Assembly: GCA_014208095.1 (NCBI GenBank)
Contig: JACHMT010000004.1
Location: 186,001 to 250,000 of the forward strand
Length of the DNA stretch: 64,000 bases
DNA from: Actinospineispora eucalypti
Lineage (GTDB): Bacteria; Actinomycetota; Actinomycetes; Mycobacteriales; Pseudonocardiaceae
Direction: 5' to 3'
Positions 1 through 64,000 of the stretch are shown here, piece after piece (the first letter of the stretch is position 1; each line of letters opens with the position of its first letter). The notes under the pieces are model-generated. The model was given only the letters and a program-made list of their open reading frames with translations. It had not been told where the DNA came from and searched no databases. The translations under genes were made by a program, and so were the position numbers.

Positions 1-342
1 GGGGTGACCGCCGTGGCCTGGCGTACCTCCGCCGGCACGGCCGCGCGGCTGCCGGTGGCGCGCGCGGTGAACCTCACCCGCACGCTGCGCGAGTACGCCA
101 CCGCCGGCCTTATGGTGGCCGGCCTGGATGCCGACGGCAAGGTGCCGCTGGACGAGTTCCACCTGGCCACCGACCCGCTGGTGATCGTGGTCGGTTCGGA
201 GGGCAAGGGGCTGTCCCGGCTGGTCAGGGAAACCTGCGACGTGACCGTCTCGATCCCGATGGACGGCCCGGCGGAGTCGCTGAACGCCTCGGTGGCGGCC
301 GGGGTGCTGCTGGCCGAGATCTCCCGCCGCCGCCGGAACTGA
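1..342 (+). CDS. rlmB: SpoU/TrmH-family rRNA 2'-O-methyltransferase, C-terminal part (RlmB type)
   Basis: Only the last 113 residues lie in the window; the gene begins upstream of base 1 and is open in this frame from the edge. The segment [10 protein letters not shown] and the later [17 protein letters not shown] are the conserved SpoU/TrmH motifs that form the knotted S-adenosylmethionine site. Family members add a 2'-O-methyl group to a ribose of rRNA or tRNA. The [18 protein letters not shown] context is most like RlmB, which modifies G2251 of 23S rRNA; that specificity is inferred from resemblance. The catalytic N-terminal half cannot be inspected here. Confidence 0.88.
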
Positions 343-420
343 GTTCGCCGCTCCGCCGGCCGGCTCGGATTCCGGCAAACCGCTCTCAGCGAGTGCGGCG
401 GCCGATTATTGTGCGCCGGT

Positions 421-1647
421 GTGACCACGTGGAGCGGCGGAGGGCTGTCCCTCGACCTGAGCACCCGGCCGAGGTACCAGCTGGGCCGGTCGCTGGTGGC
501 CGGCGTGGTCGGTCTCGCCTTCATCGTCTGGGCGGCCGGTGACGGCGCCGAGTCGGTGGTCGACAAGGTCGGGGCGGGCGGCGTCGGCGCGGCGCTGCTG
601 GCCGCGGCCCTGTGGTGGCTCGGCCGGCTGCTGAGCGGTTGGCGGCGGGCGACGTTGACGATCGACAGGGCCGGGGTGGGTTACCGGGGAACGACGATCG
701 GCTGGTCGGAGCTGAGCTCGGTCGGCCTGGTCGCCGTCAACCCGGAGCACAGTCCCGTCGGCTATCTGGTGCTGAGCCCGCCCGACCCGGAGTTCGGTGC
801 CCGCCACCCGGCGTTGCGCGCCCATTACTTCGCCCCCGACGACACGTTCCGCATCGAGCTGGGCGCCGGGCCGGACACCCTGCACCGGGTGCATGCCGCG
901 CTCGCCACGTTCGCCGGATCTCGCTATCGCGGGCCGACCGACCCGGTTGGCCCGGCCGGTCTGGCCCACGCGACCGGCCCGGCCGGCCTCGTCGACCCGG
1001 CGGCCCGTGCGCCCGAACCGGCAGAACCGCCGGATCCGTCCGAACCGCCGGATCCGTCCCAACCGCCGGATCCGTCCGAACCGCCCGGCCGGGCGCTCGG
1101 CGAACTGCGGGTGAAACTGCCCGGACAGTCCAGTTCGAGGCTGCTGATCGGGGGCCTGCTCTGCCTGGCCTTCGGCTGGGCCGGCATCCTGGGCGGGCTG
1201 ACCGGCCGGATCGAGGGGGCGCCACCGATCGCGGGTGTGCTGGTGGGTGCGCTGTTCGCCCTGCTCGGGGCGGCGTCGCTGACCGCGCTCGGGGGGAAGA
1301 ACCACTGGTGGCTGCTGGTCGGCCCGGCCGGGGTACGGATGGAGGGCGACGGCGGGTTCACCGTGCGGTGGGACGAGCTGACGGCCGTCTACCTGCACCA
1401 ACGCCGGGTGCGTGACCGGTACGGCCGGGTTCCGCCGCAAGGGCTGCTGGCCCTGTTGCCCGCCGACCCCGGTTTCGGCGACCGGCATCCGGAGATGTCG
1501 ACGCTGCGGGACGCGGAGGGCGTCTACACGGTGGAACTCGGCCAGGGAACTGACGCATTCGGCCAGCTGGACCAGGCTCTGCGGCTGCTGGCCGGCCGCC
1601 GCTACGCCGGGATCCAGGACCGGTGGCGAGGCCTGAACCTCACCTAG
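421..1647 (+). CDS. membrane protein with internally duplicated TM-plus-soluble module, unknown function
   Basis: I do not recognise a named family. The protein of about 408 residues is two copies of one module: two membrane helices, then a soluble domain of about 90 residues resembling bacterial PH-like domains. The first soluble copy has AGVGYRGTTIGWSELSSV and ends SRYRG; the second has AGVRMEGDGGFTVRWDEL and ends RRYAG. Both contain a P-DP-FG-RHP motif. The copies are joined by a proline-rich linker with PPDPSE/PPDPSQ repeats, encoded by an 18-bp tandem repeat near 1027-1083. Neither start has a clear ribosome site; GTG at 421 is preferred over TTG at 409. The 3' end overlaps the convergent zinc permease gene by 8 bp. 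Confidence 0.7.
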   Translation: MTTWSGGGLSLDLSTRPRYQLGRSLVAGVVGLAFIVWAAGDGAESVVDKVGAGGVGAALLAAALWWLGRLLSGWRRATLTIDRAGVGYRGTTIGWSELSSVGLVAVNPEHSPVGYLVLSPPDPEFGARHPALRAHYFAPDDTFRIELGAGPDTLHRVHAALATFAGSRYRGPTDPVGPAGLAHATGPAGLVDPAARAPEPAEPPDPSEPPDPSQPPDPSEPPGRALGELRVKLPGQSSSRLLIGGLLCLAFGWAGILGGLTGRIEGAPPIAGVLVGALFALLGAASLTALGGKNHWWLLVGPAGVRMEGDGGFTVRWDELTAVYLHQRRVRDRYGRVPPQGLLALLPADPGFGDRHPEMSTLRDAEGVYTVELGQGTDAFGQLDQALRLLAGRRYAGIQDRWRGLNLT

Positions 1648-2497
1648 CCGCGGCCCGGGGCCGGACCCGGGCGACCACCCGGCAGGCCAGGTAGCACAGG
1701 AAGATCAGCGTGGCCACGTACCCGGAGATCGGCAGGCCCGGGGCCAGGGAGAGCACCGTGCCACCGAGCAGGGACAGTTCGGCGAAGATCACCGCGAGCA
1801 GCGTGACCACCACCGGGTTGGAGGAAACCCGGGCCGCCGCCGCCCCGGGGGTGACCATCACCGCGAGCACCAGGATGGCGCCGACGGCGGGGACCGCGAG
1901 CGCGGTGGTCAGCCCGATCAGCACGGCGAACATCGGGGACAGCCAGTGCACCGGAACGCCGCGCGCGGCGGCCACCGCCGGGTCGGTGCTGGCGAACAGC
2001 AGCGGCCGGTACCAGACCAGCAGCGCGCCGATCACCACCGCTGCGCAACCGCCGAGCAGCCACAGGTTGGTGGTGTCCACGGAGACGATGGAGCCGGTGA
2101 GCAGGCCGAACTTGTTCGCCGCCCGGCCGGGATAGAGCGCGAGCAGCAGCACACCGAGGCCCAGCCCGAAGGCCAGCACCACGCCGATCACCGAGTCCCG
2201 TTCCCGTTGGCGCAGCCCGAGCAGGCCGAACACCAGGGCGGCCAGCACCGCGCCGACCACCGCGCCGAACTGGACGAAAGCGGTGCCCACCAGCAGGCCG
2301 GCCGCGCCGCCGGTGAAGGCCAGCTCGGCGGTGCCGTGCACGGCGAACGCCATGCCCCGGGCCACGATCAGCGGGGCGAGCAGCCCGGCGATCAGGCCGA
2401 GCACCGCCGCCGCGATCAGGGCGTTGTGCACGAACGGCTGGGCCAGCAGCCGGCCGAGGCCGTCGAAGGTGAACACCCGGGCGAGCAGTTCGGTCAT
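1640..2497 (-). CDS. znuB: zinc/manganese-type ABC transporter permease (ZnuB family)
   Basis: 285 residues, almost wholly hydrophobic with about eight membrane helices, as usual for the ABC-3 permease family that imports zinc or manganese. Family-like features include the TAVPAVGAIL-type segment (here TALAVPAVGAILVLAVMVTP) and the early GLLAPLIVARGMAFAVHGTAEL region. It is the membrane channel of the importer encoded with the ATPase and the binding lipoprotein upstream. Its ATG overlaps the ATPase stop codon by 4 bp (ATGA), so the two are probably translationally coupled. The gene is last in a three-gene operon read on the minus strand. Zinc is favoured over manganese because of the His-rich binding protein and the Zur-like operator. 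Confidence 0.9.
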   Translation of the reverse strand: MTELLARVFTFDGLGRLLAQPFVHNALIAAAVLGLIAGLLAPLIVARGMAFAVHGTAELAFTGGAAGLLVGTAFVQFGAVVGAVLAALVFGLLGLRQRERDSVIGVVLAFGLGLGVLLLALYPGRAANKFGLLTGSIVSVDTTNLWLLGGCAAVVIGALLVWYRPLLFASTDPAVAAARGVPVHWLSPMFAVLIGLTTALAVPAVGAILVLAVMVTPGAAAARVSSNPVVVTLLAVIFAELSLLGGTVLSLAPGLPISGYVATLIFLCYLACRVVARVRPRAAAR

Positions 2498-3414
2498 GGA
2501 TGGTGCCCGCAGTTGGTGGCGGAGTCGACCGAGCCGTCGGCGCCGACCACGACCAGCCGGTCCCGCACCCGCAGCACGTCCACCCGGGTGCGGTACAGCT
2601 CGGACAGGGCCTCCGAGGTCATCACCTCGTCGGTCGTGCCGATCCGGAACCGCCCGTTGACCAGGTACAGCACCCGGTCGACCAGCGGCAGTATGGGGTT
2701 GATCTCGTGCGTGACGAACAGCACGGCGGTGGCCGCGTCCACCCGGCGCTGGTCGATCAGCCCGGAGACCACCCGCTGGTTGGCCAGGTCCAGCGACAGC
2801 AGCGGCTCGTCGCACAGCAGCACCGAGGGGTCGCCGACCAGCGCCTGCGCCACCCGCAGCCGCTGCTGCTCCCCGCCGGAGAGCCGGCCGACCGGGGCGT
2901 CGGCGTAGCCGGTGGCGCCCACGGCGGCCAGCGCCTCGTCCACCTTCTCCCGGCGCGCCCGCCGGACCGCCGGGCTGAGCAGGCGGGGCCCCAGCCGGTG
3001 CCCGTCCACGCCCAGCCCGACCAGGTCGCGCCCGCGCAGCGGCACGTCGACGTCCATCGGCTGCTGCTGCGGGATGTAGCCGATGTCGGGGTGGCCGCGC
3101 CTCGGCGGCCGGCCGTTGACCGCCACGCTGCCGGCGGTCAGCCGCAGCTGGCCGAGCAGCACCTTCAGCAGGGTGGTCTTGCCCGAGCCGTTCGGCCCGA
3201 GCACCGCGACGAACTCGCCGGGGTCCAGCCGCAGGTCCAGCCCGTCCCAGAGCACCCGGTCGCCGAACGCCAGGCGGGCGCCGGCCAGCTCGACCGCCGG
3301 AATCCCGGTGTTCCCGTCGGGCGCCAAACTGGGCGCCCGACCCAGCCCGCCGGCTCCGCCGCCGGTGTCCTTCCGGTCGACGGCTGGGGCCGCCGAGGAC
3401 TCGACCGCCGTCAC
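2494..3414 (-). CDS. znuC: zinc ABC transporter ATP-binding protein (ZnuC family) with N-terminal extension
   Basis: 306 residues. Walker A GPNGSGKTT, signature LSGGEQQR, Walker B VLLCDEP and the switch His of VTHE are all present, so this is an intact ABC ATPase. The Q-loop region IGYIPQQQPMDVDVPL is typical of metal importers. The GTG start overlaps the stop of the binding-protein gene (GTGA). Unlike most ZnuC proteins, about 40 residues precede the ABC domain (which begins at PAVELAGARLAFG), and part of this, GRAPSLAPDGNT, is encoded by copy 1 of the dispersed palindromic element (3307-3361). A TTG or GTG start beyond the element cannot be excluded, but the overlap with the upstream stop favours 3414. 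Confidence 0.92.
   Translation of the reverse strand: MTAVESSAAPAVDRKDTGGGAGGLGRAPSLAPDGNTGIPAVELAGARLAFGDRVLWDGLDLRLDPGEFVAVLGPNGSGKTTLLKVLLGQLRLTAGSVAVNGRPPRRGHPDIGYIPQQQPMDVDVPLRGRDLVGLGVDGHRLGPRLLSPAVRRARREKVDEALAAVGATGYADAPVGRLSGGEQQRLRVAQALVGDPSVLLCDEPLLSLDLANQRVVSGLIDQRRVDAATAVLFVTHEINPILPLVDRVLYLVNGRFRIGTTDEVMTSEALSELYRTRVDVLRVRDRLVVVGADGSVDSATNCGHHP
3307..3361 (-). repeat. palindromic element copy 1, in frame inside znuC
   Basis: This 55-bp stretch matches copy 3 (50723-50777) at 54 of 55 positions and copy 2 (32178-32223) over about 46 bp. Its core is a perfect 10-bp inverted repeat, GTCGGGCGCC and GGCGCCCGAC, around the 6-nt loop AAACTG, followed by a CCAGCCCGCCGGCTCCGCCG tail. 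On the coding strand of znuC it reads GLGRAPSLAPDGNTG without a stop. It lies in the N-terminal extension, ahead of the conserved ABC domain, where an insertion would be tolerated. Confidence 0.85.
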
Positions 3415-4391
3415 TTGCGATCCAGCGCGCCGGCCAGCTGGTCGATCTGCCCACCCATCCACTGCACGTAATCCACGATGCCTGCCGGGAGCGTCTCTGT
3501 CACCTTGACGACCGGCACCCCGGCCTTGCCGGCCGCGTCCTCCACCTGCTTGGTTGCCGCGCTCTCGGTCTGCGCGTTGAGCAGCAGCGCCCGGGCCGGG
3601 TCGGCGCCCTGGAAGACCTCCAGGGCCTGGTTGAGCACGGCGGCCGGCGGGTCGTTGCCCTCCTCGATGGCCTCGGAGAACTCGGCCGGGGTGACGTTGG
3701 TCAGCCCGGCCGCGTCGATCAGGTATCCGGCCACCGGTTCGGTCACCGCGACCTTGGCGCCCTGGTGGGCCGCCTTGATCGCGTTCAGCTTGGCGGTGAG
3801 GCCGTCCAGTTTGCCGCGGAACGCGGCCGCGTTGGCCTGGTACGCGCCGGCGTTCGGCGGGTCGACCTTGGCCAGCTCGCCGGCCAGCGCGTCGGCCACC
3901 TTGGCCACGGTGGGCAGGTGGTACCAGACGTGCTCGTTGAAACCCTCCGCGTGCTCCTCGTGCGAGGCTTCCCGCGCGCCCTCGTGGGTGGCTTCCGCCG
4001 GGGCCAGTCCGGAGAGCGCCACCGCGTTGATCACCACCGGCTTGCGGCCGGCGGCCTCGGCCAGCTTGTCGGCGAACCCGTCGTACCCGCCGCCGTTGGT
4101 GACCAGCACCTTCGACTCGCCGACCGCGACCACGTCGGCCGGGGTGTTCTCGTACTCGTGCGGGTCGGCGTCCGGGGTGTGGATCACCGAGGTGACCTTC
4201 ACGTGTGACCCGCCGACGGCGCTGGCCACGGCGCCGTAGACGTCGGTGCTGGCGACCACCGAAACCGTGGGGGCCGGGCCGGGCGTGGCGGCGGGGGTGG
4301 CCTGGTCGGCCGAGCCGCAACCAGCGGTGGCGAGGGCGAGGGCCAGGCCGGACACTAAGGCGGCACGCGAGAAGTCCATATAGGACACCAT
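3411..4391 (-). CDS. znuA: zinc-binding lipoprotein of the ABC importer (ZnuA family)
   Basis: 326 residues with a lipoprotein signal: a charged start, a hydrophobic core and the lipobox ATAGC around residue 24. The mature part belongs to the cluster A-I metal-binding proteins: HTPDADPHEYENTP carries the first metal His, and GLAPAEATHEGAREASHEEHAEGFNEHVWYHLP is a His/Glu-rich loop followed by the second His (given in pieces: HEGAREASHEEHAEG, then NEHVWYHLP). It captures zinc outside the membrane and passes it to the permease. It is first in the operon, 9 bp downstream of a Zur-like palindrome. ATG at 4391 is chosen; ATG at 4379 is the alternative and keeps the whole signal peptide. Confidence 0.93.
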   Translation of the reverse strand: MVSYMDFSRAALVSGLALALATAGCGSADQATPAATPGPAPTVSVVASTDVYGAVASAVGGSHVKVTSVIHTPDADPHEYENTPADVVAVGESKVLVTNGGGYDGFADKLAEAAGRKPVVINAVALSGLAPAEATHEGAREASHEEHAEGFNEHVWYHLPTVAKVADALAGELAKVDPPNAGAYQANAAAFRGKLDGLTAKLNAIKAAHQGAKVAVTEPVAGYLIDAAGLTNVTPAEFSEAIEEGNDPPAAVLNQALEVFQGADPARALLLNAQTESAATKQVEDAAGKAGVPVVKVTETLPAGIVDYVQWMGGQIDQLAGALDRK

Positions 4392-4399
4392 ACGCTAAT

Positions 4400-4420
4400 T
4401 GGAAACCATTGTCGTTATCA
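4400..4420 (-). promoter_or_regulatory. Zur-like operator ahead of znuACB
   Basis: An imperfect palindrome with half-sites TGGAAAC and GTTATCA (TGATAAC on the other strand) separated by 7 bp sits directly upstream of the znuA start. This is the AT-rich dyad with A-runs expected for actinobacterial Zur (zinc-responsive Fur-family repressor) sites in an otherwise GC-rich region. Its closeness to the start codon implies a very short leader. The Zur assignment is inferred from position and shape. Confidence 0.6.
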
Positions 4421-4509
4421 TGATCATTAGCGCGTGAGGTAGATGACACAGGCGTCACGCAGGCCCCCACTGGCTACCCGCGGGTCTTCTGAACCGTTAC
4501 GGTCAGGAG

Positions 4510-5613
4510 ATGACCCGTGGTTCACGTGTGCGGCGACCCGCCACGCTGGCGTCCCTCGCCGCCGAGCTAGGGGTCTCACGGACCACCGTGTCCAACGCCT
4601 ACAACCGCCCCGACCAGCTGTCTGTGCAACTGCGCAACCGGGTGCTGGAGACCGCCCGGCGGATGGGGTATCCGGGCCCGGACCCGGTCGCCCGCTCGCT
4701 GCGCACCCGGCAGGCGCGCGCGGTCGGCCTGCTGCTCACCGAGGAGCTTTCTTTCGCATTCAGTGACCCTGCCGCGCTGGGCTTCCTGGAGGGGCTGGCC
4801 GGGGCCTGCGAGAACGCCGGCCAGGGTCTGCTGCTGATGCCGGCCAGCCGGCGCAACTCGGACGTCACCACCGTGCACCAGGCCAGCGTGGACGGCTTCG
4901 TGGTCTACTCCGTGCCCGAGCAGGACCCGCACCTGCGCGCGGTGCTGGAGCGCCCGCTGCCCACCGTGGTCGCCGACCAGCCGATGAACGTGCCCGGGGT
5001 GGACCGGGTCGGTGTGGACGACCGGGGCGGCATGCTCGCCATGGCCGCGCACCTGGTCGAGCTGGGGCACCGGCGCATCGGCGTCATCTGCATGCGGCTG
5101 AACAACACCCCGGCGGACGGTCTCGCCGACCTGGACCGCCAGCGCACCGCCGGATACTCGGTGCAGCGGGAACGCCTGACCGGGTTGCGCGAAGGGTTCG
5201 CCTCGGCCGGCGTGGACTGGACCGAGGTGCCGGTGGTGCAGCGCTTCGACCATACGCTGGAATCCGGCGCCAGCGCGGCCGCCGACCTGCTGGACGCGCA
5301 CAGCGACCTCACCGCGCTGGTGTGCACCTCCGACGTGCTGGCCCTCGGCGCGCTGCGGCTGGCCGGCGAACGGGGCTGGTCGGTGCCGGAGAAACTCACG
5401 ATCACCGGGTTCGACGGGGTGCCCGAGGCGATCGGCGCGGGCCTGACCACGGTCCGCCAGCCGGTGCGGGAGAAGGGCCGGATCGCCGGTGAGCTCCTGC
5501 TCAGCCGGGGCGACCGCACCGAGCCCAAGTCTGTGATCCTGCCCACCGAACTGGTAATCGGCCGCACCAGCGGCACCGCCACCCCCCCAACCCGCTGGTT
5601 CTCCGGCCTCTAA
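4510..5613 (+). CDS. LacI-family transcriptional regulator
   Basis: 367 residues. The N-terminal helix-turn-helix is ATLASLAAELGVSRTTVSNA followed by the hinge-like YNRPDQLS, and the rest is a periplasmic-binding-protein-like sugar sensor (GLLLTEELSFAFSD, VDRVGVDDRGGMLAMAAHLVELGHRRIG, ITGFDGVPEA). Members usually repress or activate sugar catabolic genes in response to a sugar or sugar phosphate. No sugar operon is adjacent: the neighbours are the zinc importer (divergent) and otsA (convergent), so the target is unknown. ATG at 4510 follows a weak AGGAG-like site (gtcaggag). Confidence 0.92.
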   Translation: MTRGSRVRRPATLASLAAELGVSRTTVSNAYNRPDQLSVQLRNRVLETARRMGYPGPDPVARSLRTRQARAVGLLLTEELSFAFSDPAALGFLEGLAGACENAGQGLLLMPASRRNSDVTTVHQASVDGFVVYSVPEQDPHLRAVLERPLPTVVADQPMNVPGVDRVGVDDRGGMLAMAAHLVELGHRRIGVICMRLNNTPADGLADLDRQRTAGYSVQRERLTGLREGFASAGVDWTEVPVVQRFDHTLESGASAAADLLDAHSDLTALVCTSDVLALGALRLAGERGWSVPEKLTITGFDGVPEAIGAGLTTVRQPVREKGRIAGELLLSRGDRTEPKSVILPTELVIGRTSGTATPPTRWFSGL

Positions 5614-5622
5614 CCCCCACCC

Positions 5623-5775
5623 CTGATTCAGTGCCTTCAGCACGCCGATTCAGTGCGTTCAGCACGCCGATTCAGTGCGTTCAGCACGGTGATTCAGTCA
5701 CTTCAGCACACTGCCAAAGTCACTGAATCACGCTGCTGAATGCACTGAATCACGCTGCCAGAGTCACTGAATCAG
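5623..5775. repeat. array of 22-bp direct then inverted repeats between convergent genes
   Basis: Four consecutive direct copies of a 22-bp unit based on GATTCAGTGCGTTCAGCAC are followed by about three copies in reverse complement (AGTCACTGAATCACGC type). The whole gap between lacI and otsA is therefore one large interrupted palindrome. Both flanking genes end here, so it could act as a bidirectional terminator. The same unit sequence (CTGATTCAGTCACTTCAGCAC) recurs at 38601-38687. Confidence 0.85.
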
Positions 5776-5789
5776 TGCGGGCGTGGGGG

Positions 5790-7214
5790 TTAGGTGGGGA
5801 CGCCTAGGGCGGCTAGGAAGGAGCGGGCCCAGCGGTCTACGTCGTGGGTGAGGACCTGGCGGCGCAGGGCGCGCATGCGGCGGCGGCCCTCCTCCTCGGG
5901 CATGGTCAGCGCGCTGTACATGGTGTTCTTGAGCCCGTCGAGGTCGTGCGGGTTGACCAGGAAGGAACTGCCCAGCTCCCCGGCCGCGCCGGCGAACTCG
6001 GACAGCACCAGCGCGCCGGTGAGGTCCGACTTGCACGCCACGTACTCCTTGGCCACCAGGTTCATCCCGTCCCGCAGCGGGGTAACCAGCATCACGTCGG
6101 CGGCGACGAAGAACGCGGCCAGCTCGTCGCGGGGCAGCGACTGGTGCAGGTAGTGCACGGCGGGGTGGCCGACCCGGGAGAACTCGCCGTTGATCCGCCC
6201 GACGGACAGCTCGATCTCGTCGCGCATCTGCTTGTAGTGCTCGACGCGTTCCCGGCTGGGCGTGGCCAGCTGCACGAACACGGTGTCCGAGGCGTCGATC
6301 CGGCCGTCCATGAGCAGCTCGTGGAAGGCGGTCAACCGCAGGTTGATGCCCTTGGTGTAGTCCAGCCGGTCCACGCCGAGCACCACCCGCTTGGGGTTGC
6401 CCAGGTCGGCCCGGATGTCCGCCGCCCGCTTCTGCACCGGCGCGGACCGGGCCAGCTTGTCCAGCGCGGCGGAGTCGATGGAGATCGGGAACGCGCCCAC
6501 CCGCACCGAACGGCCGTCGTAGGAGATCTCCCCGGGGCGCGCGCCGGTGCCCGCCGTGCTGCCGTGCACCCGGTCGCCGGCCAGCCGCCCGGCCAGCCAG
6601 CGGAAGTTGCGCACGCCGCCGGGCGTGTGGAAGCCGACCAGGTCCGCGCCGAGCAGCCCGCGCACGATCTGCGACCGCCACGGCAGCTGCATGAACAGCT
6701 CGGTCGGCGGGAACGGGATGTGCAGGAAGAAACCGATGCGCAGGTCCGGGCGCAGCGCGCGCAGCTGCTCCGGCACCAGCTGGAGCTGGTAGTCCTGCAC
6801 CCACACGGTGGCGCCCGGCGCGGCCACCTTGGCCACCGCCTCGGCGAACCGCTGGTTGACCCGCACGTAGGTGTGCCACCAGTGCCGGTGGAAGACCGGC
6901 GGTGCCACAACGTCGTGGTAGAGCGGCCACAGCGTGGCGTTGGAGAACCCCTCGTAGTACTGGTTGACCTCGTCGGCGGCCAGCCGCACCGAGTGCAGCG
7001 ACACCCCGTCCTGCTCGAACGGCGGCACTTCCGCGTCCGGCACACCCGGCCAGCCCACCCAGGCCGCATCCCGGCCGGCCAGCATCGGCTCGAGCGCCGT
7101 GACCAGGCCACCCGGGCTGCGCTTCCAGGACCGTTCGCCACCCTCGCCGACCACGAGGTCGACCGGCAGACGGTTGGCCACCACGATGAACTCGGACGCT
7201 CCGGCGGCGTTCAC
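5790..7214 (-). CDS. otsA: trehalose-6-phosphate synthase (GT20)
   Basis: 474 residues, full length for Ots[11 protein letters not shown] at the start, [22 protein letters not shown] and [11 protein letters not shown] are hallmark GT20 motifs that bind glucose-6-phosphate and the sugar nucleotide; [12 protein letters not shown] is the C-terminal signature. The enzyme makes trehalose-6-phosphate from a nucleotide-glucose and glucose-6-phosphate in the cytoplasm. The partner phosphatase OtsB is not in this window. The gene starts 10 bp from the stop of the ThrE-like gene, which reads in the same direction, so they may share a transcript. Confidence 0.96.
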
Positions 7215-7224
7215 ACCTGCGAGC

Positions 7225-8655
7225 CTACTGCTCCGAAGGCACCATCGGGGCCGTGATCTCTATCGAACGCACCGGCCAGACGCGCTCGATGAACCATTCG
7301 CCCAGCGCCACCCCGCCGGCCAGGGCCAGCCCCACGGCCAGCGCGACCAGCACGGTGACCAGGCCGTCGGCCACCCCGGTCACGGCCAGCTGGTAGAAAC
7401 CCCGGTACGCGGTGAGACCGGGCAGCAGCGGACAGATCGCGGCCAGCGTGATCACCAGGTGCGGCACGCCGGTCCACCGGTGGAGCAGCCCGGACACCAG
7501 GCCGAGCGCGATGGCGGCGATGCCGGTGGCCACCACCGGGCCGACGGTGGCCGAGTAGAGCAGCGTGTAGATCACCCAGCCGATCAGCCCGGTGCCGGCC
7601 GCCGCCGGCAGGTAGCGCACCGGGGAGTAGCCAGCCAGCGCGAACAGCCCGGCGGTCGCGGCGGCCGCCAGCCCGCGCGCGACCATGGAGGCGCTGGTGC
7701 TGGGCAGCGGCCCGGCCACCGCCAGCTCCACGCCGAACACCAGCGCGCCCTTCAGCGCGATCACCACGCCGGCCAGCAGCCCGGCCGAGTACATGACGAT
7801 CTCGCCGCTGCGCCCCATGGCGGTGAGGAAGAACCCGTCGATGGCGTCCCGCACCGAGCCGACCACGGACAGCCCGGACAGCAGCACGGTCAGCGCGGCG
7901 GCCACCACCAGCGAGGGCAGGGTGCCGGCGGGGAGCAGGCGGAAGTAGATCAGTGCGGCGGTCACGCCGGTGGCCAGCAGCGCGCCGGAGACCTGCTGGA
8001 AGAAGATCGGCAGCCCGTAGCGGTTGAGCACCCGGCCGATCCGGTCGATCAGGCCGGTGGCGGCGAACGCGACCAGTGCGGCCACCCAGCCGGCGCCGAG
8101 CAGGGCGGCGACCGAGCCGGCCATCCCGGCCCAGGCCAGCGTGGCCAGCCAGCGCGGGTAGGGGTGCGGGGCGGTGGTGATCCGGTCCAGCTCGGTGGTG
8201 GCGGCGGCCAGCTCGATCCGGCCTTCCTCGATCCGGTCCACCAGCCGGGAGACCTCGCGCAGCCGCGTCAGGTCCAGCGAGCGGTACCGGACCAGCCGCA
8301 TGGTGGTCACCGGCGCCGCCATCATCCCCCGGTGGCAGCACATGGTGATCGAGGTGAACGTGATGTCCACCTCGCAGGTCGGCAGGCCGCCCGCGTCGGC
8401 CACCCTGAGCATGATCCGGGTGGTCTCGGCGACCCCTTCGCCCGAGGACAGCAGCACCTCGCCGACCCGCATGGCCAGGTCCAACACCCGCAGCACCCGG
8501 GTGTCGTCCGGCACGCTGGGGCCGGCCTCCGGCTCGTTGGCGGAGAACTTCCCGGAGTCCTCGTGGTGGTTGCCCTGCCAGACGTGCCAGAGGTGCCGGC
8601 CGCCCTGTTGCTCGGTGCGCAGTACCCCGCGCAGCCGCTGTCCGAACTTGTTCAC
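7225..8655 (-). CDS. threonine/serine exporter family protein (ThrE-like)
   Basis: 476 residues. A cytoplasmic N-terminal domain of about 190 residues ([35 protein letters not shown]) precedes some ten membrane helices. This is the two-part ThrE architecture of Corynebacterium, in which the soluble domain and ten-helix module together export threonine and serine. The C-terminal half includes [20 protein letters not shown] and [15 protein letters not shown], typical of the second ThrE domain. GTG at 8655 was chosen because the ORF further upstream runs through the tRNA and the GPP34 gene. It lies 8 bp behind the GPP34 stop, suggesting co-transcription. Confidence 0.88.
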
Positions 8656-8663
8656 GCCAGGCC

Positions 8664-9323
8664 CTAGGAACCCGCCGCACCGGCCGCGGCGGCGCCGGCG
8701 GCCGCCGCCATCATCGCGCCCTGCGCGGCCTGGACCGCCTTGCGCACCGCTTCGGCGGCCCAGTCGCCCTTGGCTAGCTCGCGCAGCCGGGCCTTGACCG
8801 CGCGCTGGTCCTCCCCGGGGAAGATCCGCTTGGTGAAGCCGGCGGCCAGGATCAGCGTGGCCAGGGCGGCGGTCCGGGGGTCGGGTTCCGCGCCCTCGAT
8901 GACCACCGCGCGCAGCCGGCGCAGGGCGTCCTCGCGAGGGGCCGGGTCGGCCACCGGGTAGCGCCGCCAGGGGAAGATGCCGAGCACCCGGCTGGACTCG
9001 TCGGTGAGCACCCCGGCCTCGACCAGCCCGAGGGACAGCCGGCGCCGCACGCCGACGGACAGCTTGTCCACCAGCTGCTTGGGCAGCCGGGGTTTCGCCT
9101 CGACCAGGGCCAGCGCCTGGTCCAGCTCGGGGTGCGCCGGCCGCTGGGCGGTCTCCGCGGCCGGGCGCAGCCGCTTGTCCACCAGGTCGACGCGGCCGTC
9201 CAGCGCCAGCTCGATCAGGAGTGCGCCGCCCAGCGCCTTGTCCAGCTCCATGGTCTTGCCGTAGGCGGTGCCGTCGAGCCGGTAGACGAGCAACAGCAGC
9301 TCCTCGGCGATCAGCTGTGTCAT
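8664..9323 (-). CDS. GPP34 (GOLPH3-like) domain protein
   Basis: 219 residues. The N-terminal LIAEELLLLVYRLDGTAYGK and the GGALLIELALDGRVDLVDKRL stretch are characteristic of the GPP34 family, whose eukaryotic member GOLPH3 binds phosphoinositides on Golgi membranes. In actinobacteria the family is common but its role is not established; a peripheral membrane role is only suggested by the fold. The C-terminus is an alanine-rich tail. It is the first gene of a probable three-gene transcript with the ThrE-like exporter and otsA. Confidence 0.88.
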   Translation of the reverse strand: MTQLIAEELLLLVYRLDGTAYGKTMELDKALGGALLIELALDGRVDLVDKRLRPAAETAQRPAHPELDQALALVEAKPRLPKQLVDKLSVGVRRRLSLGLVEAGVLTDESSRVLGIFPWRRYPVADPAPREDALRRLRAVVIEGAEPDPRTAALATLILAAGFTKRIFPGEDQRAVKARLRELAKGDWAAEAVRKAVQAAQGAMMAAAAGAAAAGAAGS

Positions 9324-9366
9324 GCTTCCTAGAGTAGGGGCCGGGGTGACATGATTTTGCCCGCCC

Positions 9367-9441
9367 GCCGGTGTAGCTCAGTGGTAGAGCACCCGCCTTG
9401 TAAGCGGAAGGTCGTCGGTTCGACCCCGACCACCGGCTCCA
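9367..9441 (+). tRNA. tRNA-Thr(TGT), CCA encoded
   Basis: A full cloverleaf can be drawn: acceptor GCCGGTG/CACCGGC, D-stem GCTC/GAGC, anticodon loop CTTGTAA with anticodon TGT, T-arm GTCGG-TTCGACC-CCGAC, discriminator T, and genomic CCA at 9439-9441. The anticodon stem CCCGC/GCGGA has a C-A mismatch at its outermost pair. Anticodon TGT reads ACA/ACG threonine codons. It lies alone between the GPP34 gene and the TetR gene, on the opposite strand to both. Confidence 0.95.
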
Positions 9442-9451
9442 GTTCGGCCCG

Positions 9452-10048
9452 TCAGACCGGGGGATCCAGGAAGCCCTCGAGCACGCGCCGCGCGCGCGGG
9501 ACCGCTTCGGCGTCGCCGAGGCGCAGCGCGGTGTTGGTGGCGCAGAGCACGGCGTCGAGCAGGAACGCGGCGTGTCCGGCGTCCAGCTCGGCGATCTCGC
9601 CGGCATCCGCCGCATGCCGCAGCTCACCGGCGAGCAGGTCGCGCCAGTCCACCTGGTCCCGGAACAGCGCCTCCCGCACCGGTCCGGGGTGGCTGTCGAA
9701 CTCGGCGAGGTTGGCCACCCGGAAGCAGCCGCCGGGGAACAACGGTGTGGCGGCGTAGTCGACCCACCGGTCGAACAGGGCGCGCAGCCTGGCCGCGCCG
9801 CGCGGCGCGGCCAGGGCCGGCGTCACCACGGCGTCGATGAACAGCTCGCGGGCCAGTTCCACGGCGGCCAGCTGCAGGCGTTCCTTGGTGCCGAACAGCG
9901 TCTGCACACCGCTCTTGCTCAGCCCCAGGTCGGTGGCCAGCCGGCCCAGGCTGAGCCCGCCCAGCCCGTCCAGCGACGCCAGGTCCACGGCGTGCCGGGC
10001 GATCGCCCGCCGGGACCGCGTGCCGCGCTCCAGTCGCTGATCGGCCAT
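9452..10048 (-). CDS. TetR/AcrR-family regulator
   Basis: 198 residues. The N-terminal DNA-binding domain carries the helix-turn-helix GGLSLGRLATDLGLSKSGVQ, followed by FGTKERL, the usual TetR pattern. The remainder is an all-helical ligand domain (FPGGCFRVANLAEFDSHPGPV resembles TetR_C subfamilies found near small-molecule enzymes). It diverges from the SnoaL-like/DUF3237 operon, and a 32-bp palindrome fills the intergenic region, so it very probably represses that operon and itself. Confidence 0.9.
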   Translation of the reverse strand: MADQRLERGTRSRRAIARHAVDLASLDGLGGLSLGRLATDLGLSKSGVQTLFGTKERLQLAAVELARELFIDAVVTPALAAPRGAARLRALFDRWVDYAATPLFPGGCFRVANLAEFDSHPGPVREALFRDQVDWRDLLAGELRHAADAGEIAELDAGHAAFLLDAVLCATNTALRLGDAEAVPRARRVLEGFLDPPV

Positions 10049-10067
10049 TGCGGCATCCTTCCACTCG

Positions 10068-10099
10068 AACTAGACATACGACCGATCGTACGTCTAGTT
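10068..10099. promoter_or_regulatory. 32-bp palindromic operator of the adjacent TetR regulator
   Basis: The two 16-bp arms, AACTAGACATACGACC and (reverse complement of the right arm) AACTAGACGTACGATC, agree at 14 of 16 positions. The palindrome lies 20 bp from the TetR start on one side and 8 bp from the SnoaL-like ATG on the other, so binding would block both promoters. Confidence 0.8.
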
Positions 10100-10107
10100 T
10101 GGACCGC

Positions 10108-10563
10108 ATGCTGATACATCGAGGATTTGACCTGGTAGTGGCGTTGGCCGAGGCGAAGGGCCGGCGGGATCTCCCGGCCGCGCTGGCCCTGATGCATCCG
10201 GAGATGGTGTTGGAGACGCCCGCGTTCGCCACCGTGGCCCGGGGGTTGGCGGAGAACGAGCGGGTGCTGTCCGGGTTCTTCGAGTCGTTCCCGGACTACC
10301 GGGTGGACCTGGCCGGCCACGCCGAGCACGGCGGCGGGCTGGTGTGCTGGGGCACCGCCCGGATGACCATGACCGGCGAACGGTTCGGCGTGCGGCCGAA
10401 CGGACGGCGGGCCGAGCTGCCGGTGTTCCTGGAGTTCGCCTTCCGGGACGGGCTGATCGTGCACGAGCGGTTCTTCTTCGACCTCTCCGAGCTGTGTGCC
10501 CAGTCCGGCGTCTCCACCGATGCGGTGCGCCGCGTCGTGTTCCGTGAGCGGGTGCCGGCATGA
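10108..10563 (+). CDS. SnoaL-like / NTF2-fold protein
   Basis: 151 residues. The layout (helical start, PALALMHPEMVLETPAF, FFESFPDYRVDLAG, RAELPVFLEFAFRDGLIVHERFFFD) is that of the SnoaL-like polyketide cyclase and ester-cyclase superfamily, a cone-shaped fold used by small-molecule isomerases and hydrolases. The substrate is unknown. ATG at 10108 is chosen because an upstream start would run through the operator. It overlaps the DUF3237 gene by 4 bp, and the TetR palindrome lies directly upstream. Confidence 0.8.
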   Translation: MLIHRGFDLVVALAEAKGRRDLPAALALMHPEMVLETPAFATVARGLAENERVLSGFFESFPDYRVDLAGHAEHGGGLVCWGTARMTMTGERFGVRPNGRRAELPVFLEFAFRDGLIVHERFFFDLSELCAQSGVSTDAVRRVVFRERVPA

Positions 10564-11036
10564 CCGGGACGCTGGAGATCGTCACCACGCACCTGTTCGA
10601 CGCGGAGGTCCGGCTGGACCCGCCGCTGGATTTCGGCGCCGGGCCGCTCGGCCGGCGGGTGCTGTTCGGCTCGGCCGGCGGCACGTTCAGTGGCCCGAAG
10701 CTGCGTGGGGAGGTACTGGCCGGCGGTGGCGACTGGGCGTTGTTCCGCCCGGACGGCACGATGGCGCTGGACGTCCGGCTGACCCTGCGCACCGACGACG
10801 GCGCGCTGGTGTACGTGAGCTACGGCGGCCGGTGGACCGTGCCGGCCGAGCTGCGCGGCGAGCTGGCCGACCCGGCGCGGCGGCACCTGGTCGACCCGGC
10901 CCGCTACTACTTCCGGACGGCCCCGCTGTTCGAGACCGGTGCGCCGGCCTACGCCTGGCTGAACGACGTCGTCGCCGTCGGCTCGGGTTCCCTGGTGGAG
11001 GGTGGTGTCGCCTACCGCGTCCACGCGGTGAACTAA
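10560..11036 (+). CDS. DUF3237 (UPF0311) family protein
   Basis: 158 residues. GRRVLFGSAGGTFSGPKLRGEVL, GGDWALFRPDGTMALDVRLTLRTDDGALVYV and the YYFRTAPLFETGAPAYAWLNDVVAVG end match the DUF3237 beta-barrel family (quoted here in overlapping short motifs: GTFSGPKLRGEVL, DWALFRPDGTM, FRTAPLFETGAPAYAWLN). No reaction is established. It is translationally coupled (ATGA) to the SnoaL-like gene, which suggests a shared substrate, and is likely controlled by the TetR protein. Confidence 0.85.
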   Translation: MTGTLEIVTTHLFDAEVRLDPPLDFGAGPLGRRVLFGSAGGTFSGPKLRGEVLAGGGDWALFRPDGTMALDVRLTLRTDDGALVYVSYGGRWTVPAELRGELADPARRHLVDPARYYFRTAPLFETGAPAYAWLNDVVAVGSGSLVEGGVAYRVHAVN

Positions 11037-11094
11037 GTGCCTCTTGTGTCACTTGAGTCACATGTGCAACATTGGTAACGCAAAGGTCGGGGGT

Positions 11095-11165
11095 CCGTAA
11101 AGGCCGGTTGCCGGAAGCGGCACAGGTAACGACGTTTCCATGCCGCTTCCGGCAACCGCTTACGG
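11095..11165. repeat. hairpin element with 17-bp perfect arms (TTGCCGGAAGCGGCA family, copy 1)
   Basis: Perfect 17-bp arms (GGTTGCCGGAAGCGGCA at 11106-11122 and its complement at 11141-11157) enclose an 18-nt loop containing GGTAACGACGTTT; an outer CCGTAA/TTACGG pair extends the structure. Each arm is itself nearly palindromic (TGCCG-GAAG-CGGCA). A related hairpin lies at 28014-28062. It sits between two genes in tandem and could terminate DUF3237 transcription, although no U-run follows. Confidence 0.8.
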
Positions 11166-11248
11166 CGTCGCCGCCTGCGGGTCACCCCGCAGAAAATCGT
11201 CGGACGACTTGGACCCGCCGAGGTCAAGATCACGGTAGCGTACCTCTG

Positions 11249-12964
11249 GTGAGGAAGTACCTGTTGATCTTGGGGTCTGTTGTTCTGCTGCTCGGCGCGG
11301 GGTGCGCGAGCGAACCACCGAGTAGCCAGGCCGCCGCCGATTGGGCGGGCGCGATGAGTGACTTCCAGGAGGGCCTGTTCCAGCGCGAGCCGGCGTTCGC
11401 GGTCGGCCAGGGCCGGCACGAGTTCGACGGCAAGCTGCCCGACTGGTCCCCCGAGGGCATCAACGGGACGGTCTCCTGGCTGCATGAGCAGCGGACCCGG
11501 GCGGAAGGGTTCAAACAGCTCGACGAGCGGCAGCGGTTCGAACAGCAGTACCTGCTCTCGGTGATCGACGGCCAGCTGTTCTGGATGGAGAACGCCCGCC
11601 AGCCGTTCACCAACCCGGGCTACTACCTGGACGGCGGCCTGGACCCGGCGACCTACCTGACCAGGCCGTACGCCCCGCTGGAGACCCGGCTGAAGGCGTT
11701 CGTCGGGTACGCCGGGGCGATCCCCAAGGCCGCCGAGCAGATCCGCGCCAACCTGAAGCCGCCGCTGCCGCGCAGCTTCGTCAAGTACGGTGTGGACGGC
11801 TTCGGCGGGTTGCCCGACTTCTACCGCAACGACGTGCCGAAGGTGTTCGAGCAGGTCGCCGACCCGGCCCTGAAGCAGCAGCTCACCGACGCGATCGGCC
11901 CGGCCGCCCAGGCCATGCAGGGGCTCGCCGACTACCTCAAACAGCAGGAACCCACCGCCACCGAGGACTTCGCGCTCGGCCCCGGGCGGTTCGCCGACAT
12001 GCTGCGCATGACCGAGGGCGTGACCACGCCGCTGGCCGAGCTGGAGCAGGTCGGCCGGGCCGACCTGGCGCGCAACACCGAGGCCCTCAAGCAGGCCTGC
12101 GCCCAGTACCGGCCGGGCGCCTCGATCGTGGACTGCATCGCCGCGATGAACGCCGACAAGCCGGCCGGCGGGGTGGTGGCCGGCGCCCGCGAGCAGCTGG
12201 CCGGGCTGCGCCAGCTGGTGGTGGACAAGGACCTGGTGAGCATCCCCGGCACCGAGGAGGCGCAGGTCGCCGAGTCGCCGCCGTACCAGCGGTCCAACTC
12301 CGCCTACATCGACATCCCCGGTCCCTACGACAAGGGCATGCCGTCGGTGTACTACATCTCACCGCCCGACCCGAGCTGGCCCAAGGAGGAGCAGGAGGCG
12401 TACATCCCGGGCAAGGCCGACCTGCTGTTCACCTCGGCGCACGAGGTGTGGCCGGGGCACTTCCTGCAGTTCCTGCACGCCAACCGGTCCCCGTTCGAGT
12501 TCGGCCGGCTGTTCGTCGGCTACGCCTACGCGGAGGGCTGGGCGCACTACACCGAGGAGCTGATGTGGGAGGCCGGCCTGGGCGCGGGTTCGCCCGAGGT
12601 ACACATCGGCCAGCTGGCCAACGCGCTGCTGCGCAACGTCCGGTACCTGTGCGCGATCGGCCTGCACACCCAGGGGATGACCCAGCAGACCTGCGAGACC
12701 ATGTTCCGCGAGCAGGGCTACGTGGACCCGGGCAACGCCCGCCAACAGGCGGCCCGCGGCACCTACGACCCGGCCTACCTGAACTACACCCTGGGCAAGC
12801 TGATGATCCGCAAACTGCGCGCGGACTGGACCGCGCCCCGGGGCGGCGAGAAGGCGTGGAAGCAGTTCCACGACACCTTCCTGTCCTACGGGGGCCCGCC
12901 CATCCCACTGGTCCGCGCCCAGATGCTCGGCCCCGCCGCCGGCACCCCCAAGGACTTGTTCTAA
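11249..12964 (+). CDS. DUF885 family lipoprotein (putative zinc metallopeptidase)
   Basis: 571 residues. GTG at 11249 gives MRKYLLILGSVVLLLGAGC, a compact lipoprotein signal with lipobox LGAGC; the upstream ORF extension runs through a hairpin. The core carries SAHEVWPGHFLQ, the HExxPGH-type motif, and later YAEGWAHYTEELMWEAGL with the extra Glu/His expected to complete a zinc site. The DUF885 family is distantly related to M32/M3-type peptidases; substrate unknown. The protein is predicted on the outer face of the cell membrane. It stands alone, with a convergent neighbour 1 bp away. Confidence 0.88.
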   Translation: MRKYLLILGSVVLLLGAGCASEPPSSQAAADWAGAMSDFQEGLFQREPAFAVGQGRHEFDGKLPDWSPEGINGTVSWLHEQRTRAEGFKQLDERQRFEQQYLLSVIDGQLFWMENARQPFTNPGYYLDGGLDPATYLTRPYAPLETRLKAFVGYAGAIPKAAEQIRANLKPPLPRSFVKYGVDGFGGLPDFYRNDVPKVFEQVADPALKQQLTDAIGPAAQAMQGLADYLKQQEPTATEDFALGPGRFADMLRMTEGVTTPLAELEQVGRADLARNTEALKQACAQYRPGASIVDCIAAMNADKPAGGVVAGAREQLAGLRQLVVDKDLVSIPGTEEAQVAESPPYQRSNSAYIDIPGPYDKGMPSVYYISPPDPSWPKEEQEAYIPGKADLLFTSAHEVWPGHFLQFLHANRSPFEFGRLFVGYAYAEGWAHYTEELMWEAGLGAGSPEVHIGQLANALLRNVRYLCAIGLHTQGMTQQTCETMFREQGYVDPGNARQQAARGTYDPAYLNYTLGKLMIRKLRADWTAPRGGEKAWKQFHDTFLSYGGPPIPLVRAQMLGPAAGTPKDLF

Positions 12965-12965
12965 G

Positions 12966-13931
12966 TCAGCCGGTGGTGGATGCGGCTGCCGCCGGTTCGG
13001 GGGCGGGCGGGCGCGCGCCGGTCTGGGTGAGGGCGATGCCGGTCAGGAGCAACAGGCCGCCGAGGATCTGTACCGGGGCGGGCACTTGGTCGAGCAGCAG
13101 CCAGGCGGCCAGCGCGGCGGCGACCACCTCCAGCAGGCCGACCAGTGCGCCCCGGGTGGCGCCGATCCGGCGGATGGCCAGGATCCCGCTGAGGTAGGCG
13201 ACCACGGTGGCCACCAGCACCAGCAGGCCCGCCGCCACCGGCCAGCCGACGTCCACCCCGGCCAGCAGCACCCGGGTCGCGGCGGGGTCGACGTGTACCG
13301 GCAGCAGCCCCGTCCAGCCGAACCCGGCCACCGCCAAGGTGCCGATCACCATGCCCACCCCGGCCAGCACCAGCGGCGGCGTGGCGTTCCCGCCGCTGTG
13401 CGCGCGGTCGGCGATCAGGAAGTAGGAGGCCTGGCAGCACGCGGCGAGCAGGCCCCAGGCCACGCCCGGCCAGCTGATCGACTCCGCCGACCAGATCCGC
13501 ACCACCAGCAGCAGCCCGGCGACCGCCACCAACCCGCCGAGCACCGTGCGCCGGGTGGGCGGCTGCCGCCGCACCAGCCACACCCAGCCGATCACGATCA
13601 CCGGCCCGGCGTACTCGAGCAGCAAGGCCACCGGGACCGCCAGGTAGCGGACCGCGTTGAAGAAGGCCAGCTGCACCAGCGCCATGGCCAGCAGGCCGTA
13701 GACCAGCAGCCCGGACGTGTCCCGCCGCAGCGCGGCGATCACCCCGGGCCGGGTGACCAGCAGGATCACCACCAGAACCGCCGCCCCGCCGCCGAGCCGG
13801 ACCAGCACCGCGCCGTTGGCCGACCAGCCGGCGTCGATCAGCGCCTTGGCGAACGAACCGGCCAGCCCGAACGTGACCGCCGAAAGCACCGCCAACGCCA
13901 GCCCGCCGCCGGCCCCCCTGAGCAACGCCAC
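12966..13931 (-). CDS. EamA/DMT-family transporter
   Basis: 321 residues with ten hydrophobic helices arranged as two EamA repeats (SFAKALIDAGWSANGAVLVR in the first, YLSGILAIRRIGATRGALVG in the second). The family exports amino acids, purines and other metabolites out of the cell; this one resembles the RhtA/YdcZ side, but specificity cannot be read. The C-terminal tail is Pro/Ala-rich. ATG at 13931 is the first start that gives a complete TM1. Only 1 bp separates its stop from the convergent DUF885 gene. Confidence 0.87.
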   Translation of the reverse strand: MALLRGAGGGLALAVLSAVTFGLAGSFAKALIDAGWSANGAVLVRLGGGAAVLVVILLVTRPGVIAALRRDTSGLLVYGLLAMALVQLAFFNAVRYLAVPVALLLEYAGPVIVIGWVWLVRRQPPTRRTVLGGLVAVAGLLLVVRIWSAESISWPGVAWGLLAACCQASYFLIADRAHSGGNATPPLVLAGVGMVIGTLAVAGFGWTGLLPVHVDPAATRVLLAGVDVGWPVAAGLLVLVATVVAYLSGILAIRRIGATRGALVGLLEVVAAALAAWLLLDQVPAPVQILGGLLLLTGIALTQTGARPPAPEPAAAASTTG

Positions 13932-13983
13932 GCCGTCGATCGTCGATCAGCGCGCCGCCCGGGCAAAACGAGTTTTCGCGAGT

Positions 13984-14019
13984 GGGCCGCCGCACCGGGT
14001 GTGACCCGTGCGGCGGCCC
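13984..14019. terminator. strong hairpin downstream of leuA
   Basis: GGGCCGCCGCAC (13984-13995) pairs perfectly with GTGCGGCGGCCC (14008-14019), and the loop can pair further (GGGT with ACCC). It follows the leuA stop on the minus strand and precedes the DMT gene, as expected of a GC-rich intrinsic terminator. Base 13932-14113 holds nothing else recognisable. Confidence 0.7.
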
Positions 14020-14113
14020 ATCCACCTGTCGCGACGCGACCACCACTTCGCCCGGGATCGCCGGGCACCACGTGTCGCGCCGCCTAGCCCCTTCCCTGGT
14101 GGGAGGGGCAGGT

Positions 14114-16000
<1,887 letters not shown>

Positions 16001-16042
16001 TCAGACCCCGCCGCGGCGGCGAAGGAGCAGCAGGTGCGCCAC
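16001..16042 (-). CDS. leucine leader peptide of the leuA attenuator
   Basis: A 13-codon ORF, MAHLLLLRRRGGV, starts with GTG and ends with TGA. It has four consecutive leucine codons (CTG CTG CTC CTT) followed by arginines, the pattern expected for actinobacterial leuA leader peptides. The segment between it and leuA contains complementary GACCGGC and GCCGGTC tracts that could form alternative hairpins. Ribosome stalling at the Leu codons when charged tRNA-Leu is scarce would favour leuA expression. Confidence 0.85.
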   Translation of the reverse strand: MAHLLLLRRRGGV

Positions 16043-16182
16043 GGGTCCGAGACTAACCGGATGGGTTCCATCGCGTAAACCCCGGGTACTCGGAGGCGTT
16101 ACAAGAGTGACGCCGTTAACGTCGGGCGCGCGTCCGGGGGGCGTGAGTATGATCGCTTCGCACGACGACCGGAGGAGGAACC

Positions 16183-16482
16183 GTGGCTAGAGCCGGCACC
16201 CGTCATGTGGGCAGCCTGGTGGCGTCCGTGCTGCGTGTCATCGGCATGATCATCGTGGCCATCCTGGTGATCCACATCCTGCTGGTGGTGTTCGGCGCCA
16301 ACCCCGGCAATGCATTTGCCACGTTCATCCGCTCCGGGGCGAACCTGTTCTCCCTCGGCCTCACCGACCTGTTCGTGCTGCCCGATCCCCGGGCCGCCAC
16401 CGGGGTCAACTACGGCATCGCCGCGGTGGCCTGGTTGGTCATCACCAGCATCGTGGTCGGCCTGGTCCGCCGCATCGGCTAG
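16183..16482 (+). CDS. small membrane protein, unknown function
   Basis: 99 residues. One helix spans about residues 14-37 (VLRVIGMIIVAILVIHILLV) and another ends the protein (AVAWLVITSIVVGLVRR), with a short hydrophobic loop between them. A strong GGAGGAGG-type ribosome site precedes GTG at 16183. I do not recognise the family; similar short membrane proteins are widespread in actinobacteria. It is convergent with the mannosyltransferase gene, 6 bp apart. Confidence 0.8.
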   Translation: MARAGTRHVGSLVASVLRVIGMIIVAILVIHILLVVFGANPGNAFATFIRSGANLFSLGLTDLFVLPDPRAATGVNYGIAAVAWLVITSIVVGLVRRIG

Positions 16483-16488
16483 GGCGAC

Positions 16489-17826
16489 TCAGATCGCGTA
16501 TGACCAGCCGGTGAGGGCGTAGCCGCCGAACCAGGCCGACGCCACCGCCACGCCGGCCAGCACGGCCAGCGCGGTGCTCCGTTGCCGTTTCGCCAGGGCC
16601 ATCGCGACCGGCACGAACAGGGTCACCGCCGGCAGCAGCAGCCGGGCCTTGGAGTTCATCAGGCCGTTCGAGCCCAGGTCCATCACCATGACCCCGGCGG
16701 CGAAGACCACCAGCGGCGTCGGCACCCCGCGCGCGATGCAGACCAGCAACAGCACGATCGACCCGGCCAGCACGGCGACGGTCACCACCTCGAGCACCGA
16801 ACGCCCGCCGGCCAGCGTGTCCCGGGTGAACGACACGGTGGCCGCGCCCAGGTCGAACCGGGAGTTCCAGCCGTCCCGCTGCAGGGTGAACCAGCCCATC
16901 GGCGAACCGGTCCGCCAACCCACGTAGCCCAGGTAGCCGACCAGCCCGAGGGGCGCGACCAGTCCGCCGGCCCAGACCCGCCAGTCCCTGGGCTCCTTGG
17001 CGGCCGCCGCGAGCAGGGTGAGCCCGACCGCGAGCAACAGCGCCGCCCCGGTAGGCCGGACCAGCCCGGCCAGCGCCGTGCAGCAGCCGGCGGCCAGCCA
17101 GTTCCGGCTCAGGACGTGTACCAGTGCCCACACCGCGCAGGCGCAGAACAGGCCCTCCGAGTAAGTCATCGACCAGACGATGCCCATCGGCGCGGCCGCC
17201 ACCAAGGCCACGAGCAGGAGCCCGGCGTTTCTCGAACCACCGGGCACGATCTCGCCGAGCCGGGCCAGGCCGTGCGCCATGACCAGCCCGGCGACCAGCG
17301 ACACGGCCAGCCCGGCGATGATCAGTGGCGTGCCGGCGAGGAACCGCACCGCGGCCACCACTCCCGGGTAGCCGGGGAAGAAGGCCAGCGCGGTCACCGG
17401 GGTGCGGTTGCCGAACGCGTCCGTCAGCCCGTCCGGCACTCCGGCGTAGCCGCCGCTGGCGATGCCGAGCAGCCACTGGCCGTCCCAGACGGTGAGCTTG
17501 GTGAGCACCCGGGTCCGGTGCGCGGACGCCAGCCAGGCCAGGCTGAGCAGGCCGAGTAGGCGTACGGCCAGGAAGACCAGCGACGGCGCGGCGAGGTACA
17601 GCAACCGGCGGAGCCGCTCGCTCACGGGAACGGCGGGCTCGGGCTCGGCCGGCACGGGCTCGGTCGGTGCAAGCTCGGCGGATGCGGGCTCGGTCAGTGC
17701 GGGCTCGGCGGGCGCGGAGGTGGCGGGCGCGGAGGTGGAGGGCGCGGAGGTGGAGGGCGCGGTCGGCGTGGCGTCCAAGGCGGTCGGGTCGCGCTCGTCG
17801 GTGTCCGTCACCGGCTCGATCGCCAC
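16489..17826 (-). CDS. membrane mannosyltransferase-like protein (PIG-V family resemblance)
   Basis: About 445 residues with some ten helices. After the first helix, LTKLTVWDGQWLLGIASGGY matches the WD-x-W/Y-x-x-I-A-x-x-GY motif of GT-C/PIG-V-like mannosyltransferases that use polyprenyl-phosphate-linked mannose at the membrane; the Asp is the likely catalytic base. The N-terminus is a cytoplasmic Ala/Pro/Thr/Ser-rich tail of about 80 residues, partly from a 15-bp tandem repeat near 17715-17765. Acceptor unknown; lipoglycan or protein mannosylation is plausible. The GTG start at 17826 is uncertain because the frame is open further upstream. Confidence 0.78.
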   Translation of the reverse strand: MAIEPVTDTDERDPTALDATPTAPSTSAPSTSAPATSAPAEPALTEPASAELAPTEPVPAEPEPAVPVSERLRRLLYLAAPSLVFLAVRLLGLLSLAWLASAHRTRVLTKLTVWDGQWLLGIASGGYAGVPDGLTDAFGNRTPVTALAFFPGYPGVVAAVRFLAGTPLIIAGLAVSLVAGLVMAHGLARLGEIVPGGSRNAGLLLVALVAAAPMGIVWSMTYSEGLFCACAVWALVHVLSRNWLAAGCCTALAGLVRPTGAALLLAVGLTLLAAAAKEPRDWRVWAGGLVAPLGLVGYLGYVGWRTGSPMGWFTLQRDGWNSRFDLGAATVSFTRDTLAGGRSVLEVVTVAVLAGSIVLLLVCIARGVPTPLVVFAAGVMVMDLGSNGLMNSKARLLLPAVTLFVPVAMALAKRQRSTALAVLAGVAVASAWFGGYALTGWSYAI

Positions 17827-18463
17827 TGGGTGTTCCGCCCCTCGCTGTTCGGGTGGGTCGCCGACTGGCAAGGCTAGTGGCTGGTCGGCGCGCACCGATG
17901 CTGACCCGGAGACCAGCCGCACGGCTCCCTGTCCCGAAGTCGCTCGAACACGCTTTAGCTCTGCGTGGAAAAATGCAACACCCGTCAGCGGCAGCCCGCG
18001 CCGGGACCGGCCCGCCGCCCTCAGGCGCTCGCGGTTGTTTCCGCCGCCGAAACCAGCCCGGATCGCCCGATGATCATCGATTACATGGTCATCAGGACAC
18101 CAGGGTCGCCCCGGACGAGCCAAAACGGCCACCATGCCCTGATGATCATGAATTGGCCGCCAACACCACATCATCCGTCACCTTGGTTGCACATGGGGGG
18201 GCGTGATGGTCCGGCGCCGTGGCGACGTCGACCGGCAGCACAGTTCCCCGCATGACGTGATCAACTAAGGACTGGGCTGCCACTCGATCCAGGGGCGACC
18301 GCGTGCGGTTACGGTGCGTAGGCAGGTTGGTGCGGCGAGCGGGGGGCGTCGGCGTATCCCGCCCATACCGATGAACTCCCGCACAACTCGGTGGTGCTGC
18401 CGCGCTACGCCGGTAGGGTGGGAAAACAGATCACGAATCGGTGAACTGTGGAGGTGGCGGCCG
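17827..18463. other. 637-bp gap between the mannosyltransferase and ask; contains a dyad
   Basis: No convincing gene is seen. It must hold the promoters of both divergent genes. An imperfect inverted repeat CATGGTCATCAGG (18084-18096) and CCTGATGATCATG (18138-18150), 12 of 13 matched, overlaps two direct copies of GATGATCAT (near 18070 and 18141). The AT-rich dyad is unusual for this genome and could be an operator. Confidence 0.5.
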
Positions 18464-19729
18464 GTGGCCCTGGTCGTACAGAAGTACGGCGGATCATCGC
18501 TGGAGGACGCGGAGCGCATCAAGCGGGTGGCCGAACGGATCGTTCGCGCCCGCAAGGAGGGACACGACGTCGTCGTGGTGGCCTCCGCGATGGGCGACAC
18601 CACCGACGACCTGATCGAACTGGCCGAACAGGTCAGCCCGTCCCCGCCGCCGCGCGAGATGGACATGCTGCTCACCTCGGGCGAGCGGATCTCCAACGCG
18701 CTGCTGGCGATGGCGATCCACGCGCTCGGCGTGGAGGCCCGGTCGTTCACCGGCTCGCAGGCCGGCATGATCACCACGTCCAAGCACGGCGATGCCCGGA
18801 TCGTGGAGGTCAACCCCGGGCGGCTCAAGTCGGCGCTCTCCGAGGGGGCGATCGTGCTGGTCGCCGGCTTCCAGGGGATGAGCGGCGACTCGCGCGAGAT
18901 CACCACGCTGGGGCGGGGCGGCTCGGACACCACCGCCGTGGCGCTGGCCGCCGCGCTGCGCGCCGACGTGTGCGAGATCTACACCGACGTGGACGGCGTC
19001 TTCTCCGCCGACCCGCGCATCGTGCGCGACGCCGCGCCGCTGGACACGGTCTGCTACGAGGAAATGCTCGAGCTGGCCGCCTGCGGCGCGAAGGTGCTGC
19101 ACCTGCGCGCGGTCGAGTACGCCCGCCGGTACGGGGTACCCCTGAGGGTGCGGTCCTCGTACAACGACAAGTTGGGCACCCTGATCACCGGCTCGCTGGA
19201 GGACATTCCGTTGGAACAGGCGATTCTGACCGGCGTCGCGCACGACCGCTCGGAGGGCAAGGTGACGGTGACCGGCGTGCCGGACACCCCGGGCCACGCC
19301 GCGCGCATCTTCCGGGCGGTGGCCGACGCCGAGATCAACATCGACATGGTGCTGCAGAACATCTCGCACGCCGCCAACCGGCGCACCGACATCACCTTCA
19401 CGCTGCCCCGCTCGGACGGGCCGACCGCCGTCGCCGCGCTGGAGAAGGCCAAGGCGCAGATCGGCTTCGAAGAGGTCTTCTACGACGAGAACGTGGGCAA
19501 GGTCTCGCTGGTCGGCGCGGGTATGCGGTCGCACCCGGGCGTCACGGCGACATTCTGCGAAAGCCTGTCCAGAGCCGGGATAAACATCGAGACCATGAAC
19601 ACCTCGGAGATCCGGATCTCCGTGCTGTGCCGGGAGGACCAGCTGGACACCGCCGTGCGGGCGCTGCACGAGGCGTTCGAGCTGGGTGGCGAGGAGGAAG
19701 CCGTGGTGCACGCGGGGAGTGGCCGATGA
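18464..19729 (+). CDS. ask: aspartate kinase, alpha subunit
   Basis: 421 residues, the same length as Corynebacterium glutamicum LysC. It phosphorylates aspartate, the entry to lysine, threonine, methionine and diaminopimelate. [20 protein letters not shown] is the family N-terminal signature; [19 protein letters not shown] is the kinase loop; two ACT domains follow ([20 protein letters not shown] and [20 protein letters not shown]), the site of lysine/threonine feedback. GGAGG lies about 9 bp upstream of GTG 18464. It overlaps asd by 4 bp. An internal start for a beta subunit is at 19211. Confidence 0.97.
19211..19729 (+). other. predicted internal translation start for aspartate kinase beta subunit
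   Basis: Within ask, GGAGG is followed 7 bp later by an in-frame TTG at 19211, giving a 172-residue product made of the two ACT domains. That is exactly the length of the C. glutamicum LysC beta subunit and begins at the equivalent point, just before [17 protein letters not shown]. Heterotetrameric alpha2beta2 aspartate kinases rely on such a start. Confidence 0.75.
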
Positions 19730-20781
19730 GCACGCTGGCGATCGTGGGGGCCACCGGTGCGGTCGGCACCACGATGATCGACATCATTGACTCGCGCGAG
19801 TCGGTGCCGTGGTCGGAGATCCGGCTGGTCGCCTCGGCCCGCTCGGCGGGCAAGAAGCTCACCGTGCGCGGCCGGGAGCAGACCGTCCTCGAACTCAAAC
19901 CTGAGGTGTTCGACGGGGTGGACGTCGCGCTGTTCGACGTGCCGGACGAGGTCAGCGCCGAGTGGGCGCCGATCGCCGCCGCCCGGGGCGCCGTCGCGGT
20001 GGACAACTCCGGCGCCTTCCGGATGGACCCGGACGTGCCGCTGGTCGTCCCCGAGGTGAATGCCGCGGAAACCGCGAACCGGCCGAAGGGGATCATCGCC
20101 AACCCCAACTGCACCACGCTGTCCATGATGGCCGCGATGGGCGCGCTGCACCGGGCCTTCGAGCTGAAGGCGCTGGTCGTGGCCTCCTACCAGGCCGCGT
20201 CCGGGGCCGGCCAGGCCGGCGTGGACCGGCTCTACGCTGAGCTTTCCGCCGTGGCCGGGCAGCCGGTCGGGGTACGGGCCGGGGACGTGGCGGGCGCGCT
20301 GAGCGCGGCCGGCCTGAGCGCCGATTCGCCGTTCCCCGCGCCGCTGGCGCTGAACGTGGTGCCCTGGGCGGGCTCGGTGAAGGACGACGGCTGGTCGTCC
20401 GAGGAGCTGAAGGTGCGCAACGAGTCGCGCAAGATCCTCGGCATCCCGGACCTGAAGGTGTCCGCGACCTGCGTGCGGGTGCCGGTGGTCACCACCCATG
20501 CGCTGGCCGTGCACGCCACCTTCGGCTCGGAGGTCTCGGTGGACAAGGCGCGCGCGGTGCTGGCCGCCCAGCCGTCCATCGTGCTGCGCGATGACCCGGC
20601 CGCCGGCCGCTGGCCCACCCCGGCCGACGTGGTCGGCGAGGACCCGACCTGGGTCGGCCGGATCCGCCAGGCGCTGGACTTCCCCAACACCCTGGAACTG
20701 TTCGTGTGCGGCGACAACCTGCGCAAGGGCGCCGCCCTCAACACGTACGAGATCGCTGAGACGGTTGTTACTTCGGGGTAG
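19726..20781 (+). CDS. asd: aspartate-semialdehyde dehydrogenase
   Basis: 351 residues. It reduces aspartyl phosphate to the semialdehyde using NADPH, directly after aspartate kinase. [15 protein letters not shown] is the nucleotide-binding glycine loop; [10 protein letters not shown] contains the catalytic Cys; [13 protein letters not shown] is the family signature; and the C-terminal [13 protein letters not shown] carries the acid/base His. The ATG overlaps the ask stop (ATGA), so the pair forms the classical ask-asd operon. Confidence 0.97.
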
Positions 20782-20877
20782 GGGAACTCGGGGACGCTTC
20801 AGGCCGTTCTGCTGGCGTTCGATCATGAAAATGACCCCCGATGTACCCGCCCTTCACAGAGTAAGGACCCGTACACC

Positions 20878-21420
20878 GTGAGCCTGGACGAACTGCTCTC
20901 CCGCCGCCCCAACCCCGCCGGAGTGGTGCGTAACCTCTCCGCCCCGCCGATCGAGCGGCTGGCCATCGTGACCTGCATGGATGCCCGGATCGCCGCGTTC
21001 GGCGTCTTCGGCCTGCGGCTCGGCGACGCGCACATCATCCGCAACGCGGGCGCCGCCGTGACCAGCGACGTGATCCGCTCGCTGGCCATCAGCCAGCGCA
21101 AGCTGGGCACCCGCAACGTGATCCTGATGGCGCACACCGGCTGCGGCATGCTCTCGTTCACCGACGACGAGTTCATCTCCGAGCTGACCGACGCCACCGG
21201 GCAGCCGCCGACCTGGCGGCCGGGCACCTTCTCCGACCCGGTGCAGCACGTCCGGCACGGCATCGCGCAGCTGCGCACCAGCCCGTTCCTGCACGCGGAC
21301 ACGGTGGTGCGGGGGTTTGTCTTCGACCTGCAGACCGGGTCGGTGGACGAGGTGCGGGACGAGGCCCCGGTGCCGGCCACCCGCAAACCCGCGCGCGCCG
21401 AAGCGGCCAGCTCCGGCTAG
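20878..21420 (+). CDS. beta-class carbonic anhydrase
   Basis: 180 residues. VTCMDARIAAFG holds the first zinc Cys and the Asp-Arg dyad; MAHTGCGML provides the second His and Cys, so the zinc site is complete. The enzyme hydrates CO2 to bicarbonate. It is the short, mycobacterial Rv1284-like type by length and by the IIRNAGAAVTSDVIRSLAIS stretch. The C-terminal 15 residues are a charged tail. It starts with GTG 96 bp after asd and overlaps the convergent next gene by 4 bp. Confidence 0.93.
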   Translation: MSLDELLSRRPNPAGVVRNLSAPPIERLAIVTCMDARIAAFGVFGLRLGDAHIIRNAGAAVTSDVIRSLAISQRKLGTRNVILMAHTGCGMLSFTDDEFISELTDATGQPPTWRPGTFSDPVQHVRHGIAQLRTSPFLHADTVVRGFVFDLQTGSVDEVRDEAPVPATRKPARAEAASSG

Positions 21421-22091
21421 GCCAGGCCCCGGACCAGGCGCAACGGCTCGGTGTGGCGATACCAGGTCCACCGGGTAACCGGGCGCGGGTGCGGTTCGCC
21501 GTCGATGGTCACGGTGGCGGGCGTGCAGCCGATCTGTACCGCGCGGCCGGGGACCGGCCTCACCCGGCGGCCGAACAGGCCGGACCTGCGCACCCCGACC
21601 AGCACGCCGTGCGGCGCGACCGGGGTCACCTCCAGCCGGCCGGCCTGGCCGCGCAGCACCACCTGGTCGTCGCAGTAGACGACGCCGCTTATCGGCCGGA
21701 TCTCCCCCCGGCCGACAAGCACCCCGCCGGCGTCGTCCCGGACCAACGGCACCGGGTCGGGCTCGCCGTGCGCGGCCAGCTTCGCCGCCGTGGCCGGCGC
21801 GGTGGGCAGCGACCAGATGTCCGCCACCCGGGAGTCCGCGTGGGCGGGCAGGTAGGCGACCTCGGTCGTGGCCAGGCGCTCGGTCCGCAGCAACCGCAGG
21901 ACCAGCGCGTTCAGGTCGGCGTCGGTGCCGGCCAGGACCACCCGGTCCGGCGCGGGGTCGGCCAGCAACGGGGCCAGATCGGTGCGCCCCGGCCGGGCCG
22001 GCAGGTCGTGTGCCGGCGTGCCGGCGAGCGCCTCCGGCAACGCTCCGTGCCGGTCCCGCCACGCCGGGCACACCAGGGCAACGATCGTCAC
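21417..22091 (-). CDS. conserved hypothetical protein, possible diacylglycerol-kinase-like fold
   Basis: 224 residues. [19 protein letters not shown] resembles the GGDGT-type loop of lipid/NAD kinases in position and spacing but lacks the GGDG residues, so catalysis is unlikely as drawn; the rest has alternating strands and ends in [21 protein letters not shown] do not recognise the function. GTG at 22091 yields a clean [14 protein letters not shown] start, whereas the longer ORF reaches into the purA leader. It diverges from purA with about 107 bp between starts. Confidence 0.65.
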
Positions 22092-22198
22092 GCCCGGACT
22101 TTGCCACATGCACTTATCGGGCCCCGTTGAGTTACCCTTCGACGGGCCCGTGCGCGTGGCCCGGCAACAATTCCCCAAGGCCAGGAGTGAGGGCTGAC

Positions 22199-23473
<1,275 letters not shown>

Positions 23474-23474
23474 A

Positions 23475-23614
23475 CCCATATCGCGGGTTCCGCCGGCCCA
23501 TATCGCGGCCCTCACCAGTCCATGTCGCGGATTTTCGCAGTGGGTGAGCTGGGCGAACCCGCGATATGACGTGGGGAAACCCGCGACATGGCGTGGCGTA
23601 ACCCGCGATATGGG
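23475..23614. repeat. array of about 22-bp CCATATCGCGGGTT direct then inverted repeats
   Basis: Three direct copies based on CCCATATCGCGG(GTT) spaced about 22-23 bp are followed by three reverse-complement copies (AACCCGCGATATG, AACCCGCGACATGG, AACCCGCGATATGGGG). It fills the gap between convergent purA and the GDPD gene. The unit differs from the 5623-5775 array but the architecture is the same. Confidence 0.85.
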
Positions 23615-23615
23615 G

Positions 23616-24746
23616 TTAGGGGGTGCGGAACTCGCGGCGGGCTTCCACGGCGGTGTCGGTGTTGTCGGTGAAGATGCCGTCCACGCCGAGCTTGAAGTAC
23701 TGGATGTCCTCGTCGATGGCGCGGCCGTAGTCGGTGGGGTTGGCGGAGCTGCGCAGGTCGGCCGGCAGGAACTGGTTCTCGTTGCGGAAGGTGAACGGGT
23801 GCACCAGCAGGCCGGCCCTGTGCGCGTCGGCGATCAGCGTGGTGGGGGCACCCGCGACGCCGTCCGCGCTGGTCGGGACGATGTAGGTCTTGGCCGGTCC
23901 GATGCCTCGGGCGTACTTGGCGATCTCGGCCAGGCCGGCCGGGGTGACCAGGTCGGCGTAGGTGCGCTTGTCGCCGGCGGCGACCAGGTCGGCCGGGGCG
24001 CCGGATGAGTCGATCAGCTGGATCAGCGGAACCTTCAGCTCCTTGTGCAGCTCACGCAGGTTGCCGGTCTCGAAGGACTGCACGAACACCTTCGCGTCCG
24101 GGCGGTTGAGCCCGTTGCGGTTCAGCGCATCGACCAGGCCGGGCTCGACGGGCAGCCCGACAGACCGGAAGTACGTGGGGTGCTTGGTCTCCGGGTAGAT
24201 GCCGATCTCCCGGTGCAGCTCGGCGGACAGGCGGTTGCGCAGGTCGATGACCTCCTGGAAGGTCGGGATCTGGAACCGGCCGTTGTACATGGTGTTGCGC
24301 GCGCGGACCTCGGGGATCCGCTCGGTGGCGCGCAGGGTGCGCAGCTCGGCCAAGGTGAAGTCCTCGGTGAACCAGCCGGTCATGGCCGTGCCGTCGACGG
24401 TCTTGGTGGTCTTGCGGGAGGCGAACTCGGGGTGCGCGGCGACGTCGGTCGTTCCGCCGATCTCCGGCTCGTGCCGGGCGACCAGCTGGCCGTCCTTGGT
24501 GGAGACCAGGTCCGGCTCGATGTAGTCGGCGCCCATCCGCGCGGCCAGCTCGTAGGAGGCCAGGGTGTGCTCGGGGCGGTACCCGGAGGCGCCCCGGTGA
24601 CCGATGATCAGCGGCCCGGCGGTCTCCGGGGCGGGCGCGCCGGCCGCCGCCGGCTGGCCGGAACCCCCGTTCCCGCCGCAGGCGGAGACCATGGTGAACG
24701 TGGTGGCGAGCAACAACCAGGCCAGCGGGCGCGTGGCGATCGACAT
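23616..24746 (-). CDS. glpQ: glycerophosphodiester phosphodiesterase, lipoprotein
   Basis: 376 residues. The N-terminus is a lipoprotein signal ending MVSAC. The catalytic GDPD signatures follow: IIGHRGASGYRPEHTLASY (HR...E), ADYIEPDLVSTKDGQLVARH (E, D and H), then QSFETGNLREL and the C-terminal GVDGIFTDNTDTA. The enzyme hydrolyses glycerophosphodiesters released from phospholipids or wall teichoic acids to glycerol-3-phosphate. Its length, with an insertion between the first and second halves, fits the periplasmic GlpQ group. It is transcribed toward purA. Confidence 0.93.
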   Translation of the reverse strand: MSIATRPLAWLLLATTFTMVSACGGNGGSGQPAAAGAPAPETAGPLIIGHRGASGYRPEHTLASYELAARMGADYIEPDLVSTKDGQLVARHEPEIGGTTDVAAHPEFASRKTTKTVDGTAMTGWFTEDFTLAELRTLRATERIPEVRARNTMYNGRFQIPTFQEVIDLRNRLSAELHREIGIYPETKHPTYFRSVGLPVEPGLVDALNRNGLNRPDAKVFVQSFETGNLRELHKELKVPLIQLIDSSGAPADLVAAGDKRTYADLVTPAGLAEIAKYARGIGPAKTYIVPTSADGVAGAPTTLIADAHRAGLLVHPFTFRNENQFLPADLRSSANPTDYGRAIDEDIQYFKLGVDGIFTDNTDTAVEARREFRTP

Positions 24747-24795
24747 GGCGAAACCTTACGTCGCACGCGGCGACGAACGGATGAACACAACACGT

Positions 24796-26376
24796 CTAGT
24801 CGTCCCGTGAAAGCATCGCCTCCTCGAGGTCCAGCTCGCGCAGGACTCGGCGGAGCACCTCGTCGTCGATACGGCCCTCGTCGCGGTGCTGGATGAACAC
24901 CTCCCGCTCGGCGGCGACCATCTCCCGGCGCAGCCGCCGGTGCGCGGCGGCCGGGCTCTCCCCGGCCTCCTCGGCACTGCGGCCGAGCCGTTCCCAGGAC
25001 GAGTTGGTGCGCATCTGGGCCATGTAGCGCAGCTTGTCGACGGTGCGCTGGGCCACGCCGGGGTCCTGCCCGAGCTCGTCCAGCCGGGCCACCGCCGCCC
25101 GGCCGGCCTCGTGCTGGGCCTGCGCCTCGGCCAGTGCGTCGGCGGCGGACTCCTCGCCCCGCACGCCCAGCCGGCGGATCACCCAGGGCAGCGTCATGCC
25201 GTGCAGCATCAGGGTGGCCACGGTGACCACGAAGGCCAGGAAGATCAGTGCCTCCCGGTACGGCACGCCGGGCGTGATGGCGAACGCCGCCGCCAGCGAC
25301 ACCACGCCGCGCATCCCGGCCCAGGAGATCACCGCCGGGGTGCGCCAGTTCGGCAGCGGGTCCCGCCGGCGCAGCTTCTTGGACACCAGCCGGGGCAGGT
25401 AGGTCGCCGGGTACACCCACGCCACCCTGGCCAGCACGGCGACCGCGGTCAGGGCCAGCCCGACCAGCAGCAGCGGCCCGGCCGCGCCGTACCCACTGCC
25501 GCCGCTCAGCTCGCGCACCACGCTGGTCAGCTGCAGGCCGATCAGCGCGAACACCACCGACTCGAGCACGGTGTCCGAGGCGCGCCACACCGCCTCGTCC
25601 TGCAGCCGGGTGGCGTAGCCGGTTTCCGGTGCCTTGTGGCCCAGGTAGAGGCCGGTGGCCACCACGGCGAGCAGGCCGGAGGTGTGCGCCTCCTCGGCGA
25701 TGATGTACACCGCGAACGGCACGGCCAGGCCGAGCGCACTCTCGATCGGCGGGTCGGCCAGCCGCACCCGCACCCGGTGCACCACCCAGCCCACGCCCAG
25801 CCCGATCGCCGCGCCACCCACGCCGGCCAGCAGGAACATGCCGACGCCGCTCATCAGGGACACCCCGGCCCCGGCCGCCGCCGCCACCGCCACCCGGAAC
25901 AAGGTCAGCGCGGTGGCGTCGTTGACCAGGCTCTCCCCGGCCAGGATGGTCATCACCCGCCGGGGCAACCCGAGCCGGCGGCCGACCGCGACGGCGGCCA
26001 CCGCGTCCGGCGGCGCCACCACCGCCCCGAGCACCAGCGCGGCGGGCAGCGGAAGCCCGGGCACCAGCCACCAGGCGACCAGCCCCACGGCCGCCGTGGT
26101 GAACACCACCAGGCCGACGGCGAGCAGCCCGATCGCCCGGATGTTGGCCCGGAAGCCCAGGTAGCTGGAGTCCAGAGCGGCCGAGTAGAGCAGCGGCGTG
26201 AGCACCAGCAGCAGCACGACCTCCGGCTCGATGCGGAAGTCCGGCACACCGGGTATGAACGACACCGCGATGCCGACGACGACCAGGACCAGGGTGGGCG
26301 CAACCTCCCGCCGGCGGCACACCCAGGCCACGGCGAGCGATCCGAGCACCAACGCGATCAGCGGCAGCACGTTCAT
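24796..26376 (-). CDS. monovalent cation:proton antiporter, CPA1/NhaP type
   Basis: 526 residues: about 12 helices then a cytoplasmic tail of about 110 residues. GAVVAPPDAVAAVAVGRRLG, AGESLVNDATALTLF and ISWAGMRGVVSLAAAFAI are the CPA1 ion-binding and pore motifs (ND pair included). It exchanges Na+ or K+ for protons across the membrane. The tail is charged and helical, ending VLRRVLRELDLEEAMLSRDD. Its ATG is just 19 bp from the divergent start of the UBP zinc-finger gene, a pairing also known as a fusion in other actinobacteria. Confidence 0.93.
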   Translation of the reverse strand: MNVLPLIALVLGSLAVAWVCRRREVAPTLVLVVVGIAVSFIPGVPDFRIEPEVVLLLVLTPLLYSAALDSSYLGFRANIRAIGLLAVGLVVFTTAAVGLVAWWLVPGLPLPAALVLGAVVAPPDAVAAVAVGRRLGLPRRVMTILAGESLVNDATALTLFRVAVAAAAGAGVSLMSGVGMFLLAGVGGAAIGLGVGWVVHRVRVRLADPPIESALGLAVPFAVYIIAEEAHTSGLLAVVATGLYLGHKAPETGYATRLQDEAVWRASDTVLESVVFALIGLQLTSVVRELSGGSGYGAAGPLLLVGLALTAVAVLARVAWVYPATYLPRLVSKKLRRRDPLPNWRTPAVISWAGMRGVVSLAAAFAITPGVPYREALIFLAFVVTVATLMLHGMTLPWVIRRLGVRGEESAADALAEAQAQHEAGRAAVARLDELGQDPGVAQRTVDKLRYMAQMRTNSSWERLGRSAEEAGESPAAAHRRLRREMVAAEREVFIQHRDEGRIDDEVLRRVLRELDLEEAMLSRDD

Positions 26377-26395
26377 GTCAGGAAGAATGCCTTAG

Positions 26396-26668
26396 GTGAG
26401 CTGTCAACACACCGAGGCGTTGGACGCCGAGCACTGGCGGGAGCCGCGACCTGACGCGACCGACGAATGTTACGACTGCGCGGCGGCCGGGGAGAGCGTC
26501 TGGGCGCACCTGCGCATGTGCCTGACCTGCGGACATGTCGCCTGCTGCGACTCCAGCCCGTTCCGGCACGCCACATTGCACGCCAAGGAGACCGGCCACC
26601 CGGTCATGCGCTCCTTCGAGCCGGGCGAGTCCTGGCGCTGGTGTTACCTGGACGAGTCGATCGTCTGA
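26396..26668 (+). CDS. UBP-type zinc-finger protein
   Basis: 90 residues consisting of little more than one ZnF-UBP domain. Zinc ligands are visible in order: C3xxH, ECYDC (CxxC), [10 protein letters not shown] (CxxC..H..C), then [11 protein letters not shown]. In eukaryotes this finger binds the C-terminal glycines of ubiquitin; this organism may have Pup rather than ubiquitin, and the bacterial ligand is unknown. The family often accompanies NhaP antiporters in bacteria, hinting at a regulatory partner. GTG at 26396, with only 19 bp to the antiporter start; it is 22 bp from purD. Confidence 0.88.
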
Positions 26669-26690
26669 ACGGGCATTAGGCTGCGCGACT

Positions 26691-27956
26691 GTGCGAGTCC
26701 TGGTGATAGGCGGCGGAGCCCGAGAGCATGCGCTGGTCCTGGCCATGAGCCAGGATCCGGCGGTCACCGCGTTAGCCTGCGCACCGGGCAACGCCGGCAT
26801 CCACTCCCTGGCCGAGCCGCTCGGCCTGCCCGACCCCAACGACGGCGAGCAGGTCGCCGCGCTGGCCCGGCGCTGGCAGGCCGACCTGGTGGTGATCGGG
26901 CCGGAGGTGCCTCTGGTCGCCGGGGTGGCGGACGCGGTCCGCGCGGCCGGCATCGCCTGCTTCGGCCCTTCCGAGGCGGCGGCGGCGATCGAGGGTTCCA
27001 AGGCGTTCGCCAAGGACGTGATGGCGGCGGCCGGGGTGCTCACCGCGCGCGCCGAGGTCGTCGACAACCCCGGCCGGCTGGATGCCGCGCTGGCCCGGTT
27101 CGGCCCGATGTACGTGGTCAAGGACGACGGGTTGGCCGCCGGCAAGGGCGTGGTGGTGAGCCCGTCCTGCGAAGAGGCCCGGGCGCACGCGATGACCCTG
27201 CTGGACGCGGGCCACCCGGTGCTCCTGGAGGAGTACCTGGACGGGCCGGAGGTGTCGCTGTTCTGCCTGGTGGACGGCCAGACCGTGCGGCCGCTGCTGC
27301 CCGCGCAGGACTTCAAGCGGGTGGGTGACGAGGACACCGGGCCGAACACCGGCGGGATGGGCGCGTACGCGCCACTGCCCTGGGCGGCGCCGGACCTGGC
27401 CGAACAAATCGTGGCGGACGTGGTGGCGCCGGTGTGCGCCGAGCTGGACCGGCGGGGCACCCCGTTCTCCGGGCTGCTCTACGCCGGGCTGGCGCTGACC
27501 TCGGCCGGGGCCGCGGTGGTGGAGTTCAACTGCCGGTTCGGCGATCCGGAGACGCAGGCGGTGCTGGCCCTGCTGCGCAGCCCGCTGGCCGGGTTGCTGC
27601 ACGCGGTGGCGACCGGCGCGCTGGCCTCGGCCCCGGAGCTGGAGTGGGCGCCGGGATCGGCGGTGACCGTGGTGCTGGCTGCCGAGGGCTACCCGGGCAC
27701 CCCCCGGGTCGGCGACGTGATCGTCGGCGCGGAGGCGGACGGCGTGCTGCACGCCGGCACCCGGCGCCGCGACGACGGCGCGGTGCTCTCCTCGGGCGGC
27801 CGGGTGCTGTCCGTGGTCGGCACCGGCGGCGACCTGGCGGCGGCGCGCGCGGACGCCTACGAGCGGATGGCCAAGATCAAGCTGCCCGGGGGCCACTTCC
27901 GGTCGGACATCGGCCTGCGGGCGGCGGACGGCAAGGTCACCGTCCCGACCGGCTGA
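26691..27956 (+). CDS. purD: phosphoribosylamine-glycine ligase (GAR synthetase)
   Basis: 421 residues, full length. [18 protein letters not shown] is the N-terminal domain signature; the ATP-grasp core is [16 protein letters not shown] and [32 protein letters not shown] carries metal ligands; the last domain ends [16 protein letters not shown]. It ligates glycine to phosphoribosylamine, step two of purine synthesis. GTG at 26691 is the only start that preserves the Rossmann loop. It follows the UBP gene by 22 bp, so they may share a promoter. Confidence 0.97.
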
Positions 27957-28013
27957 GCTGGATGCCCGGGCCGGGCCTTCCGGGCTCTCTGGCCGGCGGT
28001 TGGGAAAACCAGG

Positions 28014-28062
28014 TTGCCGCTTCCGGCATGTGTAAACGGCGTTTTATTGCCGGAAGCGGCAA
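28014..28062. repeat. hairpin element, TTGCCG family, copy 2
   Basis: TTGCCGCTTCCGGCA (28014-28028) pairs with TGCCGGAAGCGGCAA (28048-28062) around a 19-nt loop containing GTAAACGGCGTTT, clearly related to the loop of the element at 11095-11165 (GGTAACGACGTTT). Here the central 4 bp of each arm are flipped relative to copy 1. It lies between convergent purD and the glycosyltransferase gene, so may terminate both. The rest of 27957-28212 shows no gene. Confidence 0.8.
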
Positions 28063-28212
28063 GCGCGCTTTCCGGACTCCGTTCCTCTCAGGTGCGGGTG
28101 GTGCCATCGAGGCATATGGTGCTGGTGAGACGCGTGGGTTTCCGGTCGGAGGGCCGGCGCTCGAGACCGGCGCTCGGGGGCCGGCGCCGCCGGTGACGGT
28201 GGCGGTGGCGGA

Positions 28213-29457
28213 TCAGGCTTCGGCGGAGTCGGGTTCGGGTTTCGGTGCCGGCTCGGGTTCTGGCGCCGGTGAGCTGGGGCCGACGAGCTGGTCGGCCAGC
28301 TCGTCCAGCGCGCTGATCCGCTGGGTTATGCCGTCGGAGACCGGGATCCCGGCGGCCTCGGCCATGGCCTGCCAGCGGTGCGCCACGTCGTTGCCCCGCA
28401 GCGCGGCGGCCCGGGCGGCGTTGCCCAGGCGCTGGCTCTCCTCCGGGTCGCCCAGTGCCGCGGCCACCTCGGCCGGAAGCCGCTCCGAGTGCAGCGGGAA
28501 CTGCAACGGATGCGCGTCGGCGACGTACTCGCCGAACTGCCGCGAGGACGTCGGCAGATCGCCGGCCAGTGCGCACCCGGCGGCCATCGCCTCGTAGAAC
28601 CGGCTGCCCACCTCGCGGTGCCGCCGGTCCCGCCGGCGCCGGTTGAACTGGTCGAAGTTGGTCAGGAACACCCGCGACCGGGACGCCATGTTGGTGAAGA
28701 TCCGCCGGTGCTGCTCCACCGAGGTGACCGCGCCGAGCTGCCCGACGTCCTGTTGGTACTGCCCGTCGTTGTTCGCCGCCCACTGGCGCAGCAGCTGGTG
28801 CTGGCCGGGTGGCTCGGCGCCCGGGGAGAACACGTCGATGGACCGTTCGGCCGGGTCCTTGGTGGGGAACGCGAGCACGTCCAGCAGCGGCGGGACCACC
28901 CCGACGGTGTGCAGCCGTTCCGAGTGCATGAAGCCGAGCGGCGGGAACTCGCTGCCGGCGAACAGCGCGTCCACCCGGCGGCGCAGCATGGCGATGAGCT
29001 CCGGGTAGTGGCGGATCTCGTGCTCGGTGACCACGCCGATGTGCATCACCACCTGGCGGCCCAGCTCGTGCCACTCGGGCAGCCCGACCAGCACCGAAGC
29101 GTCGGTCAGGTCGCTGACCAGCACGATCAGTACGTCTGCCGGCTCGCCAAAGCGCTGGTGGTGCTCGATGCGGTACGGGTGGGCCAGCCGGGTGGCCCCC
29201 AGGGCGCGGCGCATCCACGGCAGGTGGAACGGCGGCCGGGCGAACCGGGGCGAGGCCAGCATGACCCGGTACATCCCGGCGGCCAGGGTGTCCCTGAGCA
29301 CGTCCTCCGCCTCGTGCAGGCCGCCGTAGTCGGCGATCGGCCGCACCTCGCGCAGGGTCAGGATGGCCACCGACGGGCCGTTCGGTTCGACTACTTCACC
29401 GGGCACCACCAGGGGCAACCCGGCGTCGGACGGACGAGCACTGGGGTGGAGCGGCAT
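28213..29457 (-). CDS. glycosyltransferase family 1-like protein
   Basis: About 414 residues. The C-terminal half has EVGSRFYEAMAAGCALAGDL and SRQFGEYV, the acidic-loop pattern of GT-B enzymes that binds a nucleotide sugar. The N-terminal part begins VVPGEVVEPNGPSVAILTLR; donor and acceptor are unknown. The tail is disordered (APEPEPAPKPEPDSAEA). ATG at 29457 is used: the upstream frame crosses the dusB promoter region. Between this start and dusB (29458-29744) no gene is seen. Confidence 0.72.
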   Translation of the reverse strand: MPLHPSARPSDAGLPLVVPGEVVEPNGPSVAILTLREVRPIADYGGLHEAEDVLRDTLAAGMYRVMLASPRFARPPFHLPWMRRALGATRLAHPYRIEHHQRFGEPADVLIVLVSDLTDASVLVGLPEWHELGRQVVMHIGVVTEHEIRHYPELIAMLRRRVDALFAGSEFPPLGFMHSERLHTVGVVPPLLDVLAFPTKDPAERSIDVFSPGAEPPGQHQLLRQWAANNDGQYQQDVGQLGAVTSVEQHRRIFTNMASRSRVFLTNFDQFNRRRRDRRHREVGSRFYEAMAAGCALAGDLPTSSRQFGEYVADAHPLQFPLHSERLPAEVAAALGDPEESQRLGNAARAAALRGNDVAHRWQAMAEAAGIPVSDGITQRISALDELADQLVGPSSPAPEPEPAPKPEPDSAEA

Positions 29458-29744
29458 CGCTGGGCTTCTCCGGTCGCTGGACGACCGGCGGCTGTCCCCC
29501 GGCCGCATCCCAGTATGGACCACCGGTGGGCCGAATCCCCAGAGCCGCACGGCCCCGAGCGGGTGGCCCGTGGTCGCGGCGAGTGCACGGCTGGCCGCGA
29601 TGAATGGGGAGCTGTACACGGTCGAGGACGAGGTCGCCGCCCACCGCAGGGCGTTGTCCTCCCGTGGAGTGACCACTGGATTGTGCGCATCCCGCCGATC
29701 GCCGCAGGTACCGTCGAGAGCCTCGAAACACGGCGAAAGCACTG

Positions 29745-30932
29745 GTGGTCGCACAGGTGTCAGCACCGACGATACCCACGCCGAGCCCGGCCGGCACGAC
29801 GGGGCCCGGCGGCAAGGGGGAGCTGCGGATCGGCCCGTTCCGGGTGGATCCGCCGGTGGTGCTCGCCCCGATGGCCGGGATCACCAACGTGGCGTTCCGC
29901 CGGCTCTGCCGGGAACACGGCGCCGGCCTGTACGTGTGCGAGATGATCACCTCGCGGGCCTTGGTGGAACGGCACCCCGAGACCTTCCGGATGATCAGGT
30001 TCGCGCCCGAGGAACGGCCGCGCTCGCTGCAGCTCTACGGGGTCGACCCGGCCACCGTCGGGGCCGCCGTGCGCATGGTCGTCGAGGAGGACCTGGCCGA
30101 CCACGTGGACCTCAACTTCGGCTGCCCGGTGCCCAAGGTCACCCGGCGCGGCGGGGGTGCGGCGCTGCCGTACAAGCACCGGCTGTTCGACCGGATCGTG
30201 TCCAGTGCGGTGCACGCCGCCGCCGGCCGGGTCCCGGTCACGGTGAAGATGCGCGTCGGCATCGACGAGGAGCACCACACCTTCCTGCGTGCCGGCCGGA
30301 TCGCCGCCGACGCCGGGGTGGCGGCGGTCGCGCTGCACGCCCGCACCGCCGCGCAGCGGTACTCGGGCGAGGCGGACTGGTCGGCCATCGCCGCGCTGCG
30401 CGACGCCATGCCGGCCGAGCTGCCGGTGCTGGGCAACGGCGACATCTTCAGCGCGGGCGACGCGCTGCGCATGATGGCCGGCACCGGTTGCGACGGCGTG
30501 GTGGTCGGCCGGGGGTGTCTCGGCCGGCCGTGGCTGTTCGGCGAGCTGGAGGCGGCGTTCCGCGGCCGGCCGTTGCCGCCGACGCCCCGGCTCGGGCAGG
30601 TGGCGGCCACGTTGCTTCGGCACGCGCGGCTGCTCACGGAGCACCACGGCGAGCAGAAAGCCATCCGTGACCTGCGTAAACACACGGCCTGGTACTTGAA
30701 GGGCTTTCCGGTCGGCTCGGCGCAGCGGCGCCGGCTGTCCATGGTGTCCACGCTGGCCGAGCTCGAAGAGCTGCTCGGCCAGCTGGACGCGGCGGCGCTG
30801 CCCACCGACGCGGACGCCCCGCGCGGTCGGCAGGGTTCGCCTGCCCGGGTCACCCTGCCCGAGGGGTGGCTGGACGACCCGGAGGACGCCACCGTGCCCG
30901 GTGGTGCCGAACTACCCGATTCGGGGGGTTGA
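29745..30932 (+). CDS. dusB: tRNA-dihydrouridine synthase (DusB/NifR3 family)
   Basis: 395 residues. VVLAPMAGITNVAFRRLCRE is the N-terminal FMN-site signature; LNFGCPVPKVTRRGGGAALP contains the catalytic Cys and the FMN phosphate loop; TVKMRVGIDEEH and GVVVGRGCLGRPWLF finish the TIM barrel, and a helical tRNA-binding domain follows (AIRDLRKHTAWYLKGFP). It reduces uridine in tRNA D-loops. GTG at 29745 or 29757 are both possible. It is the Rv0823c equivalent and precedes the LCP gene with the GGDEF gene inserted between them. Confidence 0.95.
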   Translation: MVAQVSAPTIPTPSPAGTTGPGGKGELRIGPFRVDPPVVLAPMAGITNVAFRRLCREHGAGLYVCEMITSRALVERHPETFRMIRFAPEERPRSLQLYGVDPATVGAAVRMVVEEDLADHVDLNFGCPVPKVTRRGGGAALPYKHRLFDRIVSSAVHAAAGRVPVTVKMRVGIDEEHHTFLRAGRIAADAGVAAVALHARTAAQRYSGEADWSAIAALRDAMPAELPVLGNGDIFSAGDALRMMAGTGCDGVVVGRGCLGRPWLFGELEAAFRGRPLPPTPRLGQVAATLLRHARLLTEHHGEQKAIRDLRKHTAWYLKGFPVGSAQRRRLSMVSTLAELEELLGQLDAAALPTDADAPRGRQGSPARVTLPEGWLDDPEDATVPGGAELPDSGG

Positions 30933-30979
30933 ACGGGGGGCATGTCGACCTCGGCCAATTCACAGTCTTGATCGCCTAC

Positions 30980-31072
30980 ATGGGCGAAATGCCCCGCACG
31001 CCTGGTGTGCGCACCCCGGGCGGACGGGTTCTACACGGGACCATGGGGCAGCAGGAGGTGGATGTTCAGTGA
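30980..31072 (+). CDS. candidate small ORF overlapping the GGDEF gene start
   Basis: 30 codons, beginning MGEMPRTPGVRTPGGRVLHG and ending QQEVDVQ, with the stop TGA overlapping the downstream GTG (GTGA). The composition is ordinary coding-like with glycine/arginine, without a membrane segment. No strong ribosome site precedes it. Its coupling to the diguanylate cyclase gene is the main argument for reality. Unknown function. Confidence 0.4.
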   Translation: MGEMPRTPGVRTPGGRVLHGTMGQQEVDVQ

Positions 31073-31995
31073 GCGCAGCACGGCCCGGCCGCACGGCCGA
31101 GCGATCTTCTCGGCGTGCCGAGCACGCCGGGAAGACGTCCGACGTGGGGCGGAACAGCGCGCGGGCCGGTTCGGTCGGCCCCGCGCCGCGCCAGGCCGGC
31201 CCGTTGGAAGATGGTGCGCTGGACGCGCACCTGGATGCCCAGTTGGACTCCGAGCTGGCCGGTGCGCACATCTCCGCCGCCGAGGAGCTGGCCGGGCTGG
31301 GGTTGTGGGAAGAGGCCTACGGCCGGCTCCGCAGCGCCGTCGAGATGCTCCACGGCCCCGACCGGCCGCATCCGGTGCGGGCCGAGCTGGACCGCCTGCG
31401 CCGCGAGCACGCCATGGTGCACGAGCAGGCCCGCCGCGACTTCCTGACCGCCAGCTACAACCGCCGGTACCTGGACGACCGGCTGTCCACGTTGCTGGAC
31501 GACCCCTCGGTGCTTCGGGCCGGGATGGCGCTGGGCATGGTCGACATCGACCACTTCAAGAAGGTGAACGACCGGTACGGCCACCCGTTCGGCGACCGGG
31601 TGCTGCAGCGGGTGGTGTCCGAGCTGGATGCGGTGCTGCCGGAGGGCTGCTTCTGCGCGCGTTACGGCGGCGAGGAGTTCGCGCTGGTGCTGCCCGGGTG
31701 TGACCAGGACGAGGCGGTCGCGGTGTGCGAGCGCGCCCGCCTGCGCATCGACCAGCACCCGTGGGCGGAGCTGGAGCCGGAGCTGCGGGTGACGGTCAGC
31801 GTCGGGGTGGCGCATTCGGTGTCCCAGCCGCCGGACGTCGAGCAGTTGCTGATGAGCGCCGACGTGCTTCTCTACGCGGCCAAGGGCGCCGGTCGCAACG
31901 CGGTGGCCTACCGCCGGACCTGCGGCACCGTCGCGCTGGCCGGCCCGGCCGGTGCGCGCCGGGATATCCCGCAGCCGGCGTCGGTAGACTGCTGA
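31069..31995 (+). CDS. GGDEF-domain diguanylate cyclase
   Basis: 308 residues. An N-terminal basic tail of about 45 residues precedes a helical region (ISAAEELAGLGLWEEAYGRL), possibly a short coiled coil, then the GGDEF domain: LTASYNRRYLDDRLSTLL, MVDIDHFKKVNDRYGHPFGD and the active-site RYGGEEF. GGEEF is catalytically competent; it makes the second messenger c-di-GMP from two GTP. The RxxD inhibitory site that normally precedes the motif by five residues is absent. Cytoplasmic, no membrane segment. AGGAGG is 10 bp upstream of GTG 31069. Only 25 bp from the LCP gene downstream. Confidence 0.92.
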   Translation: MSAARPGRTAERSSRRAEHAGKTSDVGRNSARAGSVGPAPRQAGPLEDGALDAHLDAQLDSELAGAHISAAEELAGLGLWEEAYGRLRSAVEMLHGPDRPHPVRAELDRLRREHAMVHEQARRDFLTASYNRRYLDDRLSTLLDDPSVLRAGMALGMVDIDHFKKVNDRYGHPFGDRVLQRVVSELDAVLPEGCFCARYGGEEFALVLPGCDQDEAVAVCERARLRIDQHPWAELEPELRVTVSVGVAHSVSQPPDVEQLLMSADVLLYAAKGAGRNAVAYRRTCGTVALAGPAGARRDIPQPASVDC

Positions 31996-32020
31996 GGCAT
32001 TTTGGGGTTCGGGAGGTGAC

Positions 32021-35000
32021 GTGGCAGACGGGGTCGGGGACGATGCCGTCTCGCGCGCGCATCGGCACCGCCGGGAGTCCGAGGGTCTCTCCGTAGCGGA
32101 CCTGCTGGCTCGGCACGGGCGGGACGCGACCACTCCCGGCCACCGCCACCAGCATCCGGGCGACGAGATGGATCCCTCCGGCGGGCCGGGTCGGGCGCCC
32201 AGTTTGGCGCCCGACGGCGACACAGCCGGCAGCGACACCCCCGCCGGGCCGCGTGGCCGGCGCGGCTCCATCGGCCCGATCACCGCGCCGAACCTCCCGG
32301 CCGGTCCCTACGGCGGATACCAGCCCGACGCCCCGGCCGGTCGGTATGCCCCGGATTCCTCGGGCGAGCGGTACATCCCGTACAACTCGGGGGAGCGGTA
32401 CGTCCCGGACGCCCCGATCGGGCGTTATGCCCCGGAGGCTCCGGCCGAGCGGTACGTTCCGAACGATCAGCGCGAGCGGGATCCCCTGGACAAATCGGCT
32501 GACCAGTATCCCATGGACGGGCCGACCGGGCGGTACCCGCTGGTCGACCGGCTACCGAGCGCCGATCCGCACGGTTACGGCCCGACGGCGAGCGGCCCGT
32601 CGAGCCCGGTGCCCCTGCCTCCGGACGAGCCGCCGTCCTCGTTCGCGGAGTTCGACGCCGAACCGCCGCCGGACGAGCCGAGGGGCGACACGGGGGCGAT
32701 CTGGTCGTCCGGCCCCGCGCCCGCCGCGCCGGCCGGCTGGCCGGCGGAGCCCGACGAACGCGCCGCCGGCCGGGCGGACCACCCGTTCCGCCCGACCGAC
32801 CGGGGAAGGTCAGCGATCACCGAATCGCGGCCGTCCTCCCACGACTCCCTGTGGTCCTCGCCGAACCCGTCGACGAACCTTTTCGCGCAGCTCGGTTCCG
32901 CCGAACCGGACGACCGGCCCACCGAGGTGGTGCCCCGGGTCGACGACGGCGCCGCGCCGGGCAACGACCTGCCCGGTGGCCTGGGCAACGGCGTCCCCGG
33001 CGGCCCGGGCAACGGCATTCCCGGCGGCCCGGGCAACGGCGTGCCGGGCGGCCCGGTCGGTCGCGCACCCGGTGGCCCCGCTCGCGGCGCGCCCGGTGAC
33101 CCGGCTGATGGCGCCTCCGGTGGCCCGGCGGGGGGTGTCGCGGCGGCGGGTGGTGCGGTTCTCGGTGCGGCCGCTGCCGTTGGCGCGGCTGGTGGTCTTG
33201 CCGGCGCGGCGGGTGGTGCGGCCGGTGCGGCCCTCGGCGGCGCTGGTGCGGCCGGTGCGGCGGCCGGGACGGTCGCGCTCGGCGCGGTCGCCGGGACCGC
33301 GGCGATCCGGCCCGGCCGGCACTACCGGCCGGACGTGTCCGACCCGGACGCGGCCGACCCCGGCACCGACGAGCCCGCGAGCGGCGAGCAGGGCTTCGCC
33401 GGGCCGCCTCCCGACCACGCGGACCAGGCCTTCGCCGAACCTCCCGCCGGCCGGGCCGGGCCCGGCTTCGACGAGCCGACCGCCAACCGCGCCGGGCCGG
33501 GCCTTGCCCAGCCACCCGCCGACGACCCCGCCGCGGATCGCGCACGGCCGGCGGCCGACCAGCCCGAACCCGTCGACCAGCCCGCCATGCCCGCCCACGA
33601 GGAGTACGACCCCGGCGCCGGGGCCGGTGACTCCGAGAAGCCGGCCGTGGTGAACGCCCCGCCCGCCCTCACCCAGGACCAACGCACCCGGCAGATCGAC
33701 GCCAGCCTCACCCGGCTGACCGCGATCCACGCCGGCCTCGGCGCCGAGCTCTCCCAGCGGGTGAGCCGGCGCGCGGACGACGAGGAGGAGCCCGCCGCCC
33801 CGGAGGCCGACGAGCCGACCGACGACGGCCCGCCGCCGCCGCGCCACCCCACGCTGAACCGGGTCGCCCGGATCGCCGCGCTGGTCGCGGCGGCGGCGCT
33901 GTTCGTCGTGGCCGCGTCCGGCTGGGGCATGCAGATCTGGCTGAACACCAAGCTGCGCCCGGTGACCGCGTTGGACGCCGATGCGGAGACCGTGGTGGAC
34001 GCGGCGGCCCAGCGGGGTGACCGCAACTACCTGTTCGTCGGGTTGCCGCCGGGCGGGCGCGAGGCCCGCCCGGCAACCGTCACCCTGGCCCACCTGGACG
34101 CCGCCCGGGAGCGCCTGGTGCTCGTGGGTTTCCCCGAGGAACTGGTGGTGGACCGGCCGAGCTGCGACCGGTGGGACAACACCCAGAACAGCTATCCGGG
34201 CGGGACGACCCCGGCCGCACAGGGCATCCGGCTGTTCGAGGCCTACGCCGAGGGCGGCCCGCGCTGCCTGACCAAGACGGTGCAGAAGCTGACCGGCCTA
34301 TCCGTCAACCACTACACCGGGCTGGACCTCGCCGCGCTGCCCGCGATGGTCGACGCGGTGCACGGGGTGCCGCTGTGCCAGGCGCTGTCCACGTCGCCGG
34401 GGCCCGCCCCGGAGAGCGGGCCCACCGTGCTCACCGGCGACAAGGCGCTCGCCTTCGTCCGCGGCTCGGGCGACCAGACCGACGACCGGGTCGCCGCCGC
34501 GGGCACCCCCGCCAGGACGACGAACGCGGATGACCAGCTGGCCATCCGGCACCAGCAGGTGTTCCTCGCCGCGCTGCTGAACAAGGCCACGTCGGACGGC
34601 GTGCTGAACTCGCCCGGTGAACTGGACGCGCTGGTCAGCGCGTTCGGTGGCGCCTCGTACGAGGACAATGCCGACCTCGGGGAGCTGACCCCGCTGGCCA
34701 AGGCGCTGCACCGGATCGAGCCGGCCAAGGTGCTGGTGGTCACCGCGCCGCCCTCGGTCCCGTCCGGCCGGCCGGGTGAGGTGGACCCGGGGGCGCTGTA
34801 CGCGGCCATCCGGGGGGACAAGGCGCTGCCCGGCGAGACCGTTGCCGACAAGTTGGATAGCGGCACGGCGAAGCCGGAGCCGACCCTGATACCCAGCTCG
34901 ATCCGGGTCACGGTGCGCAACGCGTCCAAGCGGGCCGGCCTGGCCAACGAGGCCGCCGATTCGCTGCGCACCCTGGGGTTCGTGGTCGCCGGCACCGGTG

Positions 35001-35347
35001 ACGCGCCGGCGTCGCCGGGCGGACGGACGATCATCCGGTACTCCCCGGACCGGGCCAAGCAGGCCGCCGTACTGGGAGACGCGGTGCCGTCGGCCATCGT
35101 GGAGCCGGCGCCGCCCCCGCCGGGCTCCAGCACGACCGACCCGGCCGACCCGCTCGACCCGACGGGCATCGACGAGCCGAGCGCGGCCCCCACCCCCGCC
35201 CCGTACGTCGGCCCGAGCGTCCTCGAGCTGGTGCTCGGTGACCGGTTCGACGGCCAGGTCCGCGTGGCGCCGGCGCCGGAGCCGAGCGCGGGCGCCTCCG
35301 TGGCCAGCCTCCGCGCGGCCACCCACACCGCCCCCACCTGCGGCTGA
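32021..35347 (+). CDS. LytR-CpsA-Psr (LCP) family cell-wall ligase with long disordered cytoplasmic region
   Basis: 1108 residues. GGGAGG precedes GTG 32021. Residues 1-610 are predicted disordered: SVADLLARHG near the start, then decapeptide-like repeats around xxRYxPD (32320-32470), a Gly/Pro repeat (GNGVPGGPGNGIPGG type), and an Ala/Gly-rich stretch near residues 370-430. One membrane helix follows at about 615-640 (RIAALVAAAALFVVAASGWG), then the LCP domain (LVGFPEELVVDRPSCDRW, LTGLSVNHYTGLDLAALP) and a LytR_C domain (IRVTVRNASKRAGLANEAAD). LCP enzymes join polymers to peptidoglycan. It includes palindromic element copy 2. Confidence 0.9.
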   Translation: MADGVGDDAVSRAHRHRRESEGLSVADLLARHGRDATTPGHRHQHPGDEMDPSGGPGRAPSLAPDGDTAGSDTPAGPRGRRGSIGPITAPNLPAGPYGGYQPDAPAGRYAPDSSGERYIPYNSGERYVPDAPIGRYAPEAPAERYVPNDQRERDPLDKSADQYPMDGPTGRYPLVDRLPSADPHGYGPTASGPSSPVPLPPDEPPSSFAEFDAEPPPDEPRGDTGAIWSSGPAPAAPAGWPAEPDERAAGRADHPFRPTDRGRSAITESRPSSHDSLWSSPNPSTNLFAQLGSAEPDDRPTEVVPRVDDGAAPGNDLPGGLGNGVPGGPGNGIPGGPGNGVPGGPVGRAPGGPARGAPGDPADGASGGPAGGVAAAGGAVLGAAAAVGAAGGLAGAAGGAAGAALGGAGAAGAAAGTVALGAVAGTAAIRPGRHYRPDVSDPDAADPGTDEPASGEQGFAGPPPDHADQAFAEPPAGRAGPGFDEPTANRAGPGLAQPPADDPAADRARPAADQPEPVDQPAMPAHEEYDPGAGAGDSEKPAVVNAPPALTQDQRTRQIDASLTRLTAIHAGLGAELSQRVSRRADDEEEPAAPEADEPTDDGPPPPRHPTLNRVARIAALVAAAALFVVAASGWGMQIWLNTKLRPVTALDADAETVVDAAAQRGDRNYLFVGLPPGGREARPATVTLAHLDAARERLVLVGFPEELVVDRPSCDRWDNTQNSYPGGTTPAAQGIRLFEAYAEGGPRCLTKTVQKLTGLSVNHYTGLDLAALPAMVDAVHGVPLCQALSTSPGPAPESGPTVLTGDKALAFVRGSGDQTDDRVAAAGTPARTTNADDQLAIRHQQVFLAALLNKATSDGVLNSPGELDALVSAFGGASYEDNADLGELTPLAKALHRIEPAKVLVVTAPPSVPSGRPGEVDPGALYAAIRGDKALPGETVADKLDSGTAKPEPTLIPSSIRVTVRNASKRAGLANEAADSLRTLGFVVAGTGDAPASPGGRTIIRYSPDRAKQAAVLGDAVPSAIVEPAPPPPGSSTTDPADPLDPTGIDEPSAAPTPAPYVGPSVLELVLGDRFDGQVRVAPAPEPSAGASVASLRAATHTAPTCG
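32178..32223 (+). repeat. palindromic element copy 2, in frame inside the LCP gene
   Basis: 46 bp matching copies 1 and 3 with a few changes (CCGGGTCGGG instead of CTGGGTCGGG, GGCGACAC instead of GGAAACAC). The core hairpin arms are intact. Read in the plus frame as GPGRAPSLAPDGDT, the same reading frame as in znuC. It lies in the disordered N-terminal tail. Confidence 0.85.
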
Positions 35348-35358
35348 CCGGTCTCGCT

Positions 35359-36024
35359 CTAGTCGGCGCGGGCCCGGTGCTTCCGCTCGGTGATCTCGTT
35401 CATCTGCTCGCGGGTGAGCGAGCGGCCCGGCAGCTCGGCGTTGTCCGGCCGGGCGCGGAACGCCTCCAGCAGGATGGCCAGGTGGCGGCGCCAGGCGCCG
35501 GGCGCCACCGCCGCCGAGTCGGGCAGCGTGCGGTGCATGGCGTACATCGCCAGGCCGAAGTCCTCCTCGCTGACGTCCGGGCGCACGTGGCCGTCGGCCT
35601 GGGCGCGCTGGAACACCAGCCGGTGGACGTGGTCGCAGTCCTCCCCGATGGCGATCAGCGCGGGGGACTGGGTCATCCGCGACTCGATCAGGTCGGACAG
35701 GCCCCGGTCGCGCTCGAACATCGCGCACAGGTCCTCGATGTACACCGTCAGCGCGGTCCAGCTGTCCTCGGTGCGCACCGCCCGCCGGCCGGCTTCCGCG
35801 ATGTCCTCCCCGAGGTCGGCGAACACCGCCTCGTAGAGATCCTCGCGGGTGGGAAACCGCCGGTAGAGGGTGGCGTTGCCGACCCCGGCGCGCCGGGCGA
35901 TCTCGTCCAGCGGGGCGTCCAGGCCCTGCTCGGAGAAGACCTGCCTGGCCGCGACCAGCAGTAACTGCCGGTTGCGCGCGGCGTCTTTGCGCAGCCGGGA
36001 TGGGGCGTCCACGCCCAGTGTCAT
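35359..36024 (-). CDS. TetR-family regulator
   Basis: About 221 residues. The DNA-binding domain is LLLVAARQVFSEQGLDAPLD then EIARRAGVGNATLYRRFPTREDLYEAVF, the classical pattern (helix-turn-helix AGVGNATLYRRF). The ligand domain is helical with HRLVFQRAQADGHVRPDV, which matches SbtR-type TetR_C domains. It diverges from the MFS efflux gene and likely represses it. ATG at 36024 is chosen; codons at 36033 and 36036 are alternatives. The last residues are basic (ITERKHRARAD). Confidence 0.9.
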   Translation of the reverse strand: MTLGVDAPSRLRKDAARNRQLLLVAARQVFSEQGLDAPLDEIARRAGVGNATLYRRFPTREDLYEAVFADLGEDIAEAGRRAVRTEDSWTALTVYIEDLCAMFERDRGLSDLIESRMTQSPALIAIGEDCDHVHRLVFQRAQADGHVRPDVSEEDFGLAMYAMHRTLPDSAAVAPGAWRRHLAILLEAFRARPDNAELPGRSLTREQMNEITERKHRARAD

Positions 36025-36095
36025 GACGAGCATCATAGTCAAAATAAGTGTGGAGTAGTCCCCAGTTAGGCGTAGTGTGGCCCACAGAGGTAAGT

Positions 36096-36109
36096 GGGGA
36101 TTAATCCCC
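36096..36109. promoter_or_regulatory. 14-bp palindrome, likely operator of the TetR/MFS pair
   Basis: GGGGATTAATCCCC is perfectly symmetrical and lies 24 bp before the MFS ATG and 72 bp from the TetR start. A degenerate relative, GGAGTAGTCCCC, occurs at about 36052-36063, so two half-similar sites may be occupied. Confidence 0.6.
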
Positions 36110-36132
36110 GTTTGATTCTGAGGGGACTGCCG

Positions 36133-37803
36133 ATGGAGGTCGTCGCGGCCGGGCCGGCCCAGACGTCGAACGCGCCGGCGGCGGGCGAGAAGTGGGCGCT
36201 GCCGCTGATCGTGCTGATCGTCGGCATGTTCGCGGTGGTGCTGGACACCACGATCGTGAACGTGGCGATCCCGCACATCCAGCGGGACATCGGCGCCAGC
36301 GCCAAGGACGTGGAGTGGATCGCCACCGCGTACAACCTGGCGCTGGGCATGGTGGTGCCACTGGCCGGCTGGCTGGGTGACCGGATCGGGCTGAGCCGCC
36401 TGTACGCGCTCTCCCTGGTTGCCTTCGCGGTCACCTCGGTGCTCTGCGGCCTGGCCTGGGACCTGCCCAGCCTGGTGGTCTTCCGGGTGCTGCAGGCGGT
36501 GCCCGGCGGCATCCTCCCGGTGATCTCGGTGACCATGCTCTACCGGATCGTGCCGCCGGAGAAGATCGGTTCCGCGATGGGCATGTACGGCCTGGGCGTG
36601 GTGTTCGCGCCGGCCATCGGCCCGACGCTGGGCGGCTGGCTGCTGGAGCACACCACCTGGCCGGCCATCTTCTTCATCAACGGCCCGATCGGCCTGATCG
36701 GCGCGGTCGCCACGCTGGCGGTGTTCCCGCGCATCCGCCCGACCACCTGGCCGAAGTTCGACCTGATCGGCTTCGTCACCGTGGCCTACGGGCTGTTCGC
36801 CATCCTGCTGGCCAGCTCGGAGGGCAAGAACTGGGGCTGGGACGCCTACCCGACGCTGATCCTGTTCGCCACCGGCGGCCTGAGCCTGGCGCTGTTCGTG
36901 GTGATCGAGCTGGAGATCGAGAACCCGCTCCTGGACCTGCGGGTGTTCAAGAGCTGGGTCTACACCAACTCGGTGCTGCTGGTCGTGGTGCTGATGATCG
37001 GGCTGAACGCGGTGCTCTTCTACCTGCCGCTGTTCATGCAGGAGGGCCAGGGCTACACCGCGCTGCACACCGGCCTGGTGTTGCTGCCCGAGGCGATGGC
37101 GCTGGTGGTGATGATGCCGATCGCCGGGCGGCTGTACGACATGTTCGGCGCCCGCATCCCGGCGGTGATCGGCCTGGTCATCGCCACCTACGGCACCTAC
37201 CTGCTGATGGACCTGTCCCCGAACACCACCGAGTTCCAGTACATGTGGTGGACGGCGCTGCGGGCGGTCGGGGTGGCCATGGCCATGATGCCGATCATGA
37301 CGGCGGGCCTCTCCGCGCTGCCGCCGGAGATGACCGGCGCCGGCAGCGGCTGGAACAATGTCGGCCAACGGGTGTCGGCGGCGCTCGGCCTCGCCGGGTT
37401 CGGCGTGTTCGTGAATGCCCAGCAGCAGCAGATGATCGCCGACCGGTCGGCGCTGATCTCGCCGGCCGACGCCGGTTCGGTGCCCGGCCTGCGCGAGGCG
37501 CTGGACCAGGGCGTCCAGGGCCTGTACGGCATCTACGCGAAGCTGCAGGTCGACGTGCTGGCCCAGACCTACGCGGACGTCTTCTTCATTGCCACGCTGC
37601 TCACCGGCGCGGCGGTCGGGCTGGCGTTCATGCTGCCGCACGGCGCGCCGAACGCGGCCGGGCAACCCGCCCGGCCCGCCCCTGAGCCTTCCCCGGCCGA
37701 GGAGTCGACCGGCGAACCGCCGTCGCCCGCCGAGCCCTCGGCCGGGGGACCCGAGGTGCCGTCGGAGCGGGTGCCCGAACCGGTGTCCGCCGGCCATCGT
37801 TGA
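36133..37803 (+). CDS. MFS drug efflux transporter, DHA2/EmrB-QacA type
   Basis: 556 residues with about 14 helices. VVLDTTIVNVAIPHIQRDI is motif D1; GWLGDRIGLSRL is motif A; GGILPVISVTMLY and GPTLGGWLLEHTTWPAIFFI match motif C and its neighbour. This group exports drugs, dyes or lipids by proton exchange. The C-terminal 45 residues are a Pro/Glu-rich tail without structure. GAGGGG lies just upstream of ATG 36133. The divergent TetR is the probable regulator. Substrate unknown. Confidence 0.93.
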   Translation: MEVVAAGPAQTSNAPAAGEKWALPLIVLIVGMFAVVLDTTIVNVAIPHIQRDIGASAKDVEWIATAYNLALGMVVPLAGWLGDRIGLSRLYALSLVAFAVTSVLCGLAWDLPSLVVFRVLQAVPGGILPVISVTMLYRIVPPEKIGSAMGMYGLGVVFAPAIGPTLGGWLLEHTTWPAIFFINGPIGLIGAVATLAVFPRIRPTTWPKFDLIGFVTVAYGLFAILLASSEGKNWGWDAYPTLILFATGGLSLALFVVIELEIENPLLDLRVFKSWVYTNSVLLVVVLMIGLNAVLFYLPLFMQEGQGYTALHTGLVLLPEAMALVVMMPIAGRLYDMFGARIPAVIGLVIATYGTYLLMDLSPNTTEFQYMWWTALRAVGVAMAMMPIMTAGLSALPPEMTGAGSGWNNVGQRVSAALGLAGFGVFVNAQQQQMIADRSALISPADAGSVPGLREALDQGVQGLYGIYAKLQVDVLAQTYADVFFIATLLTGAAVGLAFMLPHGAPNAAGQPARPAPEPSPAEESTGEPPSPAEPSAGGPEVPSERVPEPVSAGHR

Positions 37804-37862
37804 TCAACGGTTCCGCCGTCGCGGCAGGTGAAACGGCTTTCCCGGCGGCCGGCGTGGTGATC

Positions 37863-37880
37863 GTTCATCTTGTGTTCACC
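37863..37880 (+). promoter_or_regulatory. PHO box ahead of phoU
   Basis: GTTCATC and GTTCACC start 11 bp apart (37863 and 37874), the direct-repeat spacing of actinobacterial PhoP boxes (GTTCACC units). It lies 44 bp upstream of the phoU ATG. Together with the site at 44191 it points to phosphate-starvation control by PhoR-PhoP, whose genes are outside this window. Confidence 0.75.
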
Positions 37881-37923
37881 TTTTGCTGCCGGTCGGGTGA
37901 TGGGGGACGCCTAGGCTCATGGC

Positions 37924-38580
37924 ATGCGTGAGGCGTATCAGTCGAAACTGGGTGGGCTGGCCGGCGAGCTGGCGGACATGTGCGACATCGTGGCCCAGGC
38001 CATGCGGAAGGCTTCGGACGCGCTGCTGGGAGTGGATCTCCCGCTGGCCGAGGAGGTCATCACCGGGGACGACCGGATCGATCAGCTGCGCAACCAGGCC
38101 GAGGAGGACGCGTTCGCGCTGCTCGCCCTGCAGGCCCCGGTGGCCACCGACCTGCGCGTGGTGGTCTCCGCCATCCACGCCGCCGGCGACCTCGAGCGGA
38201 TGGGCGACCTCGCGCTGCACGTGGCGAAGGCGGCACGCCGGCGCCACCCGGAGAGCGTGCTGCCGGAGGAGATCAAGCCGTACTTCGCCGAGATGGGCAA
38301 GGTCGCCGTCGAGCTCGCCGAGAAGGCGGCCGGCATCATCCGGGACCCGGACGTGGATCGCGCCCGCGAGCTGGAGTCCGACGACGACGCCATGGACGAC
38401 CTGCACCGGCACATGTTCACCGTGATGATGAGCCCCAAGTGGACGCACGGTGTGGCCGCCGCCGTGGACGTCACGCTGCTCGCCCGTTTCTACGAGCGCT
38501 ACGGCGACCACGCCGTCTCCGTGGCCCGCCGCATGGTCTACGTGGTCACCGGCGAAATGCCCGCCCCCACCGACGCCTGA
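37924..38580 (+). CDS. phoU: phosphate transport system regulator PhoU
   Basis: 218 residues: two PhoU helical bundles with the signatures DLPLAEEVITGDDRID, ATDLRVVVSAIHAAGDLERMGDLA and ARFYERYGDHAVSVARRMVY (the E-RxGD-H motifs coordinate metal clusters). PhoU restrains the Pst importer and PhoR signalling when phosphate is plentiful. It is on the opposite strand from pst, and its neighbour is the convergent ABC permease. It has its own PHO box. This is the Rv0821c (PhoY2) equivalent. Confidence 0.95.
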   Translation: MREAYQSKLGGLAGELADMCDIVAQAMRKASDALLGVDLPLAEEVITGDDRIDQLRNQAEEDAFALLALQAPVATDLRVVVSAIHAAGDLERMGDLALHVAKAARRRHPESVLPEEIKPYFAEMGKVAVELAEKAAGIIRDPDVDRARELESDDDAMDDLHRHMFTVMMSPKWTHGVAAAVDVTLLARFYERYGDHAVSVARRMVYVVTGEMPAPTDA

Positions 38581-38600
38581 CCCCACCCCACCCCAAACAA

Positions 38601-38687
38601 CCTGATTCAGTCACTTCAGCACGGTGGTTCAGTCACTCTTGACTGCTGGAGTGACTGAACCGGTGTGCCGAAGTGACTGAATCAGGG
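38601..38687. repeat. long inverted repeat, GATTCAGTCACTTCAGCAC family
   Basis: Left arm CCTGATTCAGTCACTTCAGC...GGTTCAGTCACT and right arm AGTGACTGAACC...GAAGTGACTGAATCAGG form an almost perfect 37-bp stem around a 12-nt loop. The arm is made of the same unit as the array at 5623-5775. It sits exactly between convergent phoU and the ABC permease gene, as a bidirectional terminator would. Confidence 0.88.
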
Positions 38688-38699
38688 TTGGTGTGGGCG

Positions 38700-39905
38700 T
38701 CAGTAGCGGAGGGCGTCGATGGGTTTTAGGCGGCAGGCGCGCAGGGCGGGGTAGCTGCCCGCGACCAGGCCGATGAGCAGGCTCACGCCGAACGCCACGA
38801 TCGTCGCCGGGATGGACAGCTCCGGGGTGGGGAAGTCCGGCAGGTACCGGGGCAGCAGGCGCTGGGAGATCAGCACGGCGGCCACCCCGAATATTGCGCC
38901 GAAGATTCCCCCGATCCCGGCGATGATCGTCGACTCGAGCATGAACTGCTTGAGGATCGCGCCCCGGCGGGCGCCGACCGCGCGCCGCACCCCGATCTCG
39001 TTGGTGCGGTGCGCGACGGTGATCAGCATCATGTTGGCGATGCCGACCGCGCCGACCAGCAGGCAGATCCCGGCCAGCACGGTGATGGCGATGGCCAGCA
39101 CGTTCATCAGGTGCTTGACCCGTTCGACCAGCGTCGGCATGTCGCTGATCGAGTAGTCGCGCTGCTTGGACTTCGGGATGCCGTGCCGCTCGTCGAGCAC
39201 CTTCTTGATGTCGGTCTCCGCCTGGTCCCACTGCTCCGGGCTGCTGGCGATCATCTTGATGGTGTTGAGCATGTCGTTGCCGGCCATCAGCGGCCGGGCG
39301 GTGCTCAGTGGCATCACCACGTCGTCGCCGCTCTCCTTGAATACGCCGACGATCTTCATCGGGATCCGGCCGATTCGGATGTAGGAGTTGATCGCGGCGT
39401 TGTCGTCTTTGTTGAAGAAGTATTCAACGACATCGGTACTCACCGCGATGACCTTTGCCCGGTCCCGTTCCTCTTGTTCGGTGAACATCCGTCCGGACTG
39501 CATCGTGCGATTCTCGGCCATCAGGTAGGGGCCGTTGACCCCGACGATGCCCAAGGTCCATTCTTTCTCGCCGTCCCGCAGAACGGCCGAGCCGGTGCGA
39601 TAGGCGGTGACCGAGTGGTAGTTCTTGGCCGCTTCGGGGTCGGCGAGCGCGGCCGCGTCGCCTTCGGTCAGCGGCATCACCGGACCGCCGCCTTGCTGCC
39701 CGGGAGTGGACTTCTTGGCGATGGAGAGTGCGCCGCTCATCGGCGCGAGACGCTCGTAGAAGGCGTTCGAGGTGCCGTGGCTGAAGCCGGCGAGAACGAT
39801 GACGCCCATCACGCCGGCGATGATCCCGAGAAGGGTCAGTCCGGTGCGCAAGCGCGCCGCGCTCATGCATTGAATCGCGTCCGATAACGCTTCCCTGAAA
39901 CGCAC
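38700..39905 (-). CDS. MacB-like ABC transporter permease (FtsX superfamily)
   Basis: 401 residues. One N-terminal helix (GLTLLGIIAGVMGVIVLAG), a large extracytoplasmic MacB_PCD domain of about 220 residues, then three C-terminal helices containing EIGVRRAVGARRGAILKQFM, the FtsX signature, and the end LKPIDALRY. These permeases export peptides or lipids, or transmit mechanical force, with a separate MacB-type ATPase. No ATPase lies next to it: the only ABC ATPase nearby is pstB, of another family. GGAGG precedes GTG 39905. Confidence 0.88.
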   Translation of the reverse strand: MRFREALSDAIQCMSAARLRTGLTLLGIIAGVMGVIVLAGFSHGTSNAFYERLAPMSGALSIAKKSTPGQQGGGPVMPLTEGDAAALADPEAAKNYHSVTAYRTGSAVLRDGEKEWTLGIVGVNGPYLMAENRTMQSGRMFTEQEERDRAKVIAVSTDVVEYFFNKDDNAAINSYIRIGRIPMKIVGVFKESGDDVVMPLSTARPLMAGNDMLNTIKMIASSPEQWDQAETDIKKVLDERHGIPKSKQRDYSISDMPTLVERVKHLMNVLAIAITVLAGICLLVGAVGIANMMLITVAHRTNEIGVRRAVGARRGAILKQFMLESTIIAGIGGIFGAIFGVAAVLISQRLLPRYLPDFPTPELSIPATIVAFGVSLLIGLVAGSYPALRACRLKPIDALRY

Positions 39906-40133
39906 GGTGGCATCCCCTCCGGTGTCGAGGGGGCCCGCCGCGCTCGTAGATCAATTTGCAACGGCCCGCACGAAACCGCATTCAGTGCATGCGGAAATCG
40001 CCGCCCGTCGCCCCCGCCGGGGTCCCCTCTGTGTGCCTCCAGTCACAGTTATTGAAGCTCGGAAGTGGTCGGGAAGCAATGGGCTAGCCCGACGACAAAC
40101 ATCAAATGTCGGCAAAGCCGGCCCCGGACACAC

Positions 40134-40170
40134 GCCGGCCCCCGTACCGGCGGGCGGTACGGGGGCCGGC
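40134..40170 (-). terminator. hairpin downstream of pstB
   Basis: GCCGGCCCCCGTACC pairs with GGTACGGGGGCCGGC across a short GGCGGGC-type loop; the stem is 15 bp and perfect. It lies 17 bp past the pstB stop on the minus strand and would end the pst operon. The remaining part of 39906-40186 contains nothing recognisable. Confidence 0.8.
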
Positions 40171-40186
40171 GGAAACGTCCGGTGGA

Positions 40187-40963
40187 TCAGCCGAAGCGGC
40201 CGGAGATGTAGTCCTCGGTGGCGCGCTCGGTCGGGTTGGAGAAGATCTTGTCGGTGTCGTCGATCTCCACCAGGCGGCCGGGTTCACCCGTCGCCCGCAG
40301 GTTGAAGAACGCGGTCTGGTCACTCACCCGCGCGGCCTGCTGCATGTTGTGCGTGACGATGACGATCGTGTAGTCCTTCTTCAGCTCGCCGATCAGGTCC
40401 TCGATGGCCAGCGTGGAGATGGGGTCCAGGGCGGAGCACGGCTCGTCCATCAGCAGCACGTCCGGCTGCACCGCGATGGCGCGGGCGATGCACAGCCGTT
40501 GCTGCTGACCGCCGGACAGGCCGCCACCGGGCTTGGCCAGCCGGTCCTTGACCTCGTTCCACAGGTTCGCCCCGCGCAGCGAGCGCTCGGCGATCTCGTC
40601 CAGGCGCCCCCGGTCCCGCACTCCCTGCAGCTTCATACCGGCCACCACGTTGTCCCGGATGGACATGGTGGGGAACGGGTTGGGCCGCTGGAACACCATG
40701 CCGATGGTGCGCCGCACGGACACCGGGTCCACGGTGCGGGCGTAGATGTCCTCGCCGTCCAGCAGCACCTGGCCCTCCACGCGAGCGCCCGGGATGACCT
40801 CGTGCATGCGGTTCAGCGTGCGCAGCACCGTGGACTTGCCACAGCCGGACGGCCCGATGAAGGCGGTCACGCTGCGCGGCGGCACGGTCAGGCTCACGCT
40901 GTCCACCGCGTGGAACGTGCCGTAGTAGATGTCGACGTCCTTGAGATCCAGCCGCTTGGCCAT
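40187..40963 (-). CDS. pstB: phosphate ABC transporter ATP-binding protein
   Basis: 258 residues. Walker [15 protein letters not shown]-loop [15 protein letters not shown], signature [16 protein letters not shown] and Walker [14 protein letters not shown] are complete, and [18 protein letters not shown] is diagnostic for PstB. It powers high-affinity phosphate import. It is last in pstSCAB, 17 bp after pstA. In mycobacterial numbering it corresponds to PhoT (Rv0820). Confidence 0.97.
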
Positions 40964-40979
40964 GGTTCCGTGAGCCCCT

Positions 40980-41906
40980 CTACTTCGTCTTGGGCGCGGT
41001 CCACTTGGACAACGCGGCCGCGATCAGCTGGAAGATGGTGATGATCAGGATCAGGGTGAGCGCGGCGCCCCAGATGCGGTCCCCGCCGGCCATGGTCGGG
41101 TTGTTCCGCTCGACGGTCATGACCAGCGGCAGTGACGCCATGTTGCCGCCGAAGATGTCGAAGTTGATGTACGGGGCGTAGGCCACCAGGATCAGCACCG
41201 GCGCGGTCTCACCCATGATCCGGGCCAGCGCCAGCACGATGCCGGTGAGCATGCCGGACAGGGCGGTCGGGATGACCACCTTCAGGATGGTGCGCCACTT
41301 CGGCACGCCCAGCGCGTAGGAGGCCTCGCGCAGGTCGGCCGGCACGATCTTGAGCATCTCCTCGGTGGACCGCACCACCACCGGCACCATGAGCAGCACC
41401 AGGGCCAGGGCCACGGCGAACGCGCTGCGGTCCAGGCCGAAGATGGAGATCCACACCGAGTAGACGAACAGCGCGGCCACGATGGACGGCACGCCGGTGA
41501 GGATGTCCACCATGAAGGTGGCGGCCTTGGACAGCTTGGTCTGCGCCTTGCCGGTGCCGCCGTACTCCACCAGGTAGACGGCGACCATGATGCCGATCGG
41601 GGTGGCGATCAGCGCGGCGATCAGGCTCTGCACCAGCGAGCCGTAGATCGCGTGGTACACGCCGCCGCCCTGCTGGCGGGCCAGCAGCCCGTTCAGCGAC
41701 TGGAACCACCAGTTGGGGTTGACCACCACGTGCAGGCCCTTGCTCAGCACGGTGATCACCACCCAGAGCAGCGGCACCAGGGCGACCAGGAAGGCCAGGG
41801 CGACCAGCCCGGTGGCCAGCTTGTCGGTCAGCTTGCGGCGCGTGCTGATCCCGGTGAACGCCGGTTTGATGGCCGGTGAGTCGATCGGTGGGCTCGCGGT
41901 TGTCAC
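40980..41906 (-). CDS. pstA: phosphate ABC transporter permease PstA
   Basis: 308 residues with six helices. [32 protein letters not shown] and [21 protein letters not shown] (the EAA loop contacting PstB) are typical. The GTG start at 41906 overlaps the pstC stop by 4 bp (GTGA). It pairs with PstC to form the channel. Confidence 0.96.
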
Positions 41907-42967
41907 GACTTCGGCACCCCTCGGTTGACGATCGCCCGCGCGGCCGCGTTCACCGCGAAGGTGAGCAGGAACAGCACCAGGCCGGCCGCGATGTAGGCGC
42001 CGGCGGACAGCGCGTTGTTCAGCTCGGCGAAGGACAGCGCGATCTTCGAGGCGAACGTGGCGCCGCCGTCGAACAGGCTGCCCCGGAACGGCGCCGCGAC
42101 CGACGCCAGGATGATCATCAGCGCGATGGTCTCGCCCAGCGCGCGACCGAGGCCGAGCATGGACGCGCTCACGTAGCCGGCCCGGCCGAACGGCAGCACC
42201 GTGGTCCGGATGACCTCCCACCGGGTGGCGCCGAGCGCCAGCGCGCCCTCGATCTGCATCCGGGGCGTGCGCTCGAACACCTCGCGGGTGATCGCGGTGA
42301 TGATCGGCAGGATCATCACCGCCAGCACGATCCCGGCGGTGAACAGGTTGGCCCCCCGCACGATCGGCACGTTGTCCGGGTAGCTCTTGAACAGGAAGAA
42401 CCAGCCCAGCGCGCCGTTCAGGCCCTCGGCCACCGGGTAGATCACCGGGGCCAGCACCAGCAGGCCCCACAGGCCGAAGATGATCGACGGCACCGCCGCG
42501 AGCAGGTCGACCAGGTAACCGAAGGGCTTGGCCAGCCGGCGGGGCGCGTACTGCGTCAGGAACAACGCAATACCCAGCCCCACCGGCATGGCCAGAACGA
42601 GGGCGAACACGGACACCTCGACGGTGACCAGCAGCAGGTCCAGAATTCCGAACCGCAGGTTCGCCGGATCGCCGGCGTCGAACTCTCGGCTGGTCAGGAA
42701 GTTGGCGTGGTCGGCCAACAACGCAGGGACCGCCTGGATCAGCAGGAATAAGCCAATTGCCCCGATGAGCAGCACGACGAACCAGCCGGAACCGGTGGCC
42801 AGCCCGCCGAACACGCGGTCACCGCGCTGGACCACCGTCCGGCCGCCGCCGGACGGCGGCCGGTCCTGGGGGTTGGGCTGAGATTCCACTTCGCTGGTAA
42901 TGCCTGCCTCCCGGCTGCTGCTTCGGGTGACCGAATCCGCTGATGGTTCGCTCGCCAGCTCGCTCAC
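41903..42967 (-). CDS. pstC: phosphate ABC transporter permease PstC
   Basis: 354 residues. A cytoplasmic Ser/Pro-rich tail of about 55 residues precedes six helices; [34 protein letters not shown] and [20 protein letters not shown] are PstC signatures. GTG at 42967, 4 bp after the pstS stop. It overlaps pstA. The N-terminal tail is longer than in E. coli PstC, as is common in actinobacteria. Confidence 0.96.
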
Positions 42968-42971
42968 CGGA

Positions 42972-44096
42972 CTAACCGATAGCCTGGATCGCGGTCAGCA
43001 ACTTCTGCTTGAACGACTCCGGCAGCGGTGCGTAGCCGGCCTCCGGCAGCTGCTGCTGCCCATTGGTGGCGGCCGTGGTGAGGAACGCCTTGACCGCCTG
43101 AGCGGTCGGCGCGTCGTAGCCCTTTGAGCAGACGATCTCGTAGGTGGCCAGCAGCAGCGGGTAGGCGCCCGCCGTGTTGCCGCCGTACACCGACTTCAGG
43201 TCCAGCTTGAGGTCGTTGCCCGAACCGCTGACCTTGGCCGACTCGATGGCCTTGCCCACGGTCTCCGGAGTCAGCTCCACCGGGCCGGAGCCGGAGTCGA
43301 GCTTCGCCATGCTGATGTTGTTGTCCTGGGCGTAGGACAGCTCGACGTAGGTGATCGAGCCGGCCGCGCCGGAGACCGCCTGGGAGACGCCGGCCGAACC
43401 CTGCGCGCCGGAGCCGACGCCGCCGGCGAACTTCTTGCCGGCGCCCTGGGTCCACGCGCCCTTGCTGGAGGCGGTCAGGTACTGCTGGAAGTTGTCCGTG
43501 GTCCCGGACTCGTCCGAGCGGAACACCACGTTGATCGGGGTGCTGGGCAGCTGCGCGCCGGAGTTCAGCGCGGCGATGGCCGGGTCGTTCCAGGTCTTGA
43601 TCTGGCCGTTGAAGATCTTGGCGGCGACCTCGCCGTTCAGCACCAGGTTGGTCACGCCGTCGAGCTTGTAGCCGATGGCCACCGGGCCGAACACCAGCGG
43701 GAGGTTCCACGCCGGGTTGCCCTGGCAGCGCTGCTGCGCGGCGGCGACCTCGGCGTCCTTCAGCGCGGAGTCCGAGCCGCCGAAGTCGACCAGGCCGGCG
43801 TTGAACTGCTTCACGCCGGCGCCGGAGCCGGTGGGGTTGTAGGCCAGGTTCTGCCCGGAGCACTGGGCCTGGTAGGACTGGATGAAGACGTCGATGGCGT
43901 TCTTCTGGGCGGACGAGCCCTCCGCGGTCAGGTTCGCTTTGCCGCCGCAGTTGGCCGGCGGGCCCCCGGCGGCGTTGCCGCCCCCGTTGCCGCCCGGCTT
44001 CGCGTTGGGATCACTACCGCAGCCGGCTACCACGAGCGAGCCGGCCGCGATGAGCGCGAGCAGGGCTGGCGCCGCACTGCGTCGCTTGAGATTCAC
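42972..44096 (-). CDS. pstS: phosphate-binding lipoprotein PstS
   Basis: 374 residues. GTG at 44096 follows GGAGGACTCC, then a lipoprotein signal ends VVAGC; a Gly/Asn-rich linker ([13 protein letters not shown]) leads into the binding domain. [39 protein letters not shown] and [16 protein letters not shown] line the phosphate site. It captures phosphate outside the membrane. It is first in pstSCAB with a PHO box about 95 bp upstream. The longer ORF upstream of 44096 has no ribosome site. Confidence 0.96.
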
Positions 44097-44190
44097 GACG
44101 GAGTCCTCCGAGGTTGTGCTTTGTGCGGCTCGGGGTGGCCGCCTCACCCCCGGACGTTAGGGATACTGGATGGACGTCGCCCCCCGTACG

Positions 44191-44208
44191 GGTAAACGCA
44201 GGGTGAAC
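44191..44208 (-). promoter_or_regulatory. PHO box ahead of pstSCAB
   Basis: On the minus strand GTTCACC and GTTTACC occur 11 bp apart (in the plus strand ggtaaac at 44191 and ggtgaac at 44202), matching the PhoP direct-repeat unit. It is located about 95 bp upstream of the pstS GTG, consistent with a promoter in between. Confidence 0.75.
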
Positions 44209-44329
44209 AGGCGGCCCAGGGTGGCGCTCGACACCACCCGTGAGATATCCCCGAGACCCGGCCGTGACCTCGAAAGGTGACATAAGGTAACTAACCTTAA
44301 AGGATCATCAAATCTATGGTGTCGGCCGT

Positions 44330-45241
44330 TTACGGCTCGTGGCGGAACGCGGCGTCCGTGTGGTAATGCTCGAAGCCCAGGTTCCGGTAGACGCGGACGG
44401 CCGGGGCATTGTCCGCCTCGACGTAGAGCATTACGTCCGACAACCCCCGGTCCCGGAGGTGGCGCAGCCCGGCGAGGGTGAGGGCCGCGCCCAGCTTGCG
44501 GCCCTGCTGAGCCGGGTCGACGCCGACCACGTAGACCTCGCCGAGAGAAGCGTCAGCGGAACGAGTATCGGCACCGATCCGTTCCGGGGCGGTGTGCACC
44601 TTGGTCCAGTGGAAGCCGAGCAACCGGTCGGGGTCGGTGGCCTCGACGGCGAGGAAGAAACCCTCCGGGTCGAACCAGGGCTCGTTCTCCCGCTGTTTGA
44701 CCTGGTCCAGGGACCAGCCACCCTGCTCGGGGTGCCAGTCGAAGGCGGCGTTGTTGACCCGCAGGAACTCCGACTCGTCCCGCCCGGGGCGGAACGTGCG
44801 CAGCGCGACGCCCTCGGTGAGGCGCACCTCCGGCAGCTCCGGCGTGGCCAGCGACCGCCGCATCTGCCACAGCTCGCGCACCTGCTGGAAGCCCAGTGTC
44901 TGGGCCAACGCCTTCGCGCCCGGGTGCTCGCCATGGGCCCAGATCCGCAGCGCCCGTGGTTTCGCCTGCTCGATCAGGGCGTTGACCAGCACCCTGCCGA
45001 TACCTTGCCGGCGGGCTCCGGGGTGGACAGCCAGCTCGCCGACCGCTTCGTCCGGGTTGGCCAGGTCCAGCGTGGCATAACCGGTGAGACGGTCGTCGTC
45101 GATAGTGAACAGGTGGACGGCATCCGGGGCGAGCAGTGCGCCCTCGCCGATCGGTGCGGTGCCGTCCTCGGCGGTCGCCGCGGCAAGCAGCTCTTGCACC
45201 TGCTCTGCGTCAACTTGTGCGCTCACCGTCACCTTCGCCAC
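44330..45241 (-). CDS. mshD: mycothiol synthase (two GNAT domains)
   Basis: 303 residues. Two acetyltransferase domains are seen: the first with VGELAVHPGARRQGIGRVLV, the second with EVYVVGVDPAQQGRKLGAAL (acetyl-CoA loops Q/RxxGxG/A), joined by FDWHPEQGGWSLDQVKQREN, all typical of MshD. It acetylates Cys-GlcN-Ins to form mycothiol, the major thiol of actinobacteria. GTG at 45241. It stands in the same order as in M. tuberculosis (glnR-mshD-pst), reading toward pst. Confidence 0.95.
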   Translation of the reverse strand: MAKVTVSAQVDAEQVQELLAAATAEDGTAPIGEGALLAPDAVHLFTIDDDRLTGYATLDLANPDEAVGELAVHPGARRQGIGRVLVNALIEQAKPRALRIWAHGEHPGAKALAQTLGFQQVRELWQMRRSLATPELPEVRLTEGVALRTFRPGRDESEFLRVNNAAFDWHPEQGGWSLDQVKQRENEPWFDPEGFFLAVEATDPDRLLGFHWTKVHTAPERIGADTRSADASLGEVYVVGVDPAQQGRKLGAALTLAGLRHLRDRGLSDVMLYVEADNAPAVRVYRNLGFEHYHTDAAFRHEP

Positions 45242-45706
45242 GGGGTCGACCCTACCCAACGTTTGGGGCCGGGTCGGGGTTTCAAGATCGCTTGGACGGC
45301 CGCGGTCGGGATTCGTGTCGGGTTGGGCGGCGGCCGTTGCGTTTGCCGCGCCGTCGTCCAGCCGTTTGGTTACCCTGCGTGGTCGTCGGGGGAAGGTTTT
45401 GGTGGGGAGCGGGGTTCGTGCAAACGCCGAGTGCTGGCTGAGTCCGGTGAAATGCGTGATCGAACCGGACTGAGCTTGCGCTCGGCGGCAGGGGTCGCCG
45501 CCGGAGGCGGCGGACCGCTTACGTTGCGTAGCGAGGGACCGCTCCGGGGCCGCGCGCAGCGGAAGACGCACCGTGCGCCCCAAACGTTCGGGCGGCTCCC
45601 GACGCGCATGAGGCAGCAGCCGCGCCGTCCCGGCCGTCCTTGAGACCGTGCCGCGTACGCACATGTCGCGCGGCTCCGGGCTACGCCGAGTGGAAGCTGC
45701 GTCGGG
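45242..45706. other. 465-bp gap between glnR and mshD flanked by a 12-bp inverted repeat
   Basis: No gene is convincing here; short frames lack ribosome sites and family similarity. AACGTTTGGGGC (45258-45269) and GCCCCAAACGTT (45577-45588) are exact inverted copies 307 bp apart. The enclosed DNA could be a promoter region for mshD or the relic of a small mobile element; no target duplication is obvious. Confidence 0.45.
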
Positions 45707-46450
45707 TCAGGTCAGGGCGTCGGCGGGGGTGTCGGTGGTGGTGCCGGTGGTGGTGGTGCCTTCCATGGAGGAGGCCAGGGACGCGCGGCCGGGGCGGACG
45801 AACTTGTAGCCGACGTTGCGCACGGTGCCGATGAGCTGCTCGTGCTCCGGGCCGAGTTTGGCGCGCAGGCGTCGCACGTGCACGTCCACCGTGCGGGTGC
45901 CGCCGAAGAAGTCGTAGCCCCAGACCTCCTGGAGCAGCTGGGCCCGGGTGAACACCCGGCCGGCGTGCTGCGCGAGGTACTTGAGCAGCTCGAACTCCTT
46001 GTACGTGAGCTCCAGCGCGCGGCCCTTCAGGCGGGCGGTGTAGGTCGCCTCGTCGATCATCAGCTCGCCGAGTACCAGTGCCCCGCCGCCGGCGGCGGCG
46101 TCGGAGCCGGGCCGGGCGCGCAGCAGCCGCAGCCGGGCGTCCACCTCGGCCGGGCCGGCGCCGGGCAGCAGGATGTCGTCCACCGCCCACTCCGGGGACA
46201 CCGCGACCAGTCCGCCCTCGGTGAGCACGGCGACCACCGGCACGTCCAGCCCGGTGGTGCCGAGCAGCCGGCAGAGCCCGCGCGCGGCGACCAGGTCGGT
46301 GCGCGCGTCCACCAGCACCGCGTCGTGCGGGCCGGCGTCCAGCAGCGCGGCCACCTCGGGTGCGCCGGTGCGCACACCGTGCGGCAGCAGGGACAACGCC
46401 GGCAGCACCGAGTCAGGGCGCGGGTCGGCGGTGAGCAGCAGCAACTCCAT
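45707..46450 (-). CDS. glnR: nitrogen-metabolism response regulator GlnR (orphan OmpR type)
   Basis: 247 residues. An N-terminal receiver-like domain ([39 protein letters not shown]) keeps Asp48 but lacks the full phosphorylation pocket, as in other GlnR proteins. The winged-helix domain has [20 protein letters not shown] and [16 protein letters not shown]. GlnR controls glutamine synthetase, ammonium and nitrate genes. GGAGGAG precedes ATG 46450 at a good distance; ORF residues before it are excluded for that reason. It is followed by mshD and diverges from lmeA, as at Rv0817c-Rv0819. Confidence 0.9.
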
Positions 46451-46573
46451 GGGTTGGCTCCTCCCGTAGGGGACGACCCGGTGGTCGGTCACATTTTGCT
46501 AACCGGGAGGATACCTGGCGGGAAGCGGTCGGGAACCCTTGAGCGACAGAGTTCACGCTGGTAGTCGAGGCTG

Positions 46574-47413
46574 ATGCGATCAAGAAGGCGGCGGGAAGGC
46601 GCGGTTGTGAAGAGGCTTGTGATCGGCTTGGTGGCGGCGATCGTGCTGCTGGTCGCGGTGGACTACGCGGCGGCGGCGACCGCCGAGTACCAGGTTTCCA
46701 GCCGGTTGCGCCAGCAGCTGGCGCTGCCGGACGACCCGGCCGTCAAGATCAACGGCTTCCCGTTCCTGACCCAGGCGCTGGGCGGCGACTACCAGCGGGT
46801 CGAGGTGTCCGCCGACCGGCTCACCGTCGGCCAGATGAACAACGTCGGCGTGCGCGCGCAGCTCTACCACGTGCGGCTGCCGCTGGGTGAGGTGCTGTCC
46901 GGCACGCTGCGCAGCATCCACATCGACGACCTGCAGGGCACCGTGCAGGTCACCGACGAGGACCTGCGCCGCCAGCTGCGCGGGGTGACCAAGCTGAAGG
47001 TGCAGCCGGTGGACCCGGGCGCACTGGATGCCGCGCTGGCCAACTCCAAGGACGCGATGCCCGGTTCCTCGGTCACCGGGATCACCCCGGACCAGGCGGT
47101 CCGCCTGGTCGCCACCACCGACGTGCTGGGCCAGAAGACGGAGGTCTCGGTGATCGCCGTGCTGCAGCTGGCCGGCCGGCAGATCCAGATCAGCCCCCGG
47201 GACATCCGGCTGGGCAGCGGGCCGGCCGCCACCCGGCTCCCGGACACGGTGCAGGCCTCGCTGCGCCGGATGTTCACGTTGCAGATCGACCCGGGTGAGC
47301 TGCCCTTCGACGTCACCCCCACCACGCTGCGCGCGGTGGACACGGCCATTCAGGTCAGCGGGGTTGCGCACAATGTCACCGTTGCCGCCGGCGGCGGCAC
47401 CGGCGACTCGTGA
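46574..47413 (+). CDS. lmeA: LmeA-like DUF2993 phospholipid-binding protein
   Basis: About 279 residues (GTG at 46607 is an alternative start). A signal-anchor helix near residues 13-35 (LVIGLVAAIVLLVAVDYAAA) precedes a DUF2993 domain: VKINGFPFLTQALGGDYQRVEV and LSGTLRSIHIDDLQGTVQV (split: INGFPFLTQALGGDY, SIHIDDLQGTVQV). The M. tuberculosis homologue in the same place (Rv0817c) is needed to elongate the mannan of lipomannan and binds phospholipid in the periplasm. It diverges from glnR. It ends in a strong terminator. Confidence 0.85.
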   Translation: MRSRRRREGAVVKRLVIGLVAAIVLLVAVDYAAAATAEYQVSSRLRQQLALPDDPAVKINGFPFLTQALGGDYQRVEVSADRLTVGQMNNVGVRAQLYHVRLPLGEVLSGTLRSIHIDDLQGTVQVTDEDLRRQLRGVTKLKVQPVDPGALDAALANSKDAMPGSSVTGITPDQAVRLVATTDVLGQKTEVSVIAVLQLAGRQIQISPRDIRLGSGPAATRLPDTVQASLRRMFTLQIDPGELPFDVTPTTLRAVDTAIQVSGVAHNVTVAAGGGTGDS

Positions 47414-47450
47414 GTGAGAAGTATTGCTATAGCCACACTTCTCACTCACG
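47409..47450 (+). terminator. terminator of the lmeA-like gene
   Basis: CGTGAGTGAGAAGT (47409-47422) and ACTTCTCACTCACG (47437-47450) form a perfect 14-bp stem with a 14-nt loop. The stem starts within the last codons of the gene. No U-run follows, as usual in this GC-rich genome. Confidence 0.8.
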
Positions 47451-47490
47451 GGCCCGCCGCTAGGCGGGCATTTCAGCTACCCTGGTCGCC

Positions 47491-47565
47491 GTGTATTGGC
47501 CGCTGACCCGTCGCCGCGCAGTTGATCTGTGCCGCGTGGGCAGCTGCCTGTGTCCGGCGCACTGA
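47491..47565 (+). CDS. cysteine leader peptide ahead of cysA-sseC
   Basis: 24 codons starting with GTG and ending TGA. It contains LTRRRAVDLCRVGSCLC, the signature of actinobacterial 'putative leader peptides', with three Cys codons (TGC, TGC, TGT) in the last third. Such peptides precede sulfur and cysteine genes, and ribosome stalling at Cys codons when cysteine is low is thought to expose the downstream gene. It ends 132 bp before cysA. Confidence 0.88.
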   Translation: MYWPLTRRRAVDLCRVGSCLCPAH

Positions 47566-47697
47566 GCGCGGACGGTTTCCGCCTGCTCGTTTCCGAGCCA
47601 GCGCCGCTCCGCCTACGGCCGTCATTCCCGGCGTCGACCGGGACTGATCCTGCCCATCGTCACGCCCGCAACCGACCGTAACCAGGGAGCAAACCGT

Positions 47698-48537
47698 ATG
47701 AGCCGCCAGGACGTCCTAGTCTCCGCGGACTGGGCCGAAGAGAACCTCGAAACCGCCGGCGTGGTTTTCGTCGAGGTCGACGAGGACACCTCCGCCTACG
47801 AGGGCGGGCACATTCCCGGCGCCGTCCGGGTGGACTGGAAGACCGAGCTGCAGGACCCGGTGGTCCGGGACTTCGTGGACAAGGCCGGCTTCGAGAAGCT
47901 GCTGTCCGAGAAGGGCATCGGCAACGACGACCAGGTGGTCCTGTACGGCGGCAACAACAACTGGTTCGCCGCCTACGCCTACTGGTACTTCAAGCTGTAC
48001 GGGCACGACAAGGTGCAGCTGCTGGACGGCGGCCGGAAGAAGTGGGAGCTGGACGGCCGCACCCTGACCAAGGACGTGCCGGCCCGCCAGCAGACCAGCT
48101 ACTCGGCCAAGGAGCCGGACCTGACCATCCGCGCGTTCCGCCAGGAGGCGATCGACGCGATCGGGGTGAAGAACCTGGTCGACGTGCGGTCCCCGGACGA
48201 GTTCTCCGGCAAGATCCTGGCCCCGGCGCACCTGCCGCAGGAGCAGTCGCAGCGCCCCGGCCACATCCCCACGGCGATCAACGTGCCGTGGAGCAAGGCG
48301 GCCAACGAGGACGGCACCTTCAAGTCCGACGACGACCTGCGCGAGCTGTACGCGGAGGCCGGCCTCGACGGCTCGAAGCCGACCATCGCCTACTGCCGGA
48401 TCGGCGAGCGGTCCAGCCACACCTGGTTCGTGCTGCGCGAGCTGTTGGGCCACGGCGACGTGAAGAACTACGACGGTTCGTGGACCGAGTACGGCTCGCT
48501 GGTGGGCGCGCCGATCGAGCTGGGGAGTGGTAACTGA
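47698..48537 (+). CDS. cysA: thiosulfate sulfurtransferase (rhodanese), CysA/SseA type
   Basis: 279 residues, two rhodanese domains. VFVEVDEDTSAYEGGHIPGAV opens the first, inactive domain; LVDVRSPDEFSGKI and PTIAYCRIGERSSHTWFV form the second, with active-site Cys in YCRIGERS. It moves sulfur from thiosulfate to an acceptor thiol. The internal length and order match Rv0815c (CysA2). Its stop overlaps the next start by one base (TGATG). AGGGAG precedes ATG 47698. Confidence 0.93.
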   Translation: MSRQDVLVSADWAEENLETAGVVFVEVDEDTSAYEGGHIPGAVRVDWKTELQDPVVRDFVDKAGFEKLLSEKGIGNDDQVVLYGGNNNWFAAYAYWYFKLYGHDKVQLLDGGRKKWELDGRTLTKDVPARQQTSYSAKEPDLTIRAFRQEAIDAIGVKNLVDVRSPDEFSGKILAPAHLPQEQSQRPGHIPTAINVPWSKAANEDGTFKSDDDLRELYAEAGLDGSKPTIAYCRIGERSSHTWFVLRELLGHGDVKNYDGSWTEYGSLVGAPIELGSGN

Positions 48538-48836
48538 TGTGCGGAGCACCCGAGCAGACCGCCCAGCTGCCCCCGGGCACCGACCTGTCCAAGGAGACCG
48601 TGCTGATCGGTCGCGTGGTCAACGGGTCGGAGCCGGTCGGCGGCGCGTTCGTCCGGCTGCTGGACGGCACCGGTGAGTTCACCGCCGAGGTGGTGTCCTC
48701 GGCCACCGGTGACTTCCGGTTCTTCGCCGGCCCGGGCAACTGGACCGTGCGCGCGCTGTCCCGGTCGGGCAACGGCGAGACCAGCGTGACCGCCGAGGGC
48801 CCCGGCCTGCACCGCGCCGAGGTCGCGGTCGGCTGA
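48537..48836 (+). CDS. sseC: DUF1416 protein (SseC)
   Basis: 99 residues: MCGAPEQTAQLPPGTDLSKE then a small beta domain (LIGRVVNGSEPVGGAFVRLL, FFAGPGNWTVRALSRSG) resembling carboxypeptidase-regulatory-like folds. DUF1416 always follows a rhodanese gene in actinobacteria, as Rv0814c follows Rv0815c. It may assist sulfur transfer; the conserved Cys2 is the only Cys. Role not proven. Confidence 0.92.
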   Translation: MCGAPEQTAQLPPGTDLSKETVLIGRVVNGSEPVGGAFVRLLDGTGEFTAEVVSSATGDFRFFAGPGNWTVRALSRSGNGETSVTAEGPGLHRAEVAVG

Positions 48837-48855
48837 GTCACCCGTAGAGACGAGA

Positions 48856-48942
48856 GACGGGGCGGTTCCACCTACCGAGTGGAACCGCCCCGTCCTTCTC
48901 GTAACGACTGACGGACGGTTTCGCCTACCGAGCGAAACCGTC
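48856..48942 (+). terminator. two tandem hairpins with the same loop CTACCGA
   Basis: First hairpin: 16-bp perfect stem GACGGGGCGGTTCCAC (48856-48871) / complement (48879-48894). Second: 11-bp perfect stem GACGGTTTCGC (48914-48924) / complement (48932-48942). Both loops read CTACCGA. They follow sseC directly and would end the cysA-sseC transcript. Confidence 0.85.
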
Positions 48943-49119
48943 CCGCCGGCCGTCCGCCGCGGGATGGCGGGCTTATTCACGGCACGCCATGCCGAGTCCC
49001 CCTCCGCTGCCGCCGTGCGTCGAATTCTCCGCCGCCGCCGTGGGGACCGGTCCCGAGTAACTCGGTTGTCGGGGTTTTCGGTGCGGCATAGAGTCCGGCG
49101 CGGTCGGAGGGGATTCCTG

Positions 49120-50328
49120 GTGAACGTGTTGATTTCCGGTGCGAGCATCGCCGGTCCGGCGCTGGCCTACTGGCTGCGCCGGTACGGCTTCGGCGTGACC
49201 GTGGTGGAGCGGTCCCCGGAGTTGCGGCCGGGCGGGCAGGCGGTGGACCTGCGCGGGGTGGCCAAGAAAGTGGTCCGCCGGATGGGGCTGGACGCCGAGG
49301 TGCGCGCGGCGTGCACGGACACCCTGGGCCTGTCCTACGTGACCAAGCGGGGCTGGCGGGTCGCCTCCACCACCGTCGACGAGCACGGCGGGGACGGATT
49401 CGTCGCGGAGATCGAGATTCTGCGCGGCGACCTGGCGCGGGTCCTCTACGACGCCACCTCGGACGGGGTGGAGTACCTGTTCGGCGACCGGATCGTGGCC
49501 CTGGAGCAGGACGCGGACGGCGTCACCGTGGATTTCGCCGGCGGCGCCCGGCGGCGGTTCGACCTGGTCATCGGGGCGGACGGGCTGCACTCCGGGGTGC
49601 GCGCGCTGGCCTTCGGGCCGGAGTCGGACTACCTGCGTCACCTCGGGCTGTACTTCGCCTTCTTCACCGTGCCCAACCGCCCGCGGCTGGACCGCTGGAT
49701 GCTCGGCTACGACGCGCCCGGCCGGTCCTGCGGGGTACGCAGCATCCACGACAACGCGGACGCCATGGCGTACTTCGCCTTCCGTTCCCCGGAGCTGGAC
49801 TACGACCCCCGGGACGCCGCCGCGCAGCGCGCGCTGGTCCGGGAGCGGATCACCGGGCTGGGCTGGGAGGCCCCCTGGCTGCTGGACCGGATGGACGAGG
49901 CGCCGGACTTCTTCTTCGACTCCATCGCGCAGATCCACCTGCCTGAGTGGTCCAACGGGCGGGTGGCGCTGCTCGGCGACGCCGCGTTCTGCCCGTCTCC
50001 GATGTCCGGCCAGGGCACCAGCCTGGCCGTGGTCGGCGCGTATGTGCTGGCCGGCGAGCTGGCCCAGCGGTCGGGTGACCACGCCGGCGCGTTCGCCGAG
50101 TACCAGCGGCGGATGGGCGACTGGGTTACCGCCACCCAGAAGATGGGCGCGGCGCACGCGGCCGCCGCCTCGCCGGACAGCCAGTGGGCGATCTTCCGGC
50201 AGTACCTGGCCGCGTGGACCGAGCACCACTTCCCCCGGCTGGCCCGGCTCGGCGGCGGGGACGGCGGCGCCGCGCTCGGCGAGCTGGTCAAGGGCATCGA
50301 GCTGCCGGACTACGAGCCGGCGCACTGA
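49120..50328 (+). CDS. FAD-dependent monooxygenase (PHBH-like)
   Basis: 402 residues. The FAD fingerprint is NVLISGASIAGPALAYWLRR (GxGxxG variant, GASIAG) and the second FAD motif is GRVALLGDAAFCPSPMSGQG. The middle VIGADGLHSGVRALAFG carries the DG motif. The group hydroxylates aromatic rings or antibiotics using NAD(P)H; substrate unknown. GGAGGGG precedes GTG 49120. First gene of the accessory oxidoreductase block. Confidence 0.9.
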   Translation: MNVLISGASIAGPALAYWLRRYGFGVTVVERSPELRPGGQAVDLRGVAKKVVRRMGLDAEVRAACTDTLGLSYVTKRGWRVASTTVDEHGGDGFVAEIEILRGDLARVLYDATSDGVEYLFGDRIVALEQDADGVTVDFAGGARRRFDLVIGADGLHSGVRALAFGPESDYLRHLGLYFAFFTVPNRPRLDRWMLGYDAPGRSCGVRSIHDNADAMAYFAFRSPELDYDPRDAAAQRALVRERITGLGWEAPWLLDRMDEAPDFFFDSIAQIHLPEWSNGRVALLGDAAFCPSPMSGQGTSLAVVGAYVLAGELAQRSGDHAGAFAEYQRRMGDWVTATQKMGAAHAAAASPDSQWAIFRQYLAAWTEHHFPRLARLGGGDGGAALGELVKGIELPDYEPAH

Positions 50329-50330
50329 TC

Positions 50331-51233
50331 TCAGCTCGCGAGTACCCGCTTCACCGCCTCGGCCAGGGGCGCGGTGGGCCGGCCGATCAGTGCGGCCAGG
50401 TCACCGGTCTTGGTGGCCAGCTCGCCCCGGTCCACGGCGGCGTCCACGTCGACCAGCAGGTCGGCCACCGGTTCGGGGATGCCGGCGCCGGTGAGCACGC
50501 CCAGGTGCTCGGCCGGGGTGAGCCGGCGGTACCCGACCGGGCGGCCGGCCTGCCTGGCCACCTCGGCGGCCAGCTCGGCGAAGCTCCACGCCACGTCCCC
50601 GGACAGCTCGTACACCGGCTTCGGCGCCTCGGCGGTGAGGACGGCGGCGGTCGCCTCCGCGTACTCCTCGATCAGCGCCGAAGCCACCCGGGCGTCCGGC
50701 CCGGCCGAGCCGACGATCTCGCCGGCGGAGCCGGCGGGCTGGGTCGGGCGCCCAGTTTGGCGCCCGACGGAAACACCGCCGCTCGTGGCGGCGTGGGCCA
50801 GTGAGGGGCGGTAGTTCTCCAGGTACCAGCCGTTGCGCAGGAACACGTGCGGCAGGCCCGAGGCCCTGATCGCGGCCTCGGTGGCCTGGTGGTCCTCGGC
50901 CAGCCGGGCGCCGGACCGCTCGCCGCCCAGGATGCTGGTGTAGGCGAACAGCTCGACGTCCCCGGCCGCCTCCAGCACCGCGCGGTGCTGCGCCGGCCGC
51001 TGCCCGAACGGTCCGGGCGAGGAAATCAGCAGCACCCGGCGGGCGCCGGCCAGCGCGGCGGGCAGGGTTTCCGGGTGGTCGTAGTCGGCCCGCCGCACGG
51101 GGACGCCGAGTTCCTGGGCCGCCTCCGGGCGGCGCACCGCCGCGACCACCCGGTCGGCGGGCACGCCGCGCGCGAGCAGCTTCTGGACTACCTGCCGGCC
51201 GAGGTTGCCGGTCGCTCCAACAATCACGATCAT
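50331..51233 (-). CDS. NAD(P)H-binding reductase, NmrA/QorB-like
   Basis: 300 residues. IVIVGATGNLGRQVVQKLLA is the Rossmann loop; the rest follows the SDR atypical (NmrA/QorB) pattern (YTSILGGERSGARLAEDHQ, FLRNGWYLENYRPSLAHA, VYELSGDVAWSFAELA). It reduces quinones or similar compounds. After ATSGG an extra stretch VSVGRQTGRPTQPAGSAGEI sits where the family continues directly with GSAG...RV; this is palindromic element copy 3 read in the opposite orientation from the other two. The convergent FAD gene stops 2 bp away. Divergent HxlR regulator. Confidence 0.88.
   Translation of the reverse strand: MIVIVGATGNLGRQVVQKLLARGVPADRVVAAVRRPEAAQELGVPVRRADYDHPETLPAALAGARRVLLISSPGPFGQRPAQHRAVLEAAGDVELFAYTSILGGERSGARLAEDHQATEAAIRASGLPHVFLRNGWYLENYRPSLAHAATSGGVSVGRQTGRPTQPAGSAGEIVGSAGPDARVASALIEEYAEATAAVLTAEAPKPVYELSGDVAWSFAELAAEVARQAGRPVGYRRLTPAEHLGVLTGAGIPEPVADLLVDVDAAVDRGELATKTGDLAALIGRPTAPLAEAVKRVLAS
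50723..50777 (+). repeat. palindromic element copy 3, in frame inside the NmrA-like gene
   Basis: 55 bp, identical to copy 1 at 54 of 55 positions after reverse complementing. The gene reads it on the minus strand as VSVGRQTGRPTQPAGSAG, so the element is translated in the opposite direction from the frame used in znuC and the LCP gene. The insertion is in frame and adds about 18 residues to a surface loop of the reductase. Confidence 0.85.
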
Positions 51234-51297
51234 GCGGTTGACGTTAGGCGCCGACACTAACTCTGCGTAAGTACCCACTTTGAAGTACGGTAATGGT

Positions 51298-51708
51298 ATG
51301 TGGGTAAGTGTAGAGGTCAACGGGCACGTGGTGGATGTGTGCGAACCCAACTGCCCGTCCCGGGGCGTGCTGGAGCACGTCACCAGCCGGTGGGGTGTGC
51401 TGGTGCTGGCCATCCTGCGGGACGGCGGCACCTACCGGTTCAGCGAGCTGCGCCGCAGGGTCGGCGGGGTGAGCGAGAAGATGCTCGCGCAGACTCTGCA
51501 GCGCCTGGAGCGGGACGGCTTCGTCCGCCGGGTCGCGCACCCGGTGATCCCGCCGCACGTCGACTACTCGCTGACCCCGCTCGGTGAGCCGGTCGCCCAC
51601 CGGATCGCGGAGATCACGCTCTGGATCGAGGAGCACCTCGGGGACGTCTTCGCCGCCCGTGAGGAGTACGACGCTACGCGCGAGACAGCGCCAGCAGGGC
51701 GGCGTTGA
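51298..51708 (+). CDS. HxlR-family regulator
   Basis: 136 residues. CEPNCPSRGVLEHVTSRWGV and FSELRRRVGGVSEKMLAQTLQRLERDGFVRR form the winged helix-turn-helix of the HxlR/QorR family (broken here: FSELRRRVGGVSEKML, LERDGFVRR). Members paired with NmrA/QorB reductases sense quinones or disulfide stress through the N-terminal Cys; this protein has CEPNC near residue 15. A TACCCAC/GTGGGTA dyad (51272-51278, 51300-51306) spans its start and may be its operator. The 3' end overlaps the convergent TetR gene by 35 bp. Confidence 0.9.
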   Translation: MWVSVEVNGHVVDVCEPNCPSRGVLEHVTSRWGVLVLAILRDGGTYRFSELRRRVGGVSEKMLAQTLQRLERDGFVRRVAHPVIPPHVDYSLTPLGEPVAHRIAEITLWIEEHLGDVFAAREEYDATRETAPAGRR

Positions 51709-52255
51709 ACGCTGCCACCAGCTCGTCGCCGCTCGGCATGCCTTCCGGGTCCATCAGCCACTGCACCACCAGCCCGTCGCACGCGGCGATCTCGAACGAG
51801 GCCAGCGCGGCGGCGTGCGGGTCGCTCAGCGTGGGCAGCTCCTTCTTGATCATTTCGGCCACCTTGACCCGACTGCGCTGGTAGATGGTCGCCAGCTGGG
51901 CCTGCAGTGCCGGCTGGTGCCGGGCGAATGCCACCGCCTCGCTGTAGGCCAGGGACAGGCCCCGGTGCCGGGTGCACACCTCGACCATCGCGCCCCAGGA
52001 GGCGATCAGCAGGGTCAGCGGGTCGCTGCCGGCCGGCGCGGCGTCGAGCGCGGCGTCCCGCACCTGCACCGCCCATTCGTCGAACAGTTCGGTCATCGCG
52101 GCGACCAGCAGCGCGTCCTTGGACCCGAAGTGGTAGCCGATGGAGGCCAGGTTGGTGCCCGAGGCGGCGACCAGGTCGCGCGCGGTGGTGCGCGCGTAGC
52201 CCCGCTCCTCCAGGCAGCGGCGCGCGCCGGCGAGCAGGTCTTCGCGGTGTCCCAT
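51674..52255 (-). CDS. TetR-family regulator
   Basis: 193 residues. LLAGARRCLEERGYARTTAR is followed by the helix-turn-helix LVAASGTNLASIGYHFGSKDAL. The ligand domain is all helical. It diverges from the first P450 gene by 47-59 bp, which makes it the likely local repressor of that gene. The last 35 bp are shared with the HxlR gene on the other strand. Confidence 0.9.
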   Translation of the reverse strand: MGHREDLLAGARRCLEERGYARTTARDLVAASGTNLASIGYHFGSKDALLVAAMTELFDEWAVQVRDAALDAAPAGSDPLTLLIASWGAMVEVCTRHRGLSLAYSEAVAFARHQPALQAQLATIYQRSRVKVAEMIKKELPTLSDPHAAALASFEIAACDGLVVQWLMDPEGMPSGDELVAAFNAALLALSRA

Positions 52256-52314
52256 GGCGGGAGCTTACCGAATGAATCTAGACGCGCGTATTAAACAGAT
52301 GTATGATGTTGATC

Positions 52315-53670
52315 ATGAGTAGCGCGACTGTCCTCAGCCCGAGCGTGGTCGACGGCCTGCCGCCCGGCCCGAAGCTGCCCAAGCTGTTGTCCTCGGCGCT
52401 GGTCTGGACCGCGCCGCAGCGCATCGAGCGCTGGGCTCACCGCCGGTACGGCAGCATGTTCACGCTCTACGCGGCGCCGTCCGGCTGGATGGTGTTCATC
52501 ACCGAGCGGGAGCACCTGAAGCAGGTGTTCGGCGGGGACCCGAAGGTCTACCACGCCGGCGAGGCCAACTCGATCATGCGCGGCGTGCTCGGGGACAGCT
52601 CCGTGCTGCTGCTGGACGAGGAAACCCACCGCGACCGGCGCCGGCTGATGATGCCGCCGTTCCACCGGGACGCGGTGCGCCGGCAGATGGACGTGATGGC
52701 GGAGATCACCGCCGAGAACGTGGCGCGCTGGCCGGTCGGCCGGCCCTTCCCGGTGGCCCCGCTGATGTCCGAGATCACCCTCGAGGTCATCCTGCGCACG
52801 GTGATCGGCGCCGACGACCCGACGCGGTTGGCGGCGCTGCGCGCCGCGCTGCCCAAGGTGATGGACATGAACCTCCTCGGCGTGACCGCGATGCTCTACC
52901 CGGAGCTGCAGCGCTACCGGCCGTGGCACGGCGTGCGCCGGGACCGGGCCGAGGCCGACCGGCTGCTCTACCAGGAGATCGCCGATCGCCGGGCCGACCC
53001 TCGGCTGGCGGAACGCACCGACGTGCTGGCCATGCTGGTCGCCGCCGCTGACGAGAACGGCCGGGGGATGACCGACCGGGAGCTGCGCGACCAGCTGATC
53101 ACCCTGCTCGGCGCCGGGCACGAGACCACGGCCACCGGCCTGAGTTGGACCTTCGAGCGCCTCATCCGGCACCCCGACCTGCTGCGCCGGGCGGTGGAGG
53201 CCGCCCAGGCCGACGACGGCTCCGGGGACGAGTTCCTGGACGCGGTGGTGAAGGAGTCGCTGCGGGTCCGCCCGGTGGTTTACGAGGTGGGCCGCACGCT
53301 GACCGAGCCGGTGGAGCTGGGCGGATACCGGTTGCCCGCCGGCACGGTGGTCCTGCCCAGCATCGGCCTGCCGCACGTGGACCCGGGCCGCTACACCGAC
53401 CCGGAGCGGTTCGACCCGGACCGGATGCTCGGCGGCACGCCCGGGCCAACCACCTGGCTGCCCTTCGGCGGCGGGGGGCGGCGTTGCCTGGGTGCGACGT
53501 TCGCGCTGATCGAGATGCGGGTGGTGATCCGGGAGATCCTGCGCCGGGTGCGCCTGGACACCACCACCGCGCCGGGCGAACGGCAGGTCACCAAACACGT
53601 CACGCTGGTCCCGCACAAGGGCGCGCGTATTCGCGTCTCTACCGTGACCAGCGCACCGGCAGGCGCTTGA
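52315..53670 (+). CDS. cytochrome P450
   Basis: About 451 residues (ATG at 52303 is possible). I-helix LLGAGHETTATGL near residue 266, ExxR as ESLR near 313, and the heme loop FGGGGRRCLGATFAL near 382 with the axial Cys are complete. The N-terminus LPPGPKLPKLLSSALVW and RRLMMPPFHRD are typical of soluble bacterial P450 of the CYP110/CYP138-like group. Substrate unknown; the TetR next door suggests inducible oxidation. Its last 32 bp overlap the second P450 gene on the opposite strand. Confidence 0.94.
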   Translation: MSSATVLSPSVVDGLPPGPKLPKLLSSALVWTAPQRIERWAHRRYGSMFTLYAAPSGWMVFITEREHLKQVFGGDPKVYHAGEANSIMRGVLGDSSVLLLDEETHRDRRRLMMPPFHRDAVRRQMDVMAEITAENVARWPVGRPFPVAPLMSEITLEVILRTVIGADDPTRLAALRAALPKVMDMNLLGVTAMLYPELQRYRPWHGVRRDRAEADRLLYQEIADRRADPRLAERTDVLAMLVAAADENGRGMTDRELRDQLITLLGAGHETTATGLSWTFERLIRHPDLLRRAVEAAQADDGSGDEFLDAVVKESLRVRPVVYEVGRTLTEPVELGGYRLPAGTVVLPSIGLPHVDPGRYTDPERFDPDRMLGGTPGPTTWLPFGGGGRRCLGATFALIEMRVVIREILRRVRLDTTTAPGERQVTKHVTLVPHKGARIRVSTVTSAPAGA

Positions 53671-54946
53671 CGCCGCGCTGGAAGTTGGACCGCAGCAGCG
53701 CGGGCTCGCCGGCCGGCTCCAGCCATGACGTGCGGGTGACCAGCTCGCGGAACAGAGCGCGCAGCTGGGTGCGCGCGGCCATCGCGCCGAGGCAGAAGTG
53801 CGGGCCGTGCCCGAACACCAGGTGCCGGCCCGGCTCCCGGTGGATGTCGAACCGGTCCGGGTCTGCGAACACGGTCTCGTCCCGGTTCGCGGACAGGAAC
53901 GAGACGACCACCTTGTCGCCGGCCTCGATCCGCACCCCGGCCAGCTCGGTGCTTGCGGTGGCGGTGCGGCGGAACACCATCACCGGCGTCCACCAGCGCA
54001 GCATCTCCTCCACCGCGCGGTCCACCAGATCGTCCGGGTTCGCCCTCAGCGCGCGTTGCTGGTCGGGATGGCGCAGCAGCGCGATCATGCCGCCCGGGAT
54101 GCCGTTGCGCAGGGTCTCGTTGCCGGCCACCGCGAACAGCCAGAACAGGTTCTCGAACTCCTCGGTGGAGATCGTCTCGTCGCGGGCGGCCAGCAGGATG
54201 GACATGATGTCGCCGCCGGGCCGGCTGCGCTTGTGCTCGGCCAGCAGGTGCGCGTACGCGTACAGGTCGGGCATGCCGGCGCGGCCGCGCGGGTCGGGCA
54301 TCCTTCCGTTCGGGTCCGGTTCCGGGCGCAGCGCGAGGGCGCTCCTGGCGAGCTCGGTGCCCTTCGTCGGATCGAAGGCCGCGCTGGTCGCGTAGTCCTC
54401 GTCCTGCCAGCCGATGACCCGGTTCGACCAGTCGAACAGCAGCCAGCGGTCCTGCCCGGGCACGCCGAGAACCTCGGCCAGGGTGTACAGCGGCAGGTCG
54501 GCGGCCACGTCCTTGGCGAAGTCGCAGGGGTTGGCGCCTTTGATCATCCGGTCCACCAGGTTCCGGGCGTGCTCCTCGATCCGGCTGGTCAGCGCGGCCA
54601 CCGCGCGCGGCGTGAACGACTTGGCCACCAGCCTCCGCAGCCGCGCGTGCTCCGGCGGGTCCATGTTCAGCATCATCCGGCGCACGTACTCGAGGTCCTC
54701 ACCGGTCAGCGGGTCACGGATCTGGGTGCCGCCGAACGCGGAGGAGAACGTCGCCGGGTCCTTCAGCACCCGTTCCACGTCCGCATGCCGCAGCACCAAC
54801 CAGTACCCCGGCCCGTCCGGCTCGTCCACCCAGACCACCCCGCGCTCGCGGCGCAGCCGGGCCAGCTCGGCCAGTGGCGGCCCCTGCACGTAGGTGGCCG
54901 GATCGTGTATCCGCGCCGTCGCGCCGGCGGCGTCGCTGACCGTCAT
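53639..54946 (-). CDS. cytochrome P450, CYP124/125/142-like
   Basis: 435 residues. The I-helix has LFAVAGNETLRNGIPGG instead of the usual AGxET-T, a variant (NETLRN) seen in the CYP124/125/142/linalool-hydroxylase group; ExxR is present (EMLRW); the heme loop FGHGPHFCLGAMAAR is complete. Hydroxylation of long lipid or steroid side chains is suggested by relatedness only. It is convergent with the first P450. ATG at 54946; the intergenic region to nitrobindin holds nothing else. Confidence 0.94.
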   Translation of the reverse strand: MTVSDAAGATARIHDPATYVQGPPLAELARLRRERGVVWVDEPDGPGYWLVLRHADVERVLKDPATFSSAFGGTQIRDPLTGEDLEYVRRMMLNMDPPEHARLRRLVAKSFTPRAVAALTSRIEEHARNLVDRMIKGANPCDFAKDVAADLPLYTLAEVLGVPGQDRWLLFDWSNRVIGWQDEDYATSAAFDPTKGTELARSALALRPEPDPNGRMPDPRGRAGMPDLYAYAHLLAEHKRSRPGGDIMSILLAARDETISTEEFENLFWLFAVAGNETLRNGIPGGMIALLRHPDQQRALRANPDDLVDRAVEEMLRWWTPVMVFRRTATASTELAGVRIEAGDKVVVSFLSANRDETVFADPDRFDIHREPGRHLVFGHGPHFCLGAMAARTQLRALFRELVTRTSWLEPAGEPALLRSNFQRGVKRLPVRWSR

Positions 54947-55024
54947 CCAGTCAGGTTAAGGGCCGTCCCGGGAACCGGCGACCACGCTATGGCTCTGCGT
55001 GGAAATAAGCGACGGGGGGCGGGG

Positions 55025-55672
55025 TCAGCCGGCGATTCGGGTGAGGCGGGCGGAGAGGTGCGGCTGCAGGGGTTGCCCTTCCATGGCGCGTTCGTCGACG
55101 TAGGCGAGGTCGCGGGTGTCGCCGGTGTCGGTGCCGTTGGCGCTGCCCTCGCCGGGAACGATGCCGTAGAGCCGCTGCGCCGCGTTCACCTCCTTGGCCG
55201 TGGTGGTGCGGGCCACCACGTCGGTGACCAGCTCCCAGGAGACCAGGGAACGCGGCTTGCCGTGGTAGATCTCCACGATCCCGGTGTGGTGCGCGATCAG
55301 CACCTCGATGGAGTCGTCCTCCTGCGGGCGCCACCAGCCGGTCTCGCGGGCGGCCGGGCGCACCACAGTGCTGTTCGGGCCGGGCGGCCCGCTGAGCAGC
55401 CAGGACTGCGCGGAGTAGCTCAGGAACGGCCGGCCGTCATGGGCGAAGATGATCCGCTGGCCGAAGTGCAGCGGGCCGTCGATCGTCGGGTACACGACCT
55501 CGCCGGCGCCCTGCCACACCCCGATCAGCGGCAACAACGGCGTGCACAGCGGGTGCAGGTCCGGCCCCTCGCGCAGGTTCGCGGTGTCCGGCGGGACCGG
55601 TATTGCCGGGTCGGTGAGGCTCGGGATGTTGCGCCTGGCCGAGTCGGACAGCCTTGGCTGCTCGGTGCTCAT
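55025..55672 (-). CDS. nitrobindin-like FABP-family heme protein
   Basis: 215 residues. The C-terminal two-thirds are a beta barrel: GVWQGAGEVVYPTIDGPLHF, IIFAHDGRPFLSYSAQSW, ETGWWRPQEDDSIEVLIAHH (carrying the heme-ligand His region, GIVEIYHGKP). The structural homologue Rv0813c holds the same genomic position. Actinobacterial nitrobindins bind heme and react with nitric oxide or peroxynitrite. Its ATG overlaps the stop of a 30-residue ORF. 55025-54946 is a 78-bp gap. Confidence 0.9.
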   Translation of the reverse strand: MSTEQPRLSDSARRNIPSLTDPAIPVPPDTANLREGPDLHPLCTPLLPLIGVWQGAGEVVYPTIDGPLHFGQRIIFAHDGRPFLSYSAQSWLLSGPPGPNSTVVRPAARETGWWRPQEDDSIEVLIAHHTGIVEIYHGKPRSLVSWELVTDVVARTTTAKEVNAAQRLYGIVPGEGSANGTDTGDTRDLAYVDERAMEGQPLQPHLSARLTRIAG

Positions 55673-55761
55673 GAGCCCAGGCTCCGGTACAGCGCGACCG
55701 AGCACGCCCAGAGCATCGCGGCGGCGCCGGCCAGCAGCACGCCGGTGAAGAACCAAGTCAC
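55669..55761 (-). CDS. small one-helix membrane protein coupled to the nitrobindin gene
   Basis: 30 codons, GTG to TGA: it begins TWFFTGVLLAGAAAMLWACS and ends VALYRSLGS. Residues 3-26 form one membrane helix. The stop overlaps the nitrobindin start (ATGA), the same 4-bp coupling used by other operons in the window. No strong ribosome site is seen upstream. Function unknown. Confidence 0.6.
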   Translation of the reverse strand: MTWFFTGVLLAGAAAMLWACSVALYRSLGS

Positions 55762-55853
55762 GGCAACGCAGCGTAGTCGCCTTGGCCGGCACATCCCCGG
55801 CACCCCGCCCGGCGCGCCATCCTTCGGTGCCGCGCGGCGCATAAGGTTCGGGT

Positions 55854-56756
55854 GTGCGGCGACCCAAATTCTTGCGCGCCCGGGCGGTGACCGTGTTGCG
55901 GCCGGGGGCGCTGTGCCTGGTTACCGACCTCGGCCGGCCGGGCTACGCCGAGTTGGGCGTCCCCCGGTCCGGGGCGTTGGACCAGGCCGCGTTGCGCCTG
56001 GCCAACCGGTTGGTGGGCAACCCGGAGGGGCACGCCGGCCTGGAGGTCTTGCTCGGCGGACTGCGGCTGCGCGCCGAGGCGGGCTGCACGATCGCGGTGA
56101 CCGGTGCGCCGGTCGAGGTGTTCGTGACCCGCCGCGAGGGTGACCGGGTCGCGGTCGGCGCGCATCGGGCCGTCTATCTCGGCCCCGGTGACGAGCTGGA
56201 GATCGACCGGCCGGCCGCCGGCCTGCGCAACTACCTGGCCTGCTCGGGTGGCCTCGATTTGCCCGCCGTGCTGGGCAGCCGCAGCGGCGACCTGCTGTCC
56301 GGGTTGGGGCCGCCGCCGGTGCGGGCGGACGAGCGGTTGGCCCTGGGAACGCCTTCGCCGACGCCGGCGTGTGGCGAACCGGTGCCGGTGTCGGTTCCCC
56401 CGGCGCGGCTGGCGCTGCCCATCCTGCTCGGTCCGAGGGACGACTGGTTCGACGAACCCGCCGACGCGCTGCGCGCACGCACCTGGACGGTCGACGCGGC
56501 GAGCAACCGGGTGGGCGTGCGGCTGACCGGCGAACCACTGCGCCGCACCGCCGCGCGCGAGGGCGCCGAGTTGCCCAGCGAGCCGATGCTGCCCGGTTCG
56601 GTGCAGGTCCCGCCGAGCGGCGAGCCGGTCATCTTCCTCGCCGACGGCCCGACCACCGGCGGCTACCCGGTGATCGGCGTGCTCGCCGCGTGCGACCTGC
56701 CCGCGCTGGCCCAGGCCCGGCCCGGCACCCCGGTGACCCTGATCCCCCGGCTCTGA
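55854..56756 (+). CDS. 5-oxoprolinase subunit C-like protein (PxpC / biotin-dependent carboxyltransferase family)
   Basis: 300 residues. VTDLGRPGYAELGVPRSGALD opens the KipA/PxpC domain (quoted: DLGRPGYAELGVPRSGALD) and GSVQVPPSGEPVIFLADGPT closes it; NRVGVRLTGEPL is conserved. In most bacteria PxpA, PxpB and PxpC act together to open 5-oxoproline. PxpB and PxpA are not in the neighbourhood, so here it may act alone or with distant partners. Starts with GTG at 55854 from a divergent promoter shared with the small membrane ORF. Confidence 0.88.
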   Translation: MRRPKFLRARAVTVLRPGALCLVTDLGRPGYAELGVPRSGALDQAALRLANRLVGNPEGHAGLEVLLGGLRLRAEAGCTIAVTGAPVEVFVTRREGDRVAVGAHRAVYLGPGDELEIDRPAAGLRNYLACSGGLDLPAVLGSRSGDLLSGLGPPPVRADERLALGTPSPTPACGEPVPVSVPPARLALPILLGPRDDWFDEPADALRARTWTVDAASNRVGVRLTGEPLRRTAAREGAELPSEPMLPGSVQVPPSGEPVIFLADGPTTGGYPVIGVLAACDLPALAQARPGTPVTLIPRL

Positions 56757-56777
56757 CCGCCCATAGGGCGGGCGCGC

Positions 56778-58502
56778 TCAGCGGGGTTGACGCGGGAACG
56801 GGCTCGGGGCGTGTTCGGCCAGCAGGCTGACCAGCTCTCCCTCGCCGAAGCCGACCAGGCGAGCCACCTGCGCCGGAGTGAGGCCGGCGCTGCGCAGCCG
56901 GCGGGCCGCGTCGGCCAGCTGGCGCCGTTGCGCGACCACGGTGCGGTGCAGGCGGTCCAGCTCCTGCTGCACAAGGTCCAGGTCGTCGACCGCGTGCAGT
57001 GCGCGGTCCGGGTCGGCTAACAGGACCTGCAGCAGGCGGTCGCGGGCGTCCGGGTGGTGGATCGCGGCGACGTCCGGGAACGGTGTGGCCGGGGCTGGCG
57101 CCGAGACGCCGGCCGGGGCCGCACCGGTAGCTTCGGCGGTCGGGCCGGGTCGGGCGGGCGCCAGGCTTTCGGGGTCCGCGTCCGGGTCCTGGGCGGCTTG
57201 CCCGTCTTCGGATGACCGTCCGGCGAAGCGCGCGGCGGCCGCCGCGCCGCCGACGAGCGCCGCCGCACCCGCCACGGCAACCGGCGCGGAGAAGGGGCGC
57301 TGGCCGCTCCCGTCGGACTCCTCGGCCGCCTCGGCGTCGCCCGATGTCCCGGTGTCGCCAGATGTGCTGGTGTCTCCGTCCGTGCCGTCCGTGCCGTCCG
57401 TGCCGTCCGTGCCGTCCGTGCCGTCCGTGCCGTCCGTGCCGGCGGGCGTGCCGGCTTCGCCGGCCCCACGACCGGCGCTCCCACCGGCGGCGAGGTCTAG
57501 CGCCTCGGTGGTGGCGTCACCGGTTGCTCCAGCGGACGTGAGCCCGGCGGCCTCAGTGCCCGTGGGCGCGGAAAAACCGGTAGCCGCCGGATCGGATTCC
57601 CCGGCCGCTTCGGCGGCCAAAGGCGCGGCGACCCCGGCCGCTTCGGCGGCCAAAGGCGCGGCGACCCCGGCCGCTTCGGTGGTCGCGGAATCGACATCAT
57701 CGGTAGCCGCGGTGTTGGCGGCTTGGGGCTGGCCGGCCGCGTTGGTTTGGACTTCGCCGGCCGTTGTCGCCTCGGCCTCACCGGTTGCGTTCGCCTCGGC
57801 GTCGCCGGCCGCGTCCGCGTAGGCCTCACCGGCCGCGTTCGTGTCGGCCTCATCGGTTGCGCCTGCATCGGCCGCGTCGGCTTCGCCGGTTGTGCTCGAG
57901 CCGGCCCTGGCGAGTCCGGCGGCGGCGACTCCGGCTATCCCGGCGGCTGCCGCGTACTTGGCGGGTCCGCCGGTGTCGTCGGCCGAGTCGGTCCGGTGGG
58001 CGCCGGCGGGCGGCGGGTCCTTCGCGGCGACGCGTTGCGGGACGGTTGTGCCGTCCAGGTCGGAGGGGGTGGTTCCGTCGGTCTGGGCCGGTTGCTCGGC
58101 CGGTACCCAGGAGGACTTTTCGGGGTCCTTGGTGCCGTTGCCCGCCGGCGCGCCGCCCACACGGCCGATGGAAGGGCCGGAAGGAGCACCGGACACCTGC
58201 CCGGCCAGTTCGGCGGGGGACAGGTACCTGGTCGGGATCGGCTCGGTGGGTGCGTGCATGGGCTGGGCACGGGACCGGGGTCGCGGGGTCACCGGGCTCG
58301 GCGTCTTGGCCGGAACCGGGGGCCGAGGAGCGGTGGGCGGCGGACCCGGATTGCGTTCACGCAGCGCCGCCTGGGTGCGCGCGCGGCGGCGCGCTCTGGC
58401 CCTACTGCGCCGGACGAGCACCATCACCAGGATCAACAGCAGTAGCGCAACGAGGGCCCCGGCGCCGACGGCCGTCTGCATCGGGGTGAACGGCAACCTC
58501 AT
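56778..58502 (-). CDS. single-pass membrane protein with long Ala/Thr/Gly-rich repeat region
   Basis: 574 residues. A helix at about 10-31 (AVGAGALVALLLLILVMVLV) is followed by a basic patch and an acidic, Ala-rich low-complexity region with hexads such as TGEAEA, the perfect tandem APLAAEAAGVA (33-bp repeat) and a TDG run. The C-terminal 90 residues look folded and helical: HHPDARDRLLQVLLADPDRAL, LDLVQQELDRLHRTVVAQRR. I do not recognise a family. It faces the DivIVA-like gene in the same direction, with its start 55 bp past that gene's stop. Confidence 0.7.
   Translation of the reverse strand: MRLPFTPMQTAVGAGALVALLLLILVMVLVRRSRARARRRARTQAALRERNPGPPPTAPRPPVPAKTPSPVTPRPRSRAQPMHAPTEPIPTRYLSPAELAGQVSGAPSGPSIGRVGGAPAGNGTKDPEKSSWVPAEQPAQTDGTTPSDLDGTTVPQRVAAKDPPPAGAHRTDSADDTGGPAKYAAAAGIAGVAAAGLARAGSSTTGEADAADAGATDEADTNAAGEAYADAAGDAEANATGEAEATTAGEVQTNAAGQPQAANTAATDDVDSATTEAAGVAAPLAAEAAGVAAPLAAEAAGESDPAATGFSAPTGTEAAGLTSAGATGDATTEALDLAAGGSAGRGAGEAGTPAGTDGTDGTDGTDGTDGTDGTDGDTSTSGDTGTSGDAEAAEESDGSGQRPFSAPVAVAGAAALVGGAAAAARFAGRSSEDGQAAQDPDADPESLAPARPGPTAEATGAAPAGVSAPAPATPFPDVAAIHHPDARDRLLQVLLADPDRALHAVDDLDLVQQELDRLHRTVVAQRRQLADAARRLRSAGLTPAQVARLVGFGEGELVSLLAEHAPSPFPRQPR
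57376..57438 (-). repeat. 9-bp tandem repeat, seven perfect copies
   Basis: Unit CCGTCCGTG on the plus strand, repeated seven times without change. It encodes the Thr-Asp-Gly run of the surrounding membrane protein. Perfect copies in a 3n register can gain or lose units without a frameshift, so length variation between strains is expected. Confidence 0.9.
57603..57677 (-). repeat. 33-bp tandem repeat, about 2.3 copies
   Basis: Two exact 33-bp copies (57603-57635 and 57636-57668) and a partial third. Each encodes an 11-residue unit AAEAAGVAAPL in the membrane protein. In-frame duplication is evident. Confidence 0.88.
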
Positions 58503-58557
58503 GGCTACGTACCGTACGTGGCCTACCTGGCGTTAGTCGGTTTCGACACCCGATCGG

Positions 58558-60084
58558 TCACGCCATGCCACCACCGTATGACCCGCGACCGCCGTCCGAC
58601 TCCTCCGACCAGAAGCCGTTGTCCCGGTTGGCGAGGCCGTTGCGCGGCTGCGGGCCCTGCACCGGTGGCGCGCCGGCCGAGGCGCCGGGGCGGGGACGCG
58701 GGGTGGGTGTCGGGCGCGGCTTGGGGCTCGGCACGTTCGGCCGGGCCGACGGCGCGCCGGATCCCTGCCCGCCGGCCGAGCCCTGCCCGCCGCCGGAGGC
58801 CTCGCCGGCCGGGCGGGATTCGGAGCTGGGTCGCGCGTCACCTCCGGCGCGCCCCTCGGTGCCGGACCGTCCCTCCGACTCCGACCGACCGTCCGCGCTG
58901 GAACGTGCGTCCGACCCGGAACGACCATCGGTGCCGGAACGTGCGTCAGGCCCGGAACGTCCGTCGGCACCGGAGCGTCCGTCGGTGCCGGAACGACCAT
59001 CGGTGCCGGAACGTGCGTCAGGTCCGGAGCGTCCGTCGGCGCCGGAGCGGCCTTCGGTGCCCGACGCCGGGGCGTCACCCGATGTGGGCCGAGGGGTCGG
59101 GCTGGGCCGGACCGCCGGGGTGGGGCCGGTGCTGCTGGCGGAACGGGCAACCGGGGTGGGGCCGGTGCCGCTGGTGGAACGCGCAATCGGCGTCGGGCCG
59201 CTGGTCGGCCGGGAAATCGGAGTGGGGCCGGTGCCCGTGCTGGGCCGGGGGCGGGGTGACGGGGTGGACTCCGGCTCGGCGCGCGGCTCGGGCCGGGGCT
59301 TGGGGGTCGGCGTGGGCTTGCGGCCGCTTTCCGGGGTCGGGATGGGGCCGGAGCGGGTAGTGGGTGCGTCGGTGCCGCGCTGGGCCGGCGGGGGCACCTG
59401 GGCGGCGGCCGGCTTGGGTCCGCCCCGCTCGGCCGGCTTGGGTCCGCCTCGCTCGGCCGGTTTCGCCCCGCCCCGGTCGGTGCCGAGCCCGCCGCCGATT
59501 CCGCCCCGACTGTCGGGACGCTCCGGGGTGCGGGGATGCACGTCCCTGGGCTGCGCCCTGGCCACCGGCTTCAGCCCGATGGACTGCTCCGAACGGCGGG
59601 CGCCCATCGGGATGCCCTCCGGCGGGGTGTCGCTGGCCTCGTCGTCACGCGCCTGGATGAGCAGGCCGTCCAACTGGTGGCGGACCCTGGTCAGGTTGCC
59701 CAGCACGTTCTCCCGGCGGCGGACCAGGTCGGAAAGGCGGGCGCGGGCCGCCTCCTCCTCGGCGCGGGCGAAGTTGCGCGCCTTGGCGCGGATCTCCTCC
59801 GCCTCCTCCTCGGCCACTTGCAGGATCGACTGCAGCCGGCCGGTGAAGGCGCCGATCCGCTCCTCGGGCTGCTCGTTGCCGCCGGAAGCCGGCTCGAACA
59901 AGCTGGTGGTGGCCCCGCCGCGCGCCGTTTCCAGTTCCTTGCGCTGCCGGGCGATGGTGCGCTCCAGCCCGGCGATGTGCTCGTCCACCTGGCGTCGGTC
60001 GTACCCGCGCACCACGACGTCGAAATGCGGCGGTGCCGCCTCTCCGTCCGGCTGCCGCCGGCTGTCTGCGTGGTCCGCGGTCAT
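58558..60084 (-). CDS. DivIVA-like coiled-coil protein with Pro-rich and pentapeptide-repeat tail
   Basis: 508 residues. FDVVVRGYDRRQVDEHIAGL is the DivIVA-type N-terminal segment. Residues about 25-150 form a coiled coil (LQSILQVAEEEAEEIRAKAR, LSDLVRRRENVLGNLTRV). The remainder is disordered: PKPAERGGPKPAERGG repeats, TPTPKPRPEP, and 13-odd units of RSGxDx/GxDGRSG type. Such proteins sense membrane curvature or mark cell poles; no partner is known for this one. The coil resembles Wag31-interacting or SepIVA-like proteins. It is followed by the repeat-rich membrane protein, and both probably share a transcript. Confidence 0.75.
   Translation of the reverse strand: MTADHADSRRQPDGEAAPPHFDVVVRGYDRRQVDEHIAGLERTIARQRKELETARGGATTSLFEPASGGNEQPEERIGAFTGRLQSILQVAEEEAEEIRAKARNFARAEEEAARARLSDLVRRRENVLGNLTRVRHQLDGLLIQARDDEASDTPPEGIPMGARRSEQSIGLKPVARAQPRDVHPRTPERPDSRGGIGGGLGTDRGGAKPAERGGPKPAERGGPKPAAAQVPPPAQRGTDAPTTRSGPIPTPESGRKPTPTPKPRPEPRAEPESTPSPRPRPSTGTGPTPISRPTSGPTPIARSTSGTGPTPVARSASSTGPTPAVRPSPTPRPTSGDAPASGTEGRSGADGRSGPDARSGTDGRSGTDGRSGADGRSGPDARSGTDGRSGSDARSSADGRSESEGRSGTEGRAGGDARPSSESRPAGEASGGGQGSAGGQGSGAPSARPNVPSPKPRPTPTPRPRPGASAGAPPVQGPQPRNGLANRDNGFWSEESDGGRGSYGGGMA
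58859..59062 (-). repeat. degenerate 15-bp repeat encoding RSG-x-D pentapeptides
   Basis: About 13 units of 15 bp, for example RSGADG, RSGPDA, RSGTDG. A block of GADGRSGPDARSGTDGRS occurs twice in a row, showing higher-order duplication. Reading frame is maintained throughout. Confidence 0.8.
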
Positions 60085-60227
60085 CGGTCACCCCCGATAG
60101 GTGGCGTACTGGCCACCGTTCACTCTACGGCGTGAGTCGGCTTGCCCACGTTCGGGGGAGCGGAGGCCGCCGTTCGCCCCGTCAAGGTGACCGCGCTTGC
60201 CCGCAGGTCAGGACTACCATCGCAGTG

Positions 60228-60686
60228 GTGAAGACGCAGGAGACGCTGCGGCGCGCACTGCACGAGCGAGGGCTCCGGATGACCCCGCAGCGACAGCTGG
60301 TGCTGGACGCGGTGCGCGAGCTGGAACACGCAACGCCGGAACAGATCTGCGCGCGGGTGCAGGTCCAGGCGCCGGCGGTGAACATCACCACGGTGTACCG
60401 CACGCTGGACCTGCTGGAACGGCTCGGCGTGGTCCGGCACACGCACCTCGGCCACGGCGCGCCGAACTACTCCGTGCGCGAACACCAGCACGTACACCTG
60501 GTCTGCCACGACTGCGGCGACGTCGCCGAGGTGCCCACCGAGCTGCTGGACGACCTGGCCGGCAGCTTGCGTGACCGGTTCGGGTTCCGGCTGGACGCCA
60601 CGCACGTGGCGCTCTCCGGCGCCTGTACCGCCTGCGCCGCCGCGCGCCGCACCGAGGGTCGGACCCTGGAGGAAGCAGATTCATGA
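60228..60686 (+). CDS. Fur-family metalloregulator
   Basis: 152 residues. Winged-helix with LRMTPQRQLVLDAVRELEHAT and VNITTVYRTLDLLERLGVV, the Fur recognition helix. Metal/structural ligands: REHQHVHLVCHDCGDV (HxHxxC..C) and CTACAAA (second CxxC). It may be the Zur that binds the operator before znuACB, but PerR- or Nur-type sensing cannot be excluded. GTG at 60228 or 60225. It overlaps ygfZ by 4 bp. Confidence 0.9.
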   Translation: MKTQETLRRALHERGLRMTPQRQLVLDAVRELEHATPEQICARVQVQAPAVNITTVYRTLDLLERLGVVRHTHLGHGAPNYSVREHQHVHLVCHDCGDVAEVPTELLDDLAGSLRDRFGFRLDATHVALSGACTACAAARRTEGRTLEEADS

Positions 60687-61783
60687 ACCCATTGCTAACT
60701 GTGCCCGGCGCGGTCGCCGACGAGGGCCGCGACGAGGGGGTCGCCGCGCACTACGGGGACCCGCTAGCCGAGCAGCGCGCGGCCGACCGGTCCGCCGCCG
60801 TGGTCGACCGGTCCAACCGCCAGCTGCTCGCGGTCACCGGCCCCGAGCGGCTTTCCTGGCTGCACTCGCTGCTCACCCAGCACGTCACCGAGCTGGCCGA
60901 GGGCGCCGGCACCGAGGCGCTGGTGCTGGACATGAACGGCCGGGTGGAACACCACGCGGTGCTCGCGCACGTCGGCGACACGGTCTGGCTGGACGTGGAG
61001 CCGGGGACCGCCGAGGCCCTGCGCGACTACCTGGTGAAGATGCAGTTCTGGTCCGAGGTCGAGGTGCGCGACGCGACCGGCGAGCTGGCCCAGCTGGCGG
61101 TTGTCGGCCCGGACGCCGCCCGCGTGCTCACCACATCCGGGGTCCCGGTGCCCGAAGGGGCGTACGCGGTGGCCGCGCTGCCCGGCGGCACCGGCTTCGT
61201 CCGGCACATGCCTACCCGGGGCGGGGTGGACCTGTTCGTGCCCCGTCCGGAGCTGGCCGAGTGGTGGCGGAAGCTGCGCGACGCCGGCGCCGCCCAGGCC
61301 GGCGCGATGGCCTTCGAGGCGCTCCGGGTGGCCGCCCGCAGCCCCCGGCTGGGCGTGGACACCGACGAGCGGACGATCCCGCACGAGGTCGGCTGGATCG
61401 ACACCGCCGTGCACCTGACCAAGGGCTGCTACCGGGGGCAGGAAACGGTGGCCCGGGTGGCCAACGTGGGCCGTCCGCCGCGCCGGTTGGTGCTGCTGCA
61501 CACCTCCTCCGGGGACGACGAGCCGCTGGCCCCCGGCGACCCGGTTCTGCTCGACGGCAAGGAGATCGGCCGGGTGGGCACCGCCGTGCTGCACCACGAG
61601 CTGGGCGGAGTGGCGTTGGCGCTGGTCAAGCGCAGTATTCCGGTGGAGGCGGAGCTGGTCGCCGGGGACGCGGAACGCGCCACGCCGGTGCGGATCGACC
61701 CGGACTCGATGCCACCCGGCGAGGACGTCGAGCCGGCCGGCCGGGCCGCCCAGCAGCGCCTCCGTTCACTGCGCATGGCCTGA
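60683..61783 (+). CDS. ygfZ: folate-binding protein YgfZ/GcvT-like
   Basis: 366 residues. The signature KGCYRGQETVARVANVGRP is the YgfZ motif that binds tetrahydrofolate and helps repair or assemble iron-sulfur clusters. The first half (RSAAVVDRSNRQLLAVTGPE, SWLHSLLTQHVTELAEGAGT) is the GcvT-type fold. ATG overlaps the Fur gene stop. The same order (YgfZ, DUF3073, purM) is seen at Rv0811c-Rv0809. Confidence 0.93.
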   Translation: MNPLLTVPGAVADEGRDEGVAAHYGDPLAEQRAADRSAAVVDRSNRQLLAVTGPERLSWLHSLLTQHVTELAEGAGTEALVLDMNGRVEHHAVLAHVGDTVWLDVEPGTAEALRDYLVKMQFWSEVEVRDATGELAQLAVVGPDAARVLTTSGVPVPEGAYAVAALPGGTGFVRHMPTRGGVDLFVPRPELAEWWRKLRDAGAAQAGAMAFEALRVAARSPRLGVDTDERTIPHEVGWIDTAVHLTKGCYRGQETVARVANVGRPPRRLVLLHTSSGDDEPLAPGDPVLLDGKEIGRVGTAVLHHELGGVALALVKRSIPVEAELVAGDAERATPVRIDPDSMPPGEDVEPAGRAAQQRLRSLRMA

Positions 61784-61929
61784 TTGCCAAAGTCACCCGC
61801 AACAGGGGAGTGCCACGTCGCACGAACCGGGTCCCTCAGGGTACGGTAGGAGGCAGGACACTTAACGAGATGAACGGGGCCGCCGATTTCCCCCGGCCGC
61901 CCCGTCCCTGCTGTGAGGGGGGTCGAGCC

Positions 61930-62109
61930 ATGGGGCGCGGCCGTGCAAAGGCCAAGCAGACGAAGAAGGCCCGAGAGCTCAAGTACAGCTCGCCAGGCCT
62001 CGACGCGGACGCCTTGCAACGCGAGCTCGCCGGTTACTCCTCCTTCCCGGAGTCGGAGAACGGCGACCACGAAGAAGAGGACGAGTACGAGGACTACCGT
62101 CGCCGCTGA
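61930..62109 (+). CDS. DUF3073 small protein
   Basis: 59 residues: MGRGRAKAKQTKKARELKYS, then SPGLDADALQRELAG and an acidic end EEEDEYEDYRRR. This is the DUF3073 family, universally next to purM in actinobacteria. The N-terminus is very basic and the C-terminus very acidic, so it may be nucleic-acid-related; role unknown. A GAGGGGG tract precedes ATG 61930. It is embedded in a longer ORF that I consider spurious. Confidence 0.93.
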   Translation: MGRGRAKAKQTKKARELKYSSPGLDADALQRELAGYSSFPESENGDHEEEDEYEDYRRR

Positions 62110-62473
62110 GCGGTTGCGGTAGGCCCGTTCGTTTCGGTCGGCCAGCAGGCCTCCACCACCTCGCGCCAGCGGTGTGACAGTCGTGCGCGCGTTCGGTCGA
62201 GCCCGGTGGTCATCGGCATGGGGCCGCCACTCGCGTGTGTGCGGGTGGCGGCCCAGTATCTGTTCGAGCGGTGCTGGTTCAAAGACCGGCTTGGACGGCG
62301 CGGCGTGGTGCGCTGCCGCTCGGGTGGCGCCTCCTGCGTTCGGCGTGGGGCGGGTGGTGATCGCTGTTCGTGGCGGTTCAGCGTCGAAATTCGACGCTAA
62401 TCCGCCACAGACCGCGATCATGACCAGGGAGCGAAACGTAAAGAGGCGCTACCCGTGAACCTGACCACCCAGG
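62110..62473. other. 364-bp gap downstream of DUF3073 and purM with a long palindrome
   Basis: No gene is seen. Nested inverted repeats lie at 62360-62419: GATCGC/GCGATC, GTGGCGG (62370) / CCGCCAC (62402), and the central GCGTCGAA-ATTCGACGC. Being between convergent DUF3073 and purM, it is probably a bidirectional terminator. Confidence 0.7.
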
Positions 62474-63604
62474 TCAGAACCTGGGGTGCTCGCCGCGCAG
62501 CAGCACGCGGGGGCCGTCCGAGTCGGAGGCCACGTCGCGGGCCCGGTGGATGTCACCGAGCACCCAGGCCGGCACGTGCCGTGCGGTGAGTACGGCCAGT
62601 GCGCGCTCCACGTCGTCCGGGGCCAGCACGGCGACCATGCCGACGCCCATGTTGAACGTCTGCTCCATCTCCGCCCGCTCCACCCGGCCGCGCGCGGCGA
62701 TCAGGTTGAACACGGGCGCCGGCGTCCAACTGCCCCGGTCGCACACCGCGACCAGGCCCCTGGGCAGCACCCGGCCCAGGTTGCGGGCCAGCCCGCCGCC
62801 GGTGATGTGCGCGAACGTGCGGATCTCGGTCTCAGCGGCCAGCGCGAGGCAGTCCGGTGCGTAGATCCGGGTGGGCTCGAGCAGCTCCTCGCCGAGGGTG
62901 CGGCCGAACTCCTCCACCTGCCCGTCCAGCGGCAGCCGGGCCAGGTCCAGCAGCACGTGCCGGGCCAGCGAGTAGCCGTTGGAGTGCAGCCCGGAGGAGC
63001 CCAATCCGACCACCACGTCGCCCGGCCGGACCAGGTCCGGGCCGAGCATGGCGTCCGCCTCGACCACGCCCACCCCGGACGCGGAGAGGTCGTAGTGGCC
63101 GGCCTGCATCAGGCCGGGGTGCTCGGCGGTCTCGCCGCCGAGCAGCGCGCAGCCGGAGCGCCGGCAACCCTCCGCGATGCCCTTCACGATCGCCGCCACC
63201 TGGCGCGGCACCAGGGTGCCGCAGGCGATGTAGTCCTGCAGGAACAGCGGCTCGGCGCCGCACACCACCAGGTCGTCCACCACCATCGCGACCAAGTCGA
63301 GGCCGATGGTGTCGTGCCGGTCCAGTGCCTGCGCGATGGCCACCTTGGTGCCCACGCCGTCGGTGGAGGCGGCCAGCACCGGTTCGGTGTACTTGCCGAT
63401 CTTCAGCTTGAACAGGCCGGCGAACCCGCCGATGCCCCCGATCACCTCGGGCCGGGTGGCCTTCTCGGTCCACGGCCGGAACGCCTCCACCGCGCGTTCC
63501 CCGGCCTCGATGTCCACTCCGGCGGCGGCGTAGCTGGCCGGCTGCGGCGTCGAGGTGCCGTTGCCGGTGTCGTCGCTCTGGCTGGCGGGGGGCGTTAAGG
63601 GCAT
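62474..63604 (-). CDS. purM: phosphoribosylformylglycinamidine cyclo-ligase (AIR synthetase)
   Basis: 376 residues. GIGGFAGLFKLKIGKYTEPV and LAASTDGVGTKVAIAQALDR (quoted: STDGVGTKVAIA) are the ATP-binding signatures; VVCGAEPLFLQDYIACG and LLGGETAEHPGLM follow. It makes aminoimidazole ribotide, step five of purine synthesis. ATG at 63604. It follows purF by 61 bp, so the two are co-transcribed. Confidence 0.97.
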   Translation of the reverse strand: MPLTPPASQSDDTGNGTSTPQPASYAAAGVDIEAGERAVEAFRPWTEKATRPEVIGGIGGFAGLFKLKIGKYTEPVLAASTDGVGTKVAIAQALDRHDTIGLDLVAMVVDDLVVCGAEPLFLQDYIACGTLVPRQVAAIVKGIAEGCRRSGCALLGGETAEHPGLMQAGHYDLSASGVGVVEADAMLGPDLVRPGDVVVGLGSSGLHSNGYSLARHVLLDLARLPLDGQVEEFGRTLGEELLEPTRIYAPDCLALAAETEIRTFAHITGGGLARNLGRVLPRGLVAVCDRGSWTPAPVFNLIAARGRVERAEMEQTFNMGVGMVAVLAPDDVERALAVLTARHVPAWVLGDIHRARDVASDSDGPRVLLRGEHPRF

Positions 63605-63665
63605 GACGGAGGGGCTCCGGTTTGTTCAGGGCGGGCTGGGCGGGTTAAGCGGGCCGTGGGGCGGG

Positions 63666-64000
63666 TCAGGGTTGGTTGAGCGCGCCCGCGGCACCATACC
63701 CGGCGGTCAGCTTCCCGTCATTCGCAATGATCTCCTCGAGGAGATGCTTGCCCAGCTGCGCGTCGTCCGGCAGCGGAATCGGGTAGTTGCCGTCGAAGCA
63801 GGCCGCGCACAGCCGACTGGCCGGCTGCTCGGACGCCTGCACCAGGCCGTCGAGCGAGACGTAGCCGAGTGAGTCGGCCCCGATCGACCGGCGCACGCCG
63901 TCCATGTCCAGGTCGCCCGCGACCAGTTCGGCGCGGGAGGCGAAGTCGATGCCGTAGAAGCACGGCCAGCGCACCGGCGGCGAGCCGATCCGCACGTGCA
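63666..64000 (-). CDS. purF: amidophosphoribosyltransferase, C-terminal part
   Basis: The last 110 or so residues before the stop at 63666; the gene continues past the window end. HVRIGSPPVRWPCFYGIDFA has the PRPP-site and conserved RIGSPP; ADSLGYVSLDGLVQA and LCAACFDGNYPIPLP are typical of PurF, the Cys being iron-sulfur ligands in this lineage. It commits PRPP to purine synthesis and precedes purM, as in M. tuberculosis. Confidence 0.93.
   Translation of the reverse strand, partial: HVRIGSPPVRWPCFYGIDFASRAELVAGDLDMDGVRRSIGADSLGYVSLDGLVQASEQPASRLCAACFDGNYPIPLPDDAQLGKHLLEEIIANDGKLTAGYGAAGALNQP

Follow-up and report, generated by a model that had tools for sequence, protein, structure and literature searches.

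A 64,000-nucleotide stretch of the Actinospineispora eucalypti genome, referred to here as the window, contains three copies of a palindromic sequence, all of them inside genes. The question raised by this locus is whether these are copies of a mobile element that enters protein-coding DNA in frame, and how the host genes can accommodate it.

Palindrome copies within genes

The sequence was described in the initial annotation as a perfect 10-bp palindrome present three times, in each case within a gene, and these particulars are confirmed. The exact palindrome GTCGGGCGCC-N6-GGCGCCCGAC is found at 3316–3341, 32190–32215 and 50743–50768, in an ABC ATPase ORF, an LCP-family ORF and an NmrA-like ORF, respectively, and does not occur in any of 100 dinucleotide-preserving shuffles of the window. 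Copies 1 and 3 are mutually inverted and are identical at 54 of 55 bp, the figure given previously. A larger unit, here named F1, has the palindrome as its second half. The F1 copies in the window and the genes that contain them are:

3305..3361, minus strand: F1 copy 1, a 57-bp unit (mini-hairpin and main hairpin); sense reading GGGAGGLGRAPSLAPDGNT, in the N-terminal tail of an ABC ATPase (ZnuC-like)
32178..32226, plus strand: F1 copy 2, without the 5' arm of the mini-hairpin; sense reading GGPGRAPSLAPDGDT, in the N-terminal low-complexity part of an LCP (LytR-CpsA-Psr) ORF
50723..50779, plus strand: F1 copy 3, a 57-bp unit; antisense to its host, reading GGVSVGRQTGRPTQPAGSA, inside a quinone-oxidoreductase-like (NmrA) protein
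2494..3414, minus strand: host ORF of copy 1, ABC-transporter ATPase (PF00005); probable GTG start at 3414
32021..35347, plus strand: host ORF of copy 2, LCP family (LytR_cpsA_psr); the long low-complexity N-terminal region carries the copy
50331..51431, minus strand: host ORF of copy 3, NmrA/quinone-oxidoreductase-like; conserved start probably at 51233

The host of copy 1 has an ABC domain identified through Pfam and is presumably ZnuC; it adjoins a gene read earlier as the partner in a znuA/znuC pair. Copy 1 had been put forward as the explanation for an extra N-terminus on this protein. The N-terminal tail is longer here, at 37 residues against 29 in Pseudonocardia acaciae, yet the P. acaciae tail is without any copy and the F1 unit therefore only partly accounts for it.

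Other repeats are also present in the window. One region, 57367–59243, holds a number of short tandem repeats, the periods being 9, 18 and 30–36 bp. A separate repeat family, GATTCAGTGCNTTCAGCAC / TGAAGTGACTGAATCA, is arranged both in tandem and inverted at 5617–5760 and 38601–38691; ACTGAATC from this family is found 44 times in 412 kb of this genome, taken from partly overlapping loci, and not at all in 704 kb of relatives. A long inverted repeat at 23470–23619 is made of CCATATCGCGG / CCATGTCGCGG words. The word CCATATCGC from this repeat is present 15 times in the 412 kb of own sequence and is absent from the 704 kb of relatives, while CCATGTCGC is found 9 times in own sequence and 10 times in the relatives, and so is common to both.

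Copy number and distribution

The genome consists of 9,624,083 bases (9.62 Mb) in 7 contigs and belongs to the GTDB genus that holds P. acaciae. It contains 28 exact palindrome places, including one with a loop of 10 nt that is probably unrelated. A 30-bp oriented core, with up to 3 mismatches allowed, is found at 59 places spread over all seven contigs, in keeping with the earlier expectation that there would be many more copies genome-wide. Around the places on these two lists, 56 loci of approximately 4 kb were fetched. A joint superfamily pattern, covering F1 and the sister family F2 described below, is present at 132 places with up to 2 mismatches; the reversed pattern, used as a control, is present at none.

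The F1 and F2 elements are absent from the other genomes searched and are very probably lineage-specific. No F1 pattern was found in 59 relatives, 35 of them from the genus, and the joint pattern likewise had no hit in 61 other genomes belonging to the genus. Across 396 other genomes from the order, the joint pattern gave one chance-like hit with two mismatches, compared to three hits for the reversed control. Exact scans found no occurrence in viral contigs or in the genome contigs of 84,980 species, with one genome for each species in a set that may lack the window's own record and those very close to it. Codon bias had been suggested as a possible source of the motif, and in the high-GC relatives searched it does not generate it.

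Carriage on a plasmid or phage was considered and rejected, with a tandem pair of F1 units (locus L066) having no match in plasmids or phages and the exact pattern being absent from viral contigs.

Structure of the F1 element

The F1 unit is 57 bp in length and combines two hairpins, a small one with a GNA triloop (the mini-hairpin) and a 10-bp one with a six-base CAGTTY loop; a short spacer separates them and a short tail follows the second. In the orientation of the element itself, the consensus of the aligned copies is CCGGCGNAGCCGGCGCGCT-GGGTCGGGCGCCCAGTTYGGCGCCCGACGG-NNACACCG. The consensus has no long inverted ends of the sort that would be expected of a MITE; where the right flank is CGCCGGCG, both F1 ends can pair. 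Tandem F1 are spaced at 57 bp (8 cases), 54 bp (3), 51 bp (1) or 60 bp (1), all 13 spacings being multiples of three. These arrays suggest local amplification.

Covariation in the main hairpin was assessed across 23 F1 copies and 24 of 30 F2 copies. Four pairs have two-sided changes, in 27 cells compared to 1.4 and 9.6 on shuffling, the shuffle figures being inflated by the relatedness of the copies. One pair is GC in 22 copies, CG in 14 and UA in 8. When the partner is shifted by 1 to 3 columns, the covariation score falls from 0.167 to 0.053 or less. In F2 the main hairpin lacks its outermost pair, and 25 of the 47 copies are unpaired at this position. In an alignment of F1 alone (53 of the 67 F1 units), 93% of cells are paired across both hairpins. 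The mini-hairpin rests mainly on this pairing and its covariation is weak, because a partner shifted by one column has two-sided changes just as often (7 pairs and 14 cells) as the partner in register (6 pairs and 14 cells). As judged from these alignments, the conserved feature of F1 is a folded single strand with two hairpins, with covariation supporting the main hairpin. At gathering scores, Rfam identifies only a tRNA in the window; among seven loci it gave one match, to a microRNA family, far below the gathering score of that family.

Sites without the element in related genomes

When one 4-kb region was compared with 59 other genomes of the genus, the best match was P. acaciae DSM 45401, now Actinospineispora acaciae in the NCBI taxonomy. 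Three sites (L040, L066 and copy 3) allow a clean comparison, and at these only, P. acaciae has a clean site without the copy. This supports the proposal that the sequence is a dispersed palindromic element that has been inserted and is open in frame. The L040 gene, encoding an ABC ATPase, has 57 extra bases here that correspond to a 19-residue insert in the protein, and is uninterrupted in P. acaciae. The L066 gene encodes another ABC ATPase, approximately 90% identical at the DNA level, and contains 114 extra bases, or two units, giving an insert of 38 residues. Copy 3 generates an insert of 19 residues relative to P. acaciae that is missing from 80 of 80 homologues, these being the best 80 of 161 confirmed matches from named genomes; the net gap is at least 14 residues in all of them and 20 in 72. 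The solved relative 2zcu is also without this insert. It had been noted that copies shared at the same sites by all orthologues would argue against insertion, and no copy was found in any orthologue examined.

Alignment of orthologues had also been proposed as a means of fixing the insertion boundaries and identifying any target duplication. The three clean sites are consistent with insertion directly after CG, with an ambiguity of 1–5 bp. A target-site duplication is not evident for F1, however, as the identity between left and right flanks is not significantly above that of shuffled pairs (p = 0.08).

Other sites are less clear. The gene for the glycine dehydrogenase P-protein (L017) is 57 bases longer than that of P. 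acaciae between aligned blocks, with a diverged flank, and the gap in the protein alignment is just 13 residues. A second stretch of 12 residues in this protein (in PGNPGSPGSPGSSQ; G000:C1:535500-539500) is also missing in P. acaciae. At L016, L032 and L033, the last of which is copy 1, P. acaciae is free of a copy and the flanks have diverged, such that there is no clean alignment; the L033 protein alignment has no insert of 10 or more residues relative to P. acaciae. A screen of 400 kb of P. acaciae contig 1 found L040 to be clean and L017 to be diverged, with the other matches being short or paralogous-looking.

Seven of the host proteins were set against solved structures. An extra stretch is clear in copy 3 and in L048, and that of L048 holds two units. 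There is a gap of 11 residues beside the unit in L062, L051 and L059 align through the unit with no clear gap, and for L018 and L066 the comparison decides nothing. An AlphaFold model of the copy 3 protein, made with an alignment of 28 sequences (L173, L245, L225 and L228 left out), has a mean pLDDT of 92.3. The insert is placed at approximately residues 152–170, between a helix (138–150) and a strand (171–175). Its two 10-residue blocks have a mean pLDDT of 50 and 61, and residues 155–163 are below 50. The model thus predicts that the insert is a floppy loop on an intact fold.

Reading frame and frame use

Coding frame was judged from codon usage trained on 91 long ORFs, with tandem copies grouped to give 54 sites containing 67 units. 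The same coding frame is best on both sides of the element at 39 of the 54 sites and, with the exception of L037, which has one stop, these are free of stop codons (38 of 39). With strict thresholds 36 sites could be judged, of which 29 are same-frame and 28 stop-free. The remaining 15 of the 54 sites do not have one frame on both sides, and include gene ends, gene boundaries and unclear cases. Random points in the window are same-frame at a similar rate (1082 out of 1445, p = 0.63), therefore F1 is not depleted in genes. Genes containing F1 include those for glycine dehydrogenase, UvrD- and DEAD-type helicases, ABC ATPases and a cytochrome c assembly protein. All six frames are without stops in 50 of the 67 F1 units, compared to 26% of 5000 57-mers from the window. 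Because the unit is divisible by three in length and is stop-free in six frames in most cases, an insertion in a gene would usually add a linker of approximately 19 Gly/Ala/Pro-rich residues and leave the protein unbroken.

Frame use at the 39 same-frame sites is uneven. Where the element is in the sense orientation, the frame GGAGALGRAPSLAPDGNTA is used 19 times and each of the other two frames once, the favoured frame encoding a neutral peptide rich in Gly, Ala and Pro. In the antisense orientation GVSVGRQTGRP is read at 12 sites, VFPSGAKLGA at 6, and the Arg-rich frame at none. Part of this skew is expected if CG is the target, because CG targets themselves favour the codon-boundary phase: 52% of coding CG and 65% of coding CGCC span a codon boundary. 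It is conceivable, although rather unlikely, that choice of target is the sole reason for the frame preference, with insertion at CG falling mostly at a codon boundary and selection having no part. The three clean sites fit insertion after CG, and the antisense sites taken alone do not differ from the CG expectation (12 of 18 in boundary phase, p = 0.16). Overall, however, 31 of 39 sites are in boundary phase, which is above the expectation from both CG (p = 4e-4) and CGCC (p = 0.04), and the sense sites alone exceed that from CG (19 of 21, p = 2e-4). The phase that gives strongly basic peptides is used at 1 of the 39 sites, which is rarer than expected (p = 0.003 for CG and 0.006 for CGCC). 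Sites were treated as independent in these tests. The skew in F1 frames is probably due in part to target phase and in part to selection for harmless peptides.

The sister family F2

The F2 consensus, AGCGCGGAACGCGCTNGCCGAGCGCGCGCCCAGTTCGGCGCGCGCGGGAGACAC, shares its loop and architecture with F1. In the 30 distinct copies analysed, which are a subset of the family, 16 have TAG at one fixed position, mostly after C, the AG of which can pair in the mini-hairpin. This TAG is the in-frame stop of the upstream gene in 14 of the 30. Only 8 of 30 F2 sites are same-frame, a depletion relative to random window points (1082 out of 1445, p = 6e-8). At L122, L260 and L261 the element is between convergent genes, both of which end in TAG at its edges, as if CTAG had been the target. 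The right flanks of 8 of the 30 copies have TAG within a few bases, which is a hint of target-site duplication. At L042 (G000:C7 near 494317-494422) an F1 and an F2 are 80 bp apart in opposite orientations, and one ORF seems to read through both.

Origin of the elements

F1 is very probably a lineage-specific, non-autonomous mobile element of approximately 57 bp that is based on hairpins, is mostly intragenic, and usually serves as a harmless in-frame linker, the frames of which are selected. The hairpin-forming unit would be inserted, probably as a single strand, by an enzyme that was not found here. Insertion would have taken place at dozens of sites, mostly intragenic and in either orientation, with the target probably at or next to a CG dinucleotide. 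Translation of the insert would then expose the peptide to selection, and those in harmless frames would be retained. F2, with the same architecture and often a TAG edge, would be found mainly outside genes or at gene ends, where it may often provide the stop codon.

It is also possible, if doubtful, that F1 and F2 are one hairpin-recognised mobile element, without a known transposase, that has split into two ecotypes: an intragenic linker (F1) and a TAG-edged form that lands on stops (F2). The enzyme moving them would be of an undescribed kind. Were this the case, a chromosome dense in genes and rich in GC would be open to insertion of F1 or F2 at nearly every point, and the cost would be small.

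Y1 transposases are the kind of enzyme thought to move REPs. F1 and F2 might be ordinary REPs moved by a RAYT (Y1/HUH) transposase, with some landing in genes, although this seems improbable. Their hairpins are similar in size to those of REPs, F2 often supplies TAG as is described for the GTAG REPs, and intragenic REPs exist, as set out in the relevant passages of PMC3733652. The genome, however, contains no match to Y1_Tnp (PF01797), by a search that was positive in 5 of 14 control genomes; it is 97.5% complete and 6.7% contaminated by the figures of the assessment tool. F1 and F2 share neither a GTAG tag nor an unpaired CGTC tag, and the presence of F1 in genes at the rate of random points also argues against this origin.

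Retention of the unit for its peptide, as a flexible linker that is of use and has spread through gene conversion or exchange between genes, is very unlikely. In its favour, the preferred sense frame is neutral and Gly/Ala/Pro-rich. Against it, both orientations and at least three frames are read, generating unrelated peptides (19 sense sites and 12 + 6 antisense sites), the main hairpin covaries in a manner indicative of selection on a folded nucleic acid, and the sister family is mostly outside genes. A chance resemblance, or codon bias in a genome of high GC, can be dismissed, common as GC palindromes are in GC-rich sequence, because the element is absent from the other high-GC genomes searched, and neither the shuffled window nor the reversed pattern in this genome produced any.

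Implications of a probable translated mobile element

In-frame selfish DNA appears to be most familiar from intracellular genomes that have undergone reduction, and relaxed selection would readily explain it there. The F1 element places the in-frame insertion habit, best known from Rickettsia, in a distant lineage with a large actinomycete genome. Dozens of natural insertions of 19 residues in one proteome provide a ready experiment on protein tolerance. The division between F1 and F2 offers a test of whether evolution can bring a mobile element to harmless translation, and the mobiliser of F1 and F2, once found, may be a new mobility enzyme.

Comparison with known repeat families

The PARCEL repeats are palindromic DNA that codes for protein repeats and are thought to spread, according to the part of PMC2996958 that deals with them. 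F1 is likewise palindromic DNA that would code for a stretch of protein. The PARCEL repeats are 25-residue amphipathic domains in tandem, found in many taxa, whereas F1 is mostly a single insertion in unrelated proteins and was found in one genome.

The Correia/NEMIS elements of Neisseria have a 107-bp form with an open frame that is fused in genes and a 155-bp form with stops that is almost only intergenic, as summarised in PMC2229807. F1, mostly in genes, and F2, mostly outside them, are similarly two related forms divided between locations. Terminal inverted repeats of 24 bp and a target-site duplication are listed for the Correia elements, yet neither is evident for F1.

The REPs are short stem-loops with many copies per genome, uneven presence among species and some intragenic members, as characterised in the sections of PMC3733652 that define them. 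Their GTAG class, which often gives a TAG stop (PMC3733652), has an unpaired GTAG at one end, and the F1 consensus is without any. The CGTC class is defined by an unpaired CGTC at one end, an 8–9 bp stem, a 4–5 nt loop and a CCA-like tail; in F1 a CGTC on the reverse strand is within the 10-bp stem with a 6-nt loop, and F2 has no CGTC. PF01797, the Y1 (IS200/IS605-type) tyrosine transposase that marks the REP/RAYT system, has no match in the genome. F1 thus differs from REPs in its bipartite unit, its GNA mini-hairpin, its 6-nt loop, its lack of a shared unpaired tag and the absence of a detected Y1 transposase, and REP membership fails on the features tested. The superfamily passages of PMC3733652 name Proteobacteria, Cyanobacteria, Chloroflexi, PVC, Chlorobi, Bacteroidetes, Spirochaetes and Thermotogae; the word 'actinobacteria' does not occur in its main text, where untagged REP-like repeats of M. 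tuberculosis are mentioned. To regard in-frame insertions of this sort as peculiar to Rickettsia would be too narrow, since intragenic REPs are described in several species in the passages on them in PMC3733652. In the literature searched, no description of such elements was found in Pseudonocardia or other actinobacteria, which falls short of proof that none is in print.

The resemblance to Rickettsia palindromic elements (RPE) proposed for the window copies holds at the level of function, and Wolbachia is said, by the title of a paper, to have such palindromic in-frame repeats of its own. RPE are dispersed palindromic DNA, in frame in conserved genes, through which proteins gain an extra stretch; those described are 105–150 bp with terminal inverted repeats (portions of PMC2229807 and PMC10969869). 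RPE-4 and RPE-6 match short CGTC repeats according to the text on these in PMC3733652. Compared by description rather than by consensus sequence, F1 differs in its length of 51–60 bp, built on a 57-bp unit, in its two hairpins, and in its location in a large GC-rich actinomycete genome. Like RPE, F1 is palindromic, is in frame in conserved genes (39 of 54 sites) and is absent from orthologues (three clean sites). By analogy, F1 appears to work in the manner of the RPE and the intragenic REPs, the likeness being one of function.
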